DNA of 64,000 nt from Spirosoma panaciterrae DSM 21099 (GTDB lineage Bacteria > Bacteroidota > Bacteroidia > Cytophagales > Spirosomataceae): positions 1 to 64,000 of the forward strand of contig NZ_KB893184.1 in assembly GCF_000374025.1 (NCBI RefSeq), in the 5' to 3' direction. Numbering within the stretch: the first letter of the stretch is position 1; each line of letters begins with the position of its first letter. The notes below the pieces were generated by a model, which worked only from the letters and a program-made list of their open reading frames with translations, made no database searches and was not told the origin of the DNA. Shown here piece after piece: positions 1 through 64,000 of the stretch. Position numbers and translations under genes: made by a program.

Positions 1-237
1 GCGCTCCATCTCGCTTTGCCGCAGTTGCTTACGGAGTGAATCGACTTCTTGTTGAAGACTTTGATCGGTTTTCTTTTCCCCTTTGTCATTAGTCTTCCGC
101 CAGGCATGAATTAGGCTATCGCTAATGCCCATTTTACGGGCCACGGCCATGATGGGTTCACCATTGGCAACTAGCCGCAGCACATCGGCTTTAAACTCGG
201 CGGTATACTTTCGTTTGGGGCGTTGGGATTGGTTCAT
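1..237 (-). CDS. IS3-family transposase OrfA (partial, C-terminus beyond window)
   Basis: This is the N-terminal 79 residues of a small helix-turn-helix transposase subunit. The translation from the ATG at 237 begins MNQSQRPKRKYTAEFKADVL, typical of the HTH_Tnp_1 (IS3/IS911 OrfA) family. The helix-turn-helix spans roughly residues 12-48, with the recognition part near GEPIMAVARKMGISDSLIHA. A run rich in Gln, Leu and Lys from about residue 58 is the start of the leucine-zipper coiled coil used for multimerisation in this family. In IS3 elements OrfA is joined to the DDE-integrase OrfB by programmed frameshifting; OrfB would lie to the left of the window. The 7-bp inverted repeat ACACGAA/TTCGTGT (241-247 and 258-264) sits just upstream of the start codon. 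Family assignment is confident; intactness cannot be judged. Confidence 0.88.
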   Translation of the reverse strand, partial: MNQSQRPKRKYTAEFKADVLRLVANGEPIMAVARKMGISDSLIHAWRKTNDKGEKKTDQSLQQEVDSLRKQLRQSEMER

Positions 238-281
238 GGTACACGAAGTTAAAAAGTTTCGTGTCCGGATTTTTAGGACCA
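1..281 (-). mobile_element. IS3-family insertion sequence, right end
   Basis: The OrfA start lies 44 bp inside a likely element end. Read on the minus strand, 281 to 262 is TGGTCCTAAAAATCCGGACA, which begins with the 5'-TG expected at IS3 termini. The neighbouring gene stops at 293, so the element would have landed about 11 bp after its stop codon and left it whole. The end is inferred from one side only; the second terminal repeat and the target duplication are outside the window. Confidence 0.6.
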
Positions 282-292
282 TATCAGTTGGC

Positions 293-1801
293 TTATTTGG
301 CAGGCTCTGCGGGCTTGGCCAGTTCAGCAATGGCCTGCTCACTGAGGCCGCCGATTACGTCCAGTTTCGGCATTGCTTTTTTCAAGTTAGCGACGCCCTG
401 ATCGGTAACCTTGGTTTGCCAGAGATAAACCGTTTTAAGGTTTTTCAGACTGGTTAGCTCAGTCAGACCCGCATCCGTAACATGTGTGCCGTATAGGTTC
501 AGGTATTCGAGGTTGGGTAGATTTTTAAGTTGTTTCAGGCCCGCATCGGTAATTTTGGTTTGTTCCAGATGCAGTTTTTGCAGATTTTCGAGTTTGGCTA
601 CCTGGGCCAGCGCGGCATCCGAAATTTGGGTGTCTCCTAGTTTTAACCAGACCAGTTGTTTACTTACCTTAGGCAGTAAAGCCGCCTGGGCATCGTTGAA
701 TGTGCGGGCGTTTACTGCGCTGACTTCCAATTGGTTTTGCTCTTTCGAAAGCGGTAATACCAGCAAGCCCGCCTTTTTCAATTCCTCAACTGCTTTTGGA
801 TTGGCGGCTTCCATTTTCATGGTCAATACGGGGGATTCTGGTGCCGGGCCAGTGGCTATCGTAGAACCGCCAGTTTCAATAGGCCCACCTCCGCTCAGCG
901 AAGCCAGCACTGGGCGAATGGCATCGTTGACGGCCAGATCCGACACTTTTTTGTCGAACGGAGCCCCCTGATCAATCCACCAGGTCAATAGCGCAATCTG
1001 GCCTTCGGTCAACTGATTTTTACCCTTGGGCGGCATGTGATGATCGTCTTCTACTGGGAGTAAACAGACCTTAATTAGCTCACTATTTGCACTTTTGCCA
1101 GAAACAAAGACGGGCCCATCTTCATACCCCTTTTTAATCATCTCTGGGCTGTCGAGCCGGAGTTTTGCTTTCGATTTATCCGCATTATGACATTGTACGC
1201 AGCGGGTTTGCAGAATGGGGTTGACGATCTGCTGGTACACCATCGCCTGATTAACGTCCTTGATGGGTTCGGCCTTAAACGTTGGCTGTTTGGGTGGAAG
1301 CCCGGCCAGTGACCGAATCGGGCCTGGAGCATATTGGGTGAGGTAATCGGAGCCGTGGGTCAAATTGCCCCCGTTATGCCCCGCAACCAGTAGTAGCAGG
1401 AGGGCAACACCGAGCGCGGGCAAGTAAGCTAACTGCGCTACAGGAACGATACGGCCCAGGTTTTCGGACTTGACAGACCAAGCCAGCCACGCAAACACGG
1501 CTACGCCAATCCCTTCCCATTTGTGAGAGTCCAGCGTTTCGGCTTCGTAGCCTCCTCCCAGCGAAAGCATGTAGCCAAACAAACAGGCCAGTGTGGCGCT
1601 CACGGCCGACCAGAACAAAATAAGGGTTATTGTATGCTGGCTGACCGTATTGCGACGGGTCAGCCGATCAAGTTCAAGTAGACCCGCGATCAACAGAAAG
1701 CCGATGGGTAAATGGACAATAAGCGGGTGAAAGTGTCCCCAAAACAATACCCAGTCGGCGGGTGGTGAAACCGTGGCTTGCGCCAGAATAAATTGATTCA
1801 T
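293..1801 (-). CDS. Membrane protein with c-type cytochrome domain and leucine-rich repeats
   Basis: This 502-residue protein has three parts. Residues 20-140 hold about four membrane segments and start with the WGHFHPLIVHLPIGFL pattern of DUF2231-like membrane domains. Residues 185-285 form a cytochrome c domain of the planctomycete-type (PSCyt) group: haem motif CVQCH at 201-205 and probable axial methionine in HMPPKGK (255-261). Residues 385-480 are four or more leucine-rich repeats of the form TDAGL..L..L..L..L.L. The domain order suggests a membrane-anchored periplasmic haem protein with an LRR surface for binding a partner or substrate. The next gene upstream ends only 12 bp away, so the two are probably one operon. 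Substrate and electron partner are unknown. Domain calls are confident; function is not. Confidence 0.8.
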   Translation of the reverse strand: MNQFILAQATVSPPADWVLFWGHFHPLIVHLPIGFLLIAGLLELDRLTRRNTVSQHTITLILFWSAVSATLACLFGYMLSLGGGYEAETLDSHKWEGIGVAVFAWLAWSVKSENLGRIVPVAQLAYLPALGVALLLLLVAGHNGGNLTHGSDYLTQYAPGPIRSLAGLPPKQPTFKAEPIKDVNQAMVYQQIVNPILQTRCVQCHNADKSKAKLRLDSPEMIKKGYEDGPVFVSGKSANSELIKVCLLPVEDDHHMPPKGKNQLTEGQIALLTWWIDQGAPFDKKVSDLAVNDAIRPVLASLSGGGPIETGGSTIATGPAPESPVLTMKMEAANPKAVEELKKAGLLVLPLSKEQNQLEVSAVNARTFNDAQAALLPKVSKQLVWLKLGDTQISDAALAQVAKLENLQKLHLEQTKITDAGLKQLKNLPNLEYLNLYGTHVTDAGLTELTSLKNLKTVYLWQTKVTDQGVANLKKAMPKLDVIGGLSEQAIAELAKPAEPAK

Positions 1802-1813
1802 ATAGGAATAAGG

Positions 1814-2884
1814 TCAGGCAACCCGCTCCAATTTGATTGGATATGTTTTTTTAGAAGCCCACTGAGCTACATAAACATTTTCGTCTTCATCGACCAGCAC
1901 ATCATGTGGATGCAGAAAAGGCGAGTTTGTACGGTCTTTACGCTGCTCGCCTAGTTTTCCGTCCTGGTATACAGGCTCTGTGCCGCCCGGTGTAGACACA
2001 ACCCGGTCGTTTTTGTCAAGGATCGTGATGTAACCTGAATCAGGATAGGAATCGGACGTACTACGAAAGACAGCGCCATATAGGCTATTGCCATGGATGA
2101 CCGGGCGACAAATGTATGAGCCGGGCAAAGCGATGGTAGAGAGGTACTTGCCATCCAGCGAGAACCGTTTTAAGGCATTGTGCCGTCGGTCGGTAATTAA
2201 AAGGGTTGGATTAGTGGCATTACGCCGATCAACAACAATGCCGTGGCAGCAGTCGAAGGTGTCGGTCGTTTCGCCTTTACCACCCCAGGACCGAATCAGC
2301 TTGCCGTTTTTGTCGTATTGCATGACATAATTAAGCCCATACCCATCGACAACATAAATGTCGCCGTTGGCTGGATTGACGGCGGTTTCGGTGGGTTTGA
2401 ACAGCGTCGGGTAATCATACTTGCCGGTTTCTCGGGGATAGTCGATTTTCAACAGCTCCCGTCCGGTCAAATCGGTTTTGATAACCTGATGGCGGTCAGG
2501 ATCGGCAATGAGCAGGTATTGATCAGACCCTTCGCCAGCAATCGTCAGGCCATGACCGCCTGGGTAATCATGCCCCCACGTATCGAGTAGTTTGCCCGAT
2601 TTATCGTAGATGAGTATGTTATTTTTGGTCTCATTGGTTAACAGAATGATCCGGCCCTTGGCATCCTGAACCATTTCGTGGCAGTCGTTGACGGGGTTTT
2701 TGGAGGCATCTAAAACGCCCCAGCCCGGTACTACCCGATACTTAAATCCATTATGGCCCAATACCACAGAATCCACTTTGCGTTTGTAGGGATTAGCAGA
2801 AAGAACGGTTGGCGCTACCAGACTGGTTGCGGTTGCCAGCGCTGCCTGTCTGGCAAATGATCGGCGGGAAAGGAAAGGAGCCAT
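1814..2884 (-). CDS. Tat-exported NHL-type six-bladed beta-propeller protein
   Basis: The protein of 356 residues opens with a twin-arginine signal (SRRSFAR at 6-12) and a hydrophobic stretch to about residue 29, so it is probably exported folded. The remainder is repeated propeller blades with NHL-like phrases such as GHGLTIAGEGSDQYLLIADP and HPHDVLVDEDENVYVAQW. The family resembles the 6-bladed propellers related to peptidylglycine alpha-hydroxylating lyase, but no catalytic assignment can be made from the sequence alone. It lies 12 bp upstream of the cytochrome/LRR membrane protein and is likely co-transcribed with it, which suggests the two act together in the periplasm. Confidence 0.8.
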   Translation of the reverse strand: MAPFLSRRSFARQAALATATSLVAPTVLSANPYKRKVDSVVLGHNGFKYRVVPGWGVLDASKNPVNDCHEMVQDAKGRIILLTNETKNNILIYDKSGKLLDTWGHDYPGGHGLTIAGEGSDQYLLIADPDRHQVIKTDLTGRELLKIDYPRETGKYDYPTLFKPTETAVNPANGDIYVVDGYGLNYVMQYDKNGKLIRSWGGKGETTDTFDCCHGIVVDRRNATNPTLLITDRRHNALKRFSLDGKYLSTIALPGSYICRPVIHGNSLYGAVFRSTSDSYPDSGYITILDKNDRVVSTPGGTEPVYQDGKLGEQRKDRTNSPFLHPHDVLVDEDENVYVAQWASKKTYPIKLERVA

Positions 2885-2955
2885 AGCGTACTCTATCGTT
2901 TTTCTGAAAAAGTAACGAAAGAATAAACTTTACTGCTACCCTGCCCAATAGAAAA

Positions 2956-2990
2956 ATCGGCCAGTTGAGAAAGATACTCAACTGGCCGAT
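2956..2990 (-). terminator. Rho-independent terminator after the small periplasmic protein gene
   Basis: A perfect 14-bp stem, 2956-2969 (ATCGGCCAGTTGAG) with 2977-2990, encloses a 7-nt loop. Read on the minus strand it is followed by TTTTTC. It lies 23 bp after the stop codon of the gene ending at 3013 and ends that transcript before the propeller gene. Confidence 0.88.
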
Positions 2991-3012
2991 TGTCAATGAA
3001 CTTGCCCAATGG

Positions 3013-3468
3013 TTATTTGTTGTTGTCCTGCTCATTGTCGGCATCGCCTGGCCCGCGATGGCCCTTCCGCATCTGCCCCCGCATGGATTCCAGTTTTGCA
3101 AACTGATCGGGTGTCAGAATGGCTTTCAGCTTGGCTTTATAGTCGTCGGCGTTCGCTTTTAGCGCCTGTGATTTAGTCCGATTGTCGTCCGACCCTTTCT
3201 GAATGGCATCAACCTTTTGGGCTCTCGCCAGTGTCACATCATACACTTTTTTGGTAGTTGCGTCGTCCAGGCCAAGCTGTTGTTTCATTCGGTCGGTCAT
3301 CCGCTGAGCACGTGTAGCTGGGTCTGCTGCCTGATATTGCTGCATCCCCCGGCCACGGCCCATTCTGGACGTCGTTTGTGCTGGCGCGTCAGGGGTGGTT
3401 GTTTGAGCAAGTAAGGGGAGAGATAAGAGCGAAAGCATCAGCCCGCTCAGCATAAGTTTCTTAATCAT
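3013..3468 (-). CDS. Small periplasmic protein, Spy/DUF4890-like
   Basis: The protein has 151 residues. A signal peptide spans about 1-22 (cleavage near LLAQ/TTT). It is followed by a Gly/Arg patch (RMGRGRGMQQ, 36-45) and a helical, charged body ending in LTPDQFAKLESMR (118-130). The LTxxQ-type motif and all-helical character are seen in Spy/CpxP-like periplasmic proteins and in Bacteroidota DUF4890 proteins. A role in envelope stress or chaperoning is only inferred. The C-terminus is Asp/Asn/Gln rich. A strong terminator follows directly, and the upstream gap (3469-3596) shows no clear motif. Confidence 0.65.
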   Translation of the reverse strand: MIKKLMLSGLMLSLLSLPLLAQTTTPDAPAQTTSRMGRGRGMQQYQAADPATRAQRMTDRMKQQLGLDDATTKKVYDVTLARAQKVDAIQKGSDDNRTKSQALKANADDYKAKLKAILTPDQFAKLESMRGQMRKGHRGPGDADNEQDNNK

Positions 3469-3596
3469 GGTTTTTGTCGTTAATCCGATTATGAGACGGA
3501 CAACAGGCGCTTCGGTTTAATGAGCACCATGATTTTAATTACATCTTAACCGATAAGGAATGACAGAAAACGTTCACTAGGTTGTGTTTAATGGAA

Positions 3597-4088
3597 TCAG
3601 GCCGTTTGCAATGAACTGATTAAGTGGGCAATTTTTTCCAAACCGTCTGCATCGGCTGGGCTAAAGTCATTGAGTCGATCGCTGTCTACATCCAGCACCA
3701 TCGTTACCTCGCCAGACTGGTCGAGCACGGGTACAACAATTTCGGATTTGGAGGCCGAGCTACAGGCGATGTGGCCCGGAAACTGCTCAACATCGGGTAC
3801 CAGAATTGTCTCTTTGCGGGTATAGGCCGCCCCACAAACGCCCTTGTTGAAAGCGATACGTGTACAGGCAATCGGACCCTGAAAAGGACCTAGCACCAAC
3901 TGGTCATTCTTTTTGAGATAAAAACCAACCCAGAAGAAATCGAATGCTTCTTTCAGAGCTGCGGCAATATTGGCCAGGTTGGCTACCAAATCGGGCTCTC
4001 CTTCGACCAGGGCTGTTAGCTGTGGAAGCAAACTCTGGTAAACGGCTTGCCGATCAGTAGTTTGAGGAAGAATCAGTGTTTCTGCCAT
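3597..4088 (-). CDS. Free methionine-(R)-sulfoxide reductase (GAF domain)
   Basis: This 163-residue single GAF-domain enzyme reduces free methionine-R-sulfoxide to methionine, repairing oxidised free methionine in the cytoplasm. It carries WVGFYL (53-58), LGPFQGPIACTRI, GVCGAAY and HIACSSASKSEIVVPV. Cysteines at 75, 85 and 109 have the same 10 and 24 residue spacing as the three redox cysteines 84, 94 and 118 of the E. coli enzyme. The gene follows mreD with 17 bp between them, so it is probably at the end of the mre operon, where penicillin-binding protein 2 and RodA are often found instead. Confidence 0.9.
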   Translation of the reverse strand: MAETLILPQTTDRQAVYQSLLPQLTALVEGEPDLVANLANIAAALKEAFDFFWVGFYLKKNDQLVLGPFQGPIACTRIAFNKGVCGAAYTRKETILVPDVEQFPGHIACSSASKSEIVVPVLDQSGEVTMVLDVDSDRLNDFSPADADGLEKIAHLISSLQTA

Positions 4089-4105
4089 CCTATAGCATAC
4101 ATCAT

Positions 4106-4612
4106 TTAGTTTCTTGTAAAGAACTGGATAAGCACGATGCTCAATGTAGTAAAAAACGTGCTGGCAATGACCCGGATGAGCGTTGGAATAATCAACGACA
4201 GGCTACTTGCTTCGATAAAGAACAGCGCCGTATGGTGAATAAGTGCCAATATGGCTACATATCGGAAGAAAGCACCTGTTCCTAATTCTTTTAACGAAAA
4301 TTCGATACGGGATTCAATCCCCGGTACATCGATCTGTGCCCGCACAATGAACGGTCGACTGTATGCCATCAGTACAGTAGCGGCCGCGTGCATACCTAAC
4401 GTATTATAAAACGTATCGACGACGATGCCCGTCACGAAAGCAATGAGCAACAGCCAGGTCAGGCTTGTTTCATTGGGCAGGAGCAGGATGCAGGCAATGT
4501 AAACAAAGCAAAATGCATAATCGAAGAGTACCAGGTTCCGTACAAGCACGATCTGCAATACGAGATAGAGCAAAAATAGCAGTACGGTCGATACGATTTC
4601 GCGAAAAGTCAT
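4106..4612 (-). CDS. mreD: Rod shape-determining protein MreD
   Basis: MreD is an inner-membrane protein of 168 residues with five to six predicted membrane helices. It is part of the elongasome that links MreB filaments to peptidoglycan synthesis. The sequence is poorly conserved, as usual for MreD, and the call rests on size, hydrophobic pattern and position after mreB and mreC. I chose the ATG at 4612 (MTFREIVSTVLLF). A longer frame would need a TTG at 4633, which lies inside an inverted repeat between mreC and mreD. Confidence 0.85.
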   Translation of the reverse strand: MTFREIVSTVLLFLLYLVLQIVLVRNLVLFDYAFCFVYIACILLLPNETSLTWLLLIAFVTGIVVDTFYNTLGMHAAATVLMAYSRPFIVRAQIDVPGIESRIEFSLKELGTGAFFRYVAILALIHHTALFFIEASSLSLIIPTLIRVIASTFFTTLSIVLIQFFTRN

Positions 4613-4631
4613 TGGGCAAAAGTTGTCAGGC

Positions 4632-4688
4632 AAAAGTCGTTGGTCAACAGCTTATCCGAATGCCTATTGACCACCGATTTTGACTTTT
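4632..4688. repeat. Imperfect inverted repeat in the mreC-mreD gap
   Basis: AAAAGTC (4632-4638) pairs with GACTTTT (4682-4688), and GTTGGTCAA (4639-4647) pairs with TTGACCACC (4667-4675) with one mismatch. The outer arm overlaps the mreC stop codon. The words resemble those at 24637-24725 and 30311-30405. Confidence 0.55.
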
Positions 4689-5523
4689 ATTTTTCAGTTT
4701 CAACTTGTTTCTCTAACTGGTCCTGCTCCGCTCTCAGCCGATTTTCGACTACGTAGACAAAAGACAGGTTACTGAAATTAGTAGCCAGATTCAAGGTCAG
4801 GTCGTGGAAGGTCTGATTCGGCTGGACACCTACAGTACGAACGCGGCCGACTAGAATACCGGGAGGAAACGTTGAATTAAATTCAGATGTAACGACCGAA
4901 TCACCTTTGGCAACAGGCTTGTAGCGAGGAATGGCATCTAACTTAATCAGGTGAGGGTCGACGCCATCCCATTTGGCCGAGCCAATTTCGCCCGCTTTCA
5001 CCAGCTTCGATGATACCAGAAACTCGGAATGTAGAATGGATGTGATTACCGAAAAATGCTGGTTACAAACTTTTACTTTTCCTACCACACCTGTTGGCGA
5101 AATAACTCCCATGCCCGGACGAATACCGTCGTCGGTGCCTTTGTCGATGGTGATGTAATTGTTGGCAAACTGCGTGGTGTTATTCACGACCTTGGCTACC
5201 GTAAATTTGAACCGATCGGCAAAAGCCGAGTCGGCCTGATATTCAGCAGGAGCCGCTGGTTTGCTCTGGAGTAGTTTGGTTAGCCTGGCGTGAAGTTGTT
5301 GGTTTTCGAGGGCTAGATCGGCATTGACTTGCCGGAGGCTGGCGTACTGATTGGCAGCGTTCGACCAGGCCAGTATCTGAGCCGCATACCGATTCGAGGT
5401 GTTGAAGTACGTTACACCCCAATAGTTGCTGGTGTTGATGATGAAGTAAAAACAAAGTACTTCCAGCAACACAAACAGAATGAAGTTTCGGCTTCGTAAG
5501 AAAAAATCAACTAACTCTCCCAT
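4687..5523 (-). CDS. mreC: Rod shape-determining protein MreC
   Basis: MreC is the periplasmic scaffold of the elongasome, anchored by one N-terminal helix. The start at 5523 gives 278 residues beginning MGELVDFFLRSRNFILF, the usual MreC N-terminus. The open frame continues upstream into the mreB-mreC palindrome, and I regard that extension as non-coding. After the membrane helix (about 10-30) comes a coiled coil (about 55-85, LALENQQLHARLTKL) and then the beta-barrel domain with GIRPGMGVISPTGVVGKV and the late VTSEFNSTFPPGILVGRV. No Shine-Dalgarno sequence precedes the start: the leader is the end of the repeat followed by TATATAT. Confidence 0.95.
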   Translation of the reverse strand: MGELVDFFLRSRNFILFVLLEVLCFYFIINTSNYWGVTYFNTSNRYAAQILAWSNAANQYASLRQVNADLALENQQLHARLTKLLQSKPAAPAEYQADSAFADRFKFTVAKVVNNTTQFANNYITIDKGTDDGIRPGMGVISPTGVVGKVKVCNQHFSVITSILHSEFLVSSKLVKAGEIGSAKWDGVDPHLIKLDAIPRYKPVAKGDSVVTSEFNSTFPPGILVGRVRTVGVQPNQTFHDLTLNLATNFSNLSFVYVVENRLRAEQDQLEKQVETEK

Positions 5524-5530
5524 ATATATA

Positions 5531-5634
5531 AGTAACGTGGTCGGACTGGTGCACCAGCGTCTGGCTCGCACAGTCAAATATTGGCTTTCGACTATGCGGA
5601 CCAGACGCTGGTGCGCCAGTCCGACCACGTTACT
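5531..5634. repeat. REP/BIME-like 104-nt palindrome filling the mreB-mreC gap
   Basis: The outer 34 nt, 5531-5564 and 5601-5634, are inverted copies with one mismatch. Pairing continues inward for about 11 more positions with three mismatches. Each arm contains its own smaller palindrome, CTGGTGCACCAG in the left arm and CTGGTGCGCCAG in the right. The element ends exactly at the mreB stop codon (5635) and 7 nt before the mreC ATG, so it forms the whole gap. Two REP-like palindromes in inverted orientation are typical of BIMEs mobilised by RAYT transposases; no RAYT gene is in the window. Confidence 0.85.
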
Positions 5635-6660
5635 TTAACTAATCAGAACAGATTTGTACAAATCCAGGTTCTTAATTACTTCACCCGTGCCTTTTACAAC
5701 CGCTTTGAGCGGGTCGTCGGCTACGTGGATCGGCAGTTTCGTTTTGGCGCCCAGCCGCTTGTCGAGACCATGCAGCAACGCTCCCCCACCTGTCAGGTGA
5801 ATGCCGTTCGTGTAAATATCGGCCGACAGCTCCGGTGGCGAAATTTCAAGGGCTTTCATGGTAGCCTCTTCAATTTTCGAGATCGACTTGTCGAGCGAGT
5901 AGGCAATTTCGCTGTAGGTAACCTTGATTTCTTTCGGAATCCCCGTCATCAGGTCGCGGCCCCGGATTTCATAATCGGCAGGCGGATTATCGAGTTCGGG
6001 CAGGGCTGAACCCACTTCCATCTTTATCTGCTCAGCCGACCGTTCGCCGATGAGCAGGTTGTGTTCCCGACGCATGTAGTCGACAATGTCCCGTGTAAAG
6101 ACGTCGCCCGCAATCCGGATCGACTGTTCGCAGACGATACCCGACAGGGCAATCACGGCAATTTCAGTAGTACCACCGCCAATGTCGACAATCATCGTAC
6201 CGTTAGGCTGGGTAATATCGATCCCGATCCCGATGGCTGCGGCAATAGGCTCGTGCACCATATACACTTCTTTTGCCCCGGCATGCTCGGCAGAGTCTTT
6301 AACGGCCCGTTTCTCCACTTCGGTAATCCCCGATGGAATACAGATGACCATTCGGTGCGAGGGCGAAAAAAGCTTGCTGCCCGTATCGATCATCTTAATC
6401 ATGCCCCGAATCATGAGTTCGGCTGCCGTAAAATCGGCAATGACACCATCTTTCAGGGGGCGAATGGTTTTGATATTTTCGTTCGTCTTTTCATGCATCT
6501 GCATGGCCTTATGGCCAATCGCCAGCACTTTTCCGCTGACTTTGTCCATTGCAATAATCGAAGGCTCATCCACCACAATCCTGTCCTTGTGAATAATCAA
6601 GGTATTCGCTGTGCCCAGGTCAATTGCAATGTCGCTGGTTAGAAAATTAAAAAGTCCCAT
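5635..6660 (-). CDS. mreB: Rod shape-determining protein MreB (bacterial actin)
   Basis: MreB is an ATP-binding actin homologue that polymerises under the inner membrane and directs side-wall peptidoglycan synthesis. At 341 residues it has the family length. Visible motifs are the phosphate-1 loop DLGTANT (14-20), the phosphate-2 loop DIGGGTTEIAV near residue 160 and the adenosine motif LTGGGALLHGLD near residue 290. The N-terminus MGLFNFLTSDIAIDLG is typical of the family. mreC and mreD follow on the same strand. A TATTTTTG box on the minus strand (6721-6714), 54 nt before the start, is a likely promoter. Confidence 0.98.
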   Translation of the reverse strand: MGLFNFLTSDIAIDLGTANTLIIHKDRIVVDEPSIIAMDKVSGKVLAIGHKAMQMHEKTNENIKTIRPLKDGVIADFTAAELMIRGMIKMIDTGSKLFSPSHRMVICIPSGITEVEKRAVKDSAEHAGAKEVYMVHEPIAAAIGIGIDITQPNGTMIVDIGGGTTEIAVIALSGIVCEQSIRIAGDVFTRDIVDYMRREHNLLIGERSAEQIKMEVGSALPELDNPPADYEIRGRDLMTGIPKEIKVTYSEIAYSLDKSISKIEEATMKALEISPPELSADIYTNGIHLTGGGALLHGLDKRLGAKTKLPIHVADDPLKAVVKGTGEVIKNLDLYKSVLIS

Positions 6661-6713
6661 TATAGGTTGACGCAGAACGCCTTATTACGAGTACTGATTT
6701 TTTGAAAAGTGTA

Positions 6714-6721
6714 CAAAAATA
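6714..6721 (-). promoter_or_regulatory. Putative -7 box for the mre operon
   Basis: On the minus strand 6721-6714 reads TATTTTTG, a match to the Bacteroidota TAnnTTTG box, 54 nt upstream of mreB. No -33 TTG at ideal spacing is visible. Confidence 0.4.
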
Positions 6722-6836
6722 GGGAGAATCTGACAAAATTCCCGTTCCAATCGTACGTCTGAATAAATAGTTTTTCCGGCACTCAAATAATTGGTTCTCC
6801 ACGATAATAAGACAAATCCGAGGCAGCGACGCTACC

Positions 6837-7238
6837 TTATCCTTCCCGCATCTCGGCGCGAAGGCTGTCAAATAGCGCTATAAACTTCTGACAAGCTTGC
6901 TTCGATGCCATCGGGATTTTCCAATAGGCCCGGCGGAAATCAGGGTCTGTTGCGTCAGTAATAGCCGTTCCTTTTTGTAAAAAGAACTCTACCTGATAAG
7001 TATCCTTCCCGCTTTTACTCCAATTCAGATGAGTTGTTTCTAGTAACGGAAAAATATGGTTGTTAATTTGAATCGCATACGTTTTTGTAAGTGGTTTGAT
7101 TACCGTTGTCGAAGGGGAGAGGCTTGTTTGCTGAAGAAGCGTTTGCAAATCAGCTACCGTGGTATGAATTCGTTCCTGAGCTAAACAGGATCCGGCGCCA
7201 AGGAAAACGACAAAAAGAGTGAAGATGATTTTTTTCAT
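6837..7238 (-). CDS. Secreted protein of unknown function
   Basis: This 133-residue protein has a clear signal peptide (1-21, cleavage near SCLA/QERI). I do not recognise the family. The mature part contains short beta-prone segments (TYAIQINNHIFPLL, DTYQVEFFLQKG) and ends with a helix containing QACQKFIALFDSL. It lies upstream of mreB with a 176-bp gap carrying the probable mre promoter, so it need not belong to that operon. The gap to the divergent GH3 gene (7239-7438) holds a weak imperfect repeat and the GH3 promoter. Confidence 0.7.
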   Translation of the reverse strand: MKKIIFTLFVVFLGAGSCLAQERIHTTVADLQTLLQQTSLSPSTTVIKPLTKTYAIQINNHIFPLLETTHLNWSKSGKDTYQVEFFLQKGTAITDATDPDFRRAYWKIPMASKQACQKFIALFDSLRAEMREG

Positions 7239-7423
7239 AAAGATTGTTTATTTTATGACCAGATGCGCACAGACGCCGGAGAGGTTGCATGCCCGTGTTC
7301 TGATCCATAAAATGATCAACGACAGGGGCCATAAACGACTGTATGAGTAGATCGATACGAGCGTTTAAAGGGCCATTCTGTCCAACCCAATCATGGGCAT
7401 AGTATACAAAGTATAATCTCCAT

Positions 7424-7431
7424 TACCTTTG
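7424..7431 (+). promoter_or_regulatory. Putative -7 box, near-leaderless start of the GH3 gene
   Basis: TACCTTTG at 7424-7431 matches TAnnTTTG and ends only 7 nt before the ATG at 7439, implying an almost leaderless mRNA. No clear -33 TTG is seen. Confidence 0.4.
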
Positions 7432-7438
7432 CAGTATT

Positions 7439-8941
7439 ATGGGAATTCGTTCGGTTGTGAGTAAGCCATTGGCTAAGTGGGTAGTAGAACGTCAGCAAGA
7501 CTGGATGTATCGACCTGCTCAGGCTCAGCAAAACTGGTTTCAGAAATTAGTTGAAGGCGGAAAAGATACGGTGTTTGGACGCGACCACCGGCTGAAAGAC
7601 GTACAAACGGTTGAGGAGTTTCGGCAGGCTGTTCCCGTTCGTGACTACGAAGACCTGAAACCATACATCGAGCAGATTTTGCATGGCGATTCGGATGTGC
7701 TCTGGAAGGGTAAACCCATATATTTTGCCAAAACATCGGGCACAACATCGGGTACTAAATACATTCCGATCTCGAGCGATTCAATTCCGAATCACATCAA
7801 TTCGGCTCGTGATGCCCTGCTGAACTATGTCAACGAAACAGGTAACAGTGGCTTTCTGGATAAGAAACTCATCTTTCTGTCGGGGAGTCCTGAACTGACC
7901 CAGAAAGCAGGCATTAACATTGGGCGGTTGTCGGGCATTGTGAATCACCATGTTCCGGCCTATCTGCGCACCAACCAGATGCCCAGTTACGAAACGAATA
8001 CCATCGAAGACTGGGAAACGAAACTGGAGAAAATCATTGATGAAACGTTGCCGGAACCGATGTCCCTGATTTCCGGAATTCCGCCCTGGGTGCAGATGTA
8101 CTTCGACCGGATTCAGGAACGGACAGGCAAGCTAATCAAAGACGTTTTTCCTGATTTTTCGCTGTTTGTGTACGGTGGCGTAAATTTTGAGCCTTACCGC
8201 GCCAAACTGTTCGAGAGTATTGGCAAGCGCATTGACTCCATCGAAACCTACCCTGCTTCAGAGGGCTTCATTGCGTTTCAGGACTCGCAAACTGAAGAAG
8301 GGCTGTTGATGCTGTTAAACAGCGGTATCTTCTTCGAATTCATTGCTGCCGACGAGTTTTTTAGCGAGAATCCGCGCCGATTGACCATTGATGAAGTGGA
8401 ATTAGGCAAAAACTATGCGGTCATTATCAACAACAATGCGGGCCTTTGGGGGTATTCTCTTGGCGATACGGTTAAGTTCGTGTCGCGGGAACCTTACCGT
8501 TTATTGGTAACAGGCCGGATCAAGCATTTTATTTCGGCATTTGGTGAGCATGTTATCGGCGAAGAAGTAGAGAAGGCTTTGCAATTTGCCATGCAGAAAC
8601 ATCCGGAAACTGAAGTGGTCGAGTTTACGGTGGCGCCTATGGTTAGCCCGAAAGAAGGTTTACCTTATCATGAATGGTTCATCGAATTTGCCACACCTCC
8701 GCATGACCCGGTTACGTTCGCAAAGGACATAGACAATCGTCTGATCGAACTGAACGTTTATTACGATGACCTGATTACGGGGTCTATTTTGCAACCCTTA
8801 AAATTAACGAGCTTGCCACGGGGTGCCTTTCAGCGCTACATGAAGTCACAGGGAAAACTGGGCGGACAAAACAAAGTCCCGCGCTTAAGCAACGATCGCA
8901 AAATTGCCGAGGGATTAGTACAGGTAATGCAAAATGTATAA
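7439..8941 (+). CDS. GH3 auxin-responsive-promoter family protein (acyl-adenylating enzyme)
   Basis: This is a 500-residue member of the GH3 branch of the ANL adenylate-forming superfamily. The nucleotide motif FAKTSGTTSGTKYIPI (around 97-112), YPASEGFIAFQ (around 272) and the late LLVTGRIKHFISAFGEHVIGE (around 358) are the three conserved ATP/AMP and hinge motifs. Plant members conjugate amino acids to acyl acids; bacterial GH3 proteins are common in Bacteroidota, with unknown substrate. It is the first gene of a tight same-strand run: the island ATPase follows after 13 bp. Confidence 0.9.
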   Translation: MGIRSVVSKPLAKWVVERQQDWMYRPAQAQQNWFQKLVEGGKDTVFGRDHRLKDVQTVEEFRQAVPVRDYEDLKPYIEQILHGDSDVLWKGKPIYFAKTSGTTSGTKYIPISSDSIPNHINSARDALLNYVNETGNSGFLDKKLIFLSGSPELTQKAGINIGRLSGIVNHHVPAYLRTNQMPSYETNTIEDWETKLEKIIDETLPEPMSLISGIPPWVQMYFDRIQERTGKLIKDVFPDFSLFVYGGVNFEPYRAKLFESIGKRIDSIETYPASEGFIAFQDSQTEEGLLMLLNSGIFFEFIAADEFFSENPRRLTIDEVELGKNYAVIINNNAGLWGYSLGDTVKFVSREPYRLLVTGRIKHFISAFGEHVIGEEVEKALQFAMQKHPETEVVEFTVAPMVSPKEGLPYHEWFIEFATPPHDPVTFAKDIDNRLIELNVYYDDLITGSILQPLKLTSLPRGAFQRYMKSQGKLGGQNKVPRLSNDRKIAEGLVQVMQNV

Positions 8942-8954
8942 TGGTTAATGAACA

Positions 8955-10310
8955 ATGAAGATAACGGGTATAGATATTGGCGAATACCGTCAGTTTAAAA
9001 ATATTAAGTTTGATTTTACGTATCCCGAAGGCCATCCAAAAGCAGGCCAGCCTTTGGAGAAGGTCTGCTTTATTGGCCAGAGCGGAACGGGGAAGACGAC
9101 TTTGTTGAGAATTATAGAAGAGTATTTTAAAGCCATAGATTTTGGTTTAGATAGGCAAAAGTATATTGATAATAAACTTAAAAATAATGAAAATCGCCAT
9201 AGAGATGATACTGGAATGATGTTTTATAATTATATATTAAATATTAGGATAAAGGCTTTGTTTAATGATAGATATATTGAATTTGATAGATACAATAATG
9301 CATACACGACTGAACGCGGAGATGATATCTTAAGATGGATAAATAATGAAGAATTGCTTGAGTTAGCAACTCTGAGAAATCCAATCTGTTTATTCATTAC
9401 AGAATCTATAGCTCGTGAAGCCAATGCTTTTCTATTTGACCAAAAAGACCAGCAAAATGTATTTTCTGATTTTATAAAGACAGATACACAAATAGAAGAA
9501 GAAAGGGTTGCTCGTGAAAGTCGGCTTAATAAAGTAGGCTCAAGAAAAGTGATTTCTTTGGGAGATATGCAATCGTTATCTACTTGGCAATATCTACTAA
9601 GAGACATTGATAAGTACGATGAAGAAACTGTAAAGTATATTACAAATATTGTACAGAATACTCCTAAAGAAAAAGTAACTGAAGAGCTTCAAAGGTGGAT
9701 AGATGCTGATCCTAGAATTGAACTAGCTCAAAAATGTTTAAATCCTATTTTGAGTAAGTTTATTTTGGAAGTAGATGATAGTGAAAAAGGGAAAGTACCT
9801 ATTGCAATCCGAACAAAGGGAGGTATTAAAATAGATAGTTCATATCTAAGTACTGGTACTCGTCAAATCTTGGCCACTGCTATCCCTATTTACAAGTTTG
9901 ATACAAAAGATACAGTAATTCTTTTCGACGAACCGGAACGTTCTCTATTCCCTGATATTCAACGTGAGTTAGTCAAGTACTATACTAACTTAGCACCTGA
10001 AGCCCAATTTTTCTTTGCGACTCATTCCCCTATTATTGCATCTGCCTTCGAACCTTGCGAACGATTCATTTTATATTTTGACGAAAATGGCGAAGTAAAA
10101 CGCCGGAATGGAGTAGCACCTATTGGTGATGATCCGAATGATATTTTGAGTGCCGATTTTGGCATGAATGAATTAATGTTACAACCAGGTCTGGATGCTT
10201 ACGAGCGATACCGGAATCTATTTGTAGAAATAAAAAACGAAAAAGACCCTATGCGTCAAAAAGAGTTAATAGTCGAGCAGGCTAAGCTGGGCGATCAATA
10301 CAATTTTTAA
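8955..10310 (+). CDS. AAA/ABC-type ATPase, Septu PtuA-like (putative defence)
   Basis: The protein has 451 residues and a single ABC/SMC-like ATPase fold split by a long insertion. Walker A is GQSGTGKTT (41-49), the ABC-signature-like LSTGTRQ is at 298-304, Walker B is VILFDEPE (321-328) and the switch histidine is in FFATHSP (H357). Residues 60-270 are charged, Asn/Lys rich and encoded by clearly AT-richer DNA (about 9110-9850) than the neighbouring metabolic genes. The family resembles the stand-alone overcoming-lysogenisation-type ATPases of Septu and retron-Ec78 systems (PtuA). The call is strengthened by the HNH-like partner that starts 5 bp downstream. Antiphage function is inferred from family and context. 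It could instead be a DNA repair ATPase. Confidence 0.75.
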   Translation: MKITGIDIGEYRQFKNIKFDFTYPEGHPKAGQPLEKVCFIGQSGTGKTTLLRIIEEYFKAIDFGLDRQKYIDNKLKNNENRHRDDTGMMFYNYILNIRIKALFNDRYIEFDRYNNAYTTERGDDILRWINNEELLELATLRNPICLFITESIAREANAFLFDQKDQQNVFSDFIKTDTQIEEERVARESRLNKVGSRKVISLGDMQSLSTWQYLLRDIDKYDEETVKYITNIVQNTPKEKVTEELQRWIDADPRIELAQKCLNPILSKFILEVDDSEKGKVPIAIRTKGGIKIDSSYLSTGTRQILATAIPIYKFDTKDTVILFDEPERSLFPDIQRELVKYYTNLAPEAQFFFATHSPIIASAFEPCERFILYFDENGEVKRRNGVAPIGDDPNDILSADFGMNELMLQPGLDAYERYRNLFVEIKNEKDPMRQKELIVEQAKLGDQYNF

Positions 10311-10315
10311 TCGGC

Positions 10316-10897
10316 ATGCGACGTGTTATAAAATCGGCTCAGTCGAAAATTATTGACCGACAGTTAGCTTACAAAGACGGAAATAATGATGAATTACGAC
10401 AACTTCTGGCCGAAGAACAATATAGTATCTGCGCTTATACAGAAACCTATCTGGCTTCATCGGATGACGCACATATTGAACACTTTAATCCGACACTAAA
10501 AAACACAGCTAATGACAGCTACACGAACTGGTTTCTGGTCAAAAGTTTATGGAACGTCAGAAAATCAACGAAATGGACTGAGCCTATCCTTCATCCTACG
10601 GCAGAAGACTTAGAACAACGGATCCTCTATTTTGATGGCAACTATGCTGCCGCTGATCCGAATGATGTAGAAGCTCAAAACCTTATACGGTTACTAGATT
10701 TGGACAATGCCAGGCTAGCTGATCAACGAAAACGATACATTAAATCAAAAAAGCAGCAGATTGACAATCTGAATCAATCAGCGCAGCAATACTTTGACGA
10801 ACTGATAGTTGAATACCCTGAGGGAGTCTACTTCATCCGCGCCATCGAAGAAGAATTGAATGTTAAAGTCAATTTTGACTTAATGAAAAAGCCATAA
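10316..10897 (+). CDS. HNH-nuclease-like protein, PtuB/TIGR02646-like, degenerate zinc site
   Basis: This 193-residue protein starts 5 bp after the ATPase. Its N-terminal half follows the layout of PtuB/TIGR02646 proteins: CAYTE (39-43), HIEHFNP (53-59), then SYTNWFLV and WNVRKSTKW (79-87). In the active family these positions read C-x-x-C-E, IEHF-P and C-x-x-CN-x-x-K. Here the second cysteine of the first pair is Thr, and the later CxxC is lost, while the histidines, Asn80 and Lys83 remain. So it may be a metal-independent or inactive variant, or a folded nuclease with altered zinc coordination. The C-terminal half (120-193) is helical. The pairing with the ATPase suggests a two-component Septu-like system. 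Nuclease activity is not shown by the sequence. Confidence 0.6.
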   Translation: MRRVIKSAQSKIIDRQLAYKDGNNDELRQLLAEEQYSICAYTETYLASSDDAHIEHFNPTLKNTANDSYTNWFLVKSLWNVRKSTKWTEPILHPTAEDLEQRILYFDGNYAAADPNDVEAQNLIRLLDLDNARLADQRKRYIKSKKQQIDNLNQSAQQYFDELIVEYPEGVYFIRAIEEELNVKVNFDLMKKP

Positions 10898-10922
10898 GGG
10901 CTAATAGTTAACAGATTAGATC

Positions 10923-11234
10923 ATGGAAGCTTTAGCTGTTACACAGGAATTTATCCTTGAAACGCTTAGGGCCAATCGGGAGCGATTGAGAAATGAGTTT
11001 GGCATTGAGCGTATGGGGCTGTATGGCAGCTTCGCCCGGAATGAGCAAACGGGGAAAAGCGATATTGATTTAGTCTACGATTTAAAGCCAGATTTTAAAT
11101 TGGCCTGGGCTGAGAAAGAACGATTATACCGTATTCTTCGTCGAAAATTGCATCGGAAAATGGATTTAGTTGATAGTCGCCTGATGAACCCAATTATCAA
11201 GTATTATATGCGTAAAGACGTTATTTATGTTTAG
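10923..11234 (+). CDS. mntA: MntA-type nucleotidyltransferase antitoxin
   Basis: This minimal nucleotidyltransferase of 103 residues is the antitoxin of the MntA-HepT system. MntA neutralises HepT by transferring AMP to a tyrosine next to the toxin active site. The catalytic motif GSFARNEQTGKSDIDL has exactly the GS-x10-DxD spacing described for MntA. The C-terminus (SRLMNPIIKYYMRKDVIYV) also fits. The gene overlaps hepT by 8 bp (11227-11234), so translation is coupled and antitoxin is made first. It starts 25 bp after the HNH-like gene. Confidence 0.9.
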   Translation: MEALAVTQEFILETLRANRERLRNEFGIERMGLYGSFARNEQTGKSDIDLVYDLKPDFKLAWAEKERLYRILRRKLHRKMDLVDSRLMNPIIKYYMRKDVIYV

Positions 11235-11661
11235 TAGCCGTAACTTAGTGTATATATGTACCATTCTCGAATGCATAGAAAAGATCTTCATATATGTTGG
11301 TGGATTCTCGAAGGCTTCAGAATTTGAATGGGCAAATGACCAATTAAATTTCAACGCTACTTGGGGATTACTTCTGGTTGTAGGTGAAGAATCGAAAAAG
11401 ATTGATGTAGGTCTCAAAAATCTTTACTCTACGATTCCATGGCAGCAAATAGCAGGCATGAGAAATTACTTGGCGCATGATTATAGAGGAGTCGATAAGG
11501 AATTAGTTTATCAAACAGCCCGTGTAGATCTTATCAATGTCAAAACTGTGCTGATTGACATGCTCGATAAAGTTGATTTCGAGGATGGCGCACTTGTTGA
11601 AGCTTTGGAATCACCCTACTACCGGCATATCCAATACCTCCGTAGCAAACTAAATGACTGA
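11227..11661 (+). CDS. hepT: HepT-type HEPN ribonuclease toxin (DUF86)
   Basis: HepT is an RNase of the HEPN superfamily. The 144-residue protein carries the active-site motif R-x4-H-x-Y in MRNYLAHDYRGVD. The Arg and His are catalytic in the family, and the Tyr is the residue AMPylated by MntA. All key residues are present, so the toxin looks intact. Start and end both overlap neighbours: 8 bp with mntA, and 8 bp with dxr, where the sequence ATGACTGA contains the dxr start and the toxin stop. Toxin expression therefore seems tied to an essential metabolic gene. Confidence 0.88.
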   Translation: MFSSRNLVYICTILECIEKIFIYVGGFSKASEFEWANDQLNFNATWGLLLVVGEESKKIDVGLKNLYSTIPWQQIAGMRNYLAHDYRGVDKELVYQTARVDLINVKTVLIDMLDKVDFEDGALVEALESPYYRHIQYLRSKLND

Positions 11662-12826
11662 CATAAAAAAACGACATATTGCCATTCTGGGCTCTACTGG
11701 CTCTATCGGTACGCAGGCAGTTGAGGTTGTGAAAGCACATCCCGACCAGTTTCAGGTGGAAGTGTTAACCACCAATAATAACGCCCATCTACTTATTGAG
11801 CAGGCTATTGAGTTACAGCCTAATGTAGTGGTTATCTGCAATGAAGATCGCTACGATCAGGTTTTTTCGGCACTTGACCCGCTGGGCATCAAGGTGTATG
11901 CGGGTGCCAAAGCCATTGCTTCGGTAGTTCAGATGGATAGCATCGACATGGTGTTGACGGCTATGGTTGGGTATGCTGGTCTGTTGCCAACCATTAAAGC
12001 CATTGAAGCCGGAAAGTCGATCGCTCTGGCCAACAAAGAAACACTCGTGGTAGCGGGTGAACTCATTACCCAACTGGCGGCTCAGAAAGGGGTTAATATC
12101 TATCCGGTCGATTCGGAACATTCGGCTATTTTTCAATGCCTGGTTGGCGAGTTTCATAACCCCATCGAGAAAATTATCCTGACAGCCTCGGGAGGGCCGT
12201 TTCGGGGCAAAACGCGGGAGTTCCTGTCGACGGTTACGAAGGCACAGGCGCTTAAGCATCCCAACTGGGCGATGGGGGCCAAGATTACCATCGATTCGGC
12301 TACGTTGATGAATAAAGGGCTTGAGGTGATCGAGGCCAAGTGGTTGTTTGGCCTTCAGTCGAGTCAGATTGAAGTAGTGGTTCATCCGCAGAGTATTATC
12401 CACTCGCTGGTTCAGTTTGAGGATGGGAGTCTGAAAGCGCAGATGGGATTGCCCGATATGCGCTTGCCGATCCAGTTTGCATTGGGGTATCCGAACCGCA
12501 TCAAGTCCGATTTCCCCCGGTTCAACTTCCTGGATTATCCGTCCTTAACGTTTGAGCAGCCCGACCGCGATACGTTCCGAAATTTACAACTAGCCTTTGA
12601 TGCACTCGATAAGGGCGGGAATGCGCCCTGCATCATCAATGCTGCCAACGAGGTGGCTGTCGATGCCTTTCTGAACGATCAGATCGGCTTTCTGGAAATT
12701 TCGGAAATCATTGAAACCTGTCTGAGTAAATCGTCATTCGTGCAGCGCCCAACTTATGACGATTACGTTCGGACGGATGAAGAGACGCGCCGGTTAGCCA
12801 CCGAACGAATTAAAAGTTTGGTTTAG
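11654..12826 (+). CDS. dxr: 1-deoxy-D-xylulose 5-phosphate reductoisomerase
   Basis: Dxr is the NADPH-dependent enzyme that converts DXP to MEP, the first committed step of the non-mevalonate isoprenoid pathway. The 390 residues match the family length. The NADPH loop is GSTGSIG (13-19). NKETLVVAGE, DSEHSAIFQCL (metal and substrate) and ASGGPFRG (flexible loop) are all present, as is the C-terminal NAANEVAVDAFL. The start overlaps the hepT stop in ATGACTGA, so translational coupling to the toxin is likely unless an internal promoter exists. The pathway also supplies precursors for the carotenoid genes at 53205-55641. Confidence 0.98.
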   Translation: MTDIKKRHIAILGSTGSIGTQAVEVVKAHPDQFQVEVLTTNNNAHLLIEQAIELQPNVVVICNEDRYDQVFSALDPLGIKVYAGAKAIASVVQMDSIDMVLTAMVGYAGLLPTIKAIEAGKSIALANKETLVVAGELITQLAAQKGVNIYPVDSEHSAIFQCLVGEFHNPIEKIILTASGGPFRGKTREFLSTVTKAQALKHPNWAMGAKITIDSATLMNKGLEVIEAKWLFGLQSSQIEVVVHPQSIIHSLVQFEDGSLKAQMGLPDMRLPIQFALGYPNRIKSDFPRFNFLDYPSLTFEQPDRDTFRNLQLAFDALDKGGNAPCIINAANEVAVDAFLNDQIGFLEISEIIETCLSKSSFVQRPTYDDYVRTDEETRRLATERIKSLV

Positions 12827-12988
12827 CTGTTTGCATTATATGACCTGAACATAACGTTTTAACGGTCATAACCCACTATATTTAGGTTGCCTGAGTGCTT
12901 TTATCTGTCAACCAATCCTAAGCTAAGTCGTTAAATAATCTTAAAAAGAAACCTCTCATAAAGGCCCGCCAAAGCGGTTTTTGAATAC

Positions 12989-14308
12989 ATGGAAATTTTA
13001 GTGATGGCCGGACAGCTCATTCTGGGCCTGTCCATCTTAGTTGGATTACACGAATTAGGACACCTGCTGGCTGCCAAAGCTTTTGGTATGCGGGTTGAAC
13101 AATATTTTATCGGATTCCCTCCGAAAGTATGGAGCATAAAACGGGGCGAAACCGAATATGGGTTGGGAGCAATCCCGCTGGGTGGTTTTGTGAAGATTTC
13201 GGGAATGATCGACGAATCGCTTGATACAGCCCACACCAATGCCGAACCACAGCCTTACGAGTTCCGCTCGAAACCAGCCTGGCAGCGATTGATCGTTATG
13301 CTGGGAGGGATCATTGTGAACGTTATTGTTGGCATCTTGATTTTTGTGATCCTGGCCTATAAAAATGGGAATACCTATCTGGCAACGAAAGATGCAAAGT
13401 ACGGAATTGTTGCCTACGATCTGGCCAAAAGTATTGGCTTACAGACGGGCGATAAAATCGTAAAGGTCAATGGAAAATACATTGTGGACTTCAATGAAAT
13501 CCGTAGTTCGGATGTATTGTTAGGCGACAACAGTTACTATACCGTAGAGCGGGGTGGTAAGCAACTTGATATTTACATCCCGAATAATTTTGCCGACAAG
13601 CTGATCGGGAAAAAAGGGGATACTGAGCCATTCATTGCTCCGATTGAACCGTTTAAAGTTGGCGAGTTGGCACCAGGACAACCTGCCCAGAAAGCTGGCC
13701 TTAAAACGGGTGATGTTATCACCAGTATCAATGGCAAACCCATCCAGTTTTACCATGAGTTTGTTGAAGCCATCAAACCTTTAAAGAACAAGCCTATCGA
13801 TCTGGGTATTAACCGAAACGGCTCCCCGCTCACATTGCATATGACGACTACGCCCGATGGTACGATTGGTTTTTACCGGGAGTCTCTTTTGAAACTGACT
13901 ACCGAAGAATATACCTTTGGACAAGCACTGGCAGTGGGGACCAATAAGGCCTTCCAGGTTGTTTTCGATAACATTAAAGGATTTGGCAAAATCTTCCGGG
14001 GCGAAGTGTCGGCCTCAAAAGCGCTGAGTGGGCCGATTGGGATTGCCCAGAACCTGTTTGGCGGCATCTGGGACTGGAACCGATTCTGGGCCGTTACGGG
14101 GCTTTTGTCGATGGCGCTTGCGTTTATGAACGCCCTGCCCATACCTGCCCTCGATGGTGGTCATGCTACCATTTTGGGGTATGAGATTATCTCAGGGCGT
14201 AAACCATCCGATAAGTTTTTAGAAGGCGCTCAGCGTGTAGGTATGGTTATCCTGCTTGGCCTGATGGCTTTTGCTATTTTCAACGATGTATTTAAAGCCG
14301 TTTTTTAA
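12989..14308 (+). CDS. rseP: Site-2 intramembrane metalloprotease RseP
   Basis: This is a zinc protease of family M50 that cuts membrane-bound anti-sigma factors inside the membrane. HELGH at 21-25 lies in the first helix, and the second zinc motif NALPIPALDGGH is near the C-terminus. One clear PDZ domain (GELAPGQPAQKAGLKTGDVI) lies between, with a degenerate PDZ-like segment before it (YDLAKSIGLQTGDKIVKVNG). At 439 residues it is normal. The gap to dxr (162 bp) has only a 7-bp inverted repeat (TATGACC, 12839 and 12864). Targets are not identifiable here. Confidence 0.95.
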   Translation: MEILVMAGQLILGLSILVGLHELGHLLAAKAFGMRVEQYFIGFPPKVWSIKRGETEYGLGAIPLGGFVKISGMIDESLDTAHTNAEPQPYEFRSKPAWQRLIVMLGGIIVNVIVGILIFVILAYKNGNTYLATKDAKYGIVAYDLAKSIGLQTGDKIVKVNGKYIVDFNEIRSSDVLLGDNSYYTVERGGKQLDIYIPNNFADKLIGKKGDTEPFIAPIEPFKVGELAPGQPAQKAGLKTGDVITSINGKPIQFYHEFVEAIKPLKNKPIDLGINRNGSPLTLHMTTTPDGTIGFYRESLLKLTTEEYTFGQALAVGTNKAFQVVFDNIKGFGKIFRGEVSASKALSGPIGIAQNLFGGIWDWNRFWAVTGLLSMALAFMNALPIPALDGGHATILGYEIISGRKPSDKFLEGAQRVGMVILLGLMAFAIFNDVFKAVF

Positions 14309-14864
14309 GAAGCTTAAACGCAACGCTCTAAGAAACAATGCAAAGAACGCCAGGCCATACCCTGCGTTCTTTGTGTCTTTGTTGCACCTTTGTCTTTTGC
14401 TCATACTGTGTACTGCCAGCCGACCGGCTCATGACTTTCATGCCAGTGTCACCCAGATGCAGTATAATCCGAAAGAGCGATCATTTGAGATTAGTATCCG
14501 TATTTTTACGGACGACTTCGAAAAGGCTCTTTCTGAAGCATCCCATAGCCGGATCAATCTGGAAACGAATGCTAAAGCCGATGAGATCATTGAGAAATAC
14601 ATTCTGTCGCATATTAGCTACGTAAATCCGCAAAAGCAGAACAAGCCATTAAAATATGTTGGGCATGAAGTAGAAGCGGACGCAAACTGGATTTATCTTG
14701 AAATGCCCTACGCTGAACCGTTTCGGGGAGGACTGCTGAAACAGAATGTTTTGATGGAGTTATTTGACGATCAGGTTAATATGGTCAATATACAGTATCA
14801 GGGCCAGAAGAAAACATTCGTTTTTCGCAAAAATCAGCCGGTTCAGGACATATCGTTCGGTTAA
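14271..14864 (+). CDS. DUF6702 family secreted protein
   Basis: The protein has 197 residues with a basic N-terminus and a hydrophobic export segment at about 33-50 (FFVSLLHLCLLLILCTAS). The mature part begins HDFHASVTQMQYNPKERSFE, the hallmark of the Bacteroidota DUF6702 family, whose function is unknown. Its start lies inside the rseP 3' end (38-bp overlap). The only other start before the signal segment is the ATG at 14286, which also overlaps. The pair is therefore transcriptionally and probably translationally coupled. Confidence 0.8.
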   Translation: MLFSTMYLKPFFKKLKRNALRNNAKNARPYPAFFVSLLHLCLLLILCTASRPAHDFHASVTQMQYNPKERSFEISIRIFTDDFEKALSEASHSRINLETNAKADEIIEKYILSHISYVNPQKQNKPLKYVGHEVEADANWIYLEMPYAEPFRGGLLKQNVLMELFDDQVNMVNIQYQGQKKTFVFRKNQPVQDISFG

Positions 14865-15029
14865 TAAATTTCTGAGTTAGTAAGGTTCATAATCCGTTAA
14901 TATTGTAGTAATAACACTTTCCTGGTCAATTCGTCATAACAATACGATTGGCACACGGATTGTATTAGGTTGATACGTACCTTGCCGTAGCTAACCCATT
15001 AGTGAAGCTGCCACACTGGCAGTGTACAT

Positions 15030-17519
15030 ATGATATTTGATAAAGAATTAACAACCCGTTTATTGATGACCGATTTTGATTCGGATAATTTAGAGATTGT
15101 TCCGCTCGGATCACCGGAGGGGTTAGATGAAGACTATGAGTTACCGGCCAATCTCCCCATTCTGCCGGTTCGTAATACGGTATTGTTTCCGGGTATGGTT
15201 ATACCCGTTACGGTCGGTCGTGCCAAGTCGATTCGATTGGTGAAACGTGCCTATAAAGGCAATCGGATTATTGGCGTAGTGGCTCAACTCAATCAACAGA
15301 AAGACGAGCCAACGGTCGATGATTTGTATCGATTTGGAACGGTAGCCTACATCATCAAAATGATTACGCTGCCTGATGGTAATATTACGATTATTATTCA
15401 GGGTAAAAAGCGGTTTGAGATCCAGCAGATTACGCAGGAAGAACCGTTTATGACAGCTCAGGTCAAGCAAATCGATGATTCCTTCCCGAACGTAAATAAG
15501 AAAGAAGGGAAAGCATTGCTGCAGTCGCTGAAAGACGCGGCTTATAAAATTCTGCGGCTGAATCCCGAAATTCCTCAGGAAGCTCGTATTGCGCTGGATA
15601 ACATCGAAAGCTCAACGTTTCTACTCCACTTCCTGTCGTCGAACCTGAATGCCGATGTAGCGGATAAACAGCGCCTTCTTGAACTGATCGATGGCAGCCA
15701 GCAGGCTAGTTTGCTGCTCGAATTCATGCTTCGGGAGGTACAGTTGCTCGAACTGAAACGGGAAATCCAGTCGAAAGCTTCGTCGGACCTCGACCAGCAA
15801 CAGCGCGACTACTACCTGCGCCAGCAGATGAAAGTATTGCAGGACGAGCTGGGTATGGATAATCCCGACCGGGATATTGACGAGTTGCGCATGAAAGCCG
15901 ACCGTAAAAAATGGTCGACCGAAGTACGTGGTCATTTTGATAAGGAGCTTAACAAGCTGCAGCGGATCAACCCGATGGCACCGGAGTACCCGGTAACCAT
16001 GAACTACGTCGAGCTAATGGTCGATCTGCCCTGGAACGAATACACCAAGGACAATTTCGACCTGAAACGGGCGCAGAAAATTCTGGATACCGACCACTTC
16101 GGGCTGGAGAAAGTGAAGGAGCGGATTATTGAATACCTTGCCGTTCTGAAGCTGAAAAACGATATGAAGGCCCCGATTTTGTGCCTGTATGGCCCTCCGG
16201 GTGTGGGTAAAACCTCGCTGGGTAAATCGGTAGCCAAAGCGCTTGGCCGCAAATACAGCCGGATGGCGCTGGGTGGTGTACACGACGAAGCCGAAATTCG
16301 GGGCCACCGGAAAACCTACATCGGGGCTATGCCGGGCAAAATCATTCAGAACATTCGGAAATGCGGTACGGCCAATCCGGTGTTTATTCTGGACGAAATC
16401 GACAAGGTAAGTTCCGACTTCCGGGGTGACCCATCATCGGCCCTGCTCGAAGTGCTTGATCCTGAACAGAACTCGACGTTTATGGACAACTACCTCGAAA
16501 CGGAATTCGATTTGTCGCGGGTATTGTTCATTGCAACGGCCAACTCGCTCGATACCATTCACCCAGCCCTTCGCGACCGGATGGAGGTGATTGATATTGC
16601 AGGATATACCGTTGAGGAGAAAGTACAAATTGCAAAGAAATACCTGATTCCCAAACAGCGTAAAGACCACGGCCTGAAGCCTAAAGATCTGGTTATTGAC
16701 GATAAAGCGATTCTACGTATTATCGAAGGTTACACACGTGAGTCGGGTGTTCGGAATCTGGAACAGAAAATTGGTGCCTTGGTGCGAAAAGTGGCTAAAT
16801 CCATCGCGATGGAGGAAGAATATAGCCACACCATCAAAGCGGCCGACATTCCGAAACTGCTGGGGGCTGAGATTTTCGACAAAGAGCTTTATGCCGACGA
16901 CGATATTGCAGGCGTTGTAACTGGCCTTGCCTGGACACAGGTGGGTGGTGAAATCCTGCTGATCGAATCCAGCTTAAGTCGAGGCAAAGGTGTACTGACT
17001 TTATCGGGCCAGTTGGGCGATGTCATGAAAGAGTCGGCCATTACGGCACTCTCGTATCTGAAAGCGCATGCCGACGATCTGGATATCGATTACCGGATTT
17101 TCAATCACTACGATCTGCATATTCACATTCCGGCTGGAGCCGTTCCAAAAGATGGCCCATCGGCTGGTATTACCATGCTGACGTCGATGGCTTCAATCTA
17201 TACGCAGCGAAAGGTGAAGCCTTATATAGCCATGACGGGCGAGGTAACTCTGCGTGGTAAAGTGTTGCCGGTAGGAGGGATCAAAGAGAAAATTCTGGCT
17301 GCCAATCGGGCAGGGGTTAAAGAAATTATTCTCTGCTCGAAAAATCGGAAGGATATTGAAGAAGTCAATCAGACCTACATCAAAGACCTGAAATTCCATT
17401 ACGTCGATACGGTCGATCAGGTGCTGAGTACGGCTTTGCTTCCCGGTAAGGTTGGTAAGCCCATGAAGTTCATCCTTCCCGAAGAAAAAGAACAACGGGA
17501 AGTAGAGAAAGTATACTAA
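15030..17519 (+). CDS. lon: ATP-dependent protease Lon
   Basis: Lon is a hexameric AAA+ serine protease that removes misfolded and regulatory proteins. The 829 residues show the N-terminal substrate domain ([19 protein letters not shown], about 43-61), Walker [10 protein letters not shown] (about 387-395), Walker [10 protein letters not shown] and the protease domain with catalytic serine in KDGPSAGIT (about 710) and lysine about 43 residues later ([10 protein letters not shown]). An alternative start lies at 15066 (MTDFDSDN). A short hairpin CTGCCACACTGGCAG (15008-15022) sits directly before the ATG at 15030 and could affect initiation. Confidence 0.97.
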
Positions 17520-17524
17520 ACGGG

Positions 17525-17602
17525 TGTATGGTGTATGATAGATGAAGTAGTGATTGGTTTCTGATTAGAATGCCTTATACGTCCTATATCATACACCATA
17601 CA
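17525..17602. repeat. Inverted repeat in the lon-epimerase gap
   Basis: TGTATGGTGTATGATA (17525-17540) pairs perfectly with 17587-17602 over 16 bp, with a 46-nt spacer. It lies 5 bp after the lon stop, and the second arm ends 19 nt before the next start. The GTATGATATAGGATG vocabulary recurs at 44127-44191 and 47094-47166. Confidence 0.8.
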
Positions 17603-17621
17603 GTCTACATCATACATCCAG

Positions 17622-18872
17622 TTGGTGCTTGATTTTCAGAAACTTTCTGCTCAGTATCAGCAGGCGCTACTGCGTCAGGTAGTGCCGTTTTGGCTTAAAC
17701 ATAGCCAGGATGCGCAGTGCGGAGGGTATTTCGATGCATTGACCACAACAGGTGAAGTCATTGAAGGAGACAAATCCGTTGTGCTGCAGGCCCAGCAGAC
17801 ATGGGCATTTGCCTGGCTCTATACAACATTCGACGGCCAGACCATCTGGCTCGATCAGGCCCGGCAGGGGGCTACGTTTCTGAGTCAGTTTGCGCATGAT
17901 GAATTACTAAGCTGTTATGCGCAACTTGACCGACGTGGACGCCCGGTTGCTCCTTCCAGCGATTGCTCCCCTGATGCTTATGTTGTGATGGCCTATGCGC
18001 AGATGTTCCAGGCTACGGCTGAAGATGAATGGGCAATGCTGGCCAGGCAAACGTTTTCAGGTATCTTTCAACGCCGGGAAATTGCCCGACAAGCCATTTC
18101 AACGAATTCGGAACAATACCGCCTAACTCGTCACTTGGCCGAAGCGTTGGCCGTACTGAAAGCTACGGTAGCCATGCAGCCACTTCTGGACGAAGAATCC
18201 TGGAAGCAAGCGATTGAGTCCATCGTTCAGGAAATTATGCATGAGTTTGTTGATCGGCGGACAGACATCCTTCGTGAATGCATCCTGCCTGATGGTGGCT
18301 TTCTGAATACTCCCGAAGGTCGTCGATTGAACGTCGGTCTGACGTTTCAGGCGGCTAACTACCTGCTCGATCTGTATGCCGAAGCCACCCGGTCAAAAAA
18401 TGGATTAACTGGCCTGGTTACTCGTAAAGTGGTTTCGCAGGTTGTGGCCTGGTGTCAGCAGATGTGCGAGCAGGGATGGGATGAAGCTACGACGGGGCTG
18501 AGTCCCTCTATTGATTTTAAAGGGCAGTCGATTACCTTTCCTGATTTGCAGCAAAAATGGGCCTGGGTGCATGTGGAGGCCCTTTCAGCCCTTTTAAAAT
18601 CCTATTACCATACTACCAATGCCGATTGTCTGAAGTGGTTTAAGCGTATTCACGATTATACGTTCCAGCATTTCCCTGACCCCAAAACTATAGGCTGGCA
18701 TCTGGTCATCGATACACAGGGACAACCTCTGTTAAGGGCCAAAGTAATTCCGACCGTCGGCTGCTATTCGCTCATTCGTTGCCTGACCGAAACGGCCCAG
18801 CTTCTGCCTGCCTGTGAGCAACTAAAAACCAGCCCGCAACCTGGGCGCTCTCGTATCTCGCTTAATTCATAA
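17622..18872 (+). CDS. N-acylglucosamine 2-epimerase (AGE) family sugar epimerase
   Basis: This 416-residue protein of the AGE/cellobiose 2-epimerase family has an (alpha/alpha)6 barrel. Recognisable parts are [18 protein letters not shown] near residue 22, [15 protein letters not shown] and, in the C-terminal half, [16 protein letters not shown] and [14 protein letters not shown]. The family interconverts sugar epimers at C2, for example GlcNAc/ManNAc or cellobiose; the substrate cannot be fixed here. No ATG is available: the frame opens with TTG at 17622 or GTG at 17625 after an inverted repeat. It is transcribed after lon, with a 102-bp gap. Confidence 0.8.
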
Positions 18873-18911
18873 GTGTGCGCGACGATCTATACTGATTTGG
18901 GCGATATTCAC

Positions 18912-18919
18912 TACTTTTG
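18912..18919 (+). promoter_or_regulatory. Putative -7 box for icd
   Basis: TACTTTTG at 18912-18919 matches TAnnTTTG and lies 47 nt before the chosen icd start at 18967. A TTG occurs at 18897-18899, but with a spacing shorter than usual. Confidence 0.35.
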
Positions 18920-18966
18920 CGACCAAGTTTTTGTATCGTTTTCAATCGTTTATAGAACCAAGTCCA

Positions 18967-20193
18967 ATGGAGAAAATTAAGGTAGCGAATCCGGTTGTCG
19001 AACTGGATGGCGACGAAATGACCCGTATCATCTGGAAATTCATTAAAGATAAGCTGATTCTGCCCTACGTTGACGTTGATATTAAATATTACGACCTCGG
19101 CATCGAATACCGCGACGAAACCAACGACCAGGTAACGATTGATGCGGCCAATGCCATTAAAGAATACGGTGTCGGTATCAAATGTGCTACCATCACGCCC
19201 GACGAAGACCGTGTGAAAGAATTCAATCTGAAGCAGATGTGGAAATCGCCGAACGGTACCATTCGGAACATTCTGGATGGTACGGTGTTCCGTGAGCCGA
19301 TTGTGATGAGCAACGTTCCCCGTCTGGTCGTAAACTGGAAAGCACCGATCATCGTAGGTCGTCACGCGTTTGGCGATCAGTATCGGGCTACGGATTTCGT
19401 GGTACCTGGTAAAGGTAAACTGACCATGAAATTTGAAGGCGAAGACGGTACTGTACAAGAGTATGACGTATTCAACTTCAAAGGTCCGGGTGTAGCCATG
19501 GGCATGTACAACGTCGATGAATCGATCAAAGGGTTTGCCCGTTCGTGCTTCAACGTGGCCGTTCAGAAAGGCTGGCCGCTGTACCTGTCGACCAAAAATA
19601 CCATCCTGAAAAAATACGACGGTCGTTTCAAAGATATCTTCCAGGAAATCTACGAAACCGAGTTCAAAAGCACAGGCGTACATTACGAACATCGCCTGAT
19701 CGACGACATGGTAGCTTCGGCCCTGAAATGGGAAGGAAACTTTGTATGGGCTTGTAAGAACTATGATGGTGATGTTCAGTCGGATACGGTTGCTCAGGGC
19801 TTTGGTTCGCTGGGTCTGATGACGTCTGTTCTGCTGACACCCGATGGCAATACGATGGAAGCTGAAGCGGCTCACGGTACCGTAACCCGTCACTATCGCG
19901 AATACCAGAAAGGAAATAAAACCTCGACCAACCCGATTGCATCGATCTACGCCTGGACCCGTGGACTGGCGTTCCGTGGTAAACTGGATGGCAATCAGGA
20001 ATTGATCGATTTCGCTAATGCACTCGAAGACGTTTGCGTTGAGACTGTTGAAAGCGGAAAAATGACCAAAGACCTGGCTCTGTCGGCATTCCCTGATGTG
20101 AAGAATCTGGTGGCTGGTGAACACTACCTGTATACTGAAGACTTCCTCGAAGCGCTGGATACCAACCTGAAAGCGAAACTGAACCGGGATTAA
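18967..20193 (+). CDS. icd: NADP-dependent isocitrate dehydrogenase, type II
   Basis: This enzyme oxidises isocitrate to 2-oxoglutarate with NADP in the citric acid cycle. From the ATG at 18967 ([20 protein letters not shown]) it has 408 residues, the length of the homodimeric eukaryote-like type II enzymes. Substrate-loop and metal residues appear in [19 protein letters not shown] and in [20 protein letters not shown], and the cofactor region is [15 protein letters not shown]. An upstream extension to a TTG at 18931 overlaps the promoter region and is rejected. A hairpin terminator lies downstream at 20291-20323. Confidence 0.97.
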
Positions 20194-20194
20194 A

Positions 20195-20271
20195 CTGATT
20201 TTGGGATTTTCAGGATTTTGCTAGAGCGCTTCTTTGAAGCGAAAACAAAATCCTGAAAATCCCAAAATCAG
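20195..20271. repeat. 26-bp perfect inverted repeat after icd
   Basis: 20195-20220 (starting CTGATTTTGGGATTTTCAGG) is perfectly complementary to 20246-20271. The 25-nt spacer contains a second small hairpin, CGCTTC-TTT-GAAGCG. It starts 1 nt after the icd stop. It is followed by a separate terminator, so termination is probably not its only role. Confidence 0.85.
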
Positions 20272-20290
20272 CTAAATCCCGGTTCAGACG

Positions 20291-20323
20291 GTGCCGCTCT
20301 CAAGTAGGGCGGCACTTTTCTTT
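20291..20323 (+). terminator. Rho-independent terminator for icd
   Basis: GTGCCGCTCT (20291-20300) pairs with AGGGCGGCAC (20306-20315), including one G-U pair, around the loop CAAGT. TTTTCTTTTCTTT follows. Confidence 0.85.
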
Positions 20324-20350
20324 TCTTTGATAGACTAAACTCGTTTAATC

Positions 20351-20758
20351 ATGAAACAACTGCTTATACTTGCGGCATTAGCGCTCTTTTCGGTTACTAC
20401 AAACGCGCATACACTTAATGGCGATCCGCCCGTAAAAACGATGAAAAGTAATTCCGTTCAGCATATTGTGCTCTTCAAATTTAAGCCTGAAACGACGCCC
20501 GAAAAAGTGAAGGAAATCGTAGCGGCTTTTGAAGCGCTGCCCTCAAAAATTAAGGAAATCAAAGGGTTTCAGTGGGGAACCAACAATAGCCCTGAAAACC
20601 ATGCCCATGGTTTAACCCATGCATTTATCCTGACATTCGATTCAGAAAAAGACCGCGATGCCTACCTGCCTCACCCAGCTCATAAAGAGTTTGGTAAAGT
20701 AGTGGGTCCCTGGATTGGTGATCTGACAGTCGTTGACTTTACGAATCAGGCGAAATAG
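20351..20758 (+). CDS. Secreted Dabb (stress-responsive alpha/beta barrel) protein
   Basis: The protein has 135 residues: a signal peptide (1-19, cleavage near TNA/HTL) and then a Dabb domain from about residue 35. The domain begins VQHIVLFKFKPETTPEKVKE and ends with HPAHKEFGKVVGPWIGDLTVVDF. Dabb proteins are dimeric ferredoxin-like barrels; some are aldolase- or heme-related, most are uncharacterised. Secretion of a Dabb domain is common in Bacteroidota. It is convergent with glpK, with a long inverted repeat between them. Confidence 0.85.
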   Translation: MKQLLILAALALFSVTTNAHTLNGDPPVKTMKSNSVQHIVLFKFKPETTPEKVKEIVAAFEALPSKIKEIKGFQWGTNNSPENHAHGLTHAFILTFDSEKDRDAYLPHPAHKEFGKVVGPWIGDLTVVDFTNQAK

Positions 20759-20776
20759 AATAAGGCTATATACTTG

Positions 20777-20867
20777 CTTTTGTCATCCCGACAGAGGTGG
20801 GATCTTAATGTATCCTGAATGTGAGTAAGGACACTTTAAGATCCCTCCTCCGTTGGCATGACAAAAG
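20777..20867. repeat. Inverted repeat of the TTTTGTCATCCC type between Dabb gene and glpK
   Basis: 20777-20808 pairs with 20836-20867 over 32 nt with four mismatches. The arm begins CTTTTGTCATCCCGACAGAG. The right arm ends exactly next to the glpK stop codon (20868-20870). The two genes converge, so the structure may end transcripts from both sides. Confidence 0.85.
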
Positions 20868-22367
20868 TTATTCTTCCCAACCGAATGAGCGTTCGATGGC
20901 TTTTTGCCAACCGCGCATGAGTTTGGCTCGTTGGGATTCTTCCATAGCGGGTTCATAGGTTTTAGCAATGCCCCAGTTCTGCCGTAAATCGTCGAGGTTT
21001 TGCCAATAACCGACGGCCAACCCGGCAGCATAAGCGGCTCCCAACGCTGTGGTTTCGGTCATGCGGGGGCAAATAACGGGACGGTCGAGTACGTCGGCCT
21101 GAAATTGCATCAGCAACGAATTGACCACCATACCTCCATCGACCCGGAGCGAACTGAGCGATACACCTGCATCCTGCTCCATAGCCCGGACGACATCGAC
21201 CGTCTGATAGGCGGTTGCTTCCAGAACCGCTCTTGCCAAATGCCCTTTGTTGACAAAACGCGTTAACCCGGCAATAACCCCCCGCGCATCGGCTTTCCAG
21301 TGGGGAGCATAGAGGCCCGAAAACGCCGGAACGAAGTAAGCTCCGCCGTTATCGTCAACGGATCGGGCCAGCGTTTCGATGTCCGTACTTTTCTTAATGA
21401 TACCCAGGTTATCACGTAGCCATTGTACCAGCGCTCCCGTAATGGCTACACTGCCTTCGAGTGCGTAGTGAACGGGCTCATTTTGAAATTGATAGGCTAC
21501 CGTAGTAAGCAATCCACAGGTTGATGTACGTAGTTCTGTCCCCGTGTTCATGAGTAGGAAACAACCCGTTCCGTAGGTGTTCTTTGCCTGACCGGGCTCA
21601 TAACAGGTTTGACCAACCAGCGCGGCCTGTTGATCGCCCAGAATACCCGCCACCGGAACCCCCGGCAGAACTTCCGAAACTACATTGCCGTATACCTCAC
21701 TGCTTGGGCGAATCTGAGGAAGCATAGTACGAGGAACCGTAAAGTCGCGTAGTAAGTCATCATCCCAGTTCAGGGTTTGGAGATTCATAAGCTGGGTTCG
21801 GCTGGCGTTGGTTACGTCGGTCAGGTGCAGCCCACCTTGTGAGCCCCCCGTCAGGTTCCAGACGACAAACGTATCCATATTGCCAAACAAAGCATCGCCC
21901 CGTTCGGCATCTTCCCGCAAACCGGGCACATGATCCAGCAGCCATTTAAGTTTCAGCCCACTGAAGTAGGTCGCTAAGGGCAAACCCGTCTGCGATCGAA
22001 ACCGATCCTGGCCGCCATCCGCAGAATATTGATTAACCAGATCGGCTGTTCTCATATCCTGCCAGACAATCGCATTATAATACGGTTTGCCCGTTCGGCG
22101 GTTCCAGACGACCGTCGTTTCGCGTTGGTTCGTAATACCGACGGCAGCAATATCCTGTACTGATAGCTTTGCTTTTATTCGCGCTAAAGCAATCACTTCG
22201 AGCGTATTTTTCCAGATTTCTTCGGGATCGTGTTCGACCCAGCCTGGTTGTGGATAGATTTGTTTGTGTTCTTTCTGGGCCAGCGAAACAATCTGACCTT
22301 GCCGGTCGAATACGATGCAACGGGTACTGGTTGTTCCCTGGTCGATGGCGGCTATATAGGAGGGCAT
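20868..22367 (-). CDS. glpK: Glycerol kinase
   Basis: GlpK phosphorylates glycerol to glycerol 3-phosphate, trapping it in the cytoplasm. The 499-residue protein begins [20 protein letters not shown] with the FGGY-family phosphate motif [46 protein letters not shown] and [20 protein letters not shown] are all conserved glycerol-kinase segments. It is divergent from the alditol-oxidase-like gene (77-bp gap), and an aquaglyceroporin gene lies beyond that, forming a glycerol/alditol group. No glycerol-3-phosphate dehydrogenase is in the window. Confidence 0.97.
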
Positions 22368-22444
22368 AAAGAGTATAGGGATATTCGTTTAGGCTTGTAA
22401 TATTGTCGAAATATCCAATTAGTTTAGCGAAAAACCCTATAACC

Positions 22445-23791
22445 ATGCAAAAAAGAACCTTTCTCAAGTTGTCGTCTACACTAATGGCTACTCCGTTATT
22501 GTCGCCACTGGTTAGCTGGGTGGCCGACGAAAAAATCAGAAACTGGGCTGGTAATTACGAGTATAGCACTACCAAACTCACCAAAGCCAGGTCAATTCAG
22601 GAAGTACAGGACTTTATCAAAAAACAGAATAAACTAAAAGTACTGGGTACGCGCCACTGTTTCAATGGGATAGCTGATAGCAAAAACCAGTTCATTTCGC
22701 TGACGGAGATGGACGATGTGATTTCACTGGATACCAAAGCCAAAACCGTAACCGTCGATGCCAGTATGAAGTATGGTCAACTGGCTCCGTATCTGGACAA
22801 AAAAGGGTTTGCGCTTCATAACCTGGCCTCGTTGCCGCATATATCCATAGCGGGTGCCTGTGCTACGGCTACTCATGGATCCGGAGTGAAAAATGGAAAT
22901 CTGTCTACGGCCGTTGCGGCTATGGAAATCGTGACGGCCAAAGGGGAAATACGGACGCTCTCTCGCGCTAAAGATGGCGACGCTTTCAAAGCGGCTGTAG
23001 TACACCTGGGCGGTTTAGGAGCCGTGACCAAAATCACTCTTGATATTCAGCCAACGTTCCAGATGCGGCAGGATGTGTACGAAAACCTTCCACTGGCGCA
23101 GCTTCAGGAGCATTTTGACGCCATTATGTCGAGCGGCTATAGCGTAAGTCTGTTTACCGACTGGCAGAAAAAGCGCGTAAATGAGGTCTGGATTAAGCGG
23201 AAGATTGAAGCAGGAAAAACGCTGGAGGCCAAGCCGGAGTTTTACGGGGCCAAACGGGCTACGAAGAACCTGCACCCCATTGCCGAGCTGTCGGCGGTAA
23301 ATTGCACCGAGCAGATGGGCGTTCCGGGACCCTGGTACGAGCGGTTACCACACTTCCGAATGGGTTTTACGCCGAGCAGTGGAAAAGAATTGCAATCGGA
23401 ATATTTTGTAGACCGGAAAAATGCCGTTGAGGCAATCCTCGCCGTTGAGCGACTGAATAAGTTTGTAAGTCCTCACCTGATGATCACCGAACTGCGTACC
23501 ATCGATGCCGATAATCTGTGGATGAGTCCCTGCTACAAACGTCCGAGCCTGGCCATTCACTTTACCTGGAAACAGGATTGGCCTTCGGTCAAAAAGGTAT
23601 TACCTATGATCGAGAAAGAATTGGCTCCGTTCAATACCCGGCCACATTGGGGCAAGCTGTTTACCATCGCGCCTAAACAGCTACAGGCGCGTTACGAGAA
23701 AATGCCGGAGTTTAAGAAAATGCTGACCGACTACGACCCTCAGGGAAAATTCCGCAACGCCTTTCTGGATACCAATATTTTCGGAAGCTGA
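22445..23791 (+). CDS. FAD-linked alditol oxidase-like oxidoreductase (exported)
   Basis: This flavoenzyme of 448 residues belongs to the VAO/ALO group. The start at 22445 gives MQKRTFLKLSSTLMATPLLS, an export signal with KR before a hydrophobic stretch; the frame upstream lacks a better start. GTRHCFNGIADSKN holds the histidine that binds FAD covalently in Streptomyces alditol oxidase. ISIAGACATATHGSGVKNG is the second FAD segment, and the C-terminal part carries the ALO domain. Likely substrates are polyols such as xylitol, sorbitol or glycerol, with oxygen as acceptor and peroxide as product. The position between glpK and a glycerol channel gene fits polyol use. L-gulonolactone-type lactones are the alternative. 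Confidence 0.85.
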   Translation: MQKRTFLKLSSTLMATPLLSPLVSWVADEKIRNWAGNYEYSTTKLTKARSIQEVQDFIKKQNKLKVLGTRHCFNGIADSKNQFISLTEMDDVISLDTKAKTVTVDASMKYGQLAPYLDKKGFALHNLASLPHISIAGACATATHGSGVKNGNLSTAVAAMEIVTAKGEIRTLSRAKDGDAFKAAVVHLGGLGAVTKITLDIQPTFQMRQDVYENLPLAQLQEHFDAIMSSGYSVSLFTDWQKKRVNEVWIKRKIEAGKTLEAKPEFYGAKRATKNLHPIAELSAVNCTEQMGVPGPWYERLPHFRMGFTPSSGKELQSEYFVDRKNAVEAILAVERLNKFVSPHLMITELRTIDADNLWMSPCYKRPSLAIHFTWKQDWPSVKKVLPMIEKELAPFNTRPHWGKLFTIAPKQLQARYEKMPEFKKMLTDYDPQGKFRNAFLDTNIFGS

Positions 23792-23834
23792 GGTTGTTGA
23801 GGACATAAACTTTGAGAACTATAACACAGAGCTA

Positions 23835-23888
23835 CACAAACAAAAATGAGATCCACAGAGCGCTCTGTGGATCTCATTTTTGTTTGTG
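23835..23888. terminator. 54-bp perfect palindrome, bidirectional terminator
   Basis: 23835-23861 is exactly complementary to 23862-23888, with no spacer; the centre is CAGAGCGCTCTG. Both arms carry A/T tracts (CAAAAATGAG / CTCATTTTTG). It lies between convergent genes, so it can stop transcription from both directions. Confidence 0.85.
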
Positions 23889-23897
23889 GTATAGCCT

Positions 23898-24623
23898 TTA
23901 TAGCGCGAATCCACGAATCAGCAGGCCCCCCACAATCGCACCAACGATTGGACCAACAACGGGTATCCAGGCGTAGCTCCAGTCGGATGAGCCTTTACCT
24001 GAAATTGGTAGAATAGCATGGGCCAGTCGTGGGCTTAAATCACGGGCGGGGTTAATCGCGTACCCCGTTGTACCTCCCAGCGAAAGACCAATACTCCAGA
24101 CCAGAATACCAACCAGATAAGGACCAACCCCTATAGCTAGTTCGCCAAGATTTTTTGATGAAATACCCGCTAAGCCCAGAATGAGAACCAGGGTGCCTAA
24201 AGCTTCGCTTAGGAAATTAGCCCCTGTTGAACGAATGGCTGGCCCAGTCGAAAAACAAGCCAGTTTATCGCCGGGGTTGGGTGTGGCTGCCCAATGGGGG
24301 AGATAATGTAACCAGACGAGGGTAGTGCCCAGAAAAGCACCGATCATTTGAGCCGTAATATAGGGCACAACATGGCTGAAATCGTTGGTGGCGACAGCAA
24401 ATGCGATCGTAACGGCCGGGTTCAGATGCGCGTCGGTGCTGCCGAACGCTTTAGCCACGAAAACCCCCATCGTAACCGCAAACGCCCAGCCTGCTGTAAT
24501 AACGATCCAACCCGCCGATTCACCTTTGGTTTGTTTTAAAACTACGTTGGCGACTACGCCGTTACCTAATAACAGCAGCACCATTGTGCCAATTAATTCA
24601 CCTAAAAATGGAGAGGTGTGCAT
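23898..24623 (-). CDS. glpF: Aquaglyceroporin (MIP family, GlpF-like)
   Basis: This is a six-helix channel of 241 residues for glycerol and small polyols. The two half-helix motifs are LNPAVT (67-72) and INPARD near residue 196. The Asp after the second NPAR is typical of glycerol-conducting rather than water-only channels. GYAINPARDLSPRLAHAILP matches GlpF-like proteins. It lies near glpK and the polyol oxidase gene; the three probably serve uptake and use of glycerol or alditols. Confidence 0.93.
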   Translation of the reverse strand: MHTSPFLGELIGTMVLLLLGNGVVANVVLKQTKGESAGWIVITAGWAFAVTMGVFVAKAFGSTDAHLNPAVTIAFAVATNDFSHVVPYITAQMIGAFLGTTLVWLHYLPHWAATPNPGDKLACFSTGPAIRSTGANFLSEALGTLVLILGLAGISSKNLGELAIGVGPYLVGILVWSIGLSLGGTTGYAINPARDLSPRLAHAILPISGKGSSDWSYAWIPVVGPIVGAIVGGLLIRGFAL

Positions 24624-24636
24624 GATGAAGACAATC

Positions 24637-24725
24637 GTCGATAGCCAAAGTCGTCAGGCAATGGTCAGAAAAAGACACGGGTAAGTCCCTACTGACCTAT
24701 CGACTGACGACCATTGGCTAATGAC
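24637..24725. repeat. Imperfect inverted repeat between glpF and the MDR gene
   Basis: 24637-24668 (GTCGATAGCCAAAGTCGTCA...) pairs with 24692-24725 with a few mismatches and gaps. It lies between divergent genes, so it is not a simple terminator. It shares words with 30311-30405. The rest of 24726-24859 shows no clear element beyond A/T-rich stretches. Confidence 0.7.
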
Positions 24726-24859
24726 TTGATTTCGAGGTTTAGGAATAGTTTATGCAAATTAAATTATATTTTTGGCCCGAATCCAAATCCGAGCTATAAA
24801 AGTCCCTGGATTATCTGTTACTCAACAAATTTAGTATTCTTTAACTCGCTTCGTAGCAA

Positions 24860-25831
24860 ATGAAACGCATTGTTTTTGACCAAACTGGCAAACCCACCGA
24901 TATTCTGAAAACCGCTGATACCCCCATGCCCGAACCCGGACCAAATGAGGTTCGGATAAAGGTAATTGCGGCACCCATCAATCCGTCCGATATCATGTTC
25001 GTGCAGAATCTGTACGGAATTCGTCCAAAACTACCGTCGGGAGCCGGTTTTGAAGGTGTAGGCATTGTGGATGCGCTGGGCGAGGGCGTTCAGATGCGAA
25101 CAGGTGTGCGGGTTAGCTTTACAGGTATAGGCACCTGGGCCGAATATGCCATAGCGCATCATCGGAGTTTGATTCCGGTGCCCGATGCCATGTCTGATGA
25201 TGTAGCGGCTCAATTATTCGTTAATCCGTTTACGGCCTATGCGATGGTACAGGATTCGAAAGTGCCGGAAGGAGGTTGGCTTATGCTCACGGCTGCTGGT
25301 TCGGCCTTTGGCAAAATGGTTATCCAATTGTGCAAAATGAGGGGTATCAAAACGATTGGTACCGTTCGGCGCGACGACCTGAACCAGGAACTGAAAGCGC
25401 TTGGTCTTACCGAAGTCGTTAATGTCGAAACGGAAAATCTGACCGACCGCGTCAAAGAGATAACGGAAGGTGCTGGTGTAACCTGTGTGCTGGATGCCGT
25501 TGGCGGACATACCGCAACTGAAGCCCTGAAATGTTTAGGTAAAGGAGGGACCATGCTCATCTATGGCGTATTGAGCCTGCAAGATCCACAGATCAATGCG
25601 GGACTGATGATATTCAGAGGATTGACGGTGAAAGGTTTCTGGCTGACGGACTGGATGCATCGGGTCGATAGTCAAACCCGGCAGGATGTTGCCCAGCAAG
25701 TAATTAGTCTGCTCGCATCGGGTCAGATACAGTTACCCGTTGAAGCCTCGTATAATCTCGACCAAATTACCGAAGCTGTTGATCATGCCGAACGGCATGG
25801 CCGATGGGGTAAGATCCTAGTAAAGCCCTGA
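24860..25831 (+). CDS. Zinc-independent MDR alcohol dehydrogenase / enoyl thioester reductase-like
   Basis: This 323-residue member of the medium-chain dehydrogenase superfamily has the N-terminal substrate domain with INPSDIMFVQNLYG and SGAGFEGVGIV, followed by a Rossmann fold with LTAAGSAFGKMVIQLCKMRG (AxxSxxG-type NADPH loop). The cysteine ligands of zinc MDR enzymes are absent, so it fits the quinone oxidoreductase/MECR group. Likely activity is NADPH-dependent reduction of an enoyl compound or quinone; the substrate is unknown. It stands alone: upstream genes are divergent and a 225-bp gap separates it from exbB. Confidence 0.85.
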   Translation: MKRIVFDQTGKPTDILKTADTPMPEPGPNEVRIKVIAAPINPSDIMFVQNLYGIRPKLPSGAGFEGVGIVDALGEGVQMRTGVRVSFTGIGTWAEYAIAHHRSLIPVPDAMSDDVAAQLFVNPFTAYAMVQDSKVPEGGWLMLTAAGSAFGKMVIQLCKMRGIKTIGTVRRDDLNQELKALGLTEVVNVETENLTDRVKEITEGAGVTCVLDAVGGHTATEALKCLGKGGTMLIYGVLSLQDPQINAGLMIFRGLTVKGFWLTDWMHRVDSQTRQDVAQQVISLLASGQIQLPVEASYNLDQITEAVDHAERHGRWGKILVKP

Positions 25832-25965
25832 CGGTTTAGTGTATACGATTGCTGGTCGTTTAATCTGGCAGAATCGCTTGCGGCTGTCCGACAAGTATTT
25901 GCTAAGTAAAATGACCATCTGGGCGGTATTTGTTAACATCGGACAGGATGTCTGTGTTACTTCAT

Positions 25966-25973
25966 TATCTTTG
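25966..25973 (+). promoter_or_regulatory. Putative -7 box for exbB
   Basis: TATCTTTG at 25966-25973 matches TAnnTTTG, 83 nt before the ATG at 26057. No TTG lies at the ideal -33 distance. Confidence 0.35.
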
Positions 25974-26056
25974 AAACAATATCCGGTGAAACCCGCACGT
26001 TTGTTCCTGTAACGACTCTGTTGGTCTTACCTCATCCACTTACCCGACTCGTTCGT

Positions 26057-26767
26057 ATGCTTTTGCTTCAGGTTCCGGCTGTCGATACTACAGCCGCTTC
26101 GCTGTCTGCCACAGCGGGCACCCAAACCCAATCGCTCCAGTTATTCGACCTGGTAGCCAAAGGGGGTTGGGTCATGATTCCCATCGCCATTTTATTTTTT
26201 GCCGCGCTTTATCTGATTTTTGAGCGCTACTTTGTCATTCGCTCCCAATCGAAGACCGACGCCAACTTTATCGACAACATCCGGGATATGGTGGCGCAGG
26301 GTAATATTCGGTCGGCCGAATCATTCGCCAAAAATCAGCGTACCGCTATGGGCCGTGTGTTTGAAAAGGCTATCGGCCGAATCGGGTCACCCATTCGGGA
26401 AATCGAAAGCACCATCGAAACGGTTGGCCAGATCGAGCTATCGCGGCTGGAACGGAATATGGGCTATCTGGGGATCATTGCCGGTATTGCACCAATGATG
26501 GGTTTTATCGGAACCATCTCCGGGATTATCCGCATCTTTTACGACATCTCGTTGTCTGATAATATCAGTGTCGGGATCATTGCGGGTGGTTTGTACGAAA
26601 AAATGATCACCTCAGGAGCCGGTTTGATCGTCGGGGTTATTGCCTATACAGGCTATCACCTGCTCAACATGATGATCGAACGGTTTACCCTAGCCCTCGA
26701 AATCAATGCATTCGAATTTATCGAGGTGCTTCAAAAACCGACCAACGAACCTGCGCGGGTGCGGTAA
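26057..26767 (+). CDS. exbB: MotA/TolQ/ExbB proton channel family protein
   Basis: ExbB is an inner-membrane proton channel that powers TonB-type outer-membrane transport. From the ATG at 26057 it has 236 residues. A longer frame needs a TTG at 26021. The first membrane helix is GGWVMIPIAILFFAALYLIF; the others are GYLGIIAGIAPMMGFIGTIS and TSGAGLIVGVIAYTGYHLL, the conserved MotA/ExbB pair. Residues between the first and second helices form the cytoplasmic domain. exbD follows 67 bp downstream; no tonB is visible nearby. Confidence 0.92.
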   Translation: MLLLQVPAVDTTAASLSATAGTQTQSLQLFDLVAKGGWVMIPIAILFFAALYLIFERYFVIRSQSKTDANFIDNIRDMVAQGNIRSAESFAKNQRTAMGRVFEKAIGRIGSPIREIESTIETVGQIELSRLERNMGYLGIIAGIAPMMGFIGTISGIIRIFYDISLSDNISVGIIAGGLYEKMITSGAGLIVGVIAYTGYHLLNMMIERFTLALEINAFEFIEVLQKPTNEPARVR

Positions 26768-26768
26768 C

Positions 26769-26829
26769 CAATGAATAATGTGACATGGGGCTAAAAGCCA
26801 GTCCATTTTTCATTGTTCATTATCCATTG
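26769..26829. repeat. Short inverted repeat in the exbB-exbD gap
   Basis: CAATGAATAATG (26769-26780) pairs with CATTATCCATTG (26818-26829) with one mismatch. The second arm ends 5 nt before the exbD ATG. Confidence 0.55.
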
Positions 26830-26834
26830 CAATT

Positions 26835-27227
26835 ATGAAACTCCGTCGAAAAAATAAGTTTGCTGCCGAAGTGGCGACCTCGTCGCTGAACGACATCATG
26901 TTTTTCCTGTTGTTGTTCTTCCTCATTATTTCTACGGTAGCCAACCCCAACGTCATAAAACTCATGTTGCCCAAAGCCGCTTCGTCGCAGCAGTTGAGCA
27001 AGAAGCAGGTGACGTTGTCGGTCGATGACAAGAAACAATATTTTATTGATAAGAAACCCGTCGATCCGGCAAATCTGGAAAACGAGTTGAAAACCATCAT
27101 GGCTGGTATTGCCGAGCCGACCGTTGTGGTACGTTTTGACAAAAGTCTGACGGTTCAGGATTTGGTCGATGTACTGCAAACGGGCGCCAAGCTCAATATC
27201 AAGATGGTGATGGCAACCTCGAAATAA
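26835..27227 (+). CDS. exbD: ExbD/TolR biopolymer transport protein
   Basis: This 130-residue protein has one membrane helix (about 20-40) preceded by a basic cytoplasmic tail and followed by a periplasmic domain. The conserved segment SLNDIMFFLLLFFLIIST contains the Asp that takes part in proton transfer in ExbD/TolR. PDZ-like repeat features are absent. It works with the upstream exbB product. A hairpin terminator follows at 27270-27299. Confidence 0.93.
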   Translation: MKLRRKNKFAAEVATSSLNDIMFFLLLFFLIISTVANPNVIKLMLPKAASSQQLSKKQVTLSVDDKKQYFIDKKPVDPANLENELKTIMAGIAEPTVVVRFDKSLTVQDLVDVLQTGAKLNIKMVMATSK

Positions 27228-27269
27228 ACCAATTCGCCAGGTCGTTTTGGCCTTCATTACTTATCGTAA

Positions 27270-27299
27270 GCCGATGCCGTTGCCGCATCGGCTTTTTTT
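27270..27299 (+). terminator. Rho-independent terminator after exbD
   Basis: GCCGATGC (27270-27277) and GCATCGGC (27285-27292) form an 8-bp stem with a 7-nt loop, followed by seven T. Confidence 0.9.
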
Positions 27300-27351
27300 A
27301 TAGTCAATCAAATTGGCTTACTTTCCAGTTAATAGGGTAAACGAATCGATT

Positions 27352-28932
27352 ATGATAGCCGACTACACCGAATCCCCTGTTTGTCATGTGAATGACCTCG
27401 TTGATGGTGAATTGAAATTAGTTCGCGTAGGCGATACGGATGTACTGCTCGCCCGCACCGACGGACAGTTTTACGCGCTACATCCGCAGTGTACCCATTA
27501 CCACGGGCCACTAGTTGAGGGGGTTCTGAATGGGCATCGGCTGATTTGTCCGTGGCACAATGCCTGTTTTGATGTTCGGAATGGGCATCGACTCGAAGCT
27601 CCTGCTCTGAATGGCCTGCCTACGCATGAGGTTCGTATCGAGCAGGACCAGGTGTTTGTTCGGGTAACGACCAATAAAGAGAGTCTGGAAAATCCGATGG
27701 CTACCCCCGACGAAGCCAATACAGAAACCTATGTGATTGTTGGGGGCGGAGCGGCTGGTGCTTTTGCGGCCGAAGCCATGCGGGAAGGTGGGTTTACTGG
27801 CAAAATTATCATGCTGACTGAAAGTGATCAGTTTCCCTATGACCGTCCCAATTGCTCCAAAGAATACTTGCAGGATGCGGCTCCTGATGAGTGGATGCCC
27901 CTTCGGCCTGAGGATTTTTATGCTGATTTTGGTATTGAAATCCGTACCAACCAGCGGGTTACAGTACTTGATCCAATCGAAAAGAGGATTGAGTTAGCTT
28001 CTGGCGAAACACTAACCTACGACAAGGTACTCGTTTGTCCCGGAGGCCAGCCCAATACACTGCCTGGCCTAAACCCTAATCTGAAGGGAGTCTACACACT
28101 CCGTAGTATGTACGATAGCCAGCATTTGCGCGACTTAGGAAAGCAAGGGAAGCGGTTCGTTATCGTAGGGAGCTCGTTTATTGGACTTGAAGGAGCCATG
28201 AGTCTGCGAAAACTTGGCAGTGAAATCGATGTAGTTGGGCCAGACTCTGTTCCATTCCGAAAAATTCTGGGCGAAAAAATTGGTCGTGTGGTTCAGAAAT
28301 GGCATGAAGATGCAGGAATAAGGTTTCATCTGGGTCGGAAAGTAGACCATCTGGAAGGAGAGGACACGGTTCAGACCGTTGTGCTGGACAATGGCGACCG
28401 CCTGCCTGCCGATGTTGTCTTACTCGGGTTGGGCGTAAAACCACGAACCGATTTTTTGTTGGGAATATCACTCGAAACGGATGGTGGAATCAGCACGGAT
28501 GGTAATTTGAACAGCATGGAGGGACTCTATGCGGCTGGCGATATTGTCCATTACCCAACTGCCGATGGCTCCCAACGCATTGAGCACTGGCGAGTGGCCT
28601 GCCAGCAAGGACATGTGGCTGGATTAAATATGGCTGGGCAGCAAACGCCTTACCTGTCGGCCCCTTTTTTCTGGACCGATCAGCAGGGGCATCAACTTGC
28701 TTATGTTGGCCATACGACAGCTATTGACGATATTATTTACGATGGTGATCCCGAAAAAGACGATTCTTTTCTGGCGTTGTACATTCAGCAAAACCAGATC
28801 CGGGCTGCGGCAGGACTTCAGCGCGATCAGGATATTATTGCCATTCGTGAGCTGATGGAAGAAGGCCGCATGCCAACCGTCGATGAGGTTCGGAACGGCA
28901 TTGACTGGGTTAAGACACTGAAAAAAGCCTGA
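27352..28932 (+). CDS. Rieske-fused FAD/NAD(P)H oxidoreductase (AIF-like)
   Basis: This 526-residue protein, from the ATG at 27352 (a TTG at 27313 would add 13 residues), joins an N-terminal Rieske [2Fe-2S] domain to a pyridine nucleotide-disulphide oxidoreductase domain. The Rieske ligands are C47/H49 (CTHYHG) and C66/H69 (CPWH). The FAD motif is VIVGGGAAGAFAAEAMREGG (about 130), the NAD motif FVIVGSSFIGLEGAMSL (about 262), and GLYAAGDIVHYP binds FAD in the C-terminal part. The layout is that of AIFL/AIFM3-like and ferredoxin-reductase proteins; the physiological acceptor is unknown. Confidence 0.92.
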   Translation: MIADYTESPVCHVNDLVDGELKLVRVGDTDVLLARTDGQFYALHPQCTHYHGPLVEGVLNGHRLICPWHNACFDVRNGHRLEAPALNGLPTHEVRIEQDQVFVRVTTNKESLENPMATPDEANTETYVIVGGGAAGAFAAEAMREGGFTGKIIMLTESDQFPYDRPNCSKEYLQDAAPDEWMPLRPEDFYADFGIEIRTNQRVTVLDPIEKRIELASGETLTYDKVLVCPGGQPNTLPGLNPNLKGVYTLRSMYDSQHLRDLGKQGKRFVIVGSSFIGLEGAMSLRKLGSEIDVVGPDSVPFRKILGEKIGRVVQKWHEDAGIRFHLGRKVDHLEGEDTVQTVVLDNGDRLPADVVLLGLGVKPRTDFLLGISLETDGGISTDGNLNSMEGLYAAGDIVHYPTADGSQRIEHWRVACQQGHVAGLNMAGQQTPYLSAPFFWTDQQGHQLAYVGHTTAIDDIIYDGDPEKDDSFLALYIQQNQIRAAAGLQRDQDIIAIRELMEEGRMPTVDEVRNGIDWVKTLKKA

Positions 28933-28949
28933 TTCCTCCGAAACCTGTT

Positions 28950-28957
28950 TACCTTTG
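28950..28957 (+). promoter_or_regulatory. Putative -7 box for the exonuclease gene
   Basis: TACCTTTG at 28950-28957 matches TAnnTTTG, 31 nt before the ATG at 28989. Confidence 0.4.
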
Positions 28958-28988
28958 CAACCTGACCGGGTGAAATTCTGGTTTGGTT

Positions 28989-29810
28989 ATGACGCATCAA
29001 CTTATACTCAAAAAGCCCCTCGCTTTTTTTGATCTTGAGACTACGGGCATAAATATTGCCAAAGACCGCATTATCGACATCTGTATCATGAAAGCGATGC
29101 CGGGTGGTGAAGTGGTCAGCAAAACCCAGCGAGTGCATCCGGGCATGCCTATTCCGCTGGAGTCGAGCATGATTCATGGCATTTACGACGACGATGTGAA
29201 AGACGCTCCTCCGTTTAAATCGGTTGCCCGAACCTTGTCGCAGTTTCTGGAAGGATGTGATTTGGCGGGTTTCAACTGCAATCGGTTCGATGTGCCACTG
29301 CTTGTCGAGGAATTTCTGCGGGCAAATGTGGATTTCGACGTGAAAAACCGCCGATTGGTCGATGCGCAGCGTATCTTTCATTTGATGGAACCACGCAATC
29401 TGTCGGCTGCTTACAAATTCTACTGCGATAAAGAGTTGATCGGCGCACACGGCGCTGAAGCAGATACGCTGGCGAGCCTGGAAGTCTTAAATGCACAGGT
29501 ACAGCGTTACCATGGCAGGGTCGCCCGAACCGACGGTGGGCAGGATGTCGTATTTGAGAATGATATCGATATGCTTCACAGCCTGACCGCCAATACCAAT
29601 GTCGATCTGGCTGGCCGCATGGTTCTCAATGACAAAGGCGAAGAAGTGTTCAATTTTGGCAAGCACAAAGGCATGTCGGTGATGGAGGTGTTGAAAAAAG
29701 AACCCTCGTTTTACGACTGGATGCTGAAAGGGGAATTCCCGCTGGACACCAAACGGCGATTGACCGAAATTCGACTCCGTATGTTCAGCCACGTAAATGG
29801 CAAACGGTGA
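28989..29810 (+). CDS. DEDDh 3'-5' exonuclease with ExoX-like C-terminal domain
   Basis: The 273-residue protein carries a DnaQ-type exonuclease fold: DLETTG (15-20), GFNCNRFDVPLLVEEF for the second Asp, and HGAEADTLASLEV for the catalytic His and last Asp. A C-terminal domain (about 212-255) with VFNFGKHKGMSVMEVLKKEP and YDWMLKGEFPLDTK matches the domain seen at the C-terminus of exodeoxyribonuclease X-like proteins. It probably trims DNA or RNA 3' ends in repair or proofreading. I chose the ATG at 28989 rather than the TTG two codons earlier. It is not obviously linked to its neighbours. Confidence 0.88.
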   Translation: MTHQLILKKPLAFFDLETTGINIAKDRIIDICIMKAMPGGEVVSKTQRVHPGMPIPLESSMIHGIYDDDVKDAPPFKSVARTLSQFLEGCDLAGFNCNRFDVPLLVEEFLRANVDFDVKNRRLVDAQRIFHLMEPRNLSAAYKFYCDKELIGAHGAEADTLASLEVLNAQVQRYHGRVARTDGGQDVVFENDIDMLHSLTANTNVDLAGRMVLNDKGEEVFNFGKHKGMSVMEVLKKEPSFYDWMLKGEFPLDTKRRLTEIRLRMFSHVNGKR

Positions 29811-29919
29811 AACGCAGGAATGTAGAGTAGTGGCGAGGTTTGGCCAGGTCATACATCGGTACCCGTATAGCACCGCTTTGACTTATTGCACCCACTGCAC
29901 TACATAAACGAATAATCTT

Positions 29920-29927
29920 TACATTTG
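29920..29927 (+). promoter_or_regulatory. Putative -7 box for the nuoKLMN operon
   Basis: TACATTTG at 29920-29927 matches TAnnTTTG and lies 26 nt before the nuoK ATG. The -33 TTG is not at ideal spacing. It suggests nuoK starts its own transcript. Confidence 0.4.
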
Positions 29928-29953
29928 CGGTACTTTCTATTAACCGGCAAGCC

Positions 29954-30298
29954 ATGCAACCCACGCAGGACGTCCTCATTCCGGAAGTCATTCAGCAAAT
30001 ACCGCTTACGTATTATCTGATTCTCAGTACCGCCCTCTTTGTGATTGGCATCATTGGCGTACTGACCCGGCGTAACGCGATCATTATTTTTATGTCCATT
30101 GAGTTGATGCTCAATGCGGTCAACCTACTACTTATCGCCTTTTCGTCCTATCGATCCGATTCGGCCGGGCAGGTATTTGTCTTTTTCATTATGGCCGTGG
30201 CAGCTGCCGAAGTATCGGTGGGGCTGGCTATTATTGTCATGATTTACCGCAATACCCGCTCTATTGATGTGGGCTTGCTTAATAAATTGAAATGGTAA
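29954..30298 (+). CDS. nuoK: NADH-quinone oxidoreductase subunit K
   Basis: NuoK is a small membrane subunit of respiratory complex I. The 114 residues contain three helices; the conserved glutamate lies in [17 protein letters not shown], with a second acidic helix residue in [20 protein letters not shown]. It is followed by nuoL, nuoM and nuoN. Genes nuoA to nuoJ are not upstream; an exonuclease gene is. Confidence 0.95.
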
Positions 30299-30310
30299 AA
30301 AAGAGTTGTC

Positions 30311-30405
30311 AGTTGGTAGTCAATGGTTGTTAACAGTATTTTAATCTATTGACTGATTGCTTTAGCAGACCGTAACTATTAGCTGACGATTATTGACTAT
30401 CGACT
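30311..30405. repeat. Inverted repeat in the nuoK-nuoL gap
   Basis: AGTTGGTAGTCAAT (30311-30324) pairs with ATTGACTATCGACT (30392-30405); the two mismatches are G-U pairs in RNA. The second arm ends 1 nt before the nuoL ATG. Confidence 0.55.
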
Positions 30406-30406
30406 A

Positions 30407-32317
30407 ATGAAAATAGAATTACTCTGTGCGTTAATCCCGCTCTTTCCGCTTGTTGGCTTCCTGATTAATGGCCTTGGCTTTCGCCGAGTGCCAACGGGTT
30501 TGGTCGGATTTATTGCTACGGCCGCCGTACTGGCCTCTTTTTTAATCTCCATTTCGTTATTTCTTGGCTTCCAGGCCGAAGCTGGCCCACAAATCGCTAC
30601 CCTCTTCGATTGGATTAGCGTGGGTGACCTGCACATTAATTTCTCGTTCCAGATCGATCAGTTGTCGTTGCTGATGTTGCTGGTAGTAACGGGCGTTGGT
30701 TCGCTGATTCACCTGTATAGTATCGGCTATATGCATCACGACGAAGGATTTGGCAAGTTCATGGCGTTCCTGAACCTGTTCATTTTCTTCATGCTGCTAT
30801 TGGTGATGGGTTCCAACTACGTCATCATGTTCATTGGCTGGGAAGGCGTAGGGTTGTGTTCGTACCTGCTCATTGGTTTCTGGAACAAGAATACCAGCTA
30901 CAATAATGCCGCCCGCAAAGCCTTCGTCATGAACCGTATTGGCGACCTTGGTTTTCTCCTGGGCATATTCTTAATCATCAACACTTTTGGTACGGTCGAA
31001 TACCTGGATGTTTTCAAACAGGCAACCAGTTTGGGAATGGGCGATAAAACTATTCTGGCAATCACCCTGCTTCTGTTTGTTGGGGCTATGGGTAAATCGG
31101 CTCAGATTCCGCTCTACACCTGGCTTCCCGACGCTATGGCGGGCCCTACGCCTGTATCGGCCCTGATTCACGCAGCTACCATGGTTACGGCCGGTATTTA
31201 TATGGTCGTTCGGTCGAATGTGCTGTATACCTTGTCGCCACTTACGCTCGAAATCATCGGTGGAATCGCCATCGCAACAGCATTACTTGCCGCATCGATT
31301 GGTCTGTTGCAGAATGATATCAAGAAAGTGCTGGCGTACTCGACAGTTTCGCAGTTGGGATACATGTTCCTGGGCCTGAGCGCAACGGCGTATACGGCGG
31401 GAATGTTTCACGTTATTACTCACGCTTTCTTTAAAGCCCTGTTGTTTCTCGGTGCGGGTAGCGTTATTCACGCCATGTCTGACGAGCAGGATATTCGGAA
31501 GATGGGCGGTCTGCGGAAAGCCTTACCGATTACGTTCTTCACCTTTTTGCTAGGCACCTGGGCTATTTCGGGTATACCGCCCCTGGCAGGTTTCTTCTCA
31601 AAAGACGAGATTCTGGCTCATGTGTATGAGCATAGTAAACTGCTTTGGGCGTTAGGCGTTCTGGGGTCGGGTCTGACATCGTTCTACATGTTCCGGCTGT
31701 TGTTTCTGACGTTCTTTGGCGAATTCCGTGGCACGGACGAACAAAAGCATCATCTGCACGAATCTCCGCTCACCATGACGCTTCCCTTGATGATTCTGGC
31801 GGTTCTGTCAGTTGTTGGTGGAGCGCTCAACTTACCGGGTGGGGGTTGGCTGAGTCACTTTATGGAGCCGCTGTTCGAAGGGTCTCGTCAGGTCAATCCT
31901 GAAGCATTTGCCGAAGGAGCCATTGATCACAGTACAGAATATATGCTGATGGCCATTTCGTCGGGAGTAGCTATCGTATCGCTCATTATTGCCTATGTTA
32001 TGTACATTAGCCGGGGGGCTGTTCCGGCATCCGATTCGGCTGAGCGGTCTTTGCCTGAACAGGTAGTGTACAACAAATACTATGTCGACGAACTGTACGA
32101 TACGATTATTGTTCGGCCTATTCGTGGGCTTGGCGATGCCTTGTACAGCTTTGGCGAAGGGCTGGTCGATGGTGTCGTAAATGGGGTTGCCTGGCTGGTT
32201 CGTCAGGGTTCAGCTCAGTTACGGTTATTGCAGAATGGCTCCATTGGATTCTACGTGCTGGCTATGGTTGTCAGCATTGTACTCATCTTCGCCTTTCGGT
32301 TTTTCATTCGACTTTAA
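30407..32317 (+). CDS. nuoL: NADH-quinone oxidoreductase subunit L
   Basis: NuoL is the largest antiporter-like proton-pumping subunit of complex I, with a long lateral helix. The 636 residues show the proton-translocation module: MFIGWEGVGLCSYLLIGFW, the lysine-bearing segment GAMGKSAQIPLYTWLPDAM and HAATMVTAGIYMVVR. IKKVLAYSTVSQLGYMFLGL and HAFFKALLFLGAGSVIHAM follow. The C-terminal part after about 530 carries the extension typical of NuoL. Confidence 0.98.
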   Translation: MKIELLCALIPLFPLVGFLINGLGFRRVPTGLVGFIATAAVLASFLISISLFLGFQAEAGPQIATLFDWISVGDLHINFSFQIDQLSLLMLLVVTGVGSLIHLYSIGYMHHDEGFGKFMAFLNLFIFFMLLLVMGSNYVIMFIGWEGVGLCSYLLIGFWNKNTSYNNAARKAFVMNRIGDLGFLLGIFLIINTFGTVEYLDVFKQATSLGMGDKTILAITLLLFVGAMGKSAQIPLYTWLPDAMAGPTPVSALIHAATMVTAGIYMVVRSNVLYTLSPLTLEIIGGIAIATALLAASIGLLQNDIKKVLAYSTVSQLGYMFLGLSATAYTAGMFHVITHAFFKALLFLGAGSVIHAMSDEQDIRKMGGLRKALPITFFTFLLGTWAISGIPPLAGFFSKDEILAHVYEHSKLLWALGVLGSGLTSFYMFRLLFLTFFGEFRGTDEQKHHLHESPLTMTLPLMILAVLSVVGGALNLPGGGWLSHFMEPLFEGSRQVNPEAFAEGAIDHSTEYMLMAISSGVAIVSLIIAYVMYISRGAVPASDSAERSLPEQVVYNKYYVDELYDTIIVRPIRGLGDALYSFGEGLVDGVVNGVAWLVRQGSAQLRLLQNGSIGFYVLAMVVSIVLIFAFRFFIRL

Positions 32318-32370
32318 TTCATACGGTAGAATAGTTCGCCAATCGAACATCGTACTTTGTAAATCAGTAT

Positions 32371-33849
32371 ATGCTTACATTATTCCTGATTTTTTACCCC
32401 GTTGTAGCGGCTACCCTGATTCTTCTGATTCGGGGAGAACGGATAAAACAGGCTGCTTTAGTAGCTGCATTGGTTGAGTTGGCCATTGCTGGAGCGGCTT
32501 TAGTGAGCTTCAAGCCCGATGCAAGCTCGCAATTCGGTTTCGACTATGCCTGGATTGGCTCATTGGGCATTCGGTTCAGTGCGGGTATCGACGGTATCAG
32601 TATTTTGCTGGTGTTACTGACGGGCCTGCTGGTTCCATTCATCATCCTGTCTACCTTCAATCGGTCTTATAAGCAACCAGCCACCTTTTATGCCCTAATG
32701 CTGTACATGCAGGCGGCTCTGATGGGCGTCTTTACAGCGCGTGATGGGTTTTTATTCTATCTGTTCTTTGAAGCCGCATTGATTCCCATTTATTTCCTCG
32801 CAGCTATGTGGGGTGGCGAAAATCGAATCCCGGTTACCTTCAAATTTTTTGTTTACACCATCTTCGGAAGTCTGTTCATGCTGGTTGCATTAGTCTATCT
32901 ATACTACCAGACTCCCGCTACGCTAACCGCTCCTCATTCGGCTGCCATCGCTGATTTTTATAAACTGAAACTGACGCCCGAAGCTCAAAACTGGCTGTTC
33001 TGGGCGTTCTTTATTGCCTTTGCCATCAAGATGCCGGTATTCCCCTTCCATACCTGGCAACCCGATACCTACGTTGAATCGCCTACACCAGCTACCATGC
33101 TGCTGGCGGGTATCATGCTTAAAATGGGCGTTTATGGGCTGATCCGGTTTATTTTGCCAATCGTTCCATTAGGGGTCGAAGCATGGGGCAAAACAGCGAT
33201 TATCCTTTCGGTGATTGGGATTGTATATGGATCAATTATTGCCATTCGCCAGCGCGACATGAAGCGGCTGATCGCCTATTCGTCATTTTCGCACGTTGGT
33301 TTGATGGCGGCCGGGGTGTTCTCGCAAACGGAAACGGGTATGCAGGGAGCGCTGGTACAAATGCTGGCACACGGGATCAACGTTGTAGGAATGTTCTTCG
33401 TTGCCGATGTCATCTTCTCGCGTACGAATACCCGGCAGCTCGATCAGCTTGGTGGCATTACGCAATCGACACCTAAACTGACCGTATTTTTCATGATTAT
33501 GCTCCTGGGTAGTGTGGCGCTTCCGCTGACCAATGGATTCGTTGGCGAGTTCCTGCTGCTGCATGGCGTCTTTACGTCCAACCACTATCTGGGTCTGGCG
33601 GCTGGATTTACCATTATTTTTGGGGCCGTATACATGTTGCGCTTATTCCAGAAAAGTATGTTTGGCTCGACCACATCACGTACGGAGACCTTTGCTGATC
33701 TGACCAGTTCTGAAAGCTGGGTATTTATTCCGCTGGTCGTTATGGTATTCTGGATTGGCGTTTACCCAAATACATTTTTAGAACTAACACAACCGGCAGT
33801 CGTCAATCTGATGAAATACATTGGTACGACGGCAGTGTCCATGAAATAA
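32371..33849 (+). CDS. nuoM: NADH-quinone oxidoreductase subunit M
   Basis: NuoM is an antiporter-like proton-pumping subunit of complex I, with 492 residues. Conserved parts are FFEAALIPIYFLAAMWGGENR (one fewer residue shown at either side would not change it), IKMPVFPFHTWQPDTYVESP and MKRLIAYSSFSHVGLMAAGV. The glutamate and lysines of the proton path are in place. It lies between nuoL (53-bp gap) and nuoN (82-bp gap) on the same strand. Confidence 0.97.
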   Translation: MLTLFLIFYPVVAATLILLIRGERIKQAALVAALVELAIAGAALVSFKPDASSQFGFDYAWIGSLGIRFSAGIDGISILLVLLTGLLVPFIILSTFNRSYKQPATFYALMLYMQAALMGVFTARDGFLFYLFFEAALIPIYFLAAMWGGENRIPVTFKFFVYTIFGSLFMLVALVYLYYQTPATLTAPHSAAIADFYKLKLTPEAQNWLFWAFFIAFAIKMPVFPFHTWQPDTYVESPTPATMLLAGIMLKMGVYGLIRFILPIVPLGVEAWGKTAIILSVIGIVYGSIIAIRQRDMKRLIAYSSFSHVGLMAAGVFSQTETGMQGALVQMLAHGINVVGMFFVADVIFSRTNTRQLDQLGGITQSTPKLTVFFMIMLLGSVALPLTNGFVGEFLLLHGVFTSNHYLGLAAGFTIIFGAVYMLRLFQKSMFGSTTSRTETFADLTSSESWVFIPLVVMVFWIGVYPNTFLELTQPAVVNLMKYIGTTAVSMK

Positions 33850-33858
33850 TGTTTAAAG

Positions 33859-33919
33859 TGTTTACAGTTTACGAGTTTCAGTAGGATTGTATATCCGTCA
33901 ACCGAAAGTGTAAACCGAA
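33859..33919. repeat. Weak imperfect inverted repeat in the nuoM-nuoN gap
   Basis: GTTTACAGTTTACG (about 33859-33872) pairs with a GAAAGTGTAAACC stretch (33904-33916) with several mismatches. The words TTTACAG/CTTTCGG are also used at 61437-61513. Confidence 0.35.
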
Positions 33920-33931
33920 AGCTAAAAAAAT

Positions 33932-35338
33932 ATGCTTCCCATCGTTTTGTTATCGGTTTTTGGTATTGGGCTATTGTTTCTTGGCTTTATGAAGTCGAGA
34001 GCTATCTTATTGCCCGCCACGTTATTATTCCTGGTTGTTGCATTGGCTGTTAATTTCATAGACTGGAACAAATCCTATCTGTATTTTAATGATATGCTGC
34101 GAACCAATAATCTGGCGATGGTTTTTACGGCCATCATACTTCTATCGGCTTTTATGGTGGTGGCGTTGTCGAGTAATTTTCTAAACGACGAGTCGGCACA
34201 GCCCGCTGAATACTACGCTATTATTCTGTTCTCGCTGGTAGGGGCCATTATGATGGTGGGCTTTGAGAACCTGATTATGCTTTTCGTTGGGGTCGAAATC
34301 CTGTCTATATCCATGTACGTTCTGACCGGGAGCGACAAGCGGAATCTGCGTTCGAACGAAGCGGCCATGAAGTATTTTCTGATGGGTTCCTTTGCAACGG
34401 GTATTATGTTGTTTGGGATGGCCTTGCTATATGGAGCTACCGGATCGTTTACGATCGCTGGCATTGGTTCCTATGCGGCACACCCACAGGTAGGCCTTTC
34501 GCTGTTGTTGTATGTTGGCTTGTTGATGCTCCTGATCGGGCTCCTGTTCAAAGTTTCAGCGGCACCATTCCATTTCTGGACTCCGGATGTGTATGATGGT
34601 GCCCCTACTATTTTCACTGCGTTTATGTCGACAGTCGTGAAAACGGCAGGCTTTGCGGCTCTGTTTCGGCTGTTATCCGTTTCATTTGGTGGAGTTTACA
34701 CGTTCTGGTGGACGATCCTGGCTATCATAACCGCCCTGACGCTGGTAGCTGGAAACATCACAGCCGTTTATCAGAACAGTTTTAAGCGGATGATGGCTTA
34801 CTCCAGTATTTCGCATGCTGGTTATCTGCTTATTGGGCTGGCTTCATTAGGAACCAATACGAAACAGGCTATTGTCTTTTATTCGTTGGCTTATTCAATA
34901 GCCACCATTGCTGCGTTTGGGGTATTGCTTCTGGTAGCCCAGCAAAGAAGTTCACAGACGATTACCAGCGAAGGCGTAATTACTGAGAATTTTGATTCGT
35001 TCAATGGCTTAGCCCGCCAAAACCCACTGCTGGGCGTGGCTATGACGGTATCCATGCTTTCCCTGGCCGGAATTCCGTTGACCGCTGGGTTCTGGGGAAA
35101 GTTTTATATGTTTTCAACTGCCGTTGAGCGGGGCCAAATCTGGCTATTGGTTGTTGCGGTGTTGATGTCGGCGGTTGGTATTTATTATTACTTCCGGGTA
35201 ATTATCGCCATGTATTTCCGGGATGGGGGCAATGATCCCATTCAGGTGGCTCCTTTTTATCGATATGTATTGGTAGCCGCTACTATATTGACGTTAGGGC
35301 TAGGCATTGCTCCTGGTTTGTTGGAAGGTTTATTTTAA
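33932..35338 (+). CDS. nuoN: NADH-quinone oxidoreductase subunit N
   Basis: NuoN is the third antiporter-like membrane subunit of complex I, with 468 residues and about 14 helices. Typical segments are LFVGVEILSISMYVLTG, KVSAAPFHFWTPDVYDGAPT (proton path lysine and lipid-side motif), FKRMMAYSSISHAGYLLIGL and LSLAGIPLTAGFWGKFYMF. It is the last nuo gene here; the gap to the next gene (35339-35560) holds a possible weak hairpin (AAAAGC/GCTTTT around 35418-35446) but no strong terminator. Confidence 0.97.
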   Translation: MLPIVLLSVFGIGLLFLGFMKSRAILLPATLLFLVVALAVNFIDWNKSYLYFNDMLRTNNLAMVFTAIILLSAFMVVALSSNFLNDESAQPAEYYAIILFSLVGAIMMVGFENLIMLFVGVEILSISMYVLTGSDKRNLRSNEAAMKYFLMGSFATGIMLFGMALLYGATGSFTIAGIGSYAAHPQVGLSLLLYVGLLMLLIGLLFKVSAAPFHFWTPDVYDGAPTIFTAFMSTVVKTAGFAALFRLLSVSFGGVYTFWWTILAIITALTLVAGNITAVYQNSFKRMMAYSSISHAGYLLIGLASLGTNTKQAIVFYSLAYSIATIAAFGVLLLVAQQRSSQTITSEGVITENFDSFNGLARQNPLLGVAMTVSMLSLAGIPLTAGFWGKFYMFSTAVERGQIWLLVVAVLMSAVGIYYYFRVIIAMYFRDGGNDPIQVAPFYRYVLVAATILTLGLGIAPGLLEGLF

Positions 35339-35560
35339 ACGTTGCTTCTCTCTATAAGCTAAAGGATGGAGCGTTTTTTGGAAAAAAGGCTAGATACCAG
35401 CTTACTGTAGGGTAATTAAAAGCCCCGGAGCTACTCATAGCTTTTAGTGATACTGAATGACCGTAGCCTAAGTAACCTATCGCCAGAACATACACGTTTG
35501 CATTTGAGTTTGTATTTTTGGGTTTGATAACGAATCAAGTCTAGTTTATTCAGTATACTT

Positions 35561-36073
35561 TTGTCCGGTCAACTTGTGAACGTGAGCAGCATCGAACAGC
35601 CAAAGCCTAAAGAATATAAGGACTTTTTTTCGTTCTTTCTGACGGCTTTGTTAGGTGCGTCAATAAATTTCATCAGCCGGATTTTCTATCGGCAATTCTT
35701 TGATTTTGATGTAAGTGTTTTCTGCGGCTACCTCACCGCTACGGTATTGACTTTCATACCGACGAAGAGGTATGCATTTTCGGCCGGAAAAACAGGTAAT
35801 ACAGGGCGGGAAGCTGTTAAATTCCTGGCTATAGCCCTCCTTGCACTCATTGTGCAGGTTTATGTCTCCAAATATGTATTGGAATGGATCGCTACTCCAT
35901 TGCTACCCGACCCAGGTCAAAAAATATGGCGCGAAACGGGCTCGCATGTGGTTGGTATGGGTATGAGTTTTCTGGCAAACTATTTTGGGCATAAGCTTCT
36001 GACCTTCCGTAGTACAGGAATGTACGACAAAATTCTGTCCCGATCATCGAAGGAAAAAGAGGAGCAGATCTAA
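35561..36073 (+). CDS. GtrA-family membrane protein
   Basis: The 170-residue protein has four membrane helices with the GtrA-like pattern: LTALLGASINFISRIFY, CGYLTATVLTFIPTKRYAF, KFLAIALLALIVQVYVS and GMGMSFLANYFGHKLLTF. GtrA proteins are small flippases or helpers in cell-surface polysaccharide modification. The N-terminal soluble part is charged. There is no ATG: TTG at 35561 or GTG at 35576 or 35582 could start it. It stands alone between nuoN and a lipoprotein gene. Confidence 0.75.
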   Translation: MSGQLVNVSSIEQPKPKEYKDFFSFFLTALLGASINFISRIFYRQFFDFDVSVFCGYLTATVLTFIPTKRYAFSAGKTGNTGREAVKFLAIALLALIVQVYVSKYVLEWIATPLLPDPGQKIWRETGSHVVGMGMSFLANYFGHKLLTFRSTGMYDKILSRSSKEKEEQI

Positions 36074-36155
36074 GCCCTATCACTGATAAATTCAATTACG
36101 AATATAACTTTTTGGATACAAAGTCCAGATTTCCACAAATTTATTAAGAGGAATA

Positions 36156-36184
36156 TTGGATTTACTGTAAAAAAACTATATTTG
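36156..36184 (+). promoter_or_regulatory. Bacteroidota-type promoter for the small lipoprotein gene
   Basis: TTG (36156-36158), an 18-nt spacer and TATATTTG (36177-36184) fit the -33/-7 consensus of Bacteroidota sigma factors. The lipoprotein ATG is 33 nt downstream. Confidence 0.7.
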
Positions 36185-36217
36185 CCACCGGAAACCTAAA
36201 ATAGCATTTTCAGTCAA

Positions 36218-36409
36218 ATGAAAAAAGTATTCGCTCTATTGTTCGTTGGCAGCATGCTGACCTTCGCTGCTTGCCAAAGCAAACCTAAGACGGAAGAAAC
36301 CACCACTGATTCGACCGCTACGATGTCGACCGACACCACCACGATGGCTACGGATTCGGCTTCTACCATGGCTACGGATTCGGCTGCTGCTGACACTACG
36401 AAGAAATAA
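36218..36409 (+). CDS. Small low-complexity lipoprotein
   Basis: The protein has 63 residues: a signal peptide with lipobox-like FAAC (cysteine at 19), then a tail of almost only Thr, Ser, Asp, Ala and Met with the repeated unit TMATDSA. No fold or family is recognised; similar short threonine-rich lipoproteins are common in Cytophagales. It has its own good promoter and a terminator, so it is probably made as a separate, possibly abundant, surface or periplasmic lipoprotein. Confidence 0.8.
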   Translation: MKKVFALLFVGSMLTFAACQSKPKTEETTTDSTATMSTDTTTMATDSASTMATDSAAADTTKK

Positions 36410-36429
36410 GTTTCTTCTCCACAGCATGC

Positions 36430-36465
36430 AAAAAAGCCTTATTTTTATAAGGCTTTTTTGTTTTT
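36430..36465 (+). terminator. Rho-independent terminator after the lipoprotein gene
   Basis: AAAAAAGCCTTAT (36430-36442) pairs perfectly with 36447-36459 around TTTT and ends in a T tract. It lies 12 nt before the TTG start of the SprT-like gene. Confidence 0.9.
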
Positions 36466-36471
36466 TAGACC

Positions 36472-37098
36472 TTGACAGACGTATTTTCCACACATGTGCC
36501 ATCAGGAGCTGTCGAGTACTGCCATCAGCTCTGGCAATCTTACCAATTTGGGTTTCGAATCGTAAAACCTCGCCGGACCAGGCTGGGCGATTTTCGGGTT
36601 TTGCCACAGAACCAGACGCAGATCACCGTCAATACAAATCTGAACCCGTATGCTTTTCTGATCACATATGTGCATGAAGTAGCCCATGCCGATGTTCATC
36701 ACCAATACAGATCGCAACGGAGAATCAGACGGGTAAAGCCGCACGGCCGGGCCTGGCAAAATGCATTCCAGCGACTGATGCACCCTTTGCTGACAGACGC
36801 CATTTTCCCGCCAATTGTCCTGGAGCCGCTGAAGCAATACATGTCGAATCCGGGTGCTACGACTTACACAAATTCACAGTTGATGCTGGCCTTGCGGCAA
36901 TTTGACAAAAAGATTAACGAGCCTGTACCCACGAATCGGGTTTTACTTCGGGATGTGCCAGAGGGAAATTCGTTTCGATTGGCGCAAAAGACGTACGTTC
37001 GGGGTACGCTACGACGGACTCGAGTCGTTTGTAAGGAAATAACATCCGGTAAATCATATGCCATTCTGGCGCATGCATGGGTAGAGGTGATTGAATAA
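36472..37098 (+). CDS. SprT-like zinc-metalloprotease domain protein
   Basis: The 208-residue protein has the SprT/Spartan-type motif HEVAHADVHH (68-77), with HExxH and a following histidine as zinc ligands. The N-terminal VPSGAVEYCHQLWQSYQFGF and RLGDFRVLP match Bacteroidota SprT-like proteins. Spartan proteases act on DNA-protein crosslinks in eukaryotes; the bacterial role is unknown. The only start is TTG at 36472, since TAG lies two codons before it and the next ATG is too far in. The stop overlaps the porU start in TAATG. Confidence 0.8.
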   Translation: MTDVFSTHVPSGAVEYCHQLWQSYQFGFRIVKPRRTRLGDFRVLPQNQTQITVNTNLNPYAFLITYVHEVAHADVHHQYRSQRRIRRVKPHGRAWQNAFQRLMHPLLTDAIFPPIVLEPLKQYMSNPGATTYTNSQLMLALRQFDKKINEPVPTNRVLLRDVPEGNSFRLAQKTYVRGTLRRTRVVCKEITSGKSYAILAHAWVEVIE

Positions 37099-40000
37099 TG
37101 TATACTGAACGCGGTACAATGAACAACGGAACAAGGCCCCTACACTTTCAGTGGATAGGTTGGCTATTGATTCGCATGGTTTATGGTTCTTTGCCGATTA
37201 TTTTTCATGGCGTTCAGGCCCAATCAGTATTGCGGGAAGGGGTTTGGGTGAAGGTGGCAGTTACCGAATCAGGCGTATATCGACTAACGCAGACACAACT
37301 GGCTAAATTGAATCCTGCTTTTTCGACGGCTGACCCTCGTAAACTGCGATTATATGGAAATGGAGGGGCTGTTTTACCACAATCAAATGCAGTAGCCAGA
37401 CCATCCGACCTCACTGAAAATGCCATTCAGGTGGTCGGAGAGGCCGATGGTCGATTCGACGCGGAAGATGCGGTTCTGTTTTTTGGACAGAGCCCACACG
37501 TAATTCGGTTTGATTCGGTAGCGCAACGATTTACGCATCAAATCAACCCTTACTCCGATACCACCTTTTACTTCCTGACCATAGGTACGTCGTCGGGACT
37601 GCGGATTGCTGAGCGCCCGGCAGGAGCAGTAGGTAGTTCAGCTACCGTAACAACCTTCAACGATTATCAATTTCATGAACAGGATCTGACGAAAGTACCG
37701 GCTGTTCATTCAGGACGTGAATGGTTAGGAGAATACCTGACCACCGACACTACAAAGAGCGTTGCGTTTGATGTACCGGGTCTTGTGGCCAATACACCTA
37801 TACGGTTGACGGCTTCTGTAGTGGCAGGGGCTACAGTAGCTACGCAATTTCGGGTGCAATTCAATGACCAACAGGTTGGTATAATGCCAATAGCCCCAAT
37901 ATCCGGATATGAGTATGATTATCAGGGTATTGCCCGGGTCGATACGTTCCTGGCCAAGGCCGCTACGAGTGATAGCCCGGTTCGGTTGGCTGTAACCTAC
38001 CGAAAAAACGGCTTGTATTCAGCGCAAGGCTATTTGAATTACCTGAGTATACAAACGCAGCGCGAACTACGGCAATTCGATCGGCCAACATGGGTGCGTC
38101 GAACTCCAGCAGGACAGTACAAAGTCAGTCAGGCCAGTAGCCGTCTGCGTGTATGGGATATTACCAAATCACTGGTGCCCGTTTCGCAGGCATATGTCCT
38201 GTCGACCAGCCAAGAAGCGGGCTGGGTAGCTACCCAAAGAAGTGATTATTTCCTGTTCACCGATGCTCAGATCATGTCGCCTGTTCTACTGACGGCGATT
38301 AACAATCAGAGTATTCAGAGCCAGAATACCCCCGATTTACTCCTTGTTACGCCAGCGTCGTGGAAAGCTCAGGCTGACCGATTGGCTCAATTTCGCCGGG
38401 ACCACGATCGGCTAGATGTGCTGGTTGTAACGACTCAGCAAGTGTATAACGAATTTGGGTCCGGTTTATCTGATCCTACTGCTATTCGGGATATGGCCCG
38501 GTATTTTTATCAGAAGCAGCCTGCGAAGCTCCACTACCTGCTGCTGTTTGGCGATGCTACCTACGATTATCGGAACATAGCCGGACAGGTCAATGCGTCA
38601 CAATTGGCCAATATGGTTCCTGTTTATGAAAGCCGCGAGTCTCTCCATCCTGTTTTAAGCTATTCGTCCGACGATTATTTTGGCTTTATGGATCCTAATG
38701 AGGGCGAGTGGCCTGAGAACTCCCAGGGCGATTATCAGATGGATATTGGAGTAGGGCGCCTTCCTGTGAAATCGGTGGATGAAGCCCAAACGGTTGTGGA
38801 CAAACTCATTCGATACAGTTCAGACCCTTCGATTGCAGGTGATTGGCAAACCCGGGTGATGTTTGTTGCCGATGATGGTGACTACAATATCCACCAGCAG
38901 GATGCCGATCAGATGGCTAAAATTGTGGAGCGAATCTCTCCGGCCTACCGGGCCGAACGCATATTTCTGGATGATTTTCCGCAGGAAACTACATCGGGTG
39001 GACAGAAAGCGCCACTCGTTAATCAGGTTATCGATCAGGCCGTTACGAACGGACGGTTAATCATTAATTACAGCGGTCATGGTGGGGTAGTGGGTTTGGC
39101 CGATGAGCAGGTCGTAACCCTTCAGGATATACTGGGTTGGCGTAACAGCCGGCTGCCGTTATTCGTTACAGCAACCTGTCAGTTTGGCCGATACGACGAC
39201 CCAAGCGTTACATCAGGAGCCGAACTTACCGTGCTGAGCCGAACGGGTGGTGGAATTGGACTCCTGACCACAACCCGGCCTGTGTATGCCAATACCAATC
39301 TACTTCTGAACGAAGCGTTCTATAATGCCGTTTTTACGCCCATCAACGGCCAGATGCCCCGGCTCGGCGATGTGATGAGGCTGACAAAAAACAATAGTTT
39401 AACAGGTCCGGTCAATCGTAATTTTGCCTTATTGGGCGACCCATCTATGCGGCTAGCCTATCCGCAGGCTCAGGCGGTACTGACGCAGGTAAATGGTAAG
39501 GCTGTTTCTCAAAACCGGATCGATACCCTTCATGCGTTACAAACGGTTGAACTTACGGGCCAAATTCAGCAGTCGGGTCAGCGAATTTCTACCTTTACAG
39601 GAACCGTCCGCTTGTCATTGTACGATAAAGCGACCACTCACACCACGCTGGGCTCCGAAGCTGGAGCGCCTAAAATGACTTATCAGGCATTTAGCAATCC
39701 AATTTTTACTGGACAGATTCCCGTTCAGCAAGGCCAGTTTACGGCTCGGTTTACGATACCTAAAGATATAGACTATACCGTTGGGAAAGGGAAGTTGTAC
39801 GTATACGCGGTGCGGGCAGATAGTTTGCTCGACGCGAGTGGCAGTTACGATAGCTTACGCATTGGTGGCAGCGTTTTGGTGGATAGTATTGATACCCAGC
39901 CGCCTTCTATGACGCTTGCGGTAGTTGGTGGACTACCAGAAGGCGAAGCCGTGCGTATTGCTGGGCCAGACGTGACCCTGCGTGTTTTGCTCAGCGATAA

Positions 40001-40556
40001 CCGAGGAATAAATATTGCCCGATCGGGCTTAGGGCATGAATTAACGGCTCAACTGGCCTCGCAGCCAGCGGTTATTCTGAATGATAACTATGTAGCCAAT
40101 GGGGCCGATGGGCGACAGGGAGAAGCACAGTACACATTCCGGAATTTATCGACCGGAAAATATACAGTACGGGTCAAAGCCTGGGATATTAACAATAATT
40201 CAAGTGAGGGCACGTTGACCATAGTAGTTTCTGACCGTCCTGGTTTAGCTTTGCGGGCATTTCGGGTTAGCCCGAATCCAATGTCTGACCTGACAACGCT
40301 AACCGCCGACCTGAATCGCTCGGGAGAGCCTCTGGATTGGGTACTGAGTGTATATGACCTTTCCAGTCGGTTGCTGAGCCGAAAGACAGGGCAGTGTACA
40401 AACTGTGATGCCGCAGTAGATGTGGGTTCATGGAACGGTAGAACCGATGAAGGTCAGTTGATGCCAAATGGATTATATATCGTTCGGCTTGAAATCCGCT
40501 CAGCAGTAGACGATACAGCGGCAACTGGCACCAGTCGAATTGTATTAACTAAATGA
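37098..40556 (+). CDS. porU: Type IX secretion system sortase PorU
   Basis: PorU is the cell-surface cysteine protease that removes the C-terminal signal of T9SS cargo and attaches cargo to lipopolysaccharide. The 1152-residue protein has an N-terminal export signal (about 20-42) and a gingipain-like C25 domain with catalytic His661 (NYSGHGG) and Cys694 (TATCQFGR). The C-terminus (about 1055-1150) is an Ig-like/FlgD-like domain with SPNPMSDLTTLT and WNGRTDEGQLMPNGLYIVRL. It overlaps the SprT-like gene by 1 nt; M8 (37119) is an alternative start. porV follows, consistent with the PorU-PorV attachment complex. Confidence 0.95.
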   Translation: MYTERGTMNNGTRPLHFQWIGWLLIRMVYGSLPIIFHGVQAQSVLREGVWVKVAVTESGVYRLTQTQLAKLNPAFSTADPRKLRLYGNGGAVLPQSNAVARPSDLTENAIQVVGEADGRFDAEDAVLFFGQSPHVIRFDSVAQRFTHQINPYSDTTFYFLTIGTSSGLRIAERPAGAVGSSATVTTFNDYQFHEQDLTKVPAVHSGREWLGEYLTTDTTKSVAFDVPGLVANTPIRLTASVVAGATVATQFRVQFNDQQVGIMPIAPISGYEYDYQGIARVDTFLAKAATSDSPVRLAVTYRKNGLYSAQGYLNYLSIQTQRELRQFDRPTWVRRTPAGQYKVSQASSRLRVWDITKSLVPVSQAYVLSTSQEAGWVATQRSDYFLFTDAQIMSPVLLTAINNQSIQSQNTPDLLLVTPASWKAQADRLAQFRRDHDRLDVLVVTTQQVYNEFGSGLSDPTAIRDMARYFYQKQPAKLHYLLLFGDATYDYRNIAGQVNASQLANMVPVYESRESLHPVLSYSSDDYFGFMDPNEGEWPENSQGDYQMDIGVGRLPVKSVDEAQTVVDKLIRYSSDPSIAGDWQTRVMFVADDGDYNIHQQDADQMAKIVERISPAYRAERIFLDDFPQETTSGGQKAPLVNQVIDQAVTNGRLIINYSGHGGVVGLADEQVVTLQDILGWRNSRLPLFVTATCQFGRYDDPSVTSGAELTVLSRTGGGIGLLTTTRPVYANTNLLLNEAFYNAVFTPINGQMPRLGDVMRLTKNNSLTGPVNRNFALLGDPSMRLAYPQAQAVLTQVNGKAVSQNRIDTLHALQTVELTGQIQQSGQRISTFTGTVRLSLYDKATTHTTLGSEAGAPKMTYQAFSNPIFTGQIPVQQGQFTARFTIPKDIDYTVGKGKLYVYAVRADSLLDASGSYDSLRIGGSVLVDSIDTQPPSMTLAVVGGLPEGEAVRIAGPDVTLRVLLSDNRGINIARSGLGHELTAQLASQPAVILNDNYVANGADGRQGEAQYTFRNLSTGKYTVRVKAWDINNNSSEGTLTIVVSDRPGLALRAFRVSPNPMSDLTTLTADLNRSGEPLDWVLSVYDLSSRLLSRKTGQCTNCDAAVDVGSWNGRTDEGQLMPNGLYIVRLEIRSAVDDTAATGTSRIVLTK

Positions 40557-40603
40557 ATTAACGCCTTAAAGTCACTCGTTTTTTCTAATCCAAGGATTCA
40601 TTG

Positions 40604-40611
40604 TAATTTTG
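40604..40611 (+). promoter_or_regulatory. Putative -7 box for porV
   Basis: TAATTTTG at 40604-40611 matches TAnnTTTG, 60 nt before the porV ATG. It suggests porV can be transcribed apart from porU. Confidence 0.4.
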
Positions 40612-40671
40612 ACCGCACAGCCCTGCCGAACTTACCACAACCAGTGGCTGTCGTTGACCAACACTCTTTGT

Positions 40672-41865
40672 ATGAAGCGCACTTTTTTCCGTGTTTTACT
40701 CGGCGTCTGCAGTTTCTTTCCTCTCGTCGTATCTGCTCAAAATAATCTTAACGGCCAGCCTCTTAATGTTCCAACCTCTTCTGTCCCGTTTCTAAATTTT
40801 ACGCCTGATGCTCGTTCGGGTGCATTAGGTGATGCAGGGGTAGCGTTAGGTGATGCTGATGCGAACTCGGTGTTCTGGAACCCGTCGAAGCTGGTTTTTG
40901 CCAAGGAGAGTAAGGGATTAGCGCTTTCATATACGCCCTGGTTGCGGAACCTTATCGGCGATATGTACTATAGTTATTTGAGCGGTTATTCGAAAGTGGG
41001 GAGAAACACGGCCATATCGGGGTCATTGCTCTATTTCGATCTGGGAACGGTTGATTTTACGACTGCCAACGGGGTAGCTGCCGGCACCTTCAATTCACGG
41101 GAATATGCCATTACAGCTTCGGTATCGCAACGGCTATCCGAAACGTTTTCGTTGGCAGCCAGCTTCAAATACCTTAACTCGAACCTGGCAGCAGGAAGTA
41201 GCAACCCTGGCCTGAAACCGGGTTCTACAGCCGCTGCCGAGATCAGTGCCTACTATCATGACGAAGCGCGTGATAACGCTACCGGCAAAGGTGTCGGCTG
41301 GGCATTTGGCGGCATGATTTCCAATCTGGGTGGTCGGCTCAACTATGGGGGTACACAGAGCTACTTTATCCCGACAAATCTTCGCTTAGGAACCTGCCTG
41401 ACGCTGTTTGCTGACCAGTACAACAAGTTCAACTTCGTATTGGATGCCAACAAACTGATGGTGCCAACACCAAATTACCAGAATGTGAACGGTACCATGG
41501 TCAATGTGAATGCCAATAAAAATTATTTTGATTCGATTTTTGGCTCGTTTGCTGATGCGCCAGGTGGATTCAGCGAGGAACTGAAAGAAATCACCTTGTC
41601 GACAGGGGTTGAATACTGGTATAATGACCAGTTTGCTGCCCGGATTGGCTATTTTAACGAATCGAACGAAAAAGGCGGACGCAAATACGTAACCACAGGT
41701 ATTGGCCTTCGGCTTCAACAGCGCTTTGGCGTCGATTTTTCGTACCTGGTTCCCATCAAACAAGGCAGCCCACTGGCCGATACGTTCCGTATTTCACTGG
41801 TTTTCAACTTTGCTAAAGGAAGTGGCATTGGTGGTGACGACGAAGCTTTAAACGACGAAAATTAG
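40672..41865 (+). CDS. porV: Type IX secretion system outer-membrane protein PorV (LptO)
   Basis: PorV is a FadL-like 14-strand barrel that shuttles cargo from the translocon to PorU. From the ATG at 40672 it has 397 residues: signal peptide 1-23 (cleavage at VSA/QNN), then VPFLNFTPDARSGALGDAGV and NSVFWNPSKLVFA, the PorV hallmark. The rest is amphipathic beta strands. The frame upstream to 40609 lacks a signal and is rejected. It lies directly after porU. Confidence 0.95.
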   Translation: MKRTFFRVLLGVCSFFPLVVSAQNNLNGQPLNVPTSSVPFLNFTPDARSGALGDAGVALGDADANSVFWNPSKLVFAKESKGLALSYTPWLRNLIGDMYYSYLSGYSKVGRNTAISGSLLYFDLGTVDFTTANGVAAGTFNSREYAITASVSQRLSETFSLAASFKYLNSNLAAGSSNPGLKPGSTAAAEISAYYHDEARDNATGKGVGWAFGGMISNLGGRLNYGGTQSYFIPTNLRLGTCLTLFADQYNKFNFVLDANKLMVPTPNYQNVNGTMVNVNANKNYFDSIFGSFADAPGGFSEELKEITLSTGVEYWYNDQFAARIGYFNESNEKGGRKYVTTGIGLRLQQRFGVDFSYLVPIKQGSPLADTFRISLVFNFAKGSGIGGDDEALNDEN

Positions 41866-41949
41866 AGAGTGAAAGAGCGAAAGAGTGAATAAGTGAAATC
41901 AGCTTTCATCAGCTTTTCTCACTCATTCACTCTTTCGCTCTTTCACTCT
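41866..41949. repeat. Purine-rich inverted repeat in the porV-M16 gap
   Basis: 41866-41896 (AGAGTGAAAGAGCGAAAGAG...) pairs with 41919-41949 over 31 nt with one mismatch; the spacer is 22 nt. Each arm is itself built of GAAAGAGYG words. The first arm starts directly after the porV stop and the second ends 10 nt before the next ATG. Confidence 0.88.
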
Positions 41950-41959
41950 TTGCTTGTAT

Positions 41960-43240
41960 ATGACACTCGATAGAACGCAATCTCCCGCCTTTCAGGCCAT
42001 TTATGAAGTAAATTTACCGCCGGTTCAGTCGCATCGTTTAGATAATGGGATTCCGCTTCATGTAATTTCTGTAGCGCAACAGCCTGTACTTCGGCTGGAA
42101 TGCGTTTTCGAAGCTGGAACCTGGTATGAGCAAGTGCCAGGCAGTGCTTTTTTTGCTGTAAAGATGCTTGCCGAAGGAACAGCGTCGCGCTCATCAGCCC
42201 AAATCAGTGAATACATTGATCGGTATGGTGCCTTTCTGGAGCTGAATAGCGGACCCGATCGGGCGAGCATTGTCATCTACTGCCTCACCAAGTTTCTTCC
42301 GAAGGTTTTACCCTTGTTGAGCGAAGTGCTCAACGAACCAACTTTCCCACAAAAGGAGTTGGAAGACTTACGAAATATTACGCTGCAAAATCTTCGGGTC
42401 AATTTTGAAAAGAACGCTTATCTGGCCGGAATTCTGCTGCGCGAAACCCTATTTGGGGCCAACCACCCATACGGTCGTAGCCAGCGACCTGCGGCCATCG
42501 AACAGTTGAGTCGTGACCAGGTTGTCGCCTTTTACGAACGAGTTATTCAAAATAGGCCGTTCCAGATCATACTGGCTGGGCAGGCTACTGAAACCGAAGT
42601 CATACTCATCAATCAGGTATTAGGCCAATCGCTTATCCGAACGGACAGCCTGCCTTCTTTTTCGGAGAATCCAGTTACGGCAACTGAGCCGGTTGTCGTA
42701 GCCGAAAAACCTGATAGTATTCAGTCGTCAATACGCGTAGGGCGTCGGCTGTTTACACGATCTCATCCCGATTTTTTCAAAATGCTGGTTACCAATGAAG
42801 TTTTGGGGGGCTACTTTGGGTCGAGGCTGATGAAGAATATCCGGGAGGAAAAAGGCTTTACGTATGGCATTTCGTCAAATATGCCTTCGTTCCGGCACGA
42901 TGGGTATTTTATGATCGGTACGGATGTTAACAAAGAAAATACACAACAGACCTTAGACGAGGTACAGAAAGAAATTCATACGTTGCAAACAGAATTGGTG
43001 TCCGACGATGAACTGGAGATTGTAAAAAATTACATGGCGGGTGAATTTGTTGGCTCGCTCAATACGCCATTCGAGATTGCCGACCGCTACAAGGTGATTT
43101 TATTGGATGGAATGCCTGCCAATTTCCTGACGACGTATATTCAGAATATTCGATCTGTTACTTCATTGGGTATTATGGAAACTTCTAAGAAGTATTTTGA
43201 GAAAAGTGTTTTAAAGGAGATAATTGTTGGAGGTAAGTAG
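41960..43240 (+). CDS. M16 family peptidase-like protein lacking the zinc motif
   Basis: The 426-residue protein has the two M16 domains: N-terminal (RLDNGIPLHVISVAQQPVLR, LECVFEAGTWYE) and C-terminal (LVTNEVLGGYFGSRLMKNIR, EEKGFTYGISSN). The active-site HxxEH that should follow the second strand is replaced by FFAVKMLAEGT, so no zinc can be held. In Bacteroidota such chains often pair with an active M16 subunit to form a dimeric peptidase. The partner is not next to it or elsewhere in the window. The ATG at 41960 is used; a TTG at 41954 would add two residues. Confidence 0.88.
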   Translation: MTLDRTQSPAFQAIYEVNLPPVQSHRLDNGIPLHVISVAQQPVLRLECVFEAGTWYEQVPGSAFFAVKMLAEGTASRSSAQISEYIDRYGAFLELNSGPDRASIVIYCLTKFLPKVLPLLSEVLNEPTFPQKELEDLRNITLQNLRVNFEKNAYLAGILLRETLFGANHPYGRSQRPAAIEQLSRDQVVAFYERVIQNRPFQIILAGQATETEVILINQVLGQSLIRTDSLPSFSENPVTATEPVVVAEKPDSIQSSIRVGRRLFTRSHPDFFKMLVTNEVLGGYFGSRLMKNIREEKGFTYGISSNMPSFRHDGYFMIGTDVNKENTQQTLDEVQKEIHTLQTELVSDDELEIVKNYMAGEFVGSLNTPFEIADRYKVILLDGMPANFLTTYIQNIRSVTSLGIMETSKKYFEKSVLKEIIVGGK

Positions 43241-43291
43241 GTTAATTTTTTAACTTATTTGTTGGGGCCACTTCGTTTGTAAACGAAAAAA

Positions 43292-43322
43292 TTGGCCGTT
43301 TAGTAACAATCCCTTAATTTTG
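43292..43322 (+). promoter_or_regulatory. Bacteroidota-type promoter for plsY
   Basis: TTG (43292-43294), a 20-nt spacer and TAATTTTG (43315-43322) fit the -33/-7 consensus. The plsY ATG is 80 nt downstream. Confidence 0.65.
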
Positions 43323-43402
43323 GAGTTACATTCCTTTTACAGAACCTGCTGTTTTTGGCGGTCAGTTTCTTTATCCAATAAGTACCTACTTTAGTTGACT
43401 TG

Positions 43403-44053
43403 ATGAACGTTCTGTTAATTTGCATCACCACCGTAGTAGCTTATTTGCTAGGTTCCATCCCAACAGCCGTTTGGTATGGTCAGGGATTTTTTGGAATTGA
43501 TATTCGAAAATTCGGAAGCGGTAACGCTGGTGCAACCAATACGTTTCGGGTATTGGGAAAACGGGCAGGAACTATCGTTATGCTGGTTGATGTGATGAAA
43601 GGATACACAGCCGCAATTTTGTCGACTCTACTTTGGTATGCGGATGTAATCACCGAAACCGAAATTCTTACCTTCAAGATCGTTTTTGGTCTGGTTGCCG
43701 TGATCGGACACCTATACCCGGTTTTTGCTAATTTTAAAGGGGGTAAAGGGGTAGCAACGTTGCTCGGAATGGTATTGGCGACTCATCCTGAAATGGCTCT
43801 GGTGTGTATCGGAATCTTCCTGCTTGTCGTAATTGCCTCACAGTACGTATCGCTTGGCTCCATCCTGGCAGCATTGGCTTTTCCGGTGCTACTCCTGTTG
43901 CAGATATTTGGCCAGAAAGAAAACCCAATATTGATTGTATTCGGCTTTGTGGTTTTTCTACTGGTCGTGTTCACCCATCATAAAAACATTGGCCGTCTGC
44001 TACGGGGCGAAGAAAATCGAACCGTTCTGATTCGGTTTCGTAAAAAGCATTAA
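43403..44053 (+). CDS. plsY: Glycerol-3-phosphate acyltransferase PlsY
   Basis: PlsY transfers the acyl group from acyl-phosphate to glycerol 3-phosphate, the first step of phospholipid synthesis. The 216-residue membrane protein has the three conserved motifs: LLGSIPTAVWYG, KFGSGNAGATNTFRVLGK (phosphate binding) and GHLYPVFANFKGGKGVAT. Five or so helices are visible. The ATG at 43403 is used; a TTG precedes it. The upstream gap carries a good promoter. Confidence 0.96.
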   Translation: MNVLLICITTVVAYLLGSIPTAVWYGQGFFGIDIRKFGSGNAGATNTFRVLGKRAGTIVMLVDVMKGYTAAILSTLLWYADVITETEILTFKIVFGLVAVIGHLYPVFANFKGGKGVATLLGMVLATHPEMALVCIGIFLLVVIASQYVSLGSILAALAFPVLLLLQIFGQKENPILIVFGFVVFLLVVFTHHKNIGRLLRGEENRTVLIRFRKKH

Positions 44054-44126
44054 GCCTTTTTTCTATACACTCAGTTTAGCCCCGTGGTTGCGCGAAAAGT
44101 ACGTAACTTCGGGGCAAACTTTTTTG

Positions 44127-44191
44127 GATGTATGATATGGGAAGTTTGATGCATTAAAGACTGGGCTATATCCTATATCATACCTCATACC
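44127..44191. repeat. Weak inverted repeat in the plsY-M20 gap
   Basis: GTATGATAT (44130-44138) pairs with ATATCATAC (44175-44183), with further partial pairing (GGATGTATG, CATACCTCC). The second arm ends 7 nt before the ATG. Words match 17525-17602 and 47094-47166. Confidence 0.5.
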
Positions 44192-44198
44192 TCCAGAT

Positions 44199-45560
44199 AT
44201 GACTACCTACCTTGAAGCCAACAAACAGCGATTCCTGGATGAATTGTTTGATTTACTGCGCATTCCATCGGTTTCGGCCGACTCGGCGTTCAAAGCAGAT
44301 GTACGTCGGGCGGCAGAGTTTGTGCGGGATAAGCTAACGGCTGCCGGACTCGATAAGGCTACGTTGTATGAAACCCCAGGCCATCCGATTGTTTATGCTG
44401 AAAAAATAGTTGATCCAGCCAAACCGACGGTATTGGTTTATGGGCATTACGACGTACAGCCTGCCGATCCTTACGAACTTTGGGAATCTCCTCCGTTTGA
44501 GCCAACGATCCGTAACGAACGAGTGTATGCTCGGGGTGCCTGCGACGATAAAGGGCAATTTTATATGCACATCAAGGCTATTGAGGCCATGGTAGCTACC
44601 AGTGGGCTGCCCTGCAATGTGAAAGTGATGATTGAAGGCGAAGAAGAGGTTGGCTCAGACCATCTGGGCATGTTTGTAACCCAAAATCGGGAGTTGCTTA
44701 AAGCCGACGTGATTCTGATTTCGGATACCAGTATTATATCAAACGAAACACCTTCGCTGGAAATGGGGCTGCGTGGCCTGTCTTATGTAGAAGTACAGGT
44801 TACGGGTGCCAACCGCGATCTGCATTCAGGAGTTTATGGTGGGGCCGTAGCCAATCCGATCAATGTGCTGGCCCAGATGATTGCATCGCTTCATGACGAA
44901 AGTGGCCGGATTACGATGCCCGGTTTCTATGATAACGTTGTAGAGCTGAGCGATGCTGAACGAGCTGAACTAGCGAAAGCCCCATTTGATCTGGAAGAGT
45001 ACAAGCGCGACCTGGGTATCAAGGAAGTAATGGGCGAGGCAGGTTATTCGACTAATGAGCGTACATCGATTCGGCCCACACTGGATGTAAACGGGATCTG
45101 GGGCGGCTATATTGGCGAAGGGGCAAAAACAGTTCTTCCTTCTAAAGCGTCGGCCAAAATCAGTATGCGTTTGGTGCCTAATCAGACACCCGATGAAATT
45201 ACCGACTTGTTTACCAACCATTTCCGGTCTATTGCTCCACCGGGGGTTACGGTTACGGTCACACCTCATCATGGCGGTATGCCCTACGTTACGCCCGTCG
45301 ATTCGGTGGAATTTGAAGCGGCCAGTAAAGCATTTGAAGATGCCTGGGGGAAGAAACCGATTCCCACCCGAGGGGGAGGGAGCATACCCATTACTGCGTT
45401 GTTTGAAAAAGAACTTGGTGTAAAATCGATTCTGATGGGTTTTGGACTGGATGCCGATGCACTTCATTCGCCCAACGAGAGTTACGGCCTGTTTAATTTC
45501 TACAAAGGCATCGAAACCATTCCCTATTTTTATACGCATTACGCAGCTCTTAAGCAGTAA
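44199..45560 (+). CDS. M20 family dipeptidase (carnosinase-like)
   Basis: This is a cytosolic di-zinc peptidase of 453 residues. Metal ligands are visible in VYGHYDVQPADP (H83, D85), RGACDDKGQF (bridging Asp) and IEGEEEVGSDHL (general-base Glu and Glu ligand). GANRDLHSGVYGGAVANP is the conserved start of the lid domain, and the last ligand His is in ADALHSPNESYGL. It resembles bacterial carnosinase/CNDP-like dipeptidases; the substrate is not known. The ATG is preceded by an inverted repeat. Confidence 0.92.
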   Translation: MTTYLEANKQRFLDELFDLLRIPSVSADSAFKADVRRAAEFVRDKLTAAGLDKATLYETPGHPIVYAEKIVDPAKPTVLVYGHYDVQPADPYELWESPPFEPTIRNERVYARGACDDKGQFYMHIKAIEAMVATSGLPCNVKVMIEGEEEVGSDHLGMFVTQNRELLKADVILISDTSIISNETPSLEMGLRGLSYVEVQVTGANRDLHSGVYGGAVANPINVLAQMIASLHDESGRITMPGFYDNVVELSDAERAELAKAPFDLEEYKRDLGIKEVMGEAGYSTNERTSIRPTLDVNGIWGGYIGEGAKTVLPSKASAKISMRLVPNQTPDEITDLFTNHFRSIAPPGVTVTVTPHHGGMPYVTPVDSVEFEAASKAFEDAWGKKPIPTRGGGSIPITALFEKELGVKSILMGFGLDADALHSPNESYGLFNFYKGIETIPYFYTHYAALKQ

Positions 45561-45609
45561 TCATTTGTATACCGCAAACCCACTTAAGACTAAATCCGCC
45601 TTGTCCTGT

Positions 45610-47091
45610 ATGAAAAAAACGCTGTTGGCTCTTTCAGTAAGTTTTTTTGCTGTCAACTGGGCTTTAGCTCAGCAAACCCCTACATCGCAGCCGACTCGTG
45701 TCTTAACCCCTGCTGAGCAACGTCAGAAAGAGAAAATTGAGCGCGAAATTCAGCGAGAACGCCAAATTCGGGCCGAGTGGTTACAGAAACAGCGTGAATA
45801 CGAAGCCAAACAGGCTGAGAAAGAGCGGCAGAAGCAGGCCAAAAAAGCGGCAAAAGAGAATCCTCCACAGGAAACGGTCAAATCGGCTCCGGCTGTTGTA
45901 ACGCCGTCCGCAGCTCCATCTACGCCACCGGCGGTGGCTAATCCGCCTGTGGAAACAACTCCGGCTGTAGTTGAACCTTCGCGAAAGGAATTACGGGAAA
46001 AGCGTAAGCAGGAAGAACAGGAAGCGAAGGCTGCAAAAGCCGCACAGGAAAAAGCAGACCGGGAATCGAAAGCCGCAAAGGCTGCGCAGGAAAAGGCCGA
46101 ACGCGAGGCTAAAAAAGCGGAATCGGGTTCAGCTTCCCCACGTTCATTTGCAACGCCAGCTCCAGCAACACCCGCTCCGGCGGAACCCGTAGCGGTTCCG
46201 CAAACCGAAAAAGCGCAGCGGCCCAAGCGGGAACGTAAAACGGTTGCCACTAAACCGGACTCGGTCGCTACGGCACCAGCTAGCTCTGTATCACCCTCGG
46301 TTGTTCGCGTCACAAAGGAGTTTTTACCGAAAGGGCATTTGTTTGAACCCATTTTACTGGACCCTCTGGAAGCGCAAACCTATGGTAGTGTTTTCCCCGC
46401 TTACTGGACTGAAGGCGAAAAGTACAAAGGTAGTATAGTGCCCTTTGCGTTTGGTTTTGCCAAGCCTTTTTACCGACATACCAGCGCTCCTGACCGAGCC
46501 GAAGAATGGGTTCTGGATTTAGCTTCATTTACCCAGTTTGAAGCCTACCATGATGCGGTGGCCAATAAAGCACGTCGGCGAATCATGAATACAGATTACA
46601 AAATCAGTATCATCTACAATATCCGACGAGCCGAGAACAATTACCGAATTCGGGTTTACCATCTATCGTCGCATCTGGGCGATGATTATATCTTCCGGAA
46701 TCAGATAACGGCTCCTTCACCCAATGCGGTTAACTACGAACTGCTGGATTTTACCTACAGCCGCACTGTAAACCATTGGCGATTGTATGGTGGAGCTGGG
46801 GTAGTGCTTCGTAAAACCGAAGAGCGGAAGCCACTGAGCGCCCAGTTTGGTACATTTTATAAAAAGCCATCGACCAGGGCAACCCGGTTGGTGGGGGGCG
46901 TGGATGTTAAATTCTGGCAGCAAACCAATTTCCGGCCGGGCATTCATGGCGGTATTGGTTTCGAGCTGGGTCGTACACAAAACAATTTAACGTTTCTTCT
47001 GGAAGGCTATTCAGGGTTCAGACCATATAGCCAATACGAAGATCAGCAAACGGCCTGGATTGGCTTAGGTCTATACCTGAACCCATTCTGA
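45610..47091 (+). CDS. Secreted protein with charged coiled coil, Pro/Ala linker and C-terminal beta-rich domain
   Basis: From the ATG at 45610 the protein has 493 residues; the frame upstream overlaps the M20 gene and is rejected. The signal peptide is MKKTLLALSVSFFAVNWALA. Residues 30-90 are a Lys/Glu/Gln coiled coil, then a Pro/Ala/Val linker (90-135), a second charged helix with a 14-residue tandem repeat (KAAKAAQEKA twice, about 140-180) and another Pro/Ala linker. Residues 235-493 are beta rich with aromatic strands, ending WIGLGLYLNPF, the C-terminal Phe typical of outer-membrane barrels. I recognise no family. It may be a barrel with a periplasmic stalk; DUF1207-like porins are a possible comparison. 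Confidence 0.7.
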   Translation: MKKTLLALSVSFFAVNWALAQQTPTSQPTRVLTPAEQRQKEKIEREIQRERQIRAEWLQKQREYEAKQAEKERQKQAKKAAKENPPQETVKSAPAVVTPSAAPSTPPAVANPPVETTPAVVEPSRKELREKRKQEEQEAKAAKAAQEKADRESKAAKAAQEKAEREAKKAESGSASPRSFATPAPATPAPAEPVAVPQTEKAQRPKRERKTVATKPDSVATAPASSVSPSVVRVTKEFLPKGHLFEPILLDPLEAQTYGSVFPAYWTEGEKYKGSIVPFAFGFAKPFYRHTSAPDRAEEWVLDLASFTQFEAYHDAVANKARRRIMNTDYKISIIYNIRRAENNYRIRVYHLSSHLGDDYIFRNQITAPSPNAVNYELLDFTYSRTVNHWRLYGGAGVVLRKTEERKPLSAQFGTFYKKPSTRATRLVGGVDVKFWQQTNFRPGIHGGIGFELGRTQNNLTFLLEGYSGFRPYSQYEDQQTAWIGLGLYLNPF

Positions 47092-47093
47092 TT

Positions 47094-47166
47094 TAGGATG
47101 TAGGATGTATGTTATAAGATGTAGGTGACATTATACTAAGCCTTATAGCATACATCCTACATCCTA
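47094..47166. repeat. 25-nt inverted repeat in the gap before purB
   Basis: 47094-47118 (TAGGATGTAGGATGTATG...) pairs with 47142-47166 with one mismatch; the spacer is 23 nt. The arm itself contains the direct repeat TAGGATG. More of the same words (CATATCATACATC) continue to 47188, 1 nt before the purB ATG. Confidence 0.85.
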
Positions 47167-47189
47167 TAGCACATATCATACATCATTTT

Positions 47190-48530
47190 ATGAGTTTATC
47201 TGCATTGACAGCCATTTCGCCGGTCGATGGGCGGTATCGGTCTCAGGTTGAGGCTCTGGCTCCTTATTTTTCTGAACTTGGCCTTATTCATTACCGAGTT
47301 CGTATCGAAATCGAGTACTTTATAGCACTTTGCGAATGGCCGATCCCCCAACTATCGGGTGTGGCCCCCGCGCAATTTCCTGCCTTACGTGCACTATATG
47401 AGAACTTCTCGGAGGCTGATGCCCTGCGAATCAAGGAGATCGAAAAGACCACCAATCACGACGTAAAGGCGGTCGAGTACTTTATTAAAGAGAAATTAAA
47501 AGGATCGCCCGTAGAGCCTTATCTCGAATTTGTCCACTTTGGGCTGACCTCACAGGATATCAATAATACGGCTATTCCGCTCTTGTTACGTGATGCCTGC
47601 GAAACCGAAATCAAACCGTTATACCAGCAGATCTTTGTCCGGTTGCAGGAACTGGCTGAGCAATGGAAAGACGTCCCTATGCTGGCGCGAACGCACGGGC
47701 AACCTGCATCGCCAACCCGGCTTGGTAAGGAAATTCAGGTCTTTATAGAGCGCATCGAAAAACAGCTACACTTACTGTCCGATATACCTGTGGCGGCCAA
47801 ATTCGGCGGAGCAACGGGCAACTTCAACGCCCATTTTGTCGCTTATCCACACGAAGACTGGAAGAAATTCGGGGATACGTTTGTCGAAAGCCTGGGTATG
47901 GTGCGTAGCCAGTTTACGACCCAGATTGAGCATTACGATATGCTGGCGGCTACGCTCGATGCGTACAAACGGCTGAATACGATCCTGATCGACCTGGACC
48001 GCGACATCTGGACGTATGTGTCGATGAATTACTTCAAACAGAAGCTGAAAGCAGGTGAAGTAGGCTCATCTGCTATGCCGCATAAGGTGAATCCGATTGA
48101 TTTCGAAAACTCAGAAGGAAATTTAGGTATTGCTAATGCGTTGTTTGAGCATCTGTCGGCCAAACTACCTATTTCCCGGCTACAGCGTGACTTGACCGAT
48201 TCGACTGTTTTGCGGAGCATTGGCGTCCCTTTCGCCCATTCAGCCATTGCGCTGAAATCGCTTCTGAAGGGGCTAAACAAACTGGAGCTGAACCAGGCCG
48301 CGATTCATGCCGATCTGGAAGAGAATTGGGCCGTTGTAGCCGAAGGCATCCAAACCGTACTCCGGCGGGAAGGGTATCCACAACCTTATGAAGCGTTGAA
48401 GGCCCTTACGCGCACGAACGAGAAAATTACGGAGCAGGCGATTCAGCAATTTATTGGCGGGCTGGACGTATCGGATGCCGTGAAAACGGAACTTAGAGCT
48501 ATTACGCCCTTCAGTTACACAGGCATGTAA
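47190..48530 (+). CDS. purB: Adenylosuccinate lyase
   Basis: PurB cleaves SAICAR and adenylosuccinate, two steps of purine synthesis. The 446-residue protein belongs to the aspartase/fumarase superfamily. TTNHDVKAVEYFIKE, FGLTSQDINNTA, ARTHGQPASPTRLGKE and the flexible signature loop with catalytic Ser, GSSAMPHKVNPIDFEN, are all present. The length and the E. coli-like N-terminus (LTAISPVDGRYRSQVEALAP) fit the bacterial type. purD is also in the window (60150) but not linked. Confidence 0.98.
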   Translation: MSLSALTAISPVDGRYRSQVEALAPYFSELGLIHYRVRIEIEYFIALCEWPIPQLSGVAPAQFPALRALYENFSEADALRIKEIEKTTNHDVKAVEYFIKEKLKGSPVEPYLEFVHFGLTSQDINNTAIPLLLRDACETEIKPLYQQIFVRLQELAEQWKDVPMLARTHGQPASPTRLGKEIQVFIERIEKQLHLLSDIPVAAKFGGATGNFNAHFVAYPHEDWKKFGDTFVESLGMVRSQFTTQIEHYDMLAATLDAYKRLNTILIDLDRDIWTYVSMNYFKQKLKAGEVGSSAMPHKVNPIDFENSEGNLGIANALFEHLSAKLPISRLQRDLTDSTVLRSIGVPFAHSAIALKSLLKGLNKLELNQAAIHADLEENWAVVAEGIQTVLRREGYPQPYEALKALTRTNEKITEQAIQQFIGGLDVSDAVKTELRAITPFSYTGM

Positions 48531-48536
48531 TGTTGT

Positions 48537-48599
48537 TGGAAGCCCGCTTGCCTAGCCTTATACTTTGCTTTAGTACAAGTTAGTCAAAGCGGGCTTCCA
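48537..48599. terminator. Hairpin between convergent purB and proC
   Basis: TGGAAGCCCGCTT (48537-48549) pairs perfectly with 48587-48599, and partial pairing continues inward. It is a plausible bidirectional terminator, though no T tract follows. Confidence 0.55.
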
Positions 48600-48607
48600 G
48601 CCTGTTC

Positions 48608-49411
48608 CTAGCCTTTCGAAAGTTCGGTGGCTCGTAGCTGGGCCGCTTTAATGCCCGCAACTAATGTATCAGCCAAAGCACCTGCTTCAAAGGTTCGGAG
48701 GGCTGCTTCGGTTGTGCCCCCTTTTGACGCTACGGCTTTGATGAGGTCGTCCAGCGACTTGTCGGCATTGTTGATCAGGTGATAGGCACCAAGCATGGTT
48801 TGTTTGACCAGTAAGGCGGAAACGGCATCATCGAAACCCATTTGCTTTCCTGCGTCGACCATTGCCTTTACTACGTAGTAAAAGTAGGCCGGGCCGCTAC
48901 CGCTTAAGGCAGTAACGGCGTCGAGCATAGCTTCGTCTTCCAGAAAAATAGATCGGCCGGTGGCATTGATCAGGTTTTCGACGCGACGGAGGTTGGCCAG
49001 ATCGACCTCTTTGGCGGCTGTAAAGCCCGTAATGCCCATACCCAGCATGGCGGGTGTATTAGGCATAGCCCGCACCACTAGCGGGTGGCCGAGTTTTTCC
49101 TGAATCTGCGCGATTGGAATCCCTGCCATAATCGATAAAATCATCTGATTGGGCTGGATAATGGCCCGGAGCGATTCATGTACGCTGTTGAAATCCTGCG
49201 GTTTGACGGATAGAATAATCAGATCCGTTTCGCCAACGTGCGGCCCGATGGTTTCTACAACAACACCCGCCTTTTCGGCTTTCAGCGCTTCCGACCGGTC
49301 TGCACTTTTTTCGATTAAGAGCAGGTTCTCTTTTTTTACCAGATCGTACTGTAAAAACGATTTGGCAAATGCCATACCCATGTTACCGCAACCAACAATA
49401 GCAATTTTCAT
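48608..49411 (-). CDS. proC: Pyrroline-5-carboxylate reductase
   Basis: ProC catalyses the last step of proline synthesis with NAD(P)H. The 267-residue protein starts MKIAIVGCGNMGMAFAKSFL (dinucleotide motif GxGxMG). RAMPNTPAMLGMGITGF and the C-terminal signature ALSGSGPAYFYYVVKAMVDAG, then ASKGGTTEAALRTFE, are conserved. It follows the TlpA-like gene on the same strand, with a 21-bp perfect inverted repeat in the 89-bp gap. Confidence 0.97.
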   Translation of the reverse strand: MKIAIVGCGNMGMAFAKSFLQYDLVKKENLLLIEKSADRSEALKAEKAGVVVETIGPHVGETDLIILSVKPQDFNSVHESLRAIIQPNQMILSIMAGIPIAQIQEKLGHPLVVRAMPNTPAMLGMGITGFTAAKEVDLANLRRVENLINATGRSIFLEDEAMLDAVTALSGSGPAYFYYVVKAMVDAGKQMGFDDAVSALLVKQTMLGAYHLINNADKSLDDLIKAVASKGGTTEAALRTFEAGALADTLVAGIKAAQLRATELSKG

Positions 49412-49427
49412 AGTGAAGGGAAAATGG

Positions 49428-49492
49428 AGAACGTAGAAAAGGGACGAACAGGTGAGACACTCTTTCTCCCCTTCGTCCCTTTTCTACGTTCT
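49428..49492. repeat. 21-bp perfect inverted repeat between the TlpA-like gene and proC
   Basis: 49428-49448 (AGAACGTAGAAAAGGGACGA, plus one base) pairs perfectly with 49472-49492; the spacer is 23 nt. Both genes run on the minus strand, and the structure ends 16 nt before the proC start. No T tract follows. Confidence 0.88.
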
Positions 49493-49500
49493 TCTTTCGT

Positions 49501-50634
49501 TTATTTTACTTGTAACACTTCTTCCAGTTTTTGTTCGAGAGCCTCACCGCGCAGGTTTTTGGCAATGATCTTACCATCTTTATCGAGCAGGAAAGTAGCC
49601 GGAATGGCTTGCACACCGTATTGCTGGGCGGCTGCCGATTGCCAGAATTTCAGGTCCGAAACGTGCGTCCAGGTCAGGTTGTCGTTGCGAATGGCTTTTA
49701 CCCACTTGTCTTTTGTCTGGTCGAGCGATACGCTGTAGATGGCAAAACCGCGATCCTTGAACTTATTATACATTCGGACTACGTTTGGGTTTTCGGCGCG
49801 GCAGGGCCCGCACCACGATGCCCAAAAGTCGATCAGAACATATTTGCCGCGCAAAGACGAGAGAGGAACAGGGTTTCCGGTGGTGTCGCTTAGGGCAATC
49901 TCGGGCGCAGGAGCACCGATCGCTACACCTTTAATGCGGGATACCCGACCAATTAAGGATTTCGCGTGCGGACTATTAGGGTTCTCTTTCTCGAATTTTT
50001 GAGCGAGTTGGTCATAAATAGCGAAATCAGTATCGATATTGATGAAGTTCAGAGCAAACAACGATACCAGCGAGGTGCCCATTTCGGGTAGCATGGCTTT
50101 TACTTTATTTACAACATCCTGCTCGGCGGTCTGGTATTCCTGTTCAATCTGAGCAATCCGTTTATTGTCTTTCTTTTCCGTAGCAGCCGCGACCTGTTTG
50201 TTCCACGTCTGCACTTTGGCTTCCATATCGGTACGGAGCGTATTCAGCTTCTCGTAATACTCCATGTTTTTGGAGCCTGTAACCGTAGCCTTTCCCATCT
50301 GGCCGGTTTTGGGGTCCATCCGGAAGCCGTCGGCAGTTACTTTCAGGGTTTCGCCCCCTTCAACCAGGAGGGCCATTTTCTGGCCGCCACCCACGTTGAG
50401 AATGAACACTTCTCCACCATCAGCAACTTTTTCATTAAGTGTAAACGTATTATCCGCTCCCACTTTTGTAGAGTCGATTTTACGTGTTGGCTGGGAGTTC
50501 GCTTCCAGGTAGACGTAACTGCCCGGGGTTGCTTTAGCTATTTTACCGGTTACGGTAAAAGGCTTTGTGGTTTGCGCATTGGTTGTCAGGCTTAAGGCCA
50601 GAAGGCTTGCCAGGCAGCATACTAACTGTTTCAT
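49501..50634 (-). CDS. TlpA-like thioredoxin protein with N-terminal DUF4369
   Basis: This periplasmic thiol-disulphide oxidoreductase has 377 residues. The signal peptide is about 1-20 (cleavage near TNA/QTT). DUF4369 follows (about 25-115, FTVTGKIAKATPGSYVYLEA), then a charged helix (120-180) and a TlpA/AhpC-TSA thioredoxin fold with the redox pair C275/C278 (WASWCGPCRAENP). A cis-Pro is in AIPATFLLD. Such proteins are common in Bacteroidota and reduce c-type cytochrome or other exported thiols. It overlaps gatB by 4 bp (ATGA). Confidence 0.9.
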   Translation of the reverse strand: MKQLVCCLASLLALSLTTNAQTTKPFTVTGKIAKATPGSYVYLEANSQPTRKIDSTKVGADNTFTLNEKVADGGEVFILNVGGGQKMALLVEGGETLKVTADGFRMDPKTGQMGKATVTGSKNMEYYEKLNTLRTDMEAKVQTWNKQVAAATEKKDNKRIAQIEQEYQTAEQDVVNKVKAMLPEMGTSLVSLFALNFINIDTDFAIYDQLAQKFEKENPNSPHAKSLIGRVSRIKGVAIGAPAPEIALSDTTGNPVPLSSLRGKYVLIDFWASWCGPCRAENPNVVRMYNKFKDRGFAIYSVSLDQTKDKWVKAIRNDNLTWTHVSDLKFWQSAAAQQYGVQAIPATFLLDKDGKIIAKNLRGEALEQKLEEVLQVK

Positions 50635-52121
50635 TTTTTTTGTAGGGTCTTCGCTAACAACTCATTTACCAGTTTGGGGTCGGCCGAGCCTTTCGATTTT
50701 TTCATGACCTCGCCGACAAACAAGCCCATTAAATTCTTTTTGCCTTTGTGAAACTGGTCTACTTTATCGGGCCAGGCCGCCAGTACTTCTTCTACCAACG
50801 TTTGTAATGCATCGGTATTGCGATTCTGAATCAGTCCGTTGGCTCGAGCCAGCTCTTCCGGCGATGCCTCGGGCTGATCAACGAGCAAACCAAAGACCTG
50901 TTGCGCTGCCGTCTGACTAACCGTTCCGCTGGCTACCAGCTCAATTAAGGCGGCTAACTGGCTAACCGTAACGGGAAATTGGCGTTCGCGTAACGTTTTT
51001 TCAGTAAGCTGACCTTTTACAGGCCCCATAATCCAGTTCGATACCGCTTTGTACTGGGTCGTATGCTGACAAACGGCTTCGAAGTAATCAGCCAGTTCTT
51101 TGGCATCGGTCAATATAGCGGCATCGTACTCAGGCAATCCGTACGTAGTGGTCAATTTTTGGAAAAAAGCCGCTGGCAACATGGGCATCCGGGTCTGGAT
51201 GTCGGCCAGCCACTCGTCCGAAATAACTACGGGGGTGAGGTCGGGGTCAGGAAAGTAGCGATAATCATTCATCGTTTCTTTCTCCCGCATGGCGTAGCTG
51301 AGTCCCGTGGCTGCATCGAAGGTGCGGGTTTCCTGGGTAATTTTTCCGCCCGTTTCTACTAATTCGACCTGCCGTCGAAACTCACCATCAACAGCCCGCA
51401 TGACGTTCCGTATGGAGTTCAGATTTTTTACTTCAACCTTCGTGCCGAGTTTTGTGGACCCTTTAGGACGGATCGAAACATTTACATCGCAACGGAGTGA
51501 CCCCTCTTCCATATTCCCATCGCAAATGTCCAGATACCGCACCAGCCGTCGTACTTCAGTCAGGTACTGGCCGGCTTCATCGGCCGTGCGGATGCAGGGT
51601 TCAGTGACCATCTCGATCAGGGGAGTACCAGCCCGGTTGTAGTCCAGTTGAGTGGCCCACTCGTCGCCATCGTGGATGCTTTTTCCCGCATCTTCTTCGA
51701 GGTGAATATGATGAAGCTGAATGGTCGTTTGGTAGGTTTCTCCCGTTGCAGGGTCTTTGGCTTTCACTAAAACCCCTCCGCCTACACAGATAGGGCCTTT
51801 ATCCTGGGAAAGCTGATAGCCTTTAGGCAGATCGGGATAAAAATAATTTTTACGGGCAAAGATGTTTCGGCGTGTGATCTCGCTTCCACAGGCTATGCCT
51901 ATCCGAACAGCATACTCAACGGCTTTCCGGTTCAGTTTAGGTAACGTGCCCGGATGCGCCAGCGTAATGACACTAATGTTGGTATTGGGTTCTGCCCCAA
52001 ATGAATTGGCATCGGCTGCAAAAATTTTGCTTTCTGTAAGTAACTGACAGTGCACTTCCAGTCCGACGACCGCTTCGTATCGGGAAAGAATATCTGGCGA
52101 GAGGGCTGCTTCGGCTACCAT
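50631..52121 (-). CDS. gatB: Aspartyl/glutamyl-tRNA amidotransferase subunit B
   Basis: GatB is the kinase/transferase subunit of GatCAB, which makes Gln-tRNA and Asn-tRNA from mischarged Glu and Asp tRNAs. From the ATG at 52121 (MVAEAALSPDILSRYEAVVG) it has 496 residues. YEAVVGLEVHCQL, FYPDLPKGYQLSQ, HLEEDAGKS, NRAGTPLIEMVTEP and DVNVSIRPKGS are the family core, and a C-terminal YqeY-like domain follows. An upstream TTG at 52163 is rejected because the putative promoter TATCTTTG (52151-52144, minus strand) lies between. Confidence 0.98.
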   Translation of the reverse strand: MVAEAALSPDILSRYEAVVGLEVHCQLLTESKIFAADANSFGAEPNTNISVITLAHPGTLPKLNRKAVEYAVRIGIACGSEITRRNIFARKNYFYPDLPKGYQLSQDKGPICVGGGVLVKAKDPATGETYQTTIQLHHIHLEEDAGKSIHDGDEWATQLDYNRAGTPLIEMVTEPCIRTADEAGQYLTEVRRLVRYLDICDGNMEEGSLRCDVNVSIRPKGSTKLGTKVEVKNLNSIRNVMRAVDGEFRRQVELVETGGKITQETRTFDAATGLSYAMREKETMNDYRYFPDPDLTPVVISDEWLADIQTRMPMLPAAFFQKLTTTYGLPEYDAAILTDAKELADYFEAVCQHTTQYKAVSNWIMGPVKGQLTEKTLRERQFPVTVSQLAALIELVASGTVSQTAAQQVFGLLVDQPEASPEELARANGLIQNRNTDALQTLVEEVLAAWPDKVDQFHKGKKNLMGLFVGEVMKKSKGSADPKLVNELLAKTLQKK

Positions 52122-52143
52122 AGGTAGATATAATGATTTTACG

Positions 52144-52151
52144 CAAAGATA
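52144..52151 (-). promoter_or_regulatory. Putative -7 box for gatB
   Basis: On the minus strand 52151-52144 reads TATCTTTG, a TAnnTTTG match, 23 nt before the gatB ATG. It supports the shorter gatB start. Confidence 0.45.
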
Positions 52152-52305
52152 GCTAGAAATCAAACAGTGGGAGTAATGGTTGGCAGAGTATCAATTGCTA
52201 AACGAAACCACCGAACAATAAATACGCTGGATGAGAGTTGTCCATGTCGGTAAACTTAAAGTCTAAATAGTAAATGACTTTTTTGTCTACTGACCAACCC
52301 ATAAG

Positions 52306-53193
52306 ATGGATACCCAAACAGTTGAACTGGTTCGTAAAGGAGCCCTGGTTGTTGAGAAAAAATACAATTTAAGTTACGAAGAGTTTGCCGAAAAGCATCT
52401 TTTCGGCAATTATCCGGTGGTTATTGGTGATGCCTGCGCTGCCTGGTCGGCGAAGAATAAGTTTACCCCTGAGTTTTTTAAAGAACATTATAGTGACCGG
52501 GAAGTCGAAATTGCGGGAAAGAAATATACACTAGGCGAATACATCGACTGGATGCTGACCGGCACTGAGGAGAATCCTGCTCCTTACCCCTGTACACTTC
52601 AGATTGAGCGCGATTACCCCGAGCTGCTCAATGATGTTTTGCCCCGGTTCAAATACGCGCTTCCCGATCGAATCCAGAGTAAATTATTGCCCAAGCGGTT
52701 TTTGTCGGGAGCGAATACACTGGAAATATTTTTTGGTAGTCCAGGTGCTCAGTTTCCCTATGTGCATTACGATTACATGAGTCTGCATGCCTACATAACG
52801 CAGCTGTATGGAGAGAAAGAGTTTACCGTGATTCCGCCAGATCAAACCCCCTATGTATACCCACGGCCCGATAATCTTTGGGTATCGCAGGTAGATGATG
52901 TGTGGAATCCAGATCTGGAAAAATACCCCTTATTTGCCAAAACTACACCTATAAAATTTGTGGTTGGCCCTGGCGAAACCCTGTTTATTCCCTGTGGCTG
53001 GTGGCACACAGCCCGTTCATTGACGCCTACAATTTCGGTTGCGCTCGATTGCCTGAATGATTCCAACTGGAAAAATTTTATGAGCGAGGTCGATGTGAAT
53101 ATGCAGCAACGTCGGCCTAAACTAGCCGGGGCTGTTCAGACCTATCTTTCTGTAGTTGGTTCGGTGCTGGGTACAGTGGAAAAAATGGCGTAA
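52306..53193 (+). CDS. JmjC-type cupin-like (Cupin_8) oxygenase
   Basis: This is a 295-residue 2-oxoglutarate/Fe(II) oxygenase-like protein. The likely iron ligands are H154 and D156 (YVHYDYM) and H234 (CGWWHTA); KFVVGPGETLFIPCGWWHT is the typical Cupin_8 strand. LHAYITQLYGEKEFTVIPP also fits. Family members hydroxylate proteins or RNA; the target is unknown. It converges with crtB; only 11 bp separate the two stop codons, and no terminator is visible there. Confidence 0.88.
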   Translation: MDTQTVELVRKGALVVEKKYNLSYEEFAEKHLFGNYPVVIGDACAAWSAKNKFTPEFFKEHYSDREVEIAGKKYTLGEYIDWMLTGTEENPAPYPCTLQIERDYPELLNDVLPRFKYALPDRIQSKLLPKRFLSGANTLEIFFGSPGAQFPYVHYDYMSLHAYITQLYGEKEFTVIPPDQTPYVYPRPDNLWVSQVDDVWNPDLEKYPLFAKTTPIKFVVGPGETLFIPCGWWHTARSLTPTISVALDCLNDSNWKNFMSEVDVNMQQRRPKLAGAVQTYLSVVGSVLGTVEKMA

Positions 53194-53204
53194 GACTTGC
53201 GGTA

Positions 53205-54041
53205 TCAGATTACATTGAGTCGATACTTAAGATAAGTCTGGGCCAGCAAGGCGATTTTTTGTGGATTAGGCACCCGGATTCGCTCATTCTGAATCCGGGA
53301 AGCCGGAAGCTGTTTAATTTTATTGAACAGCGTCTGGTAATACATATAAGCCAGATAAACACCCATTCGTGCACCACGGGGTAGGTTCATGATCCCGATG
53401 TAGGCTTCGTCGAAATCACGCTGAATGTCGGATTCGATGCATTGTTTGACATCCAGGTCAAAATTGCTGAAATCAATGCCCGGAAAGTACGTTCGCCCTC
53501 GCTCTACATAATCGCTTTTCATATCCCGCAGAAAATTCACTTTCTGAAAGGCGGCTCCCAGTTTGCAGGCCGGTTCGCGCAGGCGGTTAAATTCTGCTGG
53601 ATTGCCCTCACAAAAGACCCGAAGACACATCAGACCAACTACTTCTGCTGAGCCATAAATGTATTGCTGATAGCCTTCAGACGTATAGTTCTGGTGATAC
53701 AGATCCATTTCCATACTCTTCAGGAATGACTCGATCAACTCCTGCTCAATTTGATATTGCCTGACTACTAATTGGAACGATTGAAGTACTGGATTCAGGC
53801 TGATGCCTTCTTCAATGGCCTGATAGGTATCAAATTTGAAGCGATCCAGCAGCGTCTTTTTGTCGTATTCGTGAAACGTATCCACAATTTCGTCGGCATA
53901 TCGAACGAACCCATAGATAGCGTAGATCGGGAAATGAAATTTACGATCAAGGGTTTTAATACCAAGCGTAAATGACGTACTGTAACGTTCCGTAATCAGC
54001 TTACTACATTCCAGTGCGGTTTTATTGAACAACGCCATCAT
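53205..54041 (-). CDS. crtB: Phytoene synthase (squalene/phytoene synthase family)
   Basis: CrtB condenses two geranylgeranyl diphosphates to phytoene, the start of carotenoid synthesis. The protein has 278 residues (M2 at 54038 is an alternative start). The two aspartate-rich motifs are YADEIVD (D50, D54) and FLRDMKSDYVERGRTYFP. YGSAEVVGLMCLRVF is also conserved. It lies downstream of crtI on the minus strand with a 127-bp gap. Ketolase or hydroxylase genes are not next to it. Confidence 0.92.
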   Translation of the reverse strand: MMALFNKTALECSKLITERYSTSFTLGIKTLDRKFHFPIYAIYGFVRYADEIVDTFHEYDKKTLLDRFKFDTYQAIEEGISLNPVLQSFQLVVRQYQIEQELIESFLKSMEMDLYHQNYTSEGYQQYIYGSAEVVGLMCLRVFCEGNPAEFNRLREPACKLGAAFQKVNFLRDMKSDYVERGRTYFPGIDFSNFDLDVKQCIESDIQRDFDEAYIGIMNLPRGARMGVYLAYMYYQTLFNKIKQLPASRIQNERIRVPNPQKIALLAQTYLKYRLNVI

Positions 54042-54168
54042 AGAGTTTAGAGCAGGAAGGGTTTATTGAGTAAACGCGCAAAAAGATACGAATCCTACGT
54101 GTAAAGGGTGATACTTTCTTAGTAAATTCGATTTTATGTCATTTTGTTTAGTTATTTGCCCGATAAAG

Positions 54169-55641
54169 TTAAACAAATTCTTTAGCAACTTCATCCGCAA
54201 CTACTAAACCCGATATCAGCGAAGGGGGAACGCCCGGTCCGGGTACGGTAAGCTGACCCGTGTAGAAGAGGTTATTTACCCGTTTGTTCTTTAAGGAGGG
54301 TTTCAAAATGGCCGTTTGCCGCAGTGTATTGGCCAGGCCGTATGCATTACCTCTAAACGCATGGTAATCAGCCTTAAAGTCGCTGTGGGCATAGCTACGT
54401 TTAAAAACAATATGATTACGAATGTCTTCCCCTACATACGCTTCCAACCGATCCATAATCATAGAGAAGTAATGTTCACGCGTTTCCGAATCGTCAGTAA
54501 GATCGGGAGCGACAGGGATGAGCAAAAATAAATTTTCACACCCTTCAGGCGCTACGCCCGGATCTGTTTTTGAGGGGGCCGATGCGTAAAATAATGGTTT
54601 GCTCGGCCAGCGCGGGGTTTCATAAATCTCCTTTGCATGCAACTTGAAATCCTCGTCGAAAAAAAGATTGTGGTGTTGCAAACGGGGAATTCGCTTGTTC
54701 ACACCCAGATAGAAGAGTAAAGACGACGGGGCCATTATACGTTTTTGCCAATAAGCGTCGTCATAATTGCGGTAGGATGGCGCAATGAGCTGCGTATCGA
54801 CATGGTGATAATCGGCTCCGGCTACAACGACATCCGTTTCGAAAATCCCATTTTCGGTTAGTACCCGCTTGGCATTATTATTCGTGATTTCAATTGACTT
54901 TACGGACTGATTCAGCAGTAGTTTGACCCCTTTTTCTTCGGCCAGGCTAACCATGGCTTTTACAATTTCGTACATACCACCCATTGGATACCAGGTACCC
55001 AATGCCATTTCGGCATAGTTCATAAGACTATACATGGCGGGGGTATTTTCGGGGGTAGCTCCCAAAAAAAGTATCGGAAATTCAATAATCTCAAGTAAGC
55101 GTGGGTTCTTGAAGAATTTACGGGCGTGGGTGGCAAATGATTGAAAGACATCCAGACGCGTTACATCGTACAGCAGTTTCAGGCTCAAAAATTCGCTGAT
55201 AGACCGACTGGGCTTCCAGACAAATTTATTCATACCGACATCGTATTTGTAGGACGCCTGCTTAAGAAACTGCTGAAGTTTCGCCCCACTTCCTGGCTCG
55301 ATCTGGTTGAAAAGTGTTTCCAGATTTTGAATACCAGCGGGCAGATCAATAACTTCAGTAGGGTTAAAAATTACGGAATACGATGGGTCGAGCCGAACAA
55401 GATCGTAGTAATCGGAGGTTTTCTTGCCGAATCGTTCAAAATAGGTGTCAAAAACATCGGGCATCCAGTACCAGCTTGGGCCCATATCGAATGTGAACCC
55501 ATTTGCCTGAAACACCCGTGCCCGGCCACCTGGCCTATCATTTTTCTCAAGAATTGTAACATCATAGCCTTTGTCGGCAAGGCTGGTTGCGGCAGCCAGA
55601 CCCGCGAATCCGGCTCCAATGACAAGTACGCGTTGGGGCAT
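54169..55641 (-). CDS. crtI: Phytoene desaturase
   Basis: CrtI is an FAD-dependent desaturase that turns phytoene into coloured carotenoids such as lycopene. The 490-residue protein starts MPQRVLVIGAGFAGLAAATS with the FAD dinucleotide fold, followed by EKNDRPGGRARVF and FDMGPSWYWMPDVFD. The C-terminal carotenoid signature is YTGQLTVPGPGVPPSLISG. It precedes crtB in the same direction; an ECF sigma factor gene lies upstream, an arrangement common for carotenoid genes in Bacteroidota. Confidence 0.95.
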   Translation of the reverse strand: MPQRVLVIGAGFAGLAAATSLADKGYDVTILEKNDRPGGRARVFQANGFTFDMGPSWYWMPDVFDTYFERFGKKTSDYYDLVRLDPSYSVIFNPTEVIDLPAGIQNLETLFNQIEPGSGAKLQQFLKQASYKYDVGMNKFVWKPSRSISEFLSLKLLYDVTRLDVFQSFATHARKFFKNPRLLEIIEFPILFLGATPENTPAMYSLMNYAEMALGTWYPMGGMYEIVKAMVSLAEEKGVKLLLNQSVKSIEITNNNAKRVLTENGIFETDVVVAGADYHHVDTQLIAPSYRNYDDAYWQKRIMAPSSLLFYLGVNKRIPRLQHHNLFFDEDFKLHAKEIYETPRWPSKPLFYASAPSKTDPGVAPEGCENLFLLIPVAPDLTDDSETREHYFSMIMDRLEAYVGEDIRNHIVFKRSYAHSDFKADYHAFRGNAYGLANTLRQTAILKPSLKNKRVNNLFYTGQLTVPGPGVPPSLISGLVVADEVAKEFV

Positions 55642-55970
55642 TAGACAGAAAATTGTTGATTGAGGTGATACTAGCTAGCTGAGGAAGCTATTTTTTTTTG
55701 TGAACCTACTCGAAAAATGACGAAAAAGTAGTCAGGCGTAGCAATAAATGTAGGACTATGTCGAAAAGAATAAGCGGCAGGTAGGTTTTCCTAAACCTTC
55801 TGGAAAGTATCTAATCGCTTTGAAAATCAGTTCAAACGATTGATTTACAATGGATAAAAACAAAAAAAGTTGGGCGGACGCCACCCAACTTTTTCGAACC
55901 TTCCTCTTTTTTAACCAAAAACTACTCAATCAATATCTCTTAGACGGAGGGTCTGCAAAAAAGTATCGCA
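55642..55970. other. 329-bp gap between sigma factor gene and crtI
   Basis: The part next to the sigma gene holds a terminator (55864-55894). The remaining 220 bp before crtI are A/T rich and must contain the crtI promoter, but no clean TAnnTTTG box is visible on the minus strand, which would fit an ECF-type promoter. No coding frame is supported. Confidence 0.6.
55864..55894 (-). terminator. Rho-independent terminator after the ECF sigma factor gene
   Basis: AAAAAGTTGGG (55864-55874) pairs perfectly with CCCAACTTTTT (55884-55894); an inner GG/CC pair extends the stem. Read on the minus strand it ends in a T tract (TTTTTTTG). Confidence 0.9.
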
Positions 55971-56486
55971 TTAGGAATTAAAATATGCGTAAACTTTTAG
56001 CTGATCCTTCAACTCTTTCCGGGCAATGTGTATCCGGTTCTTTACCGTGCCGATAGGAATATTGAGTTTGGCTGCAATCTCGTGGTACTTGAAGCCACGG
56101 AAATGCATCATAAATGGGGTTTTATAGGTATCGTCAAGTCCATTTACAGCCCGATTGATGTCGTCCTGTGCAAACGATGAGTACGCCAGGTTATCGGTGC
56201 TGCTCTCTATGGAATTGATATAATGCAGGTTGTCGGTAGTATCTATGAATGTGTTTTTACGCACCATACGCTGATAGTTCGTAATGAATGTGTTTTTCAT
56301 GATCGTGTACAACCAGGCTTTCAGATTTGTCCCGTCCGTGTATTTATCACGATTGGTAAACGCTTTCAGCAGGGTGTCTTGCAACAGGTCGTTGGCATCT
56401 TCAACATCTTTTGTTAAACGCAGCGCAAATGGGCGTAGGGATTTAGACACTTTGCCAATATGGTTAGTAAATTCGAGAGCTGTCAT
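55971..56486 (-). CDS. ECF-family RNA polymerase sigma factor
   Basis: This 171-residue sigma-70 family protein consists of regions 2 and 4 only. Region 2 includes DANDLLQDTLLKAFTNRDKY and the -10 recognition helix NLKAWLYTIMKNTFITNYQR. Region 4 has FKYHEIAAKLNIPIGTVKNR, a helix-turn-helix. No anti-sigma gene is adjacent. Its position next to crtI-crtB suggests it may control carotenoid synthesis, as known for light- or stress-responsive ECF factors elsewhere; this is inference. The upstream gap (56487-56762) is A/T rich without a clear motif. Confidence 0.93.
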   Translation of the reverse strand: MTALEFTNHIGKVSKSLRPFALRLTKDVEDANDLLQDTLLKAFTNRDKYTDGTNLKAWLYTIMKNTFITNYQRMVRKNTFIDTTDNLHYINSIESSTDNLAYSSFAQDDINRAVNGLDDTYKTPFMMHFRGFKYHEIAAKLNIPIGTVKNRIHIARKELKDQLKVYAYFNS

Positions 56487-56762
56487 GGCTGTTTAGTTTT
56501 TCTGTTGAATCACATCTGCCCTGTTTAAGACAAAAAAACAACCAGTCTCGTCAGAAATTAATTAGATAGCGTATTTATTGAGTGTAAATATCTGTATATC
56601 AGCGTATTGTAAATTTGTAAAATTATTGCCAACAAAAGAACAGCAAACAAGTTGTGGCAGTAAGTGTGGAATAATTCCCCCATTATGGGGAATCTGAAGT
56701 GTGGATTTTGTTTAGACTTTGTGGAAAATGTTTGAACAAGTTTTGAAAAGAAGGCTGGCCAA

Positions 56763-57746
56763 CTAGACCAAACCTTCTTTTAGAAGATCATGTAAGTGAA
56801 TAAACCCGTATACCTGACCCGCTTCGGCAACAATTAGCTGTGTAATATCTCGCTCCTGCATTAGTTGCAAAGCTGCCACAGCATATTCATCAGGAGCAAC
56901 GCAAACGGGGTTTTGGGTCATTACGTCCTGGGCGCAAAGGTTCCAGAACGAAACATGATCGTAAGCCATCCGGCGAATATCGCCATCCGTTACAATCCCA
57001 GTTAATGCCCCTGCCTCATCAACAACAGCAGTAGCCCCCAGCCGATTGGCCGAAATCGTAAAGATAACTTCGCGTACGGGCGTATGGGATTGAACTTTCG
57101 GACACTGATTGTGTGGAAAAATATCCGCTACTTTTAAATACAACTTTTTACCCAGTGAACCACCTGGATGATACCGGGCAAAGTCCTGCCGGGTAAATCC
57201 ACGTAGTTCTAATAAACTCACAGCCAGGGCATCGCCTAAGGCCAGGGCTACCGTAGTGCTCGTTGTTGGAGCCAGATTCAGCGGGTCGGCCTCAGTTTCG
57301 GCATAAGCATGAAGCACGTAATGCGCATGGCGAGCCAGATAGGAGTCCCGATCGCTAACCAGTGCAATCAGCCGGACGTTGGTTCGCTTCAATAACGGCA
57401 TCAATACTTTAATCTCAGCCGTATTGCCACTTTTGGAAATTATCAGGACAGCGTCAGTATCCTGAATCATACCCAGGTCGCCATGAATGGCATCGGCCGC
57501 GTGCATAAACAGAGCAGGTGTACCCGTGGAATTCAGAGTCGCTACAATTTTCTGCCCGATCAGAGCACTTTTCCCTACGCCCGTTACGACCAGTCGGCCA
57601 GTCGTGTTGAGCAACATATCGACAGTAGCATCGAATTGATCGTCAAGTAAATCAACGACGTTACGAATAGCTTCGGCTTCGGCCAGTAATACCGAGCGAG
57701 CGATTGAGTTAGGATTTTTTATTACTTTCAATGTCAGATTTAGCAA
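56763..57746 (-). CDS. KpsF/GutQ-type sugar-phosphate isomerase (arabinose-5-phosphate isomerase)
   Basis: The 327-residue protein has an N-terminal SIS domain (about 40-170) and two CBS domains (about 205-325). VTGVGKSALIGQKIVATLNSTG and LIISKSGNTAEIKVLMPLLK are the SIS motifs, and PTTSTTVALALGDALAVSLL is typical of KdsD/KpsF enzymes. It converts ribulose 5-phosphate to arabinose 5-phosphate, the first step of Kdo synthesis for lipopolysaccharide. A TATCTTTG box lies 42 nt upstream. The adjacent recQ gene is divergent. Confidence 0.94.
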   Translation of the reverse strand: MLNLTLKVIKNPNSIARSVLLAEAEAIRNVVDLLDDQFDATVDMLLNTTGRLVVTGVGKSALIGQKIVATLNSTGTPALFMHAADAIHGDLGMIQDTDAVLIISKSGNTAEIKVLMPLLKRTNVRLIALVSDRDSYLARHAHYVLHAYAETEADPLNLAPTTSTTVALALGDALAVSLLELRGFTRQDFARYHPGGSLGKKLYLKVADIFPHNQCPKVQSHTPVREVIFTISANRLGATAVVDEAGALTGIVTDGDIRRMAYDHVSFWNLCAQDVMTQNPVCVAPDEYAVAALQLMQERDITQLIVAEAGQVYGFIHLHDLLKEGLV

Positions 57747-57787
57747 TCAGGAAATGTTTGCTGCGTATATTCGCTAACTTTATAAAA

Positions 57788-57795
57788 CAAAGATA
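57788..57795 (-). promoter_or_regulatory. Putative -7 box for the KpsF-type gene
   Basis: On the minus strand 57795-57788 reads TATCTTTG, a TAnnTTTG match 42 nt before the start codon. Confidence 0.4.
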
Positions 57796-57838
57796 CAGCA
57801 AGCAAAGAGAGTAAAGTAACTTTTGTACGATTTGTAGA

Positions 57839-60049
57839 ATGATGCAGGTTGATGAGTCGATTCATACGACGCTAAGAGAACGGCTAAAAGAAATATTTGG
57901 GTATAGTCAATTTCGGGGAGAACAAGAAGTCATTATTTATAGCATCCTGTCAGGACGTAATACATTCGTTATTATGCCTACAGGGGCCGGTAAATCACTG
58001 TGTTATCAGCTTCCCGCTATTGTGAGCAATGGTACTGCGGTGGTGATTTCTCCGCTCATAGCCCTGATGAAGAACCAGGTCGACCAGCTAAATGCCTTTG
58101 GAATCAACGCGCAATTTCTGAATTCGACGCTGTCAAAAGCGGAGATGAATAAGGTTAAAAAGGATACACTGAACGGCTCACTCAAGTTGCTGTACATAGC
58201 GCCTGAGTCGTTAACGAAAGAAGAGAATTTGGACTTTTTGAAGAAGGCCAACATTTCCTTCGTGGCTATCGACGAAGCACACTGTATTTCAGAATGGGGC
58301 CATGATTTCCGGCCCGAGTACCGGAAAATTCGGGGTATTGTCGATAACATAGGCAACTTGCCCGTCATTGCTCTGACCGCTACCGCTACACCTAAAGTAC
58401 AGCAGGATATCCAGAAGAACCTCCAGATGGAGGATGCTAATCTCTATAAAACGTCTTTTAATCGGAAAAACCTCTACTACGAAATCCGCCCAAAAGTCGA
58501 CGCTAAAAAGCAACTCATCAAGTACATCAAGCAAAACAAAGGCAAGTCGGGTATTGTCTATTGCCTGAGTCGTAAGACAGTTGAAGAGATTGCTGAATTG
58601 TTGAACGTCAACGATATAAAGGCGCTTCCTTATCATGCCGGTCTTGATCCGCAGACCCGGATGAATAATCAGGATGCTTTCCTGAACGAGGACGTGGATG
58701 TTGTCTGTGCTACGATTGCCTTCGGGATGGGCATCGACAAGCCCGATGTGCGATTTGTTATTCACTACGATGCGCCTAAATCGCTCGAAGGGTATTATCA
58801 GGAAACAGGCCGGGCCGGGCGAGATGGGCTGGAAGGTAACTGTCTGATGTTCTACAGCTACGACGATATTGTGAAGCTGGAGAAGTTCAATAAAGACAAA
58901 CCCGTTACGGAACGGGATAATGCCAAACATCTGCTCACCGAGATGGTCTCCTATGCCAATCTGGGTGTATGCCGTCGGCGTCAGTTGCTGGGGTATTTCG
59001 GTGAGTTTCTGGACAAGGATTGCGGTTTTTGCGATAACTGCATGAAGCCCACCGAGAAATTTAAAGCCCAGCACGAAGTGGTACTGGCTTTGCAAACGGT
59101 ACTTCAAACTGACCAGCGATTCGATGTAACTCACCTGGCCGATGTGCTGACGGCTACCAGCAACCAGTACGTGACCAGTTATGAACACGATAAGCTGGCT
59201 GTATACGGCAAAGGGCGCGATTTCAGTGACGACTGCAATTTCTGGTGTTCGCTCATCAAACAGATTACTATTTATGGGTATCTGGAGAAAGATGTCGATA
59301 ACTATGGCGTACTGAAACTGACACAGAAAGGGCTGAACTACATCGAAGATCCTTACCCAATCACTTTGGCCAAGGATCACGATTATGAGCAGTTATCGAC
59401 CGAAACAAAAGACGATGAAGACCGGGATTCGACCCCAGCCGGTGGAGGAGCGGCCTATGATGAAGAACTGCTGGGTCTGCTAAAAGCACTTCGGAAAAAA
59501 ATCGCCAAAGAAAAGAACTTGCCTCCATACGTGATCTTCCAGGAAACATCGATGGAAGAAATGGCAACGACTTACCCCACCACGCGCGAAGAAATGGCGC
59601 AAATCAACGGGGTTGGAATGGGCAAGGTGCAGAAATTTGGTCGGCCTTTTATCGATCTGATTGCCAAATACGTTGAAGAGAATGAGATAGAGACTGCCAA
59701 GGATGTCGTCGTTAAGTCGACGGTCAATAAATCGAAAGTTAAAATCTTTATTATTCAGCAGATTGACCGTAAAGTTGACCTGGATGAGATTGCCGAATCC
59801 AAATCAATAAGTATGGAGGATCTGATGGAAGAAATTGAGCATATCTGTTATTCAGGTACTCGGCTTAATCTCGATTACTATATCAATCAAGTCATGGACG
59901 AAGACCGGCAGGACGAAATCTACGACTACTTTATGAACGCTGAAAGCGATAATATCGCCATTGCTATGCGGGAGTTTGGTGGCGATGATTTCACGGAACA
60001 AGACTTACGCCTGATGCGTATTAAATTCCTGTCGGAAGTAGCCAATTAA
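57839..60049 (+). CDS. recQ: ATP-dependent DNA helicase RecQ
   Basis: RecQ is a 3'-5' DNA helicase of recombination and replication-fork repair. At 736 residues it is longer than E. coli RecQ. Walker A is MPTGAGKSLCYQLP (about 44), the DEAH box is in AIDEAHCISEWGHDF, motif VI is in YYQETGRAGRDG. The zinc-binding RQC part has CRRRQLLGYFGEF and CGFCDNC, and an HRDC domain follows (about 540-620). The last 110 residues form an extra helical region (KVKIFIIQQIDRKVDLDEIA) typical of Bacteroidota RecQ. ATG at 57839 or 57842 may start it. Confidence 0.97.
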   Translation: MMQVDESIHTTLRERLKEIFGYSQFRGEQEVIIYSILSGRNTFVIMPTGAGKSLCYQLPAIVSNGTAVVISPLIALMKNQVDQLNAFGINAQFLNSTLSKAEMNKVKKDTLNGSLKLLYIAPESLTKEENLDFLKKANISFVAIDEAHCISEWGHDFRPEYRKIRGIVDNIGNLPVIALTATATPKVQQDIQKNLQMEDANLYKTSFNRKNLYYEIRPKVDAKKQLIKYIKQNKGKSGIVYCLSRKTVEEIAELLNVNDIKALPYHAGLDPQTRMNNQDAFLNEDVDVVCATIAFGMGIDKPDVRFVIHYDAPKSLEGYYQETGRAGRDGLEGNCLMFYSYDDIVKLEKFNKDKPVTERDNAKHLLTEMVSYANLGVCRRRQLLGYFGEFLDKDCGFCDNCMKPTEKFKAQHEVVLALQTVLQTDQRFDVTHLADVLTATSNQYVTSYEHDKLAVYGKGRDFSDDCNFWCSLIKQITIYGYLEKDVDNYGVLKLTQKGLNYIEDPYPITLAKDHDYEQLSTETKDDEDRDSTPAGGGAAYDEELLGLLKALRKKIAKEKNLPPYVIFQETSMEEMATTYPTTREEMAQINGVGMGKVQKFGRPFIDLIAKYVEENEIETAKDVVVKSTVNKSKVKIFIIQQIDRKVDLDEIAESKSISMEDLMEEIEHICYSGTRLNLDYYINQVMDEDRQDEIYDYFMNAESDNIAIAMREFGGDDFTEQDLRLMRIKFLSEVAN

Positions 60050-60052
60050 AAA

Positions 60053-60144
60053 AGGAGTTAGGAGCGAGTAACGAGGAGAGAGAATCCATCCGGCAGGCTT
60101 TAGCCTGCGCCAGCAACCTCAATCCTCGTTCCTGACTACTCAAC
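60053..60144. repeat. Imperfect inverted repeat with nested hairpin in the recQ-purD gap
   Basis: Outer words AACGAGGA (60070-60077) and TCCTCGTT (60123-60130), with further partial pairing on each side, surround a nested hairpin CAGGC-TTTA-GCCTG (60094-60107). Confidence 0.5.
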
Positions 60145-60149
60145 CAAGA

Positions 60150-61436
60150 ATGAATATACTTATACTAGGGTCGGGAGGGCGCGAACATGCTTTTGCCTGG
60201 AAGTTAGCGCAAAGTCCCTTATGTGATAATCTGTTTGTAGCGCCCGGAAACGCCGGAACCACGCAAATGGCTACAAATATCCCCATCAGCTATAATGACT
60301 TCCCGGCCGTTGCCAATACGGTTCGTGATAGAAAAATCGATCTGCTGATTGTTGGGCCAGAAGAGCCACTGGTAAAAGGAATCGTTGATTTTCTGCGCCA
60401 GCAACCTGATTTGGCTGATTTACGCATTGTAGGACCTGATGCCGCAGGGGCACAACTGGAAGGTAGTAAGGATTTTTCCAAGCAGTTTATGGTACGCCAT
60501 GGAATTCCTACGGCCGCATCGAAATCGTTTACGGCCGATTCACTACAGGAGGGTCTGGCGTATCTGGAAAGCCATAGCCTGCCGATTGTACTAAAAGCGG
60601 ATGGTCTCGCTGCCGGAAAAGGCGTGATTATTGCAGAATCAGTAGCTGACGCTCAGGCGACGTTGACCGATATGCTCGATGGGCAGAAGTTTGGCGCTGC
60701 GGGTAGTAAGGTGGTAGTTGAGCAGTTTTTGCGGGGTATCGAACTGTCGGTGTTTGTGCTGACCGATGGCGAAAACTACAAAATTCTGCCCGAAGCCAAA
60801 GACTACAAGCGTATTGGAGAAGAGGATACTGGCCCTAATACAGGTGGCATGGGTGCCGTTTCGCCCGTTGTGTTTGCGAACCAGACCTTCCTTAAAAAAG
60901 TTGAGGATAAGGTGGTTAAGCCGACGCTGCTGGGTCTGCAACAGGAAAATATCCGCTATCAGGGGTTTATCTTCGTGGGGCTCATGAAAGTGAACGGCGA
61001 GCCATTTGTGATTGAGTACAATGCACGCATGGGTGATCCTGAAACCGAGGTAGTTTTACCAAGGATTCAAAGTGATTTTGTTCAGCTAATGACAGCGACG
61101 GCTGATGGCGAACTGGATAAAGTATCGGTGCAGGTATCGCCACAAACGGCCGTTACTACGGTGTTGGTATCAGGGGGGTATCCCGGCGATTATCAGACCG
61201 GTAAAGCCATTACTGAATTGGAGCGTTTAGAGGATGTAACTGCCTTTCATGCCGGAACACTGGCAAAGAACGGGCAGGTACTGACCAACGGCGGGCGCGT
61301 ACTGGCTATTACAGCCCAGGCAAACTCGCTCGAAAATGCCGTCAGGAAGTCGCAGGAAGCGGCCCGGATGGTGCAATTTGACGGAAAACAGTACCGGAGA
61401 GATATTGGGCTCGACCTGCTTCGGTACGCGGACTGA
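60150..61436 (+). CDS. purD: Phosphoribosylamine-glycine ligase
   Basis: PurD is an ATP-grasp enzyme that joins glycine to phosphoribosylamine in purine synthesis. The 428-residue protein begins MNILILGSGGREHAFAWKLA. Other family parts are GPEEPLVKGIVDFL, LKADGLAAGKGVIIAES (ATP-grasp lysines), GPNTGGMGAVSP and VIEYNARMGDPETEVVLPR, the signature of the family. The start ATG is at 60150; the gap to recQ holds an inverted repeat. Confidence 0.98.
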   Translation: MNILILGSGGREHAFAWKLAQSPLCDNLFVAPGNAGTTQMATNIPISYNDFPAVANTVRDRKIDLLIVGPEEPLVKGIVDFLRQQPDLADLRIVGPDAAGAQLEGSKDFSKQFMVRHGIPTAASKSFTADSLQEGLAYLESHSLPIVLKADGLAAGKGVIIAESVADAQATLTDMLDGQKFGAAGSKVVVEQFLRGIELSVFVLTDGENYKILPEAKDYKRIGEEDTGPNTGGMGAVSPVVFANQTFLKKVEDKVVKPTLLGLQQENIRYQGFIFVGLMKVNGEPFVIEYNARMGDPETEVVLPRIQSDFVQLMTATADGELDKVSVQVSPQTAVTTVLVSGGYPGDYQTGKAITELERLEDVTAFHAGTLAKNGQVLTNGGRVLAITAQANSLENAVRKSQEAARMVQFDGKQYRRDIGLDLLRYAD

Positions 61437-61513
61437 GTTTTCAGCTTTCAGTGTATAGGTTTGCTGCCAACCCAAATGAGCAGCCCGACCGTGTACGATT
61501 GAAAGCCGAAAAC
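61437..61513. repeat. Imperfect inverted repeat in the purD-ricT gap
   Basis: GTTTTCAGCTTTCAGTGTATA (61437-61457) pairs with 61492-61513 with a few mismatches; its core is GTTTTC/GAAAAC and GCTTTCA/TGAAAGC. The words recall the nuoM-nuoN gap. The second arm ends 16 nt before the ricT ATG. Confidence 0.65.
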
Positions 61514-61529
61514 CGTAAACTGAAAAATT

Positions 61530-62720
61530 ATGTCTTGTAAGTCCTGTGCAACCGGCGGGTGTGGAACCCAGCGTGGTGCATCCGACGGTGAGAAAACGGC
61601 CACCAAAGGATGCAGCAGCGGAGGGTGTGGCACTGCGGGCTGCAATAAATTAAATTCGTTCGACTGGCTGAGCGACGTCGCCATGCCCGGAAAAAGTCGA
61701 TACGATGTTGTGGAAGTGAAGTTTAAAGGCGGGCGGAAAGAATATTACCGGAATGTTCATCAGCTCGATCTGACCACGGGCGATTACGTAGTGGCCGAAA
61801 TGCAATCGGGTTTTCATATCGGTGCGGTGTCCTTACAGGGTGAGCTGGTGCGATTGCAGGTTAAAAAACGGGCCATAAAAATTACCGACGACACCAAGGT
61901 TATTCATCGGATTGCCACGCCGAAGGATATGGAACGTCATGAACAGGCCATTCTGCGTGATCTGCCCGCTTTGTATCGGTCTCGTGAAATTATTCGGGAG
62001 CTGAAGCTGAACATGAAGTTGTCGGATGTTGAGTTTCAGTCCGACAATACGAAGGCGACGTTCTATTATTCATCGGAAGAGCGGGTCGATTTCCGGGAGT
62101 TGATTAAAATGCTCGCCAGCGAGTTCAAAGTACGTATCGAAATGCGCCAGATCAGCCTCCGTCAGGAAGCCGGTCGGCTTGGGGGAATTGGTTCCTGCGG
62201 TCGCGAACTGTGCTGCTCGACCTGGCTCACGGATTTCAAAAACATTGCGACGTCGGCGGCCCGGTATCAAAACCTGTCATTGAACCCTGCTAAGCTATCG
62301 GGTCAGTGTGGGCGGTTGAAGTGCTGTCTGAACTACGAACTGGATACGTACATGGATGCCCTACGCGATATTCCAACGATTGAAAAGCCGCTGGAAACGC
62401 AAAAAGGGAGAGCATTCTTGCAGAAAACGGATATTTTCCGTAAGCTGATGTGGTTTGGCTATAGTGCCGAAAGTACCTGGCATGCCCTTCCTATCGACCG
62501 TGTACTCGATATTGTTGAACTGAACAAAAATGGGATTATTCCCGAGTCGTTCGAGGTGCTGACGCCTATTACGGAGAAAGAACCCGTTACGGCGGCTGCT
62601 CTTAATAGTGATTTGCAAAAACTGGATGCCAAATACACGGCCCGATCTGGCAAAAAGAAAAAGAAAAAGTCGAAAGGCACTGATAATCAAAAGCCAACGC
62701 CAAACGGCAAAGCATCCTAA
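61530..62720 (+). CDS. ricT: PSP1-domain protein RicT (YaaT-like)
   Basis: The 396-residue protein opens with a cysteine-rich leader: C3, C6, C11, C28, C33 and C38 within 40 residues. A PSP1 C-terminal domain follows (about 45-300), with conserved GSCGRELCCSTWL and GQCGRLKCCLNYE. In Bacillus, RicT (YaaT) forms an Fe-S complex with RicA and RicF that helps RNA processing and developmental switches. Bacteroidota versions have this extra N-terminal cysteine cluster, which may bind another metal or cluster. The C-terminus is basic (GKKKKKKSKG). Its stop codon lies inside the arm of the next hairpin. Confidence 0.9.
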   Translation: MSCKSCATGGCGTQRGASDGEKTATKGCSSGGCGTAGCNKLNSFDWLSDVAMPGKSRYDVVEVKFKGGRKEYYRNVHQLDLTTGDYVVAEMQSGFHIGAVSLQGELVRLQVKKRAIKITDDTKVIHRIATPKDMERHEQAILRDLPALYRSREIIRELKLNMKLSDVEFQSDNTKATFYYSSEERVDFRELIKMLASEFKVRIEMRQISLRQEAGRLGGIGSCGRELCCSTWLTDFKNIATSAARYQNLSLNPAKLSGQCGRLKCCLNYELDTYMDALRDIPTIEKPLETQKGRAFLQKTDIFRKLMWFGYSAESTWHALPIDRVLDIVELNKNGIIPESFEVLTPITEKEPVTAAALNSDLQKLDAKYTARSGKKKKKKSKGTDNQKPTPNGKAS

Positions 62721-62764
62721 AATGAAAAAACCAGCTTGTAGGGCTGGTTTTTTCATTTTAGGAT
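62714..62764. terminator. Bidirectional terminator overlapping the ricT stop codon
   Basis: 62714-62735 (ATCCTAAAATGAAAAAACCA...) is perfectly complementary over 22 bp to 62743-62764, with a 7-nt loop. A/T tracts lie at both sides. The left arm contains the ricT TAA, and the convergent gene ends 10 bp beyond. Confidence 0.92.
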
Positions 62765-62774
62765 AAGACAGTCT

Positions 62775-63722
62775 CTAGAAGTCTCCGGTGTAAAACGGAC
62801 TAAAAACGTAATAAGTACTGTCACGTTTGGCTCGTTTGGGCGATGTATGAATATTTAGAACAAATCGGGAAAGAGGATTGTCGGGGCGCAGCCACTCTAG
62901 GTAGGGCCGTTCTTTCGCATACAAGCGAGCTACTTCGCGAACATGAATGGTTTTTACATCCGCTGGTGTAGCGGGTAAGTTGTTGATGAATACGTCGACC
63001 GACTTGGCATATTCGTCGTAGAGACTTAAGTGCTCATTTTTGGTGCGTTCAACCAGCGCATTTTTATTGTGGAAGAAAGTGGCTTCCAATAATTGATTCA
63101 TGTTGAAGGAACGCGTCTCACCCAGCGGATTTTGCGAAATAGCGGCCGCCCGCAACAAACTAAAAAATTGTTCCCGTCGGTCGTTGTTTGGAATGCGTTG
63201 TGAGCTGGTTTGAATCATAATCTGATAAGGTTTGGCTTCCTGATCAGCCTCCGCAAAATTCTCCCATTGATGAATCACAAATAATTCGCTTACATAATCG
63301 GGCGATAGTTTTTGAAGAGCATCGACCGGAGCCTCTTTCCCATTAATATACACTGCCGACGAGTATTTATAATCCTCGGGCAAGACAAACCTATTCTCTT
63401 TAAGCTGTAGAATGACGGGTTTGCCTACTACGACTTCGGTACCAAATTTGTTATTGAACAAGGCCATATGGCGGTACCACGTCTGTTTATCTTCCAGATC
63501 GACCACTAAGCCCCGTGTCGGATTCGTAGCGGGTAATGTAGTTGGGTTAAGTACCTGCTCAGACCGGCTTTGTTTATGCCGACAGGCAAACGCCATAGCC
63601 CCCATCAGTAACACCCAAATCCCATACCGCCACCAGACAGAAGAGCCTGAGCGATGGCTATTCATCATAAGCACCCGTTCACGAAGTGATGGACCACTAA
63701 ATCGGTTCGTAAATGAATACAT
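62775..63722 (-). pseudogene. C-terminal part of a BlaR1/M56-type membrane protein (separated ORF)
   Basis: The open frame has 315 residues. Its start, FTNRFSGPSLRERVLMMNSH, matches the segment that follows the peptidase core in BlaR1/M56 proteins, and the next hydrophobic stretch (WWRYGIWVLLMGAMAFACRH) is the last membrane helix. The remainder (about 60-315) is a soluble periplasmic domain that I do not recognise. The peptidase core lies upstream (63784-63999) in another frame and ends at TAG; the frame here is closed by TAA at 63752-63754 on the minus strand. So the gene is split. It may be a recent disruption or two separate proteins; 62 bp between the frames show no homology to the family. 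Confidence 0.6.
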
Positions 63723-63783
63723 GGGTTTGTAAATCTTTAATGGTGTAAATTAGACGAGTTGCATGGCAAAGTCTGCTGAATTT

Positions 63784-63999
63784 CTATTGCCCGGAAGCGA
63801 GGCTAACTTTCAACAGATTATATTGATACGCTTTGGCATCGACGCCTTCGGCCAGTACTGTGCGGTCGGCGCTAAATTCCAGCGTTTGATGAATGAGGTG
63901 CCGAAATAAATAAGCTGCCGGATTGAACCAGAAAGCAATGCAAACCAGTTCAGCGCCGATCATGTCGAAGCTATGACGTTCCCGAACGTGTACCCGCTC
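63784..63999 (-). pseudogene. M56 (BlaR1-like) peptidase core, C-terminal fragment (cut by window edge)
   Basis: The minus strand from 63999 encodes 71 residues beginning ERVHVRERHSFDMIGAELVC and ending LLKVSLASGQ before a TAG (63786-63784). The base at 64000 is the last base of the preceding codon; if that codon is CAT, the sequence reads HERVH, the zinc motif HExxH of M56. FWFNPAAYLFRHLIHQTLEF followed by SADRTVLAEG fits the third ligand region. In intact proteins the chain would continue into the sequence now found from 63722. This open frame was not in any longer translation here. Confidence 0.65.
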
Positions 64000-64000
64000 A

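Follow-up and report, generated by a model that had tools for sequence, protein, structure and literature searches.

Introduction

REPs, REP dimers and RAYT transposases are already known, in Bacteroidetes as well (available text of PMC6006769). The closest described systems are the GTAG-tagged REP dimers and REPtrons. In the excerpts of Nunvar 2010 (PMC2817692) and Di Nocera 2013 (PMC3733652) used here, tagged palindromes stand in head-to-head pairs, mostly between tandem or convergent genes and downstream of coding regions, and RAYT genes are flanked by their own units. We found the same arrangements in Spirosoma. REPs usually exceed 100 copies per genome (excerpt of PMC2817692), and the sections available from PMC3733652 assign GTAG repeats to Proteobacteria, Cyanobacteria, Chloroflexi and the PVC group and CGTC repeats to Bacteroidetes. 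In contrast, the elements that we describe carry a GTAA or GTAG tag in a Bacteroidota genus, and their arms may hold an inserted palindromic module. The accessible part of PMC6006769 reports REP-flanked RAYTs in Bacteroidetes, with GT[AG]G-tagged long and "double foot" REPs in subclass 2.4 and "atypical secondary structures" recurring in the genome in subclass 2.6. The Spirosoma head-to-head dimers with short spacers resemble the "double foot" REPs. However, that part of the TnpA-REP account holds no counterpart to a single operon site that has been refilled repeatedly across species.

It has long been suspected that REPs both spread selfishly and serve the host, and neither is easy to demonstrate at any one site. 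The REP pair between malE and malF of Escherichia coli lies between two cistrons of one operon needing unequal amounts, and it is known as one insertion in one lineage. The Spirosoma element is alike in this placement between cistrons; however, its position is kept across the genus while the families change. In the 36 species studied here, the sequence at one position next to a cell-shape operon has been naturally replaced many times, and three of its types are linked to a RAYT from within the genus. Because so many natural replacements fall at one defined position, the question of whether the host keeps the hairpin is directly testable by hairpin swaps in one strain. We take two things to be new: an operon position that a succession of REP families keeps occupied, and a palindromic module nested in REP arms. 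Literature searches returned no paper on REPs in Spirosoma among the matches listed and none on a hairpin in the mreB-mreC gap; in the text available from PMC10821818, on Aquirufa and Spirosomataceae, the term "rayt" is present once.

Results

We analyzed the first 64,000 nucleotides of contig NZ_KB893184.1 of Spirosoma panaciterrae DSM 21099 (the window; its source genome is G000). The mreBC mRNA corresponds to the minus strand, and the MreB and MreC identities are backed by both NCBIfam and Pfam. The closest named MreC, from Spirosoma sp. 48-14 (L070), is 100% identical; as the coordinates agree, we equate this strain with G046. A 168-aa protein in the mreD position (window 4109-4612) had no NCBIfam or Pfam match at E 0.001. 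The gap between mreB and mreC is 111 nt long (5524-5634), and nearly all of it is taken up by an inverted repeat (Table 1).

A first-pass annotation, made from the letters alone, had described a REP-like repeat filling this gap, with 34-nt arms that contained one mismatch and ran from the base beside the mreB stop to 7 nt before mreC. The repeat was recovered as a near-perfect RNA hairpin. Read by eye, its outer 34 bp do contain one mismatch, but the repeat search gave a true arm length of 49 nt with 90% complementarity. The ends shift slightly as well: the final A of the mreB stop is already part of the repeat, and 6 nt (ATATAT) separate the other end from the mreC ATG. Folding of 5490-5660 gave -99.2 kcal/mol, against -43.3 ± 4.2 in 200 shuffles (z -13.3), in agreement with the very stable mRNA hairpin that had been proposed ahead of mreC. 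Each arm also has a palindrome of its own, as annotated (CTGGTGCACCAG at 5546 and CTGGTGCGCCAG at 5608). At one mismatch or less, these nested 12-mers gave 5 matches in the window where 0.56 were expected, and four of the five were these two sites on both strands. A missing Shine-Dalgarno sequence, to which the annotation had drawn attention, is ordinary in Bacteroidota. Neither the terminator listing nor a reading of the sequence revealed a T run between the stem and mreC. A search of Rfam gave no match above the gathering score for the element; the three sub-threshold matches, all to microRNA families, were rejected as long-hairpin artifacts.

Table 1. Features of the mreB-mreC region, in window coordinates
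Feature	Position	Strand	Basis
mreB, upstream cistron, 341 aa, stop TAA 5635-5637	5635..6660	-	TIGR00904, 413.5 bits (cutoff 365.75)
mreC, downstream cistron, 278 aa, ATG 5521-5523	4687..5523	-	NF010532, 309.4 bits (cutoff 243)
Putative REP head-to-head dimer (BIME/REPIN-like), single long hairpin on the mreBC mRNA strand	5530..5635	-	Repeat search and fold
5' arm, in mRNA sense GTAACGTGG + inserted palindromic module + GTCTGGTCCGCATAG	5587..5635	-	Repeat search and comparison
18-nt palindromic module TCGGACTGGCGCACCAGC, nested in the 5' arm	5607..5624	-	Close copies in other REP elements and species
Loop separating the arms, 8 nt	5579..5586	.	Repeat search
3' arm, the other unit in reverse orientation, tag GTAACG at 5532	5530..5578	+	Repeat search and reading of the arms
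18-nt palindromic module TCGGACTGGTGCACCAGC, nested in the 3' arm	5541..5558	+	Sequence

We then compared the element with the rest of G000. With up to 3 mismatches allowed, we found 22 matches to the core unit GTARCGYGGACMWCYKGTCCGCA, two of them overlapping each other, and a single match to the reversed pattern used as a control; the copy number of the unit is low beside the more than 100 usual for REPs. Dimers lie near C2:336476, C6:6040, C22:75150, C24:356349, C25:32294, C71:8691, C13:116484 and C1:587841. In several of these the two arms differ, and inverted pairing with a short spacer is common to the window element and other dimers. The tag in this family is mostly GTAA rather than the canonical GTAG or GTGG, with GTAG in the C6 copy.

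The arms in the window are composite: GTAACGTGG is followed by an 18-nt palindromic module, TCGGACTGGYGCACCAGC, and then by the rest of the unit, and gaps are needed to align the composite to the core unit. A 22-mer arm search of G000 at up to 3 mismatches returned the two window arms and two single sites with 3 mismatches each. Thus, the annotation's expectation of further genomic copies held for the core unit but not for the exact window arm, which is single-copy because of its extra module. The 22-mer search had first suggested that the sequence of the element was unique. This was corrected by a DNA search with the whole element, which gave weak partial matches; two of these are hairpins that share the window's tip (GTCCGCATAG) and foot (GTAACG) around a different middle. 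With a core unit that recurs in the genome, arms that are GTAA-tagged palindromes, and RAYT genes bracketed by the unit in two other Spirosoma species, the REP/BIME identity first proposed is supported, and the sequence comparisons make the element almost certainly a REP head-to-head dimer.

The 18-nt palindromic module CCGGGCTGGYGCACCAGC was also observed within the arms of different REP elements and on its own. Close copies are present in one arm only of the C13:116484 element of G000 (L066, position 785) and of a G023 element (L057), and in both arms of a G042 element with GTAGCCTGG feet (L287:26-125) and of a similar G009 element (L060:1431-1528). In G014 (L061:1501-1540) the module stands alone as a 40-bp perfect palindrome.

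The association with RAYT transposases was found in other species of the genus. In G042, the RAYT gene L248 (NF047646, 99.3 bits; cutoff 80) has GTAACGCGGACATCCTGTCCGCA dimers on both sides, and its 73% homologue L335 in G023 is likewise bracketed by this unit, which is the core unit of the window. If the REP identity is true, a RAYT of the L248 type is predicted to bind or cleave GTAACGCGGACATCCTGTCCGC single strands. The L248 motifs NHVH and YILQNP are nearer those printed for subclass 2.7 than those for 2.4 or 2.6 in the available text of PMC6006769, as judged by comparison of the motifs. Other RAYTs have other neighbors: L249, L251, L259 and the broken gene L260 are flanked by GTAACGCGGGTGGAAACCCGC or close variants, and L356 by GTAGCCTGGACGTCCACGTCC, so that the flanking units are specific to the RAYT concerned. 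The GTAACGCGGGTGGAAACCCGC and GTAGCCTGGACGTCCACGTCC units belong to two of the three commonest types in the mreB-mreC gap; for the third, GTAGTGCCGG, no RAYT was found among the Spirosoma genomes searched. We counted hairpins beside 27 RAYT places (29, less 2 at contig edges) and found long hairpins on both sides of 17, on one side of 6 and on neither side of 4. The same count at purU as a control (n = 29) gave 0, 3 and 26, respectively. Excluded from the RAYT count were short or weak pieces (L253, L254, L261-L263, L355 and L363), a broken copy in G043 (near 6142738) and repeat entries for a place already counted.

The annotation had also called for a RAYT in the source genome itself. There, the sole RAYT-like gene (L068/L234) scores 75.3 bits with NF047646, below the cutoff of 80, and no hairpins were found beside it; the bracketed genes are those of G042 and G023. 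No RAYT flanked by the composite form, core unit plus 18-nt module, was seen among the RAYT flanks examined. RAYT matches were obtained in 21 of the 36 Spirosoma genomes with one query and in 22 with another. The gap structure is nevertheless present in 13 of the 14 genomes without a match under either query. Therefore, a present RAYT is not needed for keeping the structure. A second transposase gene of G000, L067, is of the IS200/IS605 type and was rejected as a RAYT, as it passes the IS200 model and not the RAYT model. About 900 bp downstream of it lies a GTAACACGG-tagged hairpin (L067:2885-2970, C46).

We examined the gap in all 36 Spirosoma genomes, the annotation having asked whether relatives lack the insert. 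Its minimum free energy (MFE) is -26 kcal/mol or lower in 34 genomes, and z is below -3 in 33. In these 34 structured gaps, the first paired base lies 0 to 8 nt after the mreB stop and the last 0 to 15 nt before the mreC ATG. Most fold as one hairpin; type D folds as two. The exceptions are G024 and G044, which are sister rows with gaps of 30 to 35 nt and no hairpin. Thus, the hairpin is dispensable in at least one lineage.

The sequence that forms the hairpin varies. Sorting by eye gave eleven sequence types plus "none," with GTAA or GTAG at the 5' foot in 26 of the 36 genomes by reading; an automatic tag test gave 30 but took in false feet at L206, L212, L221 and L225. Types D, F and G are not recognizable as REPs. 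On an mreB+mreC tree (36 rows, 17 of 33 inner branches starred), the types need 17 changes; treating the GTAACG types as one lowers this to 15. The minimum for 12 states is 11, shuffled labels average 23, and none of 200 shuffles was as low. Thus, inheritance accounts for part of the type distribution, and replacement has been frequent. The window and G046 differ in gap type and share the foot AGTAACG, with mreB DNA 92.1% identical and MreB and MreC 99.6 to 100% identical. A sequence that is single-copy and conserved in distant relatives had been named as the contrary case; the exact arm is indeed single-copy, but relatives keep the position and the hairpin, not the sequence. In the G004 gap (L194), 16 extra nt stand in the 5' arm just past GTAACGCG, compared with L191, and form a new small palindrome with the tag. 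From its sequence, this stretch looks as if it were a template-switch copy or a nested insertion.

Long hairpins are a general habit of these genomes, and we therefore compared the gap with several controls. In 864 kb of G000, consisting of two contig stretches and the window and thus not a random sample, there are 122 long hairpins, 1 of them inside a called gene. Among gaps of 30 to 400 nt, a hairpin is present in 69 of the 352 between tandem genes, 31 of the 81 between convergent genes and 5 of the 100 between divergent genes, with gene calls that cover 81 to 88% of the sample (74 to 81% with an earlier caller). Hairpins with a GTAA or GTAG foot are rare in tandem gaps even under an automatic, lenient test (8/352 in G000, 2/121 in G017 and 4/130 in G042). 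An MFE of -0.5 kcal/mol per nt or lower was reached by 22 of the 36 mreB-mreC gaps, whatever their length, and for comparison by 42 of 348 tandem gaps of 60 to 160 nt from three genomes. Under strict arm scoring (at least 15), 20 of the 36 gaps count, against 123 of 603 control gaps. At 24 named loci from Spirosoma and near genera, a hairpin score of at least 12 was found in 18 of 24 mreB-mreC gaps and in 6/24, 2/21 and 0/11 of the next gaps; several control gaps are too short for a hairpin, and with gaps of at least 30 nt only, the second gives 6/20 and the third 2/8. By the same score, 26 of 36 genomes carry a hairpin at mreB-mreC, whereas 3 of 30 species carry one at another REP site of G000, which lies 3' of purU. 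Because the rows are related by descent, Fisher p-values, which take related genomes as independent, are only a guide to these comparisons.

The site 3' of purU in G042 (L308) holds a dimer of the window's core-unit family, at the same place as in G000; 27 of the 30 species have no hairpin there. Long 3'-end hairpins also stand elsewhere in the window, at 41866-41949, 20179-20287, 20777-20867, 47094-47166 and 49428-49492 (and in L150-L189). The genome has unrelated hairpin "dialects," among them AAAGAGTGAAAGAGCGAA, GGGAGGAAAGGGACGAAGGG, GGGCATAGGGGTAAGGG, TAGGATGTAGGATGTATG, CTGAACCGGGATTTATGGG and TTTTGTCATCCCGACGAAGGAGGGATC, which often lie a few nucleotides past stop codons and rarely between divergent genes.

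Beyond Spirosoma, the gap reaches an MFE of -26 or lower in 22 of the 23 loci from other Cytophagales genera in which mreB was found (L094-L118, without L100 and L109), although some of these values are helped by gaps of 181 to 386 nt; the exception, L098, has a 36-nt gap. Dyadobacter (7 rows) and Telluribacter (2 rows) have an inherited hairpin in the gap that is unlike REPs. Over these 9 rows, three of which are nearly identical, 11 of 17 pairs have changed on both sides with pairing kept. As related genera have hairpins at the same gap, having a hairpin belongs to the position itself in this group, and in Spirosoma it is mostly REPs that fill it.

Discussion

We consider it likely that the mreB-mreC gap is a conserved hairpin position that is refilled by successive REP families, is occupied in the window by a REP dimer, and would act in the mreBC mRNA. 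Selection on the position of the hairpin is, on balance, probable. What the host would need between mreB and mreC is the hairpin structure rather than any specific sequence, which would allow one REP dimer to overwrite another. A RAYT may once have placed the unit pair of the window in the gap, its cognate gene since being lost from the present genome. Transcription through the gap would form the hairpin right after the mreB stop and just ahead of the mreC start, where it could keep 3' exonucleases away from the 3' terminus of the mreB mRNA and limit what reaches mreC, be it transcription, mRNA survival or initiation. The outcome would be MreB in excess of MreC, as for the REP between malE and malF. 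We hold tentatively, at somewhat less than even confidence, that the hairpin alters expression towards more MreB than MreC; the annotation's suggestion that it could set the MreB:MreC ratio is plausible. Because stop-proximal REPs in E. coli lower upstream translation, the effect on MreB could have the opposite sign. Equally tentative is a wider proposal: that the Spirosoma mreB-mreC transcript requires a hairpin of no particular sequence, that RAYT-driven REP families alternate as its suppliers, and that host function and mobile-element persistence have been coupled at a single site for as long as the genus has existed.

Could the gap instead be a place where REPs preferentially land or recombine, for instance because an older palindrome is their target, with no selected role for the hairpin? 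In favor of such a hot spot, REP-in-REP structures exist: the 18-nt module lies inside units that belong to more than one REP family, and an insertion beside the tag distinguishes L194 from L191. The 17 changes of type on the tree also speak for it. However, Dyadobacter and Telluribacter keep a non-REP hairpin with compensatory changes, the purU site, also used by a REP in G000, has a hairpin in only 3 of 30 species, and empty gaps are confined to a single clade (2 of 36); we therefore judge a hot spot without selection the less probable account, though one of some weight. That the hairpin chiefly damps mreB translation strikes us as unlikely. In that account, a REP within 15 nt of the stop stalls terminating ribosomes and upstream output falls, as the available text of PMC12306157 describes for E. 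coli REPs less than 16 nt from a stop codon, and the spacing of 0 to 8 nt in the 34 structured Spirosoma gaps fits. The precedent found comes from E. coli, however, and it leaves unexplained why the downstream end stays 0 to 15 nt from the mreC start.

A plain intrinsic terminator or attenuator of the mre operon would agree with the long hairpins of G000 being 3'-end elements (the tandem, convergent and divergent counts above), but there is no T run between the stem and mreC, usual terminators have far shorter stems, and the core unit is linked to RAYTs, which makes this quite improbable. We give hardly any credence to an inherited structured RNA, a cis-regulator of the mre operon rather than a repeat. 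Its position is conserved in the genus and in related genera, as such an RNA would be; however, the sequence differs even between the window and G046 despite their nearly identical MreB and MreC, the core unit recurs in the genome, and the Rfam matches are limited to the sub-threshold microRNA families. Inheritance of this kind is contradicted for Spirosoma and is possible for Dyadobacter.

Among more distant Bacteroidota (L120-L149), many mreB-mreC gaps are short and unstructured. Barnesiella and relatives (L125-L128 and L131), which are gut Bacteroidales, have a different mreB-mreC hairpin of their own that is similar in appearance (GACGAGTTACAAAGGC...GCCTTTGTAACTCG and variants).
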